Below, one piece after another: positions 1 through 35,722 of a stretch of 35,722 nt of DNA. Position 1 is the stretch's first letter. Each line of letters opens with the position of its first letter. Source of the stretch: a virus. A model generated the notes under the pieces. It ran no database searches, was not told the origin of the DNA, and saw only the letters and a program-made list of their open reading frames with translations. Both the position numbers and the translations under genes were made by a program. The stretch is from positions 1-35,722 of the IMG/VR virus record IMGVR_UViG_3300048437_000128. One strand, given 5' to 3'.

Positions 1-1
1 G

Positions 2-2659
2 GTGGACACGTCCGGCACCTCTACGACACTTAGCAATGCGTATGTTTTTAAAGGAGTGTTTGACCAAGACGCGTCAGATACGACCGTTGGCACGGCCTAT
101 CTGTTTCATGGAGATTACCAAGGTGTGATTCCAAGCACAGCTTATGGAATCTATATCGCTGACGCAGTAGATAACTACTTTGGTGGTAATGTTCGATCAC
201 TTACAGGATTTAAGATCAATCAAACGGAGGTGATTAACTCAAATCGCGAAGGCACCTTTACTTCGATTAAGCACGACAATACCACAGACGTAGTCATTGA
301 CCTGGATGACAACACCTACACCAAGATTAACAATCCCGATGGCGACTTAGCTATCTCAATTGGTGGCGGTGGTAATACTGACCTCATGAACCGTTACATC
401 AACGATCTACACAGGTTCAGAAAAGCTGACGATACAACAGATCTAGCCTTGTTTATGACTGGATCGATAACTTTTTACGAGCCTGTAAGTGCCGATGTAA
501 TTTACAGCGATGAAATAATACTCAGCAACGGCGCACCATCAACAACCACCAACAGACTTTACAACGATGGGGGCACGCTGTATTTCGACGGCTCTGCTGT
601 TGCTCAAAGTCCAGCGTTTAATGACCTAACAAACAAAACGTCAGGGACAGGTGATTACAAAACGACTGGCAGGTTCCGCTCAGGTGGCAATATAAAATCA
701 GGCGAAGGTTCTGGCGGCGTTGCTCTGACTATCAACGACGGCTACGGCAACGCCAATGTAACGTTTAACCACGAAAACGGTGTGCCTGAACAAGACGGAA
801 ATGCAGCACGTATTGAGGTCAATACAGACTCAAGTTCAAACGCCACTATGTATTTTGAAGTCAAGTCGGGCGTCACTGATGGTACTGCTGTACAAACAGA
901 TGCAGTCTTCCAAGCAGACGGGGCCGGGATAGCAATTGCTGGTGCTAAAACACTGCGTTCAGCAAGTGGTACATTGACACTAAGCGCGGACGACGTTGAT
1001 TTTGTCGTTTCAGACACGACTGACTCCACTCAAAATTTTATCTGGCGGGACTTTAGTGCTTCAAAGTTGTACCTCGGAACTCCTGATGCACAAGTAGAGC
1101 TTAGGTCACACCTTACGCAGCAAAGCGGATACAACATAACGACTCTAGGCACCATTACCGCCAACAGTGTGGTAGTGAACGGTTATGACGTCCTTACGTC
1201 TGGTAGCCAGGTTACTACAGCGGGTTCAATCACGGCAGGCAACGCCTCAACCAGTCTTGGCTACTACGTCGGCACGACTCAGGTCATTCAAGGCTCCACG
1301 AGGAACCTAGTCAATATTGGCACTATCAACAGCGGCGCTATCACTAGCGTCGGTAATGCCACTATTTCAAATCCGTCATCTGGCGCTAGGATTACCCTGA
1401 ATAGAACGGACGTTGGCACGAGCGGTGTATTTCTTGTAGGAAGTTCTTTTAGCTACATAGGGACTACGACTAACAAGCCGTTTCATATTTACCAAAACAA
1501 CGCCTCTGCGCTTGAGTTTGACACAAACAAAGACGCAACCTTTGCAGGTGCCATTACCGCTAGCGGCACCATAACCTCAAACGGAAACACTGTACTGACA
1601 AGTGCAAGCTACGACACGCAAGTTTGCCACTTAAAATCAAATGTCAACGCGGCTATCAATCAAGGCGCTGCCAACGAGTTCACTGTCGACTTTAATTTAG
1701 AAGAGCATAATGACAGCACGACCTTTTCGCACTCAAGCGGCGTCGTCACAGTCGCAACGACTGGCTGGTACAAGGTCTACGCCAACATGGTGTACGCGAA
1801 CGCATCGTCATCTGCGCGAAACACTGTGCGAGCTTACGTAGAGAAAAACGGCAGTGAGATCGTCAGTACGCGTACTTACGATTACGACCGTGGATCGAGT
1901 TACGGCAAGTACTCAAACAACAAAATAGAGACAATGCTGTATTTAACGGCTAACGATACTGTTTCTATTGGTAACTACGCGTACAACGAAGACGGCGTTT
2001 GCACTATTGAGGCCGCTGAGTGTGAGTTCATCGTTTCATCGGTAAGTGTTCAAACTACTAGCACTAACACTGACACCGTAGATGGACTGCATGCCTCGTC
2101 GTTTATTCGTAGCGACGCTGATGACACTGCGACTGGTGAAGTCACCTTTACCTCCGACATACACATGAATCAGTACCTCCGCCATACCAGCAATGCTGGT
2201 ACGAATTTAAGATTCGAGGTGGATCGTGTTCGCATTACAGCAGGCAACGTCGAAATGATCGACTGCGTAGAAAGCACCACAGACTACGTTGATATTGTTG
2301 ATCGAGTCCGCATCACGGCAGGTGCTGGGCTTGAGTGCGAAGGAAATATAACGGCCTACTCAACAACCAGCATTTCGGACATCAACCAGAAAGAAAATAT
2401 CCAGCAAATCGGCAATCCCATTGAAAAGATTAAGCAAATCTCGGGATATACATTTGATTGGAAAAACTCAGGCGATCACTCCGGAGGCGTAATAGCTCAA
2501 GAGATTGAGCAGATCATGCCAAGCATCGTAAAAGAGACAAGCATCAGAGATAGCGAAACAATGAAATCAGTTGATTACCAGGCAATCATTGGACTCCTGG
2601 TTGAAACTGTTAAAGATCTAAACAAGCGCATAGAGGAACTTGAAGATGGCAATAACTAG
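2..2659 (+). CDS. C-terminal part of giant tail-tip/fibre protein with S74 intramolecular chaperone (continues from the right edge)
   Basis: This is the distal 885 residues of a host-recognition fibre. The frame is open at base 2 and continues exactly in phase from the reading frame that runs off base 35722, so it is the end of the J-like gene (about 2804 aa in total). Residues 45-150 repeat a module encoded near 35042-35420. Residues about 537-684 look like a C1q/TNF-type jelly roll, with a GWYKVYANM strand and a later LYLTANDTVSIG strand. Residues about 695-720 carry a TVDGLHASSFIRSD motif also present upstream. The last 95 residues form a Peptidase_S74 chaperone: Ser792 and Lys797 in SDINQKENI have the spacing of the known Ser-Lys dyad, followed by GYTFDW and IAQEIE. 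In endosialidase-type fibres this domain trimerises the stalk and then cleaves itself off. The ligand is unknown. I am confident of the fibre and S74 calls, less so of the jelly roll. Confidence 0.88.
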   Translation: MDTSGTSTTLSNAYVFKGVFDQDASDTTVGTAYLFHGDYQGVIPSTAYGIYIADAVDNYFGGNVRSLTGFKINQTEVINSNREGTFTSIKHDNTTDVVIDLDDNTYTKINNPDGDLAISIGGGGNTDLMNRYINDLHRFRKADDTTDLALFMTGSITFYEPVSADVIYSDEIILSNGAPSTTTNRLYNDGGTLYFDGSAVAQSPAFNDLTNKTSGTGDYKTTGRFRSGGNIKSGEGSGGVALTINDGYGNANVTFNHENGVPEQDGNAARIEVNTDSSSNATMYFEVKSGVTDGTAVQTDAVFQADGAGIAIAGAKTLRSASGTLTLSADDVDFVVSDTTDSTQNFIWRDFSASKLYLGTPDAQVELRSHLTQQSGYNITTLGTITANSVVVNGYDVLTSGSQVTTAGSITAGNASTSLGYYVGTTQVIQGSTRNLVNIGTINSGAITSVGNATISNPSSGARITLNRTDVGTSGVFLVGSSFSYIGTTTNKPFHIYQNNASALEFDTNKDATFAGAITASGTITSNGNTVLTSASYDTQVCHLKSNVNAAINQGAANEFTVDFNLEEHNDSTTFSHSSGVVTVATTGWYKVYANMVYANASSSARNTVRAYVEKNGSEIVSTRTYDYDRGSSYGKYSNNKIETMLYLTANDTVSIGNYAYNEDGVCTIEAAECEFIVSSVSVQTTSTNTDTVDGLHASSFIRSDADDTATGEVTFTSDIHMNQYLRHTSNAGTNLRFEVDRVRITAGNVEMIDCVESTTDYVDIVDRVRITAGAGLECEGNITAYSTTSISDINQKENIQQIGNPIEKIKQISGYTFDWKNSGDHSGGVIAQEIEQIMPSIVKETSIRDSETMKSVDYQAIIGLLVETVKDLNKRIEELEDGNN

Positions 2660-2906
2660 CAGCAAATCTATTTATCGAATAGAAATCCAAGACACACAAC
2701 CTGACCCAGAACTAATGGTTCTGTATACCTACACTTTCGACGATCCGTCTGACGACGACTTACCCGTTAACAAAGAAGTCTCGCACAGGCTTTCTCGTTA
2801 CACGGCCACGGTTGATGATGATGGTAACGAAACGCAAAGTGCGACAGACGTTAGCGGACACATGCAGTTAGTACAGGACATCTGCACCGCTATCTGGACA
2901 GACTAA
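2646..2906 (+). CDS. Small tail-associated protein, unknown
   Basis: An 86-residue acidic protein that begins inside the last codons of the fibre gene. The ATG at 2646 is preferred over an in-frame TTG at 2640 because an AGGA-type ribosome site near 2633-2636 is correctly spaced for it. It contains YRIEIQDTQPD and a central acidic stretch (DDPSDDDLP), with no membrane segment or signal peptide. Its stop overlaps the next start (TAATG), so the two are probably translationally coupled. Its position directly after the fibre gene suggests a virion part or a fibre assembly helper, as is common there, but I do not recognise the family. Confidence 0.7.
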   Translation: MAITSSKSIYRIEIQDTQPDPELMVLYTYTFDDPSDDDLPVNKEVSHRLSRYTATVDDDGNETQSATDVSGHMQLVQDICTAIWTD

Positions 2907-3469
2907 TGCCATTACAGACATCGGGTGCGATATCACTGCAAGACTTGCAGGATGAGTTCGGCGGGTCGCATCCGATTACGCTTAACGAGTATGGCGGCCT
3001 AAGAACATCAGGCACTGGGGCGACCATAAGTTTGTCTGACTACTACGGCGCAACAAACTCGCCAGTAGTAACGCAGGGAACATTGCAACAGCAATACTCA
3101 ACGATCTACGGATTTAACAACGCCAACAACGTCGGGTCAGTGTCGCCGCCTAACTGGTACAACGGCAGTATGGAGGCTCGCTCTATTTTAGAGATCGCGA
3201 GAATAAATTCATCGGCTGGCTTGTTCTTTCATTTTGAGCTTAGTTATTCATCGGCCATACCAGCAAATGACTTTACGAGCATTCAGTTCACAGCGAACGG
3301 TACGCTGACGACACTGACATCGACAGAGTCATATACGTCGACTACACAGGGCGGCTTTGGTCGGCGCTGGTCGTGGAGTCTTTCCAACGGTCTTGACACT
3401 ACTGAGGTAGCCAATATCGCGGCTGAGTTCGATGGGTCGGGCACTGTCACGATAACGGTGAATCCATGA
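2906..3469 (+). CDS. Virion/tail-fibre associated protein with GAISLQDLQDEFGG motif
   Basis: The protein has 187 residues and opens with LQTSGAISLQDLQDEFGG and then SLSDYYG at about residues 42-48. This N-terminal signature recurs in small structural proteins encoded after tail-fibre genes in many phages. The remainder is Ser/Thr/Asn-rich and predicted beta (TSIQFTANGTLTTL, GSGTVTITVNP), which suits an extracellular tail-tip or fibre-cap domain. The start overlaps the preceding stop, and the end overlaps the next gene by four bases. A structural role is inferred from the motif and position; the exact location in the virion is unknown. Confidence 0.6.
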   Translation: MPLQTSGAISLQDLQDEFGGSHPITLNEYGGLRTSGTGATISLSDYYGATNSPVVTQGTLQQQYSTIYGFNNANNVGSVSPPNWYNGSMEARSILEIARINSSAGLFFHFELSYSSAIPANDFTSIQFTANGTLTTLTSTESYTSTTQGGFGRRWSWSLSNGLDTTEVANIAAEFDGSGTVTITVNP

Positions 3470-3699
3470 GGACGCTGGTATACGACACGCCAGCGGCTGA
3501 CGCCACACACCTTGAAGGATTCGTCGAGTCTAAGGCAATTACTCAGGCTGATCCCGTACCGTTTAGGGTGCCGATGATTAAGACAAACGGCGTGAATGAC
3601 ATGGAGGCGACCATTGCTTTAGTGCATCTTATGGAAGATCGCATTGATGAAGATATCGCTGACGGATCGGTCATTGGGCGTGTGCCGATTGACCCTTGA
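3466..3699 (+). CDS. Small protein, unknown (tail cluster)
   Basis: A 77-residue soluble, mildly acidic protein. It shares ATGA with the previous gene (ATG at 3466, TGA ending at 3469), so it is almost certainly translated from the same message. There is no signal peptide, membrane segment or motif that I recognise. It is the last gene before a 55-base gap containing a possible promoter, so it probably closes the tail cluster. Confidence 0.6.
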   Translation: MRTLVYDTPAADATHLEGFVESKAITQADPVPFRVPMIKTNGVNDMEATIALVHLMEDRIDEDIADGSVIGRVPIDP

Positions 3700-3711
3700 A
3701 AAACATAATCG

Positions 3712-3740
3712 TTGACACCACAATAGCTTCACCATTAACA
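3712..3740 (+). promoter_or_regulatory. Possible promoter before the coiled-coil/exported-protein/lysis cluster
   Basis: A perfect TTGACA lies at 3712-3717 in a gap between genes, followed after 17 bases by TTAACA (3735-3740). That is a poor -10, with only two of six consensus positions. The AAGGTGA ribosome site and ATG at 3755 follow. The -35 match and position are suggestive; the weak -10 keeps confidence low. Confidence 0.35.
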
Positions 3741-3754
3741 AAAAAGGTGACGTT

Positions 3755-3976
3755 ATGTCGGAGCAACAACAGGTAACAGAAGAGCAGTTCGTATTGGGCC
3801 AGCGTATGGAGTCACTGGCTCGCCAGAATGCTCAACAGGCGTTGAGAATTGCGGATTTAGAGGCGCAGATCGCACTAATTCAAGCAAAAGCACAGCAACC
3901 ACAAGAAGAAACTAAACCCGTCGAGGAAGTGTCCGATGACGATTACGAAGAAGTGTCTGTCGATACTCTTAATTAG
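3755..3976 (+). CDS. Small coiled-coil protein, unknown
   Basis: The protein has 73 residues. A Gln/Ala/Leu-rich amphipathic helix (roughly 15-48, with heptad-like Leu/Ile) is followed by an acidic tail, and there is no membrane segment. A clear AAGGTGA site precedes the ATG. Its 3' end overlaps the next gene by 41 bases in another frame. The composition resembles small phage scaffolding or accessory coiled coils, but position gives no specific job. Function unknown. Confidence 0.6.
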   Translation: MSEQQQVTEEQFVLGQRMESLARQNAQQALRIADLEAQIALIQAKAQQPQEETKPVEEVSDDDYEEVSVDTLN

Positions 3977-4643
3977 CTTCATGGCTCCTGCCTTCGGGCA
4001 GGACACTCCCGATATAGAACCAATTCCAGAATTAGATCCAGCCCCAGCGCGAGACGATGGAGAGTATGAACCAGACTTTGATGACGGCGGGGATGACAAC
4101 AATGTTGAGGGTGATCTAAACAGCGTAAACAGCAATAACGGAAATGTAAGCAAAACCTATAATGGTGCAGGCAGTCGCTCTATGCCAGCAAATACTGCTG
4201 TTGCACCTAGTCTTATGAGTACAGGTCAACAATCGTGTCTTAAGTCTTTGTCAGGCGGATTGCAGCTCGTCGGCTTTGGTGTTTCCTCGGGTCTTTATAG
4301 GCAGGATGAAGAGTGCAATCGAAGGCTCAACGCCATTACGCTCTCAAATATGGGGATGAAGGTCGCAAGCGTTAGCTTGATGTGCCAAAATGCACAAGTA
4401 TGGAGAGCTATGTTTATGAGCGCAACGCCCTGCCCTATCATACGATCAGGTCGTTTGTTAGTAGGGAAAAATGCGTTATTAGCTATTAAGCAGAATCCAG
4501 AGCTTTGGATTCCTGATTACGTAGAAGCAAAGGCATTTTACGATACGCTACTGGCTGGAGGTAACGATGAAAGCACTGAGCAAGAGTCTAGTACCGCTAC
4601 TCTTAGTGATCGTTATCGAACCACTAAACGCGAACGAGATTGA
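3936..4643 (+). CDS. Sec-exported phage protein, unknown function
   Basis: The protein has 235 residues. Residues 1-21 are a typical signal peptide: a positive MTITKK start, a hydrophobic core and AFG before QD, a good signal peptidase I site. An Asp/Glu/Pro/Asn-rich linker covers about 22-75. A folded part follows, with several Cys residues (SCLKSLSGG, QDEECNRR, SLMCQNAQVW, TPCPI) that could form disulfides in the periplasm. I have an impression of similar proteins in other phages near lysis or structural genes, always without known function. It overlaps the preceding gene by 41 bases and the following one by 77, so translation is tightly linked. It could be a lysis accessory, an exclusion factor or a virion component. 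Confidence 0.65.
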   Translation: MTITKKCLSILLISFMAPAFGQDTPDIEPIPELDPAPARDDGEYEPDFDDGGDDNNVEGDLNSVNSNNGNVSKTYNGAGSRSMPANTAVAPSLMSTGQQSCLKSLSGGLQLVGFGVSSGLYRQDEECNRRLNAITLSNMGMKVASVSLMCQNAQVWRAMFMSATPCPIIRSGRLLVGKNALLAIKQNPELWIPDYVEAKAFYDTLLAGGNDESTEQESSTATLSDRYRTTKRERD

Positions 4644-5409
4644 TGATCTTGTTGACACCTCACAAAGCATACGAGATACGTTTGCTTATGGCATAAAAAC
4701 TATCGCTGGGGGTGAGTCATACGCGGGAGAGGGTTATATTTCTCCAGCTATGGCAGACAGTGGTTATATCACTAAATCCCAGCAAGATGCCTACAATGCC
4801 GCAGTCGCGGCAGTCCAGTCAGCAACATATAGTTACGACCCTGGTGCCGATCAATATTTTCAAGACCAAGCAGATCAAGCAATGGATGAAGTGTCTGAAA
4901 TGATTGATGCGTATGTAGAAGCGGCACAGCAAATCATTATGGTTGCAACAGTCAATGAAATGGCACAAGACGCACAAGTAGCAGCAGATGAGCGAGAAGC
5001 TATGGCGCTACAAGAGTTTATGGGCGCTAACGATGTAACCCTGCAAGATGAAGAAATCGAGGCTTACAATGACGCTCTCTCGAACACTGAGCAAGCAATA
5101 CAAGTGGCGGCGGCTTATATGGCAGTTGCCAATGATGAAAACTTACTTGATACAGCCGATGATATGGCAAGAGAGTACAATGTCACCTATGAGGAAGCCG
5201 CATCTATATTTTTTGACTTAGATACAGAGGCGGTTTGGGTGTCGTTTGATGGCGGTAGCACCATACAAGGCTTACAGGTCGGTAATTATTTTGCAACGGC
5301 ACAGGATGTTTTAACGCGAGCAGAGACGCAAGAATTTTGGACTACTTCACCGGAAGGCGGATGTTGGTTCGCGGAGAACCAAGAAGAGTGTTTGTCTAAT
5401 GGCCCTTGA
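4567..5409 (+). CDS. Sec-exported helical protein, unknown function
   Basis: The protein has 280 residues. MKALSKSLVPLLLVIVIEPLNA is a signal peptide with likely cleavage after Ala22. The mature part is acidic, rich in Ala and Gln, and mostly helical (about 70-210). Near the C-terminus it has a Trp/Gly segment and two Cys residues (GCWFAENQEECL), likely an oxidised periplasmic hairpin. It starts inside the previous exported gene and ends overlapping the next gene by 11 bases. The pairing of two exported proteins suggests that they work together outside the inner membrane. No family recognised. Confidence 0.65.
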   Translation: MKALSKSLVPLLLVIVIEPLNANEIDDLVDTSQSIRDTFAYGIKTIAGGESYAGEGYISPAMADSGYITKSQQDAYNAAVAAVQSATYSYDPGADQYFQDQADQAMDEVSEMIDAYVEAAQQIIMVATVNEMAQDAQVAADEREAMALQEFMGANDVTLQDEEIEAYNDALSNTEQAIQVAAAYMAVANDENLLDTADDMAREYNVTYEEAASIFFDLDTEAVWVSFDGGSTIQGLQVGNYFATAQDVLTRAETQEFWTTSPEGGCWFAENQEECLSNGP

Positions 5410-5932
5410 AGACTTAGAACTAAATGTCGGTGGCACGTCTATAAAGGGCGTTTGGATTGCTATAGTTCTGACATTTGGCTCAACAATTGGTGGCGGAATT
5501 TGGGCGGCGTCTCAGTTCTTTGCACAACTCAATGAACAAAGTGAATCTGTTGTTGCGGCTACAACGCAAGCAGAGGGTTTGGCTACACGATTTGACGACT
5601 TACGAGAGTCTAACGCCACACGACTGCAAGCGATGGACGTTAAGCTGTCTAACATGGAGCAGGCCATGACAGCTGCTGACGTGGAGAATCTACAAGGCAA
5701 GCTGGCGGAGTTAGGCGCTAACCTAGTGCAGATCATGGATGCACAGCAAGAGCTACTAGATTTGCGTGATAGAATTTCTAGCGTTGAGAAAACGTCTAGT
5801 GAGTCAGAAATAAAGGTACAAACACGCCTTGAGAGTCTTGCTACATTGGACGCTCGACTAAAGAAGTTTGAGCGTGACATGGATGATTTATGGATGGCTA
5901 TCGATGCCACCAACCCACTTGGAGGTAATTGA
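5399..5932 (+). CDS. Membrane-anchored coiled-coil protein
   Basis: The protein has 177 residues. One strong membrane segment (about 17-39, VWIAIVLTFGSTIGGGIWAA) follows a short N-terminus, then a long Glu/Gln/Leu-rich coiled coil runs from about 40 to 165. The layout resembles an inner-membrane spanin subunit or a tail-length coiled coil, but I see no partner lipoprotein nested in the gene, so spanin is only a possibility. A good GGAGGT site for the next gene lies in its last codons. It sits just upstream of the holin and lysozyme, so a lysis role is plausible but unproven. Confidence 0.6.
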   Translation: MALEDLELNVGGTSIKGVWIAIVLTFGSTIGGGIWAASQFFAQLNEQSESVVAATTQAEGLATRFDDLRESNATRLQAMDVKLSNMEQAMTAADVENLQGKLAELGANLVQIMDAQQELLDLRDRISSVEKTSSESEIKVQTRLESLATLDARLKKFERDMDDLWMAIDATNPLGGN

Positions 5933-6117
5933 TGGACAACGCAGCGGAAGCTTTACGGCGCATAGAGATACATGAAGCAGAGTGTAAGCTTATGCGAGAG
6001 ATGATGGAAAAACGTCTCGATCAAGGCGCGGAAAAGTTTAATAAGCTAGAGCGCATGATCATGGCTATGTATCCATTTATAATCGCCTGCTTAGGTGCAG
6101 TAGAGTTTCTGTCGTGA
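5932..6117 (+). CDS. XhlA-like small coiled-coil membrane protein
   Basis: The protein has 61 residues. The ATG at 5932 is chosen over TTG 5929 because GGAGGT (5921-5926) is spaced for it and TGATG couples it to the preceding stop. Residues 1-40 are a charged amphipathic helix (RRIEIHEAECKLMREMMEKR) and residues 43-60 a membrane anchor (MAMYPFIIACLGAVEFL). This topology matches haemolysin XhlA-type and similar small phage lysis proteins next to holins. The family assignment rests on topology and neighbourhood only. Confidence 0.55.
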   Translation: MDNAAEALRRIEIHEAECKLMREMMEKRLDQGAEKFNKLERMIMAMYPFIIACLGAVEFLS

Positions 6118-6590
6118 AGTTCAATGCAGTGAAGGGTTTAATCGGCGAATTAGCGCCAACTATTGGCGCGGCCCTTGGAGGCCCTGTAGGCGGTGCGGCG
6201 GCAGGAATGATAGCGCAAGTGCTCGGTTGTGAGCCTACGCCACAGAAGATTGAGAAGGCTCTACAGACGGCCACGCCAGAGCAACTGGCTGAGATCAAAA
6301 AGGCTGAACTTGACTTTGAAGTCAGGATGAAAGAGCTTGAAGTTGACGTATTCTCGTTAGAGACGAAGGATACACAACATGCAAGAGAGGCATTCTCAGA
6401 GGATTGGACGGCAAGATCTATCGCCATTATTTCCATATTGCTGTTTGGCGGATATGTGTTTCTCGTAACGCTTCAGCCTGCCGATGATAATGACTTGAAT
6501 GTAGTCAATCTTGTTCTCGGATACCTAGGTGGCATCGTGTCTTCTGTGGTGAGCTTTTACTTTGGTGCTAGTAAGTCGGGGGGCAAATGA
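6114..6590 (+). CDS. Holin, 3TM (gene-transfer-agent type)
   Basis: The protein has 158 residues and starts at GTG 6114, overlapping the previous stop by four bases. A Gly/Ala-rich hydrophobic N-terminus (about 12-38, APTIGAALGGPVGGAAAG) is followed by a charged helix with TPEQLAEIKKAELDFE, then two clear membrane segments at about 103-121 and 130-150, ending in SFYFGASKSGG. This is the pattern of the Holin_3TMs family, which opens the inner membrane so endolysin can escape. The lysozyme follows with a four-base overlap, completing the usual holin-endolysin pair. Confidence 0.8.
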   Translation: MKFNAVKGLIGELAPTIGAALGGPVGGAAAGMIAQVLGCEPTPQKIEKALQTATPEQLAEIKKAELDFEVRMKELEVDVFSLETKDTQHAREAFSEDWTARSIAIISILLFGGYVFLVTLQPADDNDLNVVNLVLGYLGGIVSSVVSFYFGASKSGGK

Positions 6591-7006
6591 GCGAACTTAT
6601 AGAGCAGTTAAAAAAACATGAGGGCGTGGAGACTCACGTCTACAAGTGCACAGCGGGTTACGAAACCATTGGTGTTGGTCGCAATATCGCAGAGTCTGGG
6701 CTGGGTTTGAGTTCAGACGAGATTGACTACCTGTTACAGAACGACATCAATCGTTGTGTACGCGAGCTAGCTTATGCGTTTGACTGGTTTGCTAGCCTCG
6801 ATGGTGTACGTCAGGATGCAATGGTCAACCTAGCGTTTAACCTTGGTATGACGCGCCTACAGCAGTTTAAGCTAGCGTTAGATGCTATGGAGCGTGGCGA
6901 TTACGCACGCGCTGCGGCAGAGTTCCTAGACAGTCGATGGGCCAAGCAAGTTGGCAACCGAGCCATCGAAGTAACGTACATGATCCGCGTAGGCGAATAT
7001 CCCTAA
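6587..7006 (+). CDS. Endolysin, T4-type lysozyme (GH24)
   Basis: The protein has 139 residues and cleaves the glycan of peptidoglycan. The catalytic Glu12 lies in KKHEG, and the T4-like YKxTxGYxTIGxG loop is present as YKCTAGYETIGVG with Thr27. T4 lysozyme has Asp20 where this protein has Cys21. Cys at this position is common in phage lysozymes, and a Cys substitution in T4 lysozyme is reported to keep activity. The helix NLAFNLG and the C-terminal domain are present, and the length is a little under T4 gpe (164). No signal peptide is present, so escape depends on the holin just upstream. Confidence 0.92.
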   Translation: MSELIEQLKKHEGVETHVYKCTAGYETIGVGRNIAESGLGLSSDEIDYLLQNDINRCVRELAYAFDWFASLDGVRQDAMVNLAFNLGMTRLQQFKLALDAMERGDYARAAAEFLDSRWAKQVGNRAIEVTYMIRVGEYP

Positions 7007-7037
7007 GTTCTACGTGGAACATATCTAAACAAATCTG

Positions 7038-7066
7038 TTGACACAACATTTGTGTTTTAGTTTACT
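7038..7066 (+). promoter_or_regulatory. Sigma70-like promoter for the early gene block
   Basis: TTGACA (7038-7043), a 17-base spacer and TTTACT (7061-7066, four of six -10 positions) sit in the 86-base gap after the lysozyme. A strong AAGGAGG ribosome site (7078-7084) and the ATG at 7093 follow. Just upstream, 7007-7020 is a near-perfect 14-base inverted repeat (GTTCTACGTGGAAC, six of seven pairs), a candidate operator. This is the best promoter in the window and heads the long early operon. Confidence 0.65.
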
Positions 7067-7092
7067 CGTCCTGTCACAAGGAGGAGCTGACT

Positions 7093-7347
7093 ATGAAAAC
7101 AAAAGCAGAAGTTTGGTTTTATTTGGACGGGCAGAGAGTTTCTCGTATCGTTAATAGCGAGAACTGGCTAGAACCTAATGACGCAGTTTGGCGCGAGCTA
7201 GGCAAACCCAGAACACCATTTATCTATCACTACAGAGAATTGACTCCGAAGACTCATAAATTTCGTAGTGGTCATATGTGTGTGCAAGCTCAGTGGAAGC
7301 CAGAGCACGGAATGACTAAAACGCTGAAGATACGAGGTGCGTTATGA
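7093..7347 (+). CDS. Early protein, unknown
   Basis: An 84-residue basic protein, the first gene after the 7038 promoter and preceded by a consensus AAGGAGG site, so probably strongly expressed early. It contains aromatic residues (EVWFYLDG, PFIYHYREL) and no membrane segment. It overlaps the next start by four bases. Early leader genes of this size in phages often modulate host enzymes, but nothing in this sequence identifies a target. Confidence 0.6.
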   Translation: MKTKAEVWFYLDGQRVSRIVNSENWLEPNDAVWRELGKPRTPFIYHYRELTPKTHKFRSGHMCVQAQWKPEHGMTKTLKIRGAL

Positions 7348-7565
7348 GTAATTCAATGAGTGGAACTTTAGTCGAGGTGCACTATCGCGGCTACTTGAAG
7401 CACATCTGTAAGGAAGTGGATGCAATAAGCGACCTTATCAAAGAGATGCAATCGTTCACACGTCATTTCGATAATTGCGATTTTGAACACGCCGCATTGG
7501 AAGAGATCGCTAGGCATCTCGAATATGCAGACATGCACCTAGAGAAATTACGCAATGCCCTTTAA
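7344..7565 (+). CDS. Early protein, unknown
   Basis: The protein has 73 residues and is predicted mainly helical (ICKEVDAISDLIKEMQSF, EEIARHLEYADMHLEKL). Its start overlaps the preceding stop (ATGA) and its end overlaps the following gene by 11 bases, so it belongs to a translationally coupled string. No motif recognised. Confidence 0.6.
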   Translation: MSNSMSGTLVEVHYRGYLKHICKEVDAISDLIKEMQSFTRHFDNCDFEHAALEEIARHLEYADMHLEKLRNAL

Positions 7566-7746
7566 AACCGTAGTATGGGAGCGCGCCAAGATCTTGATCA
7601 TGGGTGGTTACCGTCAAGACGAAGTTGTTGATATATTGGCTTTAGAGTTCCAGTTCGACGAGTTCCAGCAGGAAGACTTACCCGCACTGGTACGACATCA
7701 AGCCAGATACTTCGGGGGTAAAGATGATAATTCAAATAGCAGTTGA
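7555..7746 (+). CDS. Early protein, unknown
   Basis: A 63-residue protein with two short predicted helices (WERAKILIMGGYRQDEVVDI). The GGYRQDEVVDILALEF stretch could be a small helix-turn-helix, but it is too short to claim. It overlaps both neighbours (11 and 23 bases) within the early operon. Function unknown. Confidence 0.55.
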   Translation: MPFKTVVWERAKILIMGGYRQDEVVDILALEFQFDEFQQEDLPALVRHQARYFGGKDDNSNSS

Positions 7747-8014
7747 GGATGCCTACAAGATAGGCGAGAACTCAGAAGAGTTTATGGGCGCACCGATCGA
7801 CGATTACGACGATGGAATGCTTTGGGTAGTCGCCGACCCAGCGGAGATTGAGATCGAAGCTAAATGGTGGCAGACGAAAGAACCCCACGAGTTTTGGGGC
7901 CAAAAGGGATACGAGTCACTCACTGAGTATGAGATTTACAGTTGTACTTGGCATGGCTACGTCATCATTAACGAAGAGGAAGTGTTCGAAAAAGTGGAGT
8001 TAGACAATGTCTAA
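7724..8014 (+). CDS. Early protein, unknown
   Basis: A strongly acidic 96-residue protein, rich in Trp and Tyr (KWWQTKEPHEFWGQKGYESL). Acidic, DNA-mimic-like composition is frequent among early phage inhibitors of host enzymes, but this is only compositional. It overlaps its upstream and downstream neighbours by 23 and 8 bases. Confidence 0.55.
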   Translation: MIIQIAVEDAYKIGENSEEFMGAPIDDYDDGMLWVVADPAEIEIEAKWWQTKEPHEFWGQKGYESLTEYEIYSCTWHGYVIINEEEVFEKVELDNV

Positions 8015-8684
8015 GAAAGCAAATGTCCCAGAAAAGGTAGGAGCGGTGCTGCGTAAGATTGGTGCAGACCCCGCAACTGCTGGATGGGATTGTCATGGAA
8101 CGTACGTGTTGTTGCACAAGACTTTAGAGAAAGTCGCTGCGGCAGAGGGAGTAAAGTTTGATCCGCCTGAGATCCTAGTGAACGACATAGAAAACAAGCG
8201 CGTGGCGATTCTCGTCAGCGGGTGGCTGAACGGTCGTGAGGAATGGTCAATCGGTGAGGCGGCTGAGTACAACAACAAGAACACATATCCATACGCTATG
8301 GCTGAGAAGCGAGCGAAGGATAGGGTGATTTTGAAGCTAGTAGGTTTGCACGGAGACGTGTACAGCGAGGACGAGGCTGATGACTTTAACCAGCGTAATG
8401 AGGTTTACAAGGAAGAGGCCAGCGTCAACGCTAAGAAGGAGTTTGTAGAGTACATGAAGCTACTGCGTGAAAACATTGATTGGTGTTACAGCGCGGCGGC
8501 TCATATCGCTAACGAGGATTGGTATGCGTTAGCGGGGCAATGGAAGGACATAGACGACGACACAATGTCTAAGTTGTTCATTGCTACAAGTAACGGTGGG
8601 TTCTTTACCACCAAAGAGCGGGAGAGATGCAAAGTCAATCCCGAATTCAGCAAAGCACGGAAGGATGTAGCGAATGGAGTATGA
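8007..8684 (+). CDS. Possible single-strand annealing protein (ERF/Sak-like), tentative
   Basis: The protein has 225 residues. The central region (about 70-120) has a beta strand followed by a helix of the form YPYAMAEKRAKDRVILKLVG, then DVYSEDEADDF. Phage ERF/Rad52-like annealing proteins carry a comparable 'YAxAxRRAxxRAxLKxxG' helix, and the small SSB-like gene follows immediately, as in many recombination modules. Residues 1-60 resemble a small helical domain. GGAG at about 7996 precedes the start. The similarity is a visual impression, and another ssDNA-binding role is possible. Confidence 0.45.
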   Translation: MSKKANVPEKVGAVLRKIGADPATAGWDCHGTYVLLHKTLEKVAAAEGVKFDPPEILVNDIENKRVAILVSGWLNGREEWSIGEAAEYNNKNTYPYAMAEKRAKDRVILKLVGLHGDVYSEDEADDFNQRNEVYKEEASVNAKKEFVEYMKLLRENIDWCYSAAAHIANEDWYALAGQWKDIDDDTMSKLFIATSNGGFFTTKERERCKVNPEFSKARKDVANGV

Positions 8685-8919
8685 CAACACAAACAGCGGA
8701 GTATTGTTCCGCGAGCAAGAGAAGAAGTCTGACAAGCACCCAGATTTCAAAGGTAGCATCAACGTCGATGGTAAAGACCATTGGCTAAGTGGTTGGGTGA
8801 ACGAGGCTAAAGATGGTAGAAAGTATTTCAAACTATCTGTTCAGCCGAAGGACGCTCAAGGTGCAAAGCCTGCACCAAAACAATCAAATAGTTTCACTAA
8901 CGAGGATATCCCGTTTTGA
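8674..8919 (+). CDS. Small ssDNA-binding-like protein with acidic DIPF tail
   Basis: The protein has 81 residues. GVLFREQEKKSDKHPDFKGS followed by KDHWLSGWVNEAKDGRKYFKLSV is a compact beta pattern seen in small phage proteins related to SSB/DUF736. The last residues, NEDIPF, mimic the acidic SSB tip that recruits replication and repair partners. It probably coats ssDNA for the annealing protein upstream and the replication proteins downstream. It overlaps the preceding gene by 11 bases, and its stop overlaps the next TTG start. Confidence 0.6.
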   Translation: MEYDNTNSGVLFREQEKKSDKHPDFKGSINVDGKDHWLSGWVNEAKDGRKYFKLSVQPKDAQGAKPAPKQSNSFTNEDIPF

Positions 8920-9119
8920 ACTACATCAACTGCGGGCGGTGCTTAGGTATCGCCCAATCTAAGTTTGGTCTTACTAATGTGGATGTCGCTGAGAAGTTAG
9001 ATGTGCATCCACAGCAGGTCTCTCGGTGGAAGAATGGCGAAAATATGAAGCTGCACACCATACAAGACTTGTGTGAGGCATTTGGAATTACATTAGAAGA
9101 GTTCTTCTCGTTGACCTAA
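8916..9119 (+). CDS. XRE-family helix-turn-helix regulator
   Basis: The protein has 67 residues and a TTG start at 8916 supported by GAGGAT at 8902-8907 and by TTGA overlap with the previous stop. It is a single HTH_3 domain: VDVAEKLDVHPQQVSRWKNG (about 22-41) with IQDLCEAFGITLEEFF closing the fold. Being inside the early operon, it is more like a Cro-type regulator than a lysogeny repressor, and there is no integrase or divergent repressor. Candidate operators are the inverted repeat at 7007-7020 and the 14398-14513 repeats, both guesses. Confidence 0.8.
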   Translation: MNYINCGRCLGIAQSKFGLTNVDVAEKLDVHPQQVSRWKNGENMKLHTIQDLCEAFGITLEEFFSLT

Positions 9120-9141
9120 AAAAAGCCCCCACGAGGGGGGC
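9118..9141 (-). terminator. Rho-independent terminator facing the minus strand
   Basis: A 6-bp GC stem (GCCCCC at 9125-9130 with GGGGGC at 9136-9141) is preceded on the + strand by seven A residues (9118-9124), which become a T tract after the hairpin on the minus strand. On the + strand the hairpin is followed by AAATG, not T. It would therefore stop leftward transcripts although no leftward gene is known here. Confidence 0.55.
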
Positions 9142-9190
9142 AAATGTCACGAAGCGGGAAGGAGTCCCAAGCGGAGTATATAACAGAAAG

Positions 9191-9598
9191 ATGTCCGTAC
9201 AAAAAATACTAGAACGGCTAGAGCACGTTCGCAAAGTCTCTGGGGATCAATGGGTAGCAGTTTGCCCATCACACGATGACAGAAGCCCGAGCTTGCACGT
9301 CAGAGAGAAAGACGACGGCAGGATACTCATACACTGCAAAGCAGGTTGCGGCGCAACTGAAGTCTTAGACTCTATAGGTTTAAGTTATAACGATTTGTTT
9401 CCTGATTCAGGTACGGAATATAGAGCGTTTAGTCGAGTCAAAGACCACACCGTAGATGACTTCGTAGTCGAGATCTGGAACGCTGATCGTAAACTAGGTC
9501 GCAAACCAAGCAAGGCTGACAAAGAAAGGTATCGGCAAGCGTTAATGCGTGGCGGGAAAGAGACAGGCTGGGTAGATGAGATACTTGATAACACATGA
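9191..9598 (+). CDS. Stand-alone primase zinc-finger domain protein
   Basis: The protein has 135 residues. Cys25 and His28 in CPSHDD with Cys49 and Cys53 in CKAGC form the CHC2-type zinc ribbon of DnaG and phage T7 gp4 primases, which recognises the priming site. The TOPRIM catalytic domain that normally follows is missing. Residues 75-135 are a charged tail. It sits directly before the O-like initiator and helicase, so it may help a host primase or act through the helicase. The truncated form is seen in other phage replication modules as far as I recall. Confidence 0.75.
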   Translation: MSVQKILERLEHVRKVSGDQWVAVCPSHDDRSPSLHVREKDDGRILIHCKAGCGATEVLDSIGLSYNDLFPDSGTEYRAFSRVKDHTVDDFVVEIWNADRKLGRKPSKADKERYRQALMRGGKETGWVDEILDNT

Positions 9599-10134
9599 GT
9601 ATCGCGGCAGTCAGTTGGGCACTCAACGAAGTGCGGGGGTTACGCGCTGCTGAAAAAGCAATACTGATAGCTTTAGCGGATAGAGCAGATGCCGATGGGT
9701 ATTGCTTTCCAAGCTACAAAGACATCAGTGATCGCAGTGGCGCGCATAGAGAAACGATCAGCACAGCTTTAAACAAGTTTGAGGAGCTGGGGCTGATACA
9801 GCGGAAACGGAGGTACAGCAAATCTAATGAATACTACTTGTGCGTCACACACCGAGAACCAATCAGAGTCGAAGAAAAGAAGGCGGAAAACAACAAGCAA
9901 GACGGCTTCGATAATTTCTGGTCGGCCTATCCCCGTAAGACTGCTAAGAAGCCAGCGTCACAATCGTGGGGCGCGCTAAACAACAAAGATAAGAAAGCTG
10001 CAATCGAAGGTTTAAGCACCTACGAATTCAGTAAAGAAGCGAGGTTTATCCCACATCCAGCGACGTGGATACGTCAGCGCAGGTGGGAGGATATTGAATC
10101 TGTCACGATTCAGTCAGGAGGGTTAGAGATTTGA
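9595..10134 (+). CDS. Replication initiator, lambda O-like winged-helix protein
   Basis: The protein has 179 residues. A winged helix occupies about 10-75 (LRAAEKAILIALADRAD, SYKDISDRSGAHRETISTAL, KFEELGLIQRKRR), and a C-terminal FDNFWSAYPRKTAKKPASQSW block is typical of phage O/replisome-organiser proteins. Such proteins bind iterons at the origin and bring in the helicase, which follows here with a four-base overlap. The start shares ATGA with the previous gene. The iteron-like repeats at 14398-14513 may be its target. Confidence 0.75.
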   Translation: MSIAAVSWALNEVRGLRAAEKAILIALADRADADGYCFPSYKDISDRSGAHRETISTALNKFEELGLIQRKRRYSKSNEYYLCVTHREPIRVEEKKAENNKQDGFDNFWSAYPRKTAKKPASQSWGALNNKDKKAAIEGLSTYEFSKEARFIPHPATWIRQRRWEDIESVTIQSGGLEI

Positions 10135-11090
10135 AAAGTGTAGCGCGTGCATTTGATTTCACAGATGCAGACTTGCAAGAGATTTACCGTCGGTCAGAAG
10201 CGGCTGATGTCATTACTATTCCACAGATACGTGATGAGTTCTTAGCGGAAATACAGTCAGACCCTGAGACCACAGGCTATCCCTTGCCTTGGCAGGACAC
10301 TGAGCACTTGGTGCGGTTGCGTACTGGTGAGCTGTCAGTATGGGCAGGGATCAATGGTCACAAAAAAAGCACAGTAATAAGCCAGGTTGCTGTTCACGTA
10401 GCACAGCATGTGAAGGTTGGGGTAGCGAGCTTTGAGATGCGACTAACCGACACAGCTAAGATGATGTGTAAGCAAGCAGGTGCTGTCGATGAAGTCACCC
10501 TAGATTTTGCTGAAGATTTTCTAGGGTGGAGTGATGAGCGCATATTTCTGTACAGAGCACTCGGTGGAGTGACTGCTTTAGAAGCGCTGGGCAGTATCTC
10601 TGCAATGTCTGACATGGGCTGCAAGCTGATCGTCGTTGATAACTTGCAATTCTGCGGAGTGACCGATGACATTGAGCGAGAGCGTTTATTCGTCAACCAG
10701 TTAGTCGGACTGGCAGATGCCCTCAACGTACACATAGCTATGGTGCATCACGTCAGAAAGCCACAGTCAGGCGGGGACGAGTACATACCTACGAGATTCG
10801 ATGTGAGAGGTGGGGGTACGATTGTCGATCAAGCTCACTTGCTCTTCATTTGCTGGCACAACAAGAAGAAGGCTGAGTACGAGAAGATGCAAGAATTAGG
10901 AGTGCCGATAGGTGAGAAGGGAGCAGAGATACTCAAGCAACCTAACTTCAAGCTTATCGTCGCTAAGCAGAGACATGCACCCTTCGAGGGCACGATTAAT
11001 CTCTGGGAGGGTAAGGGGCAGACGTTCAAACGACAAAGTCAGCAATCGTTGAGAGTGAAGATACCTAGAGCAGGCGGCTACTCAGAATGA
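10131..11090 (+). CDS. DnaB/RecA-like replicative helicase ATPase
   Basis: The protein has 319 residues. The TTG start at 10131 is supported by AGGAGG at 10117-10122 and the TTGA overlap. The Walker A region is GINGHKKST (residues 73-81), where the usual GK is KK. Walker B is LIVVDNLQ with Asp170, followed by IAMVHHVRKP and a DVRGGGTIVDQAH segment typical of DnaB/gp4-like ATPases. There is no N-terminal primase domain, which agrees with the separate zinc-finger gene upstream. It likely unwinds DNA as a hexamer at the fork. A RecA-like KaiC-family ATPase is the alternative. Confidence 0.75.
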   Translation: MKSVARAFDFTDADLQEIYRRSEAADVITIPQIRDEFLAEIQSDPETTGYPLPWQDTEHLVRLRTGELSVWAGINGHKKSTVISQVAVHVAQHVKVGVASFEMRLTDTAKMMCKQAGAVDEVTLDFAEDFLGWSDERIFLYRALGGVTALEALGSISAMSDMGCKLIVVDNLQFCGVTDDIERERLFVNQLVGLADALNVHIAMVHHVRKPQSGGDEYIPTRFDVRGGGTIVDQAHLLFICWHNKKKAEYEKMQELGVPIGEKGAEILKQPNFKLIVAKQRHAPFEGTINLWEGKGQTFKRQSQQSLRVKIPRAGGYSE

Positions 11091-11845
11091 GGGTGCTTGA
11101 TCTCTTCAGCGGTATTGGAGGATTTAGTGTGGGGCTTGAGGCGACAGGAATGCAGACAGTAGCGTTTTGCGAGCCTGATAAATATTGCCAGAAGGTGTTG
11201 AAGAAAAACTGGCCCGAGGTGCCAATCTATGACGACGTTAGAGAACTCACAGCAGACCGATTGGCTGCAGACAGAATTGCAGTCGATGTCATCACAGGAG
11301 GGTTCCCGTGCCAAGATATCAGTATCGCAGGAGCGCCGTGGCTGGAGGCAGGGGGAATTTACTCAGAGCGATCAGGATTGTGGTTTGAGTATTTCAGACT
11401 CATTTGCGAGATTCGACCACGATACGCAGTGTTGGAAAACGTACCAAACCTGCTTGCTGGAGACGGGGGATCTTGGTTTGGAACCATTCTCGGGAACTTG
11501 GCCTCGGTCGGGTACGATGCAGAGTGGCATTGCATACCAGCTTCCGAACTTGGCGCTCACCACCACAGAGATAGGGTCTTTGTCCTTTCCTACCCCAGCC
11601 AGCAGGGACTACAAAGGGGCAGTGAGACCAGAGACGCTAGAAGCAAAAGGCAGGAACGCAGACACCAACTCATTACCAGACGCCATAGAGTATCGTGGCG
11701 AGAGTGGGAGACTGAACCCAGCGTGGGTAGAGTGGTTAATGGGCTACCCCATCGGGCACACAGAATTAGAGGATTAGGGAACGCAATCGTTCCACAAATA
11801 GCAACAATGATAGGGAGGGCGATATGGGACAGTTCTGGATCGTAA
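11087..11845 (+). CDS. DNA cytosine-5 methyltransferase (Dcm-type)
   Basis: The protein has 252 residues and transfers methyl from SAM to C5 of cytosine in DNA. Motif I is DLFSGIGGF (5-13), motif IV is GGFPCQDIS with catalytic Cys75, motif VI is ENV (118-120), motif VIII is HHHRDRVFV (158-166), and motif X is GLGNAIVPQIA near the end. The target-recognition stretch between motifs VIII and X is only about 60 residues, short for the family, so specificity cannot be guessed. No restriction enzyme is nearby, so it is probably a solo methylase protecting phage DNA. A separate 182-codon frame is nested within it (11229-11777). It starts four bases before the helicase stop. Confidence 0.92.
   Translation: MRVLDLFSGIGGFSVGLEATGMQTVAFCEPDKYCQKVLKKNWPEVPIYDDVRELTADRLAADRIAVDVITGGFPCQDISIAGAPWLEAGGIYSERSGLWFEYFRLICEIRPRYAVLENVPNLLAGDGGSWFGTILGNLASVGYDAEWHCIPASELGAHHHRDRVFVLSYPSQQGLQRGSETRDARSKRQERRHQLITRRHRVSWREWETEPSVGRVVNGLPHRAHRIRGLGNAIVPQIATMIGRAIWDSSGS
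11229..11777 (+). CDS. Nested out-of-frame gene inside dcm (dual-coding candidate)
   Basis: This 182-codon frame lies wholly inside the methylase gene in another reading frame. It has its own ATG preceded by GAGGTG at 11216-11221 with good spacing. The product is ordered, not random-looking: FSGTWPRSGTMQSGIAYQL (about 97-115), then FPTPASRDYKG, then LNPAWVEWLMGYPIGHTELE at the C-terminus. These resemble a segment I remember in phage proteins found with or next to Dcm genes ('WPRSGMM..G.A..LP', 'PTPTA.D', 'LNP.WVEWLMGFP.GWT'). Both frames carry recognisable conserved motifs in the same DNA. Whether the protein is made, and what it does, is unknown. The alternative is a long accidental frame conserved because dcm motifs are conserved. 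Confidence 0.5.
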   Translation: MTTLENSQQTDWLQTELQSMSSQEGSRAKISVSQERRGWRQGEFTQSDQDCGLSISDSFARFDHDTQCWKTYQTCLLETGDLGLEPFSGTWPRSGTMQSGIAYQLPNLALTTTEIGSLSFPTPASRDYKGAVRPETLEAKGRNADTNSLPDAIEYRGESGRLNPAWVEWLMGYPIGHTELED

Positions 11846-12261
11846 AAGACAAAACGCACATCGACGAGAGAGTCGATCACTTTAAGCAATGGCTGAAGAC
11901 TGAGTTTATCGGCGATCACCCTATTATGTGGGAGCCACAACGGTACAAGGCGAAGAGATCGCTGTCGCAGAACAGTTTGTTTCACTTATGGTGTCGCGAA
12001 ATCTCACAGCACTTCTCCGCTAGGGGCGCAGATATATGTGAAGAGCGCATGAAAGAGCTGCTGTGCTATAAGTTTCTAGGTACAGAAGACAGAACCATAG
12101 GGCAAACAGTCATTGAAGGGCAGGTCAGGCAGACTTCGAAGCTCGATACAGGCGAAATGACAGACTTCATGGATCAATGTATAGCGTGGGCTTTGGATCA
12201 CGGTGTGAAGCTTAGTAACCCCCCGAACTCTGAATATATGAGGCTCACCAGTGGCGCGTAA
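11824..12261 (+). CDS. NinB-like recombination protein (lambda Orf family)
   Basis: The protein has 145 residues. KRSLSQNSLFHLWCREIS (about 44-61) and the later QTSKLDTGEMTDFMDQCIAWALDHGVKL match the layout of NinB/Orf proteins, which bind SSB-coated ssDNA and help load recombinases. GGGAGG at 11813-11818 is well placed for the ATG. It overlaps the methylase end and is followed directly by NinG, the same neighbours as in the lambda nin region. Length agrees with lambda NinB (146). Confidence 0.7.
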   Translation: MGQFWIVKDKTHIDERVDHFKQWLKTEFIGDHPIMWEPQRYKAKRSLSQNSLFHLWCREISQHFSARGADICEERMKELLCYKFLGTEDRTIGQTVIEGQVRQTSKLDTGEMTDFMDQCIAWALDHGVKLSNPPNSEYMRLTSGA

Positions 12262-12661
12262 GCGAACGACAACATCGTTAATGGAAGAAGCTGCAAAGCT
12301 TACACAAAAGCTGGTAAGGATGAAGGCTGCTAATCCCTTTGGCATTGCACAATGTGTGACGTGTGGAAAGGAGGATAGCTGGAAGGAGCTGGATGGTGGT
12401 CACTTCGTGCCTCGTGCTCATAAGAAGCATAAGCTGCGTGAGGAGAACATTCATCCACAGTGTCGTTACTGCAACCGATATCGCAATGGCGCACTGGCTG
12501 AGTACACCCTTTACATGATAGATATGTACGGGAGGGATTTCGTGGAATGGCTATGGGAGACCAAGCAAGAAGTCGTCAAGCCAAACCGTGATGAATTAAC
12601 GGAGCAGATAGCAGATCTGAAAAGACAGATTGCTGAACAGGGAAAGAGGCTGGGGGAATGA
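12251..12661 (+). CDS. NinG/Rap recombination endonuclease
   Basis: The protein has 136 residues and a GTG start at 12251. A zinc-binding HNH-like centre is visible: CVTCGK (Cys35, Cys38), LDGGHFVPRA with His51, then NIHPQCRYCNRYRNG (Cys71, Cys74). This is the NinG/Rap signature; Rap resolves D-loops and Holliday-type branched DNA in lambda recombination. The C-terminal 30 residues are a Glu/Lys coiled helix. It is shorter than lambda NinG (204), lacking N-terminal residues. It overlaps NinB by 11 bases. Confidence 0.85.
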   Translation: MARKRTTTSLMEEAAKLTQKLVRMKAANPFGIAQCVTCGKEDSWKELDGGHFVPRAHKKHKLREENIHPQCRYCNRYRNGALAEYTLYMIDMYGRDFVEWLWETKQEVVKPNRDELTEQIADLKRQIAEQGKRLGE

Positions 12662-12858
12662 TGCGATACGCAGTGTCAAATTGGATGGATAAGATCGAGA
12701 TGTACGACAAAGAAGAAGTGATGATCGCAATCAAAGCGGCTATGAAGATGGCGCAACGGCTTGAAGAGGACATGGCTGTACTACACGACTTGCGTGTCGT
12801 TTCTCTTGCGACCAATGACGAACCAGCGTTAGAAATAATTAGATACAGAGGTTATTGA
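12658..12858 (+). CDS. Small protein, unknown
   Basis: A 66-residue, largely helical protein, rich in Met, Glu and Lys (EVMIAIKAAMKMAQRLEED). It begins at the end of ninG (four-base overlap). No membrane segment or recognised motif. Part of the same early message. Confidence 0.55.
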   Translation: MMRYAVSNWMDKIEMYDKEEVMIAIKAAMKMAQRLEEDMAVLHDLRVVSLATNDEPALEIIRYRGY

Positions 12859-12859
12859 T

Positions 12860-13249
12860 ATGAGCGACTTAGCTTATGTGCCGAAAGACAGGATGATAGC
12901 TACGCTAGTAGAGGAGCTGCCTTCGTTCGTTTATTACAACGTCAATGTAGGGCAGGTACTAGATCTCGTGATGGGAGACATCAGAGCGTACACCGACGTG
13001 CTAGATACTAACTGGGTGACTCTTGTGTATAGGCTACATCACGCGGAGATTCTAGAGTGGTGCGACATGGAGTATGCCGATCTCATTGACCCAGATTACG
13101 AGCAACAGGCTGTAAACTTCATCATGGCTGCAACGTGTAACTGGGCGCGAAAGTTCTGCGAGGCGTATGCTGACAGTGGTAAACTCAGCGAGATGGTAGA
13201 CGACTGTAAGGTGATTCAGTTTGATAGATATAAAACACAATTTCACTGA
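12860..13249 (+). CDS. Unknown early protein
   Basis: A 129-residue acidic, mainly helical protein with Trp-containing helices (TNWVTLVYRLHHAEILEWCDMEYADL, FIMAATCNWARKFCEAYA). GAGG at about 12849 precedes the ATG. It overlaps the next gene by 29 bases. No family recognised; its position between recombination genes and the iteron region may hint at replication or DNA processing. Confidence 0.55.
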   Translation: MSDLAYVPKDRMIATLVEELPSFVYYNVNVGQVLDLVMGDIRAYTDVLDTNWVTLVYRLHHAEILEWCDMEYADLIDPDYEQQAVNFIMAATCNWARKFCEAYADSGKLSEMVDDCKVIQFDRYKTQFH

Positions 13250-13892
13250 TTGCATCGACGATCTACAGTCTATGGTGAAGGATCAGATACCCTTTGCTAC
13301 CTCTCTCGCCATGAATAACTCATTGAAGAGCGTGCGTGAGAAAGTCAAAGCTGAGATGGATAATCACATCGAGGGTGGCCCTACGTACTTTACCCGCACG
13401 GGTATGATGTTGTTCGCTACATCGAAGGATAACCCAGAAGGCGCTTTGATCTTTAAGTCATTAGATGGCTCTCAAGCTAAGTCGCGTGCCTATATGCAAC
13501 AGCTCATGTATTCAGGGAGAAAAAATGCTTTCCGTCGCAAACTGCCAGAACCTGATACGGACAACTTCAAGAAGTACGCTCCAAACTACTTTACCGATAA
13601 AGGCAATATCAAAAGGAACTTCTACAAATACGCCACGGCGAAAGGGAGCAAGAAATACTTCAAAGGCATCCCGAAGCCAGGCAAGCCGCACTGGAAGAAC
13701 AATGAGGCGTTAAGAGGTATTTGGGTTAGAACAGAAGACGGGCCGCGTATGCTTGTGAGTCTCAAGCGTAGCTCGCGTCAACAGCGTAAAACCTTTGATG
13801 CTCCATTCATTGCAAGACAGCACTACAATTCAATTATCCATAGCGAGTATCGCGATGCCTTTGTGTTCGCACTCAAAACCATGAAATTGTAA
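13221..13892 (+). CDS. Unknown basic protein (weak resemblance to tail-completion/gpZ-type proteins)
   Basis: A 223-residue very basic protein. A TTG start at 13221 is chosen because AAGGTGA (13208-13214) is ideally spaced; an in-frame ATG at 13272 has no ribosome site. The N-terminal part, IPFATSLAMNNSLKSVREKVKAEMDN followed by YFTRTGMM, resembles a family of phage tail-completion proteins ('PFA.A.ALN.TA..V'), which is odd so far from the structural block. The rest is Lys/Arg-rich (GSKKYFKGIPKPGKPHWKNN). It could instead be a DNA-binding early protein. Confidence 0.5.
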   Translation: MIDIKHNFTDCIDDLQSMVKDQIPFATSLAMNNSLKSVREKVKAEMDNHIEGGPTYFTRTGMMLFATSKDNPEGALIFKSLDGSQAKSRAYMQQLMYSGRKNAFRRKLPEPDTDNFKKYAPNYFTDKGNIKRNFYKYATAKGSKKYFKGIPKPGKPHWKNNEALRGIWVRTEDGPRMLVSLKRSSRQQRKTFDAPFIARQHYNSIIHSEYRDAFVFALKTMKL

Positions 13893-13907
13893 TTTACTAT
13901 CCCACGG
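13893..13907 (+). repeat. Outlying copy of the TTTACTATCCCACGG repeat
   Basis: The same 15-mer found four times at 14398-14513 occurs here, filling the 17-base gap between a stop (13892) and the ATG at 13910. The next gene has no Shine-Dalgarno sequence, so its leader is this repeat. It may be a protein-binding site that controls that gene. Confidence 0.8.
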
Positions 13908-13909
13908 CT

Positions 13910-14383
13910 ATGAGAGATCCAGAAGACAAGCAATGGTGGTGTGTCGAGGGCGTGCGGAGAGAGAACACGTTTTTACGACAGGCTCACATCGCTGGATGGG
14001 ATATTGAAGTCGCCCCTGAAAAAGCCAGCGACCCATACCACCATGATTTTCAGGTCACTATGCCGTGCGATCTTAAGAGCATCTCAACGCCTTTCAATAC
14101 GGCAGAGCAAAGATTCGGCATCCCAACGGAATATGCCATAACCATCAACGAGAAAGACTTCGTTCGTTACGCTGCTAAGTACCCCAACATACTTATCTTG
14201 CTCGATGTGCAGTTTCCAAGCGTGAAGCGTAGGCTATTCAGCATCACGTTGGATCGTGCGCGTAAGTTGATTAAAGGTAAGAAGGCGTTTCGTCATGAAT
14301 ATCTACATCGCGTCGATGATCAGCATGGCAACGCCAAAGCCAGTTATGTCTTCGATGTTCGTGACCTGGATCAATTAATTTAA
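13910..14383 (+). CDS. Putative PD-(D/E)XK nuclease-like protein
   Basis: The protein has 157 residues. DPYHHDFQVTMPCDLKSIST (41-60) looks like a PD-(D/E)XK core: Asp46, Asp54 and Lys56, with Glu18 in an upstream helix (RRENTFL). Conserved-looking blocks follow (VTINEKDFVRYAAKYPNILILLDV and a C-terminal DQHGNAKASYVFDVRDL). I recall similar proteins of unknown function in other phages, without a proven activity. A repeat copy replaces the usual ribosome site upstream. Resolvase, restriction-like nuclease or inactive homologue are all possible. Confidence 0.5.
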   Translation: MRDPEDKQWWCVEGVRRENTFLRQAHIAGWDIEVAPEKASDPYHHDFQVTMPCDLKSISTPFNTAEQRFGIPTEYAITINEKDFVRYAAKYPNILILLDVQFPSVKRRLFSITLDRARKLIKGKKAFRHEYLHRVDDQHGNAKASYVFDVRDLDQLI

Positions 14384-14397
14384 CGACTGCAACACTG

Positions 14398-21617: not shown

Positions 21618-24018
21618 AGACATTGACCTTAAGCCAACTGAAGGCATGGTTGCCGAAGCTAAACGTGGCCTTGATTGGCGCAAGGAACATGGTAGGGGTG
21701 GCACTGAGGTCGGTGTTGCTCGCGCTCGTGATATTGTTAATGGGCGGGAGCTTTCTCCTAGCACTGTTCGTCGGATGTATAGTTTCTTTAGCCGACATGA
21801 AGTGGATAAGCAGGGTAAAGGTTTTGACAAGGGTGAAGAAGGCTGGCCATCCGCAGGGAGAATCGCATGGGCACTCTGGGGCGGAAACGCAGGATTTTCA
21901 TTCTCACGAGCAAAAGTAAAATCGCTCGATGCAATAGACGAGAGGTGTGACGACATGGAACTAGAAACTAGAGCAGAAGCTGACGAATTAAAAGTCGGCG
22001 ACATGGTGAGCTGGAATAGCTCTGGCGGTCGAGCAGAGGGCAAGATTGATCGTATTGTCCGCGACGGTAGTATCGACGTGCCTGACTCAGACTTCACGAT
22101 TGAGGGCACTGAGGACAACCCAGCCGCTCTGATTACTCTGTACCGTGATGATGAGGCCACTGACCGCAAAGTAGGTCATCGGTTCTCTGCGCTTACTAAG
22201 ATGGGCGAGAGGATTCATCACTACGAAGATGAGGAGCGCATGGAAGAAGAAGAGCGTACTGAGCCTGTAGAGGTGAAGACACGCGCAATGGAGATGGACA
22301 TGTCTCCAATTAAGGAAGATGAGCGTCGTGTAAATATGGCCCTCAGCTCAGAAGAGCCTGTAGAGCGCTCATTTGGTGTTGAGGTGCTAGAGCATTCAGA
22401 GGATGCCATTGACCTTAGCTTCTTACGCTCAGGCAGGGCACCGTTGCTGCTTGATCACAACCCCGAAAAGCAAGTGGGTATTATCGAATCTGTCGATCTC
22501 GATGGCTCGGCACGGCGTCTCCGTGCGACGGTACGTTTTGGAAAGAACGGACTTGCCAAAGAGGCTTTCGACGATGTTGTTGATGGCATTCGCGCAAATG
22601 TATCCATTGGATACGCTATCAACAAAATGGAACGTCAAGGCAATGACAAGTATGTCGCTAAGTCTTGGCGTCCAGTAGAAGCTAGTTTGGTGTCTATCCC
22701 AGCGGATGTCTCCGTAGGCGTTGGGCGGTCAAGCGAGCCTACACCCGAAACCGTAACCGTAACTGTTAAAGAGGAAACTCCCATGACAAATGAAGTAGAT
22801 GTTGCGGCAATCGAGTTAGAAGCTCGTAAAGCCGCTCAAAAAGACGCAGCTCAGATCGTTGAGCTTGGTGCTCGTCACAATCAGTCAGACATGGCAAAGC
22901 GAGCAATCGCTGAAGGTCGTTCTGTAGCTGAGTTCCGTGGCGAATTGTTGGATGTAATCGGTTCAGAGCGTGCTCTTGAGTCGCAGGACATCGGCATGAC
23001 GCAGAAAGAACTCAAGAAGTTCTCTCTCGTTCGCGCTATTCACGCTCTAGCTAACCCAACTGACCGTCGTGCTCAAGAAGCTGCCGCATTCGAATTCGAG
23101 TGTTCAGAAGCTGCTTCTGCTGAGTTCGGACGTGCCGCTCAAGGCATCATGCTCCCAACAGACGTTATGCGTACTTGGAAGCGTGACCTTAACTCAGCGG
23201 ATGAGGCAGATTTGTTCGGCGAAGATTATCGCGGAGCAGACTTCATCGACGTACTGCGCAACGCTTCTAGCGTAATGCAGGCGGGTGCACGTACTTTGAA
23301 CGGTCTGTCAGGCGACGTTCGTATCCCTAAGAAGACAGCGGCTGCATCAGCGGCATGGATTGCTTCTGAAGGTGGTGCGGCGAGTGAGTCAGAAATGACT
23401 GTCGGCAACATCGCGATGACCCCGAAAACTTTGGGTGCATTCACGGATGTGACCAGGCAGCTCATGATTCAGTCAAGCATGGACGTAGAATCTCTGATCC
23501 GTGATGACCTTGCTACAGCTATCGCTCTTGCGATTGACTTGGCTGGTCTCGAAGGTTCAGGTTCAAGCGGCCAGCCTACGGGTATCTTGAACACGTCTGG
23601 CATCAACAGTGTTGCTAACTTTGCGGCGGCTAACCCCACCTTTGCAGAAGTTGTAACGCTTGAGACTGCACTCGCAGAAGACAATGCGCTTATGGGCAAC
23701 TTGGCATACATTCTGCCAGCGGCCATGTACGGTGCATTGAAGACTACTGAGAAAGCATCAGGAACAGCACAGTTCGTAGTAGAGCCTGGCGGCACTATCA
23801 ACGGACACCGTGCAATCGTTTCTAACCAAGGAACTGCTGGAAACCTTTACTTCGGTAACTTCAGCGATCTCTTGGTTGGCTTCTTCGGCGGTCTTGACCT
23901 CGTAGTTGATCCATACACTGCATCTACAACTGGTACTGTACGAGTTGTTGCACTGCAATCTATGGACGTTGCTGTACGTCACGCTGTTAGCTTCGCTAAG
24001 GGTAACGACGGAGCATAA
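21598..24018 (+). CDS. Prohead protease fused to HK97-fold major capsid protein, with two N-terminal accessory domains
   Basis: The protein has 806 residues; ATG 21598 is chosen (overlap with portal, GGGGGCG before it). Four parts are visible. (1) About 5-110: a WRKEHGRGGTEVGVARARDI / SAGRIAWALWGG domain common in phage head genes. (2) About 131-205: a GDMVSWNSSGGRAEGKI tudor-like (DUF2945/HVA) domain. (3) About 230-385: an S78 HK97-type protease with His287 (LLDHNPEKQ) and Ser336 (ANVSIGY). (4) About 396-806: scaffold helix and HK97-like capsid (LNGLSGDVRIPK, GLEGSGSSGQPTGIL, AILPAAMY-like strands, C-terminal VRVVALQSMDVAVRHAVSF). GAGGAA at 22771-22776 sits eight bases before in-frame ATG 22783 (Met396), so a free capsid protein of 411 residues could be made. 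The protease would process the shell during maturation. Confidence 0.88.
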   Translation: MAKYKGEDIDLKPTEGMVAEAKRGLDWRKEHGRGGTEVGVARARDIVNGRELSPSTVRRMYSFFSRHEVDKQGKGFDKGEEGWPSAGRIAWALWGGNAGFSFSRAKVKSLDAIDERCDDMELETRAEADELKVGDMVSWNSSGGRAEGKIDRIVRDGSIDVPDSDFTIEGTEDNPAALITLYRDDEATDRKVGHRFSALTKMGERIHHYEDEERMEEEERTEPVEVKTRAMEMDMSPIKEDERRVNMALSSEEPVERSFGVEVLEHSEDAIDLSFLRSGRAPLLLDHNPEKQVGIIESVDLDGSARRLRATVRFGKNGLAKEAFDDVVDGIRANVSIGYAINKMERQGNDKYVAKSWRPVEASLVSIPADVSVGVGRSSEPTPETVTVTVKEETPMTNEVDVAAIELEARKAAQKDAAQIVELGARHNQSDMAKRAIAEGRSVAEFRGELLDVIGSERALESQDIGMTQKELKKFSLVRAIHALANPTDRRAQEAAAFEFECSEAASAEFGRAAQGIMLPTDVMRTWKRDLNSADEADLFGEDYRGADFIDVLRNASSVMQAGARTLNGLSGDVRIPKKTAAASAAWIASEGGAASESEMTVGNIAMTPKTLGAFTDVTRQLMIQSSMDVESLIRDDLATAIALAIDLAGLEGSGSSGQPTGILNTSGINSVANFAAANPTFAEVVTLETALAEDNALMGNLAYILPAAMYGALKTTEKASGTAQFVVEPGGTINGHRAIVSNQGTAGNLYFGNFSDLLVGFFGGLDLVVDPYTASTTGTVRVVALQSMDVAVRHAVSFAKGNDGA
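22783..24018 (+). CDS. Major capsid protein from an internal start (candidate)
   Basis: The in-frame ATG at 22783, with a GAGGAA ribosome site at 22771-22776, would give a 411-residue product close to HK97 gp5 in size (385). It contains the N-terminal delta-like helices (IELEARKAAQKDAAQIVELGARHN) and the full shell domain. Nested starts in the same frame are known for lambda C/Nu3. Two products from one gene would solve the need for many capsid copies and few proteases. This is inferred from sequence only; the single fused product cut by its own protease is the alternative. Confidence 0.5.
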   Translation: MTNEVDVAAIELEARKAAQKDAAQIVELGARHNQSDMAKRAIAEGRSVAEFRGELLDVIGSERALESQDIGMTQKELKKFSLVRAIHALANPTDRRAQEAAAFEFECSEAASAEFGRAAQGIMLPTDVMRTWKRDLNSADEADLFGEDYRGADFIDVLRNASSVMQAGARTLNGLSGDVRIPKKTAAASAAWIASEGGAASESEMTVGNIAMTPKTLGAFTDVTRQLMIQSSMDVESLIRDDLATAIALAIDLAGLEGSGSSGQPTGILNTSGINSVANFAAANPTFAEVVTLETALAEDNALMGNLAYILPAAMYGALKTTEKASGTAQFVVEPGGTINGHRAIVSNQGTAGNLYFGNFSDLLVGFFGGLDLVVDPYTASTTGTVRVVALQSMDVAVRHAVSFAKGNDGA

Positions 24019-24027
24019 GGCTAGTAG

Positions 24028-24049
24028 CCCGCCCTTCGGGGCGGGTTTT
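24028..24049 (+). terminator. Terminator after the capsid gene
   Basis: A 7-bp stem, CCCGCCC (24028-24034) with GGGCGGG (24039-24045), closes on a TTCG tetraloop and is followed by TTTT (24046-24049). It follows the capsid stop by nine bases, a usual place for a partial terminator that lowers downstream expression relative to capsid. AAGGAGG for the next gene follows. Confidence 0.85.
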
Positions 24050-24064
24050 CTCTAAGGAGGATGT

Positions 24065-24283
24065 ATGAAATACGAAGTTATTAAGGGTTGTGTAATCGCT
24101 GGTAAGACATACCGAGCGGGTCAGGAAGTCGAGCTTGATGGTCGTCTTGCTGAGTCTCTTATGGGTATTGGGCGTATTGCACCTGCTGCCGAACCTACGA
24201 CAACAAATCGTGCTGTAGGCGCAGAAGGCTCAGAAGAGAAGCCAAAGACACGCAAGCGGACTACTAAGGCAAAAGCTAAGTAA
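24065..24283 (+). CDS. Small head-tail region protein
   Basis: The protein has 72 residues. A short beta module begins KYEVIKGCVIAGKTYRAGQEVEL (residues 2-24), resembling a small SH3-like fold seen in proteins between capsid and FII genes. The tail is basic and disordered (KPKTRKRTTKAKAK). The ribosome site is AAGGAGG at 24054-24060. It may be a minor head part or decoration, or bind DNA through its basic tail. Exact role unknown. Confidence 0.6.
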   Translation: MKYEVIKGCVIAGKTYRAGQEVELDGRLAESLMGIGRIAPAAEPTTTNRAVGAEGSEEKPKTRKRTTKAKAK

Positions 24284-24600
24284 TGCCCGTAGAGACGCTG
24301 GATGATCGAAAGTTGCTGGTAGCTGACTTTGGAGTGGCCTGTACTGGCACGCCAACTGGCGGTGGCTCTGTATCGTTTACTGCGATATATGATGCACAGC
24401 ACGCGCTAGAGGAAGCAGGCGGTTTTGTCGCTTTCTCGCTCGATCAGCCGCGTCTCACTTGCGTTTCTTCGGAGGTGTCTACTTTAGCGGAGGGTAACAC
24501 CGTTGTTGTGCCAGTAGACTCAGTTAATACCAATTACACGATACGGGTTGTTATGCCCGATGGCACTGGTATTACTGAGCTGGCGTTGGAGAAGCAATGA
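24283..24600 (+). CDS. Head-tail joining protein (lambda FII-like)
   Basis: The protein has 105 residues. LDDRKLLVADFGVACTGTPTGG, then FVAFSLDQPRLTCVSSEVSTLAEGNTV, and YTIRVVMPDGTGITELALEKQ give the FII family pattern (DFGV, 'GxxxxxxxPxxxC', 'PDGTGxTxLxLE'). FII caps the head and attaches the tail. Overlaps both neighbours by one and four bases. Confidence 0.75.
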   Translation: MPVETLDDRKLLVADFGVACTGTPTGGGSVSFTAIYDAQHALEEAGGFVAFSLDQPRLTCVSSEVSTLAEGNTVVVPVDSVNTNYTIRVVMPDGTGITELALEKQ

Positions 24601-25034
24601 GTCACATCCGCACAAGAATTCGTCAGAACCTTGTTACTACGCTTACGGGCTTAGACAACACAGGTAGCAACTGTTTTGACACTCGCGTATTCCCTATGCA
24701 CGAAAGCGTGCTGCCTGGTATATGTGTTTATACGGTGAACGAGACTGCTCAATATCCGAGCATGAGGCCACCAAGAACTTTGCAGAAGAAACTAGCTGCA
24801 CGGATCGAGGTATACGTTAAGATGACCTCGACATACGATGAAATGGTAGATCAGATAAGCGCAGACATAGAGGAAGCGTTGTATACAGATCTAACACGAG
24901 GTGGCTTGGCGATAGATACGCGAGTTATCTCATTTGACACTGACTTCTCGGCTGACGGTGATCAACCCGTCATGGTAGGGCGTCTCACTTGTGAGATTCA
25001 TTATCTAGCGGTTGAGGGTAGCCCAGAAGGTTAG
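24597..25034 (+). CDS. Tail terminator protein (lambda U-like)
   Basis: The protein has 145 residues. IRTRIRQNLVTTLTGLDNTG (about 4-23), FDTRVFPMHESVLPGICVYT and the later MVGRLTCEIHYLAVEG are the spacing and features of gpU/tail terminator proteins, which end tail polymerisation and join the head. The position between the FII-like and major tail genes matches lambda. It shares ATGA with FII. Confidence 0.75.
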   Translation: MSHIRTRIRQNLVTTLTGLDNTGSNCFDTRVFPMHESVLPGICVYTVNETAQYPSMRPPRTLQKKLAARIEVYVKMTSTYDEMVDQISADIEEALYTDLTRGGLAIDTRVISFDTDFSADGDQPVMVGRLTCEIHYLAVEGSPEG

Positions 25035-25073
25035 TAAAATCGGACATATTTATTTTTTCGTGAGGGCGTAAAA

Positions 25074-25463
25074 ATGGCTACAAACATAGGTAAGGACGGA
25101 GCAGTTTACAGCGGTTCAAACGCTGTTGCTGAAATTAGAGACTGGTCTTTAGAGACTACATCAGAAGTCGCAGATGATACTGTGATGGGTGATTCGTGGA
25201 TGACTCACACTGCTACGCAGAAGTCATGGACGGCATCATTCACAGCGTTCTGGGATCCTACTGACACTACTGGTCAGCAGACTCTGACAGAAGGCTCTTC
25301 AATCACTCTGAAGCTGTATCCCACGGGTAACAACTCAGGTGACTACGAGTGGTCAGGCACAGCGACTATCACTTCGGTGAGCAAGTCGGCATCATTTGAC
25401 GGTTTTGTAGAGGCTAGCTTCTCTGCACAAGGTAGTGGAGCACTGGTTGAAGGCACTGTCTAA
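25074..25463 (+). CDS. Major tail (tube) protein
   Basis: A 129-residue, mostly beta protein. GKDGAVYSGSNAVAEIRDWSLE, then ADDTVMGDSW and KSWTASFTAFWDPTDTTGQQTL, with DGFVEASFSAQGSGAL at the end, are typical of short lambda gpV-type tube proteins. Hexamers of it stack to form the tail shaft. It is preceded by a 39-base gap with GTGAGGG before the ATG. The tail chaperone gene follows with a one-base overlap. Confidence 0.85.
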   Translation: MATNIGKDGAVYSGSNAVAEIRDWSLETTSEVADDTVMGDSWMTHTATQKSWTASFTAFWDPTDTTGQQTLTEGSSITLKLYPTGNNSGDYEWSGTATITSVSKSASFDGFVEASFSAQGSGALVEGTV

Positions 25464-25792
25464 TGAGCAAGCTAATTGATAGTGTAGTTCAGCACTTCAG
25501 TAATCTTGGCGTTAGGGAGATCGAAGTTCCCGAATGGGAAGCGACTCTCTACGTCAAGAATCTGACTATTGAGGATAAGGCTAAGTTAAATAGCCGTTCT
25601 CAAGACGATATCCACGACTATATGGTGTATGCGATCATCTTTGGCGTAGTCGATAGCGAGGGCAACCCCGTTTTCGACATTGGTGACAAGGTGAAGCTGC
25701 GTCGTCATGCGTCCTCAGCAGTCGTGGAGCGTGTTGCAAATGAAGTATTAGCGTTCCAGACCCAAAGCGAGGAAGATCGCGAAAAAAACTAA
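25463..25792 (+). CDS. Tail assembly chaperone G (0-frame product)
   Basis: A 109-residue acidic helical protein that ends at TAA (25790-25792) just after a slippery heptamer. It has LYVKNLTIEDKAKL, then HDYMVYAIIFGVVDSEGNPVF and a C-terminal helix, the pattern of gpG-like chaperones that bind the tape measure before tube assembly. Most ribosomes stop here; a minority shift -1 at 25783-25789 to make the longer G-T form. Confidence 0.8.
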   Translation: MSKLIDSVVQHFSNLGVREIEVPEWEATLYVKNLTIEDKAKLNSRSQDDIHDYMVYAIIFGVVDSEGNPVFDIGDKVKLRRHASSAVVERVANEVLAFQTQSEEDREKN

Positions 25793-25998
25793 CGGACGAC
25801 CAAGGGAACCCGACTGAGCTTTACAGGGTCTTTGAGCTAGCGGAACATCTTGGTCAGACAGTTAGCACGATTTTGGCAATGACGCCCACTGAGTTCCAAC
25901 ATTGGTGGACGTTCTTCAGTATAAGGGCGAAAAGGCAAGAGCGTGAGCAATCCAGATCCAATCGTAATCCACCTTCAGGCAAAAGACGACGGCGTTAA
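25463..25998 (+). CDS. G-T tail assembly chaperone by -1 frameshift
   Basis: Ribosomes slipping -1 at A AAA AAC (25783-25789) read on from CTA at 25789 to TAA at 25996-25998, adding 69 residues: LTDDQGNPTELYRVFELAEH, then a Trp-Trp patch (TEFQHWWTFFSIRAKR) and a basic end. The joined product is about 178 residues. This is the lambda gpG-gpT arrangement, in which the T part bridges tube protein and tape measure. The extension lacks its own start and overlaps the tape-measure GTG by 56 bases, as expected for a shifted product. Confidence 0.8.
25783..25789 (+). promoter_or_regulatory. -1 ribosomal frameshift site A AAA AAC
   Basis: A canonical X XXY YYZ heptamer within a run of seven A and one C, positioned in frame (GAA AAA AAC TAA) one codon before the 0-frame stop. 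The -1 frame is open for 69 codons beyond it. A stop codon right after the site is common and raises shift efficiency in this class. Confidence 0.85.
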
Positions 25999-28336
25999 CG
26001 AACTCTTTGATAGCACTGAGCGGCTGATAAAAAAGCAAAAGAAAGCAGTAGAAGACACCATGCGTCGGATGAAGGAATATCATCGGACGTTAGGCATGAC
26101 CAAGCAAGAGCTTGAGGTTTATCGCCTAAAGCAAAATGGTGCGACAGACGCACAAGTTCGTGCTGCAACGAGAATAGCGCGTCTTACTGAACTCAAAGAA
26201 AAGGACATACAAACTAACAAGCGCCTAAATGGTAGCTTGCGTATGATCCGTGGTGGCTTTGGTCAGGTCGGTCACCAGCTCCAAGATATTACGATCCAAG
26301 CACAGATGGGCACAGATTCGTTCATCATCTTAGGTCAGCAGGGTTCGCAGATTGCTTCTTTGTTTGGGCCAGGCGGTGCCATGATGGGTGCTTTGCTTGC
26401 TGTTGGTGCAGCCTTTGCGAGCTATGTGAAATCTAGTAATCAGGCGTCGGATAGCTTAAAAACGTTAAAGGAGCGTGGAGATGAAGTTGCCGAGATGTTT
26501 AAAGATGATCTCTTTAGCGCAACCAGTGACGTCACTGCTGGCTTCATTGATTTAGCAAAAGCGTCTAAGTCTTTAGCAATAACAGAAGCACTTATTTCCC
26601 AAGGTAAAGCGACACAAGCTCTTGCGGATGCACAGCGTCTCGTGAACAGAGAATTCACATTTACGAAAGAAGTTTACAGCAAGGCTACTGACAGCTCGAA
26701 AATGGTAGAGCTGTCTATCGCAGAAATAGCTGATAAATATGGCGTTGCGATAACGCGAGCGGCTGAGTTCAGAACCGTATCTTTAGCGTTGATGCAGGAT
26801 CTTAATAAAGGGCGTGATGCTTTCTTAGATTTTGTTAATACAGAGGAAATTGAAGGCAGGGCGACTCCAGCGTTGTTGGAGTTGCGTGAGAGCGTTAAAG
26901 AGTTCGCTAAAGAAGGATTGCAAGCAAGGGTTCAGTTAGAAAGTATTGAGAATGTCCTATCTCGCTTAGGAGAAGAGGGGCCACTAAGCGCCCTAGAAGA
27001 TCCAAGTTCTGAAAAAGCTCTACAAAAAGCCAGAGACACACTAGAGCAAATCAACACTAAGTTTGATACTGGCGCTAAAAAAATACGCAACACTTATCTC
27101 GCTGCAATGGCAGAGGCAGAAAAGGCGCATAACATACTAGGTAGCACTGCTGAAGAGCGCATGGCTACTGAAGAACAGTTAATGTCTCAGTTAAGCAATG
27201 CACTGCTTAATCATGAGCAAAAACGCGCAGATGCAGTATTAAAGCGTCAGCAGGATGAAGAAAAGGATCAGCAAAGACGTCTTAACAATATTAACAAGGT
27301 AACAGTCGCTGAAACTAATGCGATTGCGCAGATTAATGCCGAGCAGAAGCGTAAACGAGACAGAGTTTTAGCTAACGTAAACGAGACTAGCGAAGTGCAG
27401 GCTGCTGCAGCTCTTAAGTTGGCGGCAATAGAAGCAGAGAGGCAAAGAAGACTGGATCAGTACCATCGTGAAAGAGTCATGATGGAGGAGGACGAAGCAG
27501 AGAAAAAGTTTCAGATACAGCAGAAAGGCAAGCGCAAAATAGAAGACATGATGAACGATGGCACAAACAAGTACATCGAGGATCTACAGCGTCGTGCGTA
27601 TGCACTAGAGTCTGCTTTAGCGCAGAACTTCATCACCGAAGCTGAACACATGGAGTATCGTAAGCAGTTACAGACTGAATACGCTAATCACCTGTTAGAC
27701 GAGAATCTGAAGATTGTAGGCGGTCTCAAGAATGTAGAAGACAGCTTTGTTAATGCCTCTCACGCCTTCATCACTGGCGCTCAGAACGGGACTGAGGCTA
27801 TCCAGCAGTTTGGTCGCGCCATTGTTGACGAGCTTATTAAGAGCCTTGTGCAGATGGGCGTTGAGCACGTCAAGCAGATGGTCATTAAGAAGCAGATTGA
27901 GGCTAAAGGTTTGGGTGCCTCTGTGGCTATGAATGCTGGTGCGATGTCAGCGATTGCTGCCGCATCCGCTCCTGCAGCGGCTCTGGTGTCTCTGGCTACA
28001 GCAGGCGGTAACTCCGCCCCAGCGGTTGCTGGTATGGGTACTGCATTTGCTGCATCACGCGCTATGTCACTTGCTTCGTTTGATGGCGGTGGCTTTACAG
28101 GCATGGGCGCTCGTGCAGGTGGTGTTGACGGTAAGGGCGGCTTCCCAGCAATCCTTCACCCGAACGAAACAGTCATTGACCACACTCGAGGCCAAGGGCA
28201 AGGTATTACCATCATTAACAACATTGACGCATCAGGTAATCAGGATGTGGACGAGAAGATCGCTATAGCGGTTACACAGTCGTCTCGTCAGACAGTCGAG
28301 CAAGTACACAACATGATGCGTAGAGGGCGTATGTAA
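25943..28336 (+). CDS. Tail tape measure protein
   Basis: The protein has 797 residues with a GTG start at 25943 (AAGG about ten bases upstream). Long alpha-helical, Glu/Lys/Gln/Ala-rich, with coiled coils at about 20-95 and 370-560 and hydrophobic segments (FGPGGAMMGALLAVGAAFASYV near 135-160 and an Ala-rich run near 655-700). The C-terminus has GGFPAILHPNETVIDHTRGQG and a helix ending MMRRGRM, both usual in lambda gpH-like proteins. Using about 0.15 nm per residue, a tail near 120 nm is expected (inference). Directly follows the G/T chaperones. Confidence 0.9.
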   Translation: MSNPDPIVIHLQAKDDGVNELFDSTERLIKKQKKAVEDTMRRMKEYHRTLGMTKQELEVYRLKQNGATDAQVRAATRIARLTELKEKDIQTNKRLNGSLRMIRGGFGQVGHQLQDITIQAQMGTDSFIILGQQGSQIASLFGPGGAMMGALLAVGAAFASYVKSSNQASDSLKTLKERGDEVAEMFKDDLFSATSDVTAGFIDLAKASKSLAITEALISQGKATQALADAQRLVNREFTFTKEVYSKATDSSKMVELSIAEIADKYGVAITRAAEFRTVSLALMQDLNKGRDAFLDFVNTEEIEGRATPALLELRESVKEFAKEGLQARVQLESIENVLSRLGEEGPLSALEDPSSEKALQKARDTLEQINTKFDTGAKKIRNTYLAAMAEAEKAHNILGSTAEERMATEEQLMSQLSNALLNHEQKRADAVLKRQQDEEKDQQRRLNNINKVTVAETNAIAQINAEQKRKRDRVLANVNETSEVQAAAALKLAAIEAERQRRLDQYHRERVMMEEDEAEKKFQIQQKGKRKIEDMMNDGTNKYIEDLQRRAYALESALAQNFITEAEHMEYRKQLQTEYANHLLDENLKIVGGLKNVEDSFVNASHAFITGAQNGTEAIQQFGRAIVDELIKSLVQMGVEHVKQMVIKKQIEAKGLGASVAMNAGAMSAIAAASAPAAALVSLATAGGNSAPAVAGMGTAFAASRAMSLASFDGGGFTGMGARAGGVDGKGGFPAILHPNETVIDHTRGQGQGITIINNIDASGNQDVDEKIAIAVTQSSRQTVEQVHNMMRRGRM

Positions 28337-28938
28337 TGGCAACGTACAACTTCCCTAGCATCACACCTACGTCGCAGACGTTCGAGCTGGTGACTAATAC
28401 AAGGCAGTTTCAGAGTCCGACTAGCGGTGCAGTGCAGACGCTCTCGCGTAAGGGATCGTTCTGGAAAACACGCATGACGTTCAGCAATCTGTCAGGTAGT
28501 GACAGAGCAGAGATGCAGGCTTTCATTGCTAAGATGGATGGTCAGACACATCGCATGAGGCTAGAGGATTACGGTCGAGTGCGTAACGGTTCGGCTACTT
28601 CACCACAAAGTGTTCTTGTAGCTGGTGCTGGTCAGACTGGCTCGTCTATTGACCTAGATGGCGCTACAGCTAGCGTAACTGACTTCTTTAAGGCTGGTGA
28701 TTACCTATCGTTTAACAATGAGCTGCACATGGTTACAGAGGATGTAGATTCAGATGGGTCTGGCGCTCTTACAGTGAGTATCGCACCGCCCATACGAAAG
28801 CCGACCGATAACGATGACGCTGTTCAGATATTTTCGCCCTTTGGTGTTTTTATGATGACTAACACGCCACGATGGAATACTGAATCTAAGTATATAAGCT
28901 CGATCACGATTGAAGCTATCGAGGATGTGCTGGCATGA
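28336..28938 (+). CDS. Distal-tail/minor tail protein (lambda M/L region)
   Basis: The protein has 200 residues. FELVTNTRQFQSPTSGAVQTL, then GSFWKTRMTFSNLSGSDRAEMQAFIAKMDGQ (about 38-70), is a pattern of small phage tail-tip proteins that sit where lambda has M. The rest is beta-rich with an SGALTVSIAPPIRKP strand. Its start overlaps the tape-measure stop (TAATG). Probably part of the baseplate-like tip; exact homologue uncertain. Confidence 0.65.
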   Translation: MATYNFPSITPTSQTFELVTNTRQFQSPTSGAVQTLSRKGSFWKTRMTFSNLSGSDRAEMQAFIAKMDGQTHRMRLEDYGRVRNGSATSPQSVLVAGAGQTGSSIDLDGATASVTDFFKAGDYLSFNNELHMVTEDVDSDGSGALTVSIAPPIRKPTDNDDAVQIFSPFGVFMMTNTPRWNTESKYISSITIEAIEDVLA

Positions 28939-29609
28939 GTCGAGGTCTCTCTACAGCGGTTGTTAATGCACTTAAGGCGGATGTTGTACGTCCTGTTACG
29001 TTCGCTAAGCTCGACTTCTCTAGTAGCACGCTTTACTTGCACGATAGTATCGGCACATTCACTTGGGGTGGTAATGACTGGTTAGGTGTTGGCGACTTTG
29101 GATCGGTTTCTAGTATTGAAGAAGGCGCTGATATTTCTCCCTACAACATCACTCTAACGCTATCAGGCATTGACTCTACGATCTCAGATATTGGTACGGC
29201 AGGGACAGAAGACTACTTTTTGCGTGACGTAGATATCTATCTTGGCTTGTTAGATGAAGACGAGTCTTTGATAGAAGACCCTAATAAGATTTGGTCTGGC
29301 TTCATGGATGTTATGACGCTGACTGCTGGTACTCAAGGTGATGATCTTATACAGCTCACTTGTGAGTCAGAGATGGCAAAAATAAACCGTTCCCGTAATC
29401 TGAAATACACGCACGCAGAACAGCAGCGCGTTAATTCTAGCGACCTATTCTTTGAGTATTTGCACGAAATAACTGGTGTGAAGATCCTTTGGAAGGATAA
29501 GAATAGCGGAAATTTAGGAGTCGGAAATGGCTTTGGCGGTGGCGGTGGAGGCGGCGGTGGCGGCGGTGGCGGAAGAGAACCGTTTATCGATCCAAGTCAG
29601 CTCCCCTAA
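28935..29609 (+). CDS. Minor tail protein, DUF2163-like, with poly-glycine tail
   Basis: The protein has 224 residues. RPVTFAKLDFSSSTLYLHDS, FTWGGNDWLGVGDFGSVSSIEEGADISPYNITLTLSGI and DLIQLTCESEMAKINRSRNLKYTHAEQQ are blocks of the DUF2163/tail-tip family encoded between the M-like and NlpC-like genes. The C-terminus ends in a run of about 13 glycines followed by REPFIDPSQLP; a flexible Gly string of this kind is unusual. The last 83 bases also encode the start of the next gene in a different frame. Confidence 0.75.
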   Translation: MSRGLSTAVVNALKADVVRPVTFAKLDFSSSTLYLHDSIGTFTWGGNDWLGVGDFGSVSSIEEGADISPYNITLTLSGIDSTISDIGTAGTEDYFLRDVDIYLGLLDEDESLIEDPNKIWSGFMDVMTLTAGTQGDDLIQLTCESEMAKINRSRNLKYTHAEQQRVNSSDLFFEYLHEITGVKILWKDKNSGNLGVGNGFGGGGGGGGGGGGGREPFIDPSQLP

Positions 29610-29982
29610 GATATTTAACGCTCTCAATAAGTGGGAGAAAGGCGAATTTGAGTACGGCACGCGAGACTGCGTAGTCTTTACCTCCTTTATGATCAAAGAG
29701 CTTCATGGTCTTGATTACAGCCATGAGCTTATTTATGCCACTGAGCAACAGGCTTATGAGATCATTCGTTCACATAATGGGTTTGAGAATCTGATTGATT
29801 CTGTGCTTGGAGCGCCTGTGAATGAACCTATTTCTGGTCATCCCGTCATGTGTGATTTACCTCGTATCGGACTGCTGATGGGGGTAAAATTGGGGGAGTC
29901 AGTGGCCGTTGTCACTAAGCGCGGACTCACGACGATACCAGATAGATACATCGTAAGGAGTTGGGAATGCCATCAGCAATAG
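29527..29982 (+). CDS. NlpC/P60-like (DUF6950-type) tail tip protein
   Basis: The protein has 151 residues. AGGAG at 29516-29520 supports ATG 29527, which lies inside the poly-Gly coding part of the previous gene; that makes the N-terminus Ala/Val-rich (MALAVAVEAAVAAVAEEN). The core has EYGTRDCVVFTSFMIKEL with probable catalytic Cys48 and a later SGHPVMCDLPRIG. It resembles the short NlpC/P60-type peptidases that open the cell wall during injection (lambda gpK region). Active-site residues beyond Cys48 are not certain. Confidence 0.65.
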   Translation: MALAVAVEAAVAAVAEENRLSIQVSSPKIFNALNKWEKGEFEYGTRDCVVFTSFMIKELHGLDYSHELIYATEQQAYEIIRSHNGFENLIDSVLGAPVNEPISGHPVMCDLPRIGLLMGVKLGESVAVVTKRGLTTIPDRYIVRSWECHQQ

Positions 29983-32900
29983 CCGCTACAGTCACTTTCT
30001 TAAAAACTGTCGGATTAGCAGTAGGCGGCCTTAGTATTAGCGCTGGAACGGCTCTAGCTATTGGTGCTGCAACCGTCGTAGCTGGCGCTGTCGCTGCCTC
30101 AAAGCTCATAGCCGAGCTTTATAAGGTTCCGAACCTAGATAGTGACCGTAGCCGCCAAGCTACTGTAAGAGGCACTGTAGAGCCACAGAAGCTGATCTAC
30201 GGTCAGGCGCTTGTATCTGGCCCTATCAGCTTTGTCGGCGTTGCTGGCACTGATAATCGCGATCTTTATCACAGTATTGTCTTAGCGGGTCATCCGTCTG
30301 ACTCTATCTCAGACATTTACTTTGACGACGAGCGCATTCAGAGCGCGCATATAAATGCGTCTGGTAACGTCACAACAGGTACGTTTGGCCCGAAAGATGG
30401 CACTACAATCTGCGTCATAAGAAAGCTGACAGGTAGCCAGACCACAGCGGACTCCTTATTAGATGGCGCGTTTTCTACGATCAATTCCAGCGAGCATATA
30501 GGCACGAACCTTACCTATATTGTCACTAAATTTACTCTGACTGAGGATAGCCAAGAGACTTGGGATAAGTTCATGCCCAACGATATCAAGGCTTTGGTTA
30601 AGGGCAAAAAGATCTATGACCCACGTCAGGACAGCACTAGCACCTATTACGACTCTGATTTAGTTGGGGGCGTTAGCACACAGCGATCAAACGACTCTAC
30701 GACTTGGGAATGGTCAGAGAACCCCGTCTGGTGTCTTATTGACTATCTCACGGATGATCGCTTTGGGATGGGCATCGCCTTAGATCGCATTGAGCTAAGT
30801 AAAGCCGTAGATGCTGCGAATGTCTGTGACTTCCCAGTGAGCGTGCCTGGAGGGTCAGAGAAACGTTATACCTGTAATGGCGTTATCTTTGGCACAACTA
30901 CTCACAAGACGAACATCAATAAGTTGCTGTCGTCGATGAATGGAATGCTTACTTACACAAATGGTAAGTACGTCATTAGAGCGGGTGCATTTGAAGCGGT
31001 CGGCTCTGGGATGACACTGACTGAAGATCACATGATTGGGCCTGTTAAGCTCAAGACCTCATTCGAGCGTGGAGAGCGGTTTAATACCATCACAGGTACG
31101 TTTGTAGATCCAAGCAAGAATTACAAAGAAATCGAGTTCCCAAAGGTTCAGATCACTAGCGCACTGACTCGTGATAATAATGAGGAATTGGTACAAGAGC
31201 TTAAGTTGAGCATGACCAATAGCCGCTACATGGCACAGCGGATTGCTCACAAGCTAATACAGCTGAGTGACCTACAAAAGGTACTTACGTTCCCGACTAA
31301 CCTAGCAGGCGTGAATATCTCTGTCGGTGATCGTGTCAACGTAACACTCTCTGAGTTTGGCTACACCAATAAGACATTCGTATGTTTGGGCTGGACGCTA
31401 AGTGAGTCAGGCACTGGCGGTGTAAATCTTACGCTGCGTGAGGACGACTCTTCATCGTATGCGGATCTGGCACAGAGCGGCTATTCCACGGTTACTCCTG
31501 CTGGTGGTATACAGCAAGGGTTCTTTGGCGTACCTGATCCTAGCGGGCTTGATGCTACGGCTCACGTCGAGAGTATTGAGCTAGACTGGACTAACCCTGC
31601 GAACATGACAGGCATCATCGCCATCGAGGTGTTTGCATCGCCTAACTCAAGCTGGTCTAGCGCGGTCAAGATTGGTGAGACCATTGGAACGCAGTTTATT
31701 CACGATGAGTCTAATGGTGTTGATTCTATTGCAGAGGGTGATCAGAGGTACTACTGGGTTCGAGCACGTCGATTCCCAGCGGGAGAAGGCACAGATGCTG
31801 TATCGGATAGAAACCCTGATAGCGATACTAGTACCGTACAGGCCACGAAGGGCGCACTTGGCGCTCTATCTGGTTTAGATACAGTCGGTGATGCTGAGAT
31901 TGATGATAATGCGGTTGGTGCAGATCAAATCAATGACGATGAGGTTCTACATGAGGTTCCGTCTCAAGGTCTGACATATTACTGGCCCTGTAACTCTATT
32001 GAGGATTTAGACGGCGACGGAGAGGAAGAGCTACAAGAAGTCATTTCGGGTAAGACGGGAATTCATAGAGGCTCGACAGCGCCAACAATAAGCACAGACT
32101 CGCCATCAGCTAAGTCAGTTCAAAGCAACACCAACAGTGGATTTATACTACTTAACGACACAGACGCGGATGCGCTGGAAACGGCTGACGGCTTTGCATG
32201 GTCATTCTGGTTTAAGTCTGAAACTTCATCAGGCACCAGTCAAACTCGCATTCTTACAAGGGACGCTTCTGATGGGTGGGCGGTAATACTCAATCAAAGT
32301 CAGTCTGGTGATCAAGCTATAACGCTTTACGGTGAGCCAGGCACTGAATCAATGGGCGTCGTCGCGCAGGGCGAGTGGCATCACTTCTGCTTGAGTGAAG
32401 ATGGTAGCGGCACTCTTTCTGGATATGTGAACGGCGAGCTTGTTAGCACAGAGTCATATACACCGGTGGTTTCCTCGCGCCCTGTTGTAATTGGCTGTAA
32501 CACGGAAACAAACATCAGTACGGGCAGTGAAAACTTCAACGGCAAGTTTACAGAGATTCGCGCTTACAACAGAGCATTGACGGCGCAGGAAGTGCGCGGT
32601 TTGTATAAGGTGCCAGCAGCTAGTGCGCCAGCAGAGGTTGACGGCGACATGATTGTCGATGGCAGTTTGGTCGCGGCCAAGATTACCGTGGCTAACCTAG
32701 CTGAAATAAATGATGACGTGGGCACGATTACTGGTGGTTCAGTCGGTGGAACAACAATCACATCGACTAAGTTATACCAAAGCACAGGTACAGGTACATT
32801 TGAGGGATCGGATACAGGGTTTTATCTAGATAGCTCTGGACAATTCAGTCTTAAAGACAAGCTAAGTTTTAATGGTACTACCTTAAATGTAGACGGCGAT

Positions 32901-35722
32901 ATAAAAGCCAATATTTTGAACGTGCAAGAAGCGTCAATATCAGGCGTTTTAACGGCAGGAGCTTTAGCAGACGGCAGTGTTAAGACTGAAAGCATATCTC
33001 AAGAGGTATGGAATGAAATCGAGTCTCGCGTAGGCTCTACCAGCGCAAGCACAGGATTTTTTGCAGAAGCAAACGGCAACATCACAGGCGGAGATTTAAC
33101 GCTTACAAGTGGAGCAACTGCGCTTGCCCACGAAACAGGTCAAACGATTTATTTTGAGGCCGACTTAATTTACGCATGGTCAAGTGGCACTAGTGTCAGC
33201 GGTGACGACCTCAAGATAGACGTAAAGTTTCAGCATGACACCAGTAGCTCATTTAGTAGTCCAACCACGGTTTACACGCAACAGATAACAGTTACTCGAT
33301 CACAGTATTTTATTGGGTTCTTATACGACATAAGCGATAGCGTTCAGTATCAGCTGACGGGCCTTGCGGCTGGGAACTACTATTTCCGCGTATCTCTGGA
33401 GCCTGTAGGTGCAACACCTAATGCGTTCTCTATTGCGTTCTTAGGTGTGCCCGCCACGTTTCAGGTTAATGAGATTGGCACGGGTAGCATATCGACATCA
33501 GGTAACGCTGACACGCTTGACGGCTTGCAGGGTAGTCAGTTCCTACGCTCTGACACCGACGACACCTTTGATGGCGATTTGACCATTACAGGTCAGCTAA
33601 TTCTTAACGGCAGTATTGACCAGTACAACGTCACAGATCTGGATGTAACTGACAAGACCATCACGGTCAACGTCGGAAACACTCAGGCGCTCAGTGACGG
33701 CGCTGGTCTTATCGTAGATCGCGGAACTGCGGCTGATGCGTCTATTTTATGGGGTGAGATAAACGATAGGTTTAATGTCAGTCACCCAGTGCAAATCACT
33801 AAGTCAGCAATTAACGGGGAGTTGTTGCACCTTAAAAACACCTATAACGGCGGATATCGTGACGATCTAATCATCGAAAACACTAACGACCGTGACGCTG
33901 GCCTAACGATTAAAACGGCTGGTGGTCAGTATGAGATGTGGGTCGATTCTAACGGTGACGACAGTTTAATTTTCTCCGCTGGTGATAACACTACCGATAT
34001 CACGATGGAGCTTTATCAAAACAAGAATGTCGATATCGGTGGCAACTTAGATGTAAGCGGCACGGTCACATGGTCAGGCGGTAGCTCGACTAACGCCAAC
34101 ACAGCTTACACCTACAGCCAAGTAGGTCACTTACCCCTTACTGGTGGCACCTTAACCGGCAACATCATCACTAACAACAGCTCCCGCATTGAGAACGGCA
34201 GAATCTCTATGGAGGCTGATGGCACGTTAGATTGGGGTACGAGTAAAGACTACGGCACTTTGACGTTTGCTACAGACAAAGCGGTTGTTCGTGGGCAATC
34301 AGGTAAGGCACTTGAATTCCAAACAGACGGTAATACCGTTGCGTTTACATTAGATACATCTCAAAACGCAACTTTTGCTGGTGACATAACAAGTGGCGCT
34401 ATCGATGCCACTGGCAACTCTGCATTTGACAAAATTGACATAGTCAACACCGATCAAACTGAGATGCTACGTATCCGCGCTGACGACACTATTTCTAATA
34501 CAGACTTCAACGCTTTGTTCATCGACCACAACTCAAGTGGCAGTCAGGCTCACACGACTGACAATACACATCGCGCTATCCTCGTAGACATGGATAGTTC
34601 AGCTACCGGCGGTGACACAAATAACGAACACAGAGTGAGAGGCGTAGAGTCACACGTTAGAGTTACAGGTGACAGCGATCAGGTTTTTGGCGTTTTCGGT
34701 TACGCAGAGGGTCAAAATAGTTCTGGCACAGTAACTGAAGTCACAGGTGTATATGGTCAAGCCGTAGCAGACGAGGTTACAACTGGTCGCGTTACGGGTG
34801 CTTTCGCTCTGCGCGGCATTGCTTATGGTTACGGACAAGGCACTGGCGATACGACTGCATTTTACGGTATCCACTCAAAGGTACATTTAACGACCGCACA
34901 AGATAAAAATTCGGGTGCGCTTTACGGTGGTTTCTTTGATGTAGAAACTGACGATCCAGGTCAAGCGCAGACGACTGGAAATATCTTCGGTGTGCGTGCC
35001 ACTTGGGACGACGACAGTGGCGGCAACGTCACAGCAAGTAACGCATACCTGTTTTACGGAAACTACGAAGGCACTAACAATGTAATCGGCGGCAAATACG
35101 GCGTTTACATTGCTGCTGATTGTGAAAACCGATTTGCGGGCATGGTTCGAACCAACAGTCAGTTCAACGTCTCAGGTACAACAGTCGTCAACTCAGATCG
35201 CAACGGCATCTTTACTGCCATTAAGCATGACAACACCTTAGATGTAGTCATCGACCTCGACAACAACACTTACGTCACAATTAATAACCCAGACGGCACT
35301 GAGGCCATAAAAATAGGTGGCGGTGGCAGCACTGACGCCAAAAATACGTATAGCAACGACATTCACCGTTTCTACAAAGCAGACGGCACATATGAGTTGG
35401 CACAGTTCTATCAGGGCATGGCTGACTTTTACAACAACGATGTGCGAGGCGAAGGCTTTTACATGTCTGCGCTAAACATTAACGGTGCAGCCTCTGGTGA
35501 TACGTATTTTACAGGCGGCACAGCCAACCAGCGTCGTCTAACCATTACTACTAGCGATGTGGGCGCAAACGCTAATGCCAAGCACACATTTAAAGTCGGC
35601 TCAGCATCGGGCCAAATGGTTTTTGGTAACGACACGACGGCAGATTTGCTGACAGTTGCAACGGGCGGAATTACGGTTAATGGGAGCGTAACTGCTGATT
35701 CAATTGTCGTTGACGGTATCGA
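29967..35722 (+). CDS. Giant tail-tip/central fibre protein J, N-terminal 1918 residues (continues across the edge)
   Basis: Open from ATG 29967 (AAGGAG at 29955-29960) to the last base with no stop; the frame continues at base 1. A hydrophobic Ala/Gly segment lies at 10-45. Residues about 50-510 are the tail-tip J core (COG4733 type): ATVRGTVEPQKLIYGQALVSGP, NPVWCLIDYLTDDRFGMG, LTEDHMIGPVKLKTSFERGERFNTITGTF, VGDRVNVTLSEFGY. An FN3-like domain occupies about 531-612. Residues about 740-880 resemble a LamG/concanavalin lectin: FAWSFWFKSET, GEWHHFCLSEDGSGTLSGYVNGEL, FTEIRAYNRALTAQEV. The rest is a beta-fibre stalk with Asp-rich repeats, including DTLDGLQGSQFLRSD. It recognises the host surface; the lectin suggests a sugar ligand. 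Confidence 0.9.
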   Translation, partial: MPSAIAATVTFLKTVGLAVGGLSISAGTALAIGAATVVAGAVAASKLIAELYKVPNLDSDRSRQATVRGTVEPQKLIYGQALVSGPISFVGVAGTDNRDLYHSIVLAGHPSDSISDIYFDDERIQSAHINASGNVTTGTFGPKDGTTICVIRKLTGSQTTADSLLDGAFSTINSSEHIGTNLTYIVTKFTLTEDSQETWDKFMPNDIKALVKGKKIYDPRQDSTSTYYDSDLVGGVSTQRSNDSTTWEWSENPVWCLIDYLTDDRFGMGIALDRIELSKAVDAANVCDFPVSVPGGSEKRYTCNGVIFGTTTHKTNINKLLSSMNGMLTYTNGKYVIRAGAFEAVGSGMTLTEDHMIGPVKLKTSFERGERFNTITGTFVDPSKNYKEIEFPKVQITSALTRDNNEELVQELKLSMTNSRYMAQRIAHKLIQLSDLQKVLTFPTNLAGVNISVGDRVNVTLSEFGYTNKTFVCLGWTLSESGTGGVNLTLREDDSSSYADLAQSGYSTVTPAGGIQQGFFGVPDPSGLDATAHVESIELDWTNPANMTGIIAIEVFASPNSSWSSAVKIGETIGTQFIHDESNGVDSIAEGDQRYYWVRARRFPAGEGTDAVSDRNPDSDTSTVQATKGALGALSGLDTVGDAEIDDNAVGADQINDDEVLHEVPSQGLTYYWPCNSIEDLDGDGEEELQEVISGKTGIHRGSTAPTISTDSPSAKSVQSNTNSGFILLNDTDADALETADGFAWSFWFKSETSSGTSQTRILTRDASDGWAVILNQSQSGDQAITLYGEPGTESMGVVAQGEWHHFCLSEDGSGTLSGYVNGELVSTESYTPVVSSRPVVIGCNTETNISTGSENFNGKFTEIRAYNRALTAQEVRGLYKVPAASAPAEVDGDMIVDGSLVAAKITVANLAEINDDVGTITGGSVGGTTITSTKLYQSTGTGTFEGSDTGFYLDSSGQFSLKDKLSFNGTTLNVDGDIKANILNVQEASISGVLTAGALADGSVKTESISQEVWNEIESRVGSTSASTGFFAEANGNITGGDLTLTSGATALAHETGQTIYFEADLIYAWSSGTSVSGDDLKIDVKFQHDTSSSFSSPTTVYTQQITVTRSQYFIGFLYDISDSVQYQLTGLAAGNYYFRVSLEPVGATPNAFSIAFLGVPATFQVNEIGTGSISTSGNADTLDGLQGSQFLRSDTDDTFDGDLTITGQLILNGSIDQYNVTDLDVTDKTITVNVGNTQALSDGAGLIVDRGTAADASILWGEINDRFNVSHPVQITKSAINGELLHLKNTYNGGYRDDLIIENTNDRDAGLTIKTAGGQYEMWVDSNGDDSLIFSAGDNTTDITMELYQNKNVDIGGNLDVSGTVTWSGGSSTNANTAYTYSQVGHLPLTGGTLTGNIITNNSSRIENGRISMEADGTLDWGTSKDYGTLTFATDKAVVRGQSGKALEFQTDGNTVAFTLDTSQNATFAGDITSGAIDATGNSAFDKIDIVNTDQTEMLRIRADDTISNTDFNALFIDHNSSGSQAHTTDNTHRAILVDMDSSATGGDTNNEHRVRGVESHVRVTGDSDQVFGVFGYAEGQNSSGTVTEVTGVYGQAVADEVTTGRVTGAFALRGIAYGYGQGTGDTTAFYGIHSKVHLTTAQDKNSGALYGGFFDVETDDPGQAQTTGNIFGVRATWDDDSGGNVTASNAYLFYGNYEGTNNVIGGKYGVYIAADCENRFAGMVRTNSQFNVSGTTVVNSDRNGIFTAIKHDNTLDVVIDLDNNTYVTINNPDGTEAIKIGGGGSTDAKNTYSNDIHRFYKADGTYELAQFYQGMADFYNNDVRGEGFYMSALNINGAASGDTYFTGGTANQRRLTITTSDVGANANAKHTFKVGSASGQMVFGNDTTADLLTVATGGITVNGSVTADSIVVDGI
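35042..35420 (+). repeat. Fibre module duplicated at about 90-440 (protein-level repeat)
   Basis: The encoded stretch YLFYGNYEG ... GVYIAADCENRFAG ... NSDRNGIFTAIKHDNTLDVV ... IKIGGGGSTDAKN is repeated after the junction as YLFHGDYQG ... GIYIADAVDNYFGG ... NSNREGTFTSIKHDNTTDVV ... ISIGGGGNTDLMN. About half of the residues agree in the aligned part, so it is an old tandem duplication in the stalk. Recombination between copies could change fibre length. Confidence 0.75.

Follow-up and report, generated by a model that had tools for sequence, protein, structure and literature searches.

A conserved gene nested in the +1 frame of a viral C5-cytosine methyltransferase gene probably encodes the recognition subunit of the enzyme

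Results

Genes and features of the locus

The window, that is the whole stretch of DNA analysed here, is a virus record of 35,722 bases. Within its replication module, a gene for the catalytic subunit of a C5-cytosine methyltransferase (hereafter alpha) is preceded by a gene for a DnaB-like ATPase and followed by the genes for NinB and NinG. An ATG-started open reading frame of 182 codons (beta) lies wholly inside alpha, in the +1 frame, at exactly the coordinates given for it in an earlier note on this DNA. The features discussed below are as follows.

11087..11845, plus strand: alpha, gene for the C5-cytosine methyltransferase catalytic subunit, 252 aa, with motifs I, IV, VI, VIII and X
11099..11122, plus strand: alpha motif I, DLFSGIGG, 5' of beta (sequence, alignment)
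11216..11221, plus strand: GAGGTG, putative ribosome-binding site of beta, 7 nt before its ATG and within alpha codons P-E-V-P
11229..11777, plus strand: beta, gene of 182 codons nested in the +1 frame; its product is the proposed small-domain subunit, bearing motif IX as well as the recognition region (conservation at fourfold sites and by codon position; phrog_1008, 1.7e-23)
11297..11323, plus strand: alpha motif IV, GGFPCQDIS (sequence, alignment)
11435..11443, plus strand: alpha motif VI, ENV (sequence, alignment)
11499..11546, plus strand: conserved block of beta, WPRSGTMQSGIAYQLP, the alpha reading of the same DNA being ASVGYDAEWHCIPAS (alignments; fourfold identity up to.97)
11567..11578, plus strand: alpha motif VIII, RDRV (sequence, alignment)
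11586..11711, plus strand: recognition cassette of beta, FPTPASRDYKGA...RGESGR, read in alpha as poorly conserved filler
11606..11776, plus strand: alpha residues 174-230, low-confidence stretch with pLDDT <50 (AF2)
11712..11768, plus strand: motif IX of beta, LNPAWVEWLMGYPIGHTEL, read in alpha as PSVGRVVNGLPHR...
11771..11803, plus strand: alpha motif X, GLGNAIVPQIA, just past the final residues of beta (alignment; weak match to M.HhaI 295-318)

The 5' end of alpha shares four bases (11087-11090) with the preceding DnaB-like gene, and its 3' end shares 22 bases (11824-11845) with the following ninB.

The alpha protein matched the Pfam family PF00145 (4e-48) and, among the PHROGs, phrog_363 (1.1e-73). 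It has motifs I, IV, VI, VIII and X of a PF00145 catalytic chain; motif IX and the recognition domain, carried within one chain in that family, were not found in it. The gene had previously been described as that of a complete C5 methylase, and this description has to be abandoned, since alpha has neither motif IX nor a conserved recognition region. In agreement with this, the alpha profile could be aligned to residues 13-182 of M.HhaI (motifs I-VIII) and, weakly, to residues 295-318 (motif X); nothing in the profile corresponded to the recognition domain or motif IX of that enzyme. In the AF2 model of alpha, the large domain and the motif X helix were predicted confidently, and residues 174-194 and 196-231 had pLDDT <50. 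A Foldseek search with the modelled large domain matched M.HaeIII and M.HhaI (E about 1e-15).

Putative start signals of beta

Both the ATG codon and the GAGGTG site that had been proposed for the nested frame are present, with a spacing of 7 nt, and all three peptides quoted for this frame were found in the sequence. Among 119 representatives of the family, 102 have an ATG at alpha codon 36-70, codon 47 being the most frequent position. Shine-Dalgarno-like matches of at least 4 bases were found at 62% of the beta starts of the representatives, compared to 34% of other ATGs.

A different way of entering the +1 frame would be a programmed +1 frameshift after alpha motif VIII, producing two proteins, one a fusion that includes the recognition region and motif IX, the other an unshifted alpha with motif X. 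The recognition region of beta does follow alpha motif VIII directly, and in some mycobacteriophages the overlap is a tandem one, located at this very point. However, beta is conserved well 5' of motif VIII, in a part that would stay untranslated if the shift occurred after this motif, and therefore internal initiation is favoured over frameshifting. The positions of the ATG codons and the enrichment of Shine-Dalgarno-like sites also argue against the frameshift, which we consider improbable. As to the putative product of internal initiation, AF2 modelling of beta by itself gave a poor result (pLDDT 55.5, pTM 0.23) and did not confirm the small-domain fold proposed for it.

Motif IX and the recognition region are found in the beta frame

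Beta ends with motif IX (LNPxWVEWLMGFP); we take its C-terminal LNPAWVEWLMGYPIGHTEL to be this motif by resemblance to the canonical one, and it aligned, in a weak match (E 0.96), with the motif IX region of the DRM methylase 4onq. When the alpha proteins of the 119 representatives were inspected for motifs, IV and VI were present in all 119, VIII in 111 and X in 107, and an IX-like motif was found in a single one. The strict pattern of motif IX occurs in beta in 99 of the 119, with variants in most of the others. Bacterial and archaeal genomes, in a scan seeded with the motif of beta, had motif IX in the +1 frame in 54 of 55 classifiable loci.

Homologous cassettes between motifs VIII and IX were then compared in 254 ungapped, in-register nucleotide alignments, with the unused third frame as an internal null. 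Mismatches at alpha codon positions 1, 2 and 3 were.379,.097 and.053, respectively, position 1 being the wobble position of beta (sequence pairs in this and the other identity and mismatch comparisons are not independent of one another). Amino acid identity of the cassettes was.881 in the beta frame, compared to.589 for alpha and.575 for the third frame, and conservation in the beta frame was seen in 23 out of 23 cassette families. A second, divergent subfamily, represented by 82 loci of phages and prophages, gave very similar values (.851 for beta,.553 for alpha and.550 for the third frame). The window differs from L101, its nearest relative, by 16, 0 and 2 substitutions at alpha positions 1, 2 and 3, respectively, of the recognition region. 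No stop codon of alpha was observed in the variable region of 165 loci, compared to 342 expected when beta codons were shuffled, this zero being partly a selection effect of ranking the loci by similarity to full-length alpha.

At the level of sequence, these comparisons establish where motif IX is located, that the beta frame is the conserved one in the recognition region, and that alpha avoids stops. Over the variable region alpha appears to keep mainly its openness, and little beyond it, so as to reach motif X. The beta proteins of L021-L171 have variable regions with up to 4 cassettes, starting with (L/F)WPTP-like heads, and one cassette was found there on differing backbones. Enzymes with a multi-cassette beta are possibly multispecific.

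It could be argued that beta has a function of its own, such as antagonism of the methylase or of host defence, and that its overlap with alpha is incidental. Most catalytic motifs are indeed already present in alpha, and accessory proteins are often encoded by nested genes. Nevertheless, beta has motif IX and a conserved recognition region which are absent from alpha, and a subunit is therefore favoured; moreover, in mycobacteriophages the beta homologue is continuous with motif X in a single open reading frame. We regard an independent beta as very improbable. Of the two roles offered for it in the earlier note, partner or antagonist, the former stands, in the form of a subunit, and the latter is disfavoured. 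Most likely, beta would represent the missing recognition half of the enzyme to which alpha belongs.

The open +1 frame recurs and is under selection

When alpha codons were shuffled synonymously, none of 2000 shuffles reached the observed open +1 stretch of 191 codons (mean, 78), and the openness of the +2 frame was ordinary in the same test. A search of phages with beta returned 53 records, each of less than 60% identity (best E 1e-20), and wherever the methylase frame of a fetched match was readable, the match was located in its +1 frame. Since a search seeded with beta favours an open +1 frame, loci were resampled via the alpha frame only, in two IMG/VR scans. An alpha gene could be parsed in 167 of the loci obtained in this way; their longest open +1 stretch was 113-362 codons, and alpha genes with a third-position GC content of 0.33-0.42 were among those with long stretches. 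A long open +1 frame was found in nearly all of these loci, and the +2 frame was ordinary. Unusual openness of the +1 frame (p<=0.01) characterized 84% of 102 IMG/VR alpha representatives (clusters at 75% identity), compared to 3.3% of the other genes in these loci (n = 183) and to one of 14 SPbeta-type methylases. The latter two sets replaced, as controls, the methylases of Streptococcus and Weissella phages, which had been intended as a canonical negative control and were rejected when a +1 open reading frame of their own was seen. The nested arrangement is present in phages, bacteria and archaea.

The wobble base of alpha is the second codon base of beta. Before beta (codons 1-38), identity at fourfold sites of alpha was.29, which corresponds to saturation. 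It amounted to.41 at codons 39-100, with a minimum around alpha motif IV,.62 at codons 101-170 (many sites of codons 100-160 being at.6-.97),.59 in the variable region and.88 over motif IX (codons 209-230), single sites within beta reaching.90-.98. At codon 231, directly after the stop of beta, it fell to.34, and the region after beta (codons 231-250) was saturated again (.31). Mismatch at the alpha wobble position was.069 over motif IX vs.56 before beta, and wobble variation of alpha was back at motif X. The fastest codon position changed from the alpha wobble to the beta wobble over motif IX and the recognition cassettes. As judged from these substitution patterns, purifying selection acts on beta.

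The suggestion that this is recurring dual coding, and not a chance frame, was borne out in all three respects in which it could have failed: the +1 frame is unbroken by stops in the methylase relatives, synonymous variation is strongly suppressed over a large part of beta, but not beyond its limits, and separately annotated homologues exist in the gp78 frame of PeterPeter and in the 'internal gene' of Diva. Similarity in the +1 frame might still be a mere shadow of alpha conservation or codon bias, as conserved alpha motifs underlie several motifs of beta (GYDAEW gives GxMMxxG, motif VIII gives TP and EPxVGRV gives NPxWVEW). This reading was ruled out by the fourfold sites and the codon phasing, and we attach practically no weight to it: positions at which alpha is free to vary approach fixation at many points within beta and are saturated elsewhere, alpha itself is unconserved in the recognition cassettes, and nothing out of the ordinary was seen in the shuffles or in other genes from these loci. 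Hardly credible either is a constraint on the nucleotides as such (RNA structure or a recombination hot spot) with no second protein, which could alone suppress synonymous change and would fit the apparent swapping of cassettes between loci, but is contradicted by the phasing of the constraint to beta, whose wobble position is the fastest in 23 of 23 cassette families, and by the lack of stops in the beta frame.

Discussion

We propose, with a probability of about 0.86, that the two overlapping frames of the locus together encode a single C5-cytosine DNA methyltransferase of two subunits. Alpha, the product of frame 0, would be a catalytic large domain with motifs I-VIII, followed by a non-conserved stretch and motif X. 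Ribosomes starting at the internal ATG would translate the +1 frame into beta, composed of a conserved N-terminal segment, at least one target-recognition cassette and motif IX, and this protein would supply the small, DNA-recognising domain in trans. The DNA of the recognition cassettes would be selected mainly for beta, alpha being there mainly kept open. The two proteins are predicted to form a complex, in which methylation would depend on both of them and specificity would reside in beta. Phage methylases can guard phage DNA from host restriction, and such shielding is a likely role of alpha and beta.

We lean, with modest conviction, towards a broader view, that loci of this kind constitute a class of C5 methylases, large but so far unrecognised, in phages, bacteria and archaea, in which the whole recognition half is nested out of frame, interchangeable cassettes must keep a second frame open, and splitting by frame arose more than once.

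Among known enzymes, the alpha/beta family is closest, as judged from published descriptions, to M.EcoHK31I. The small polypeptide of that enzyme has about 176 aa, and its coding sequence lies within that of the large one, in an alternative frame. Of the two polypeptides of M.EcoHK31I (YGGCCR; Lee, Kam and Shaw 1995), the larger is described as containing motifs I-VIII and X together with the predicted recognition domain, and the smaller as containing only motif IX (PMC3404938). The motifs of the present family are split in the same manner, with I-VIII and X in alpha or the large polypeptide and IX only in beta or the small one. However, recognition is ascribed there, by prediction, to the larger subunit, whereas here the recognition region is conserved in the nested beta frame and not in alpha, and the present arrangement is spread over phages, bacteria and archaea. 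If our interpretation is correct, the division of labour proposed for two-polypeptide methylases would have to be revised.

M.AquI (CYCGRG), another naturally split C5 methylase, is divided within the variable region, and its small subunit comprises motifs IX and X, according to the same source (PMC3404938). A part of the variable region together with motif IX belongs to the small subunit in both cases, but motif X, located in the small subunit of M.AquI, was found here in alpha, past motif IX of beta, and beta is fully nested. The large domain and, weakly, motif X of M.HhaI and M.HaeIII resemble those of alpha, whereas here a different reading frame contains motif IX and the recognition domain. 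The ShiLan element is an out-of-frame insertion of another sort, an HNH nuclease (PMC11855218). In the open-licence literature, in which M.EcoHK31I and M.AquI were found, we found no account of a widespread nested methylase arrangement.

Long same-strand nested genes are rare in prokaryotes and usually disputed; nested beta has codon-phased support across hundreds of loci. No model matching beta was found in Pfam or NCBIfam. On the other hand, phrog_1008, labelled 'DNA methyltransferase', was matched by all 42 beta proteins tested, which means that earlier phage annotations include beta-frame proteins. This label appears to have been taken from the overlapping gene, and the nested subunit is absent from the description of phrog_1008. 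In Paenibacillus phage Diva an 'internal gene' is annotated at the position of beta, thus the open reading frame had previously been noticed singly. In the E. coli record that was examined, the annotation covers only the alpha frame. Many short, single Dcm proteins in annotations would then be half enzymes whose recognition subunit is unannotated, and because this subunit is missing, any specificity predicted on the basis of the annotated protein would be derived from the wrong frame. The alpha/beta pair could also serve as a system for the evolution of recognition cassettes constrained by a second open frame.

A separate problem is that of variants of this arrangement. Mycobacteriophages PeterPeter (gp79/gp78; L334 1486-2581) and Dorothy (gp71/gp72; L335 1501-2590) have an AquI-like tandem version, in which alpha stops after motif VIII and the +1-frame gene contains recognition repeats, motif IX and motif X. 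By hhalign, the second gene of PeterPeter (gp78 frame) proved to be a homologue of beta (probability 98.8, E 1e-16).

In a C5 methylase family of Firmicute phages (L337 1501-2634, L343-L422), the one first intended as a negative control, motifs IX and X are in frame 0, and a +1 open reading frame nevertheless spans codons about 45-190, with a median of 161 codons vs 61 after shuffling (p<=0.01 in 53/56). At codons 167-190, conservation was.51 in the +1 frame,.36 in alpha and.33 in the third frame. The end of this +1 frame has a DILEEEVDEKYFLS-like segment, small-domain-like but different from that of beta, and similar to the one that follows motif VIII in frame in the SPbeta-type methylase. 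This second type suggests, from its sequences, that splitting by frame may have happened repeatedly. Fourfold identity in this family was.58-.72 over the nested frame vs.31-.45 elsewhere.

In Gordonia phage Rabbitrun (L010 2814-3677) it is the alpha frame that contains motif IX, RLIPQFEEWMMGFPPGW, and the +1 frame stops short of it; such a complementary arrangement is rare, being found in 2 viral contigs. In mycobacteriophage Jinglebell (L336 1501-2257) a small indel relative to Nitzel breaks both overlapping frames, and antisense open reading frames have been called in the annotation at the broken overlap. One locus of Paenibacillus and one of Brevibacillus (L207 3247-4180, L239 2237-3522) have motif IX either in the catalytic frame or in a longer, separate open reading frame beside a short catalytic one, which may represent fusion or decay. 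Finally, an intein, with a VVHN/C junction, appears to be present at motif IV in the methylase of a fecal phage (L018 1629-3194), the +1 frame of which has 349 codons and contains several LLPTP repeats.
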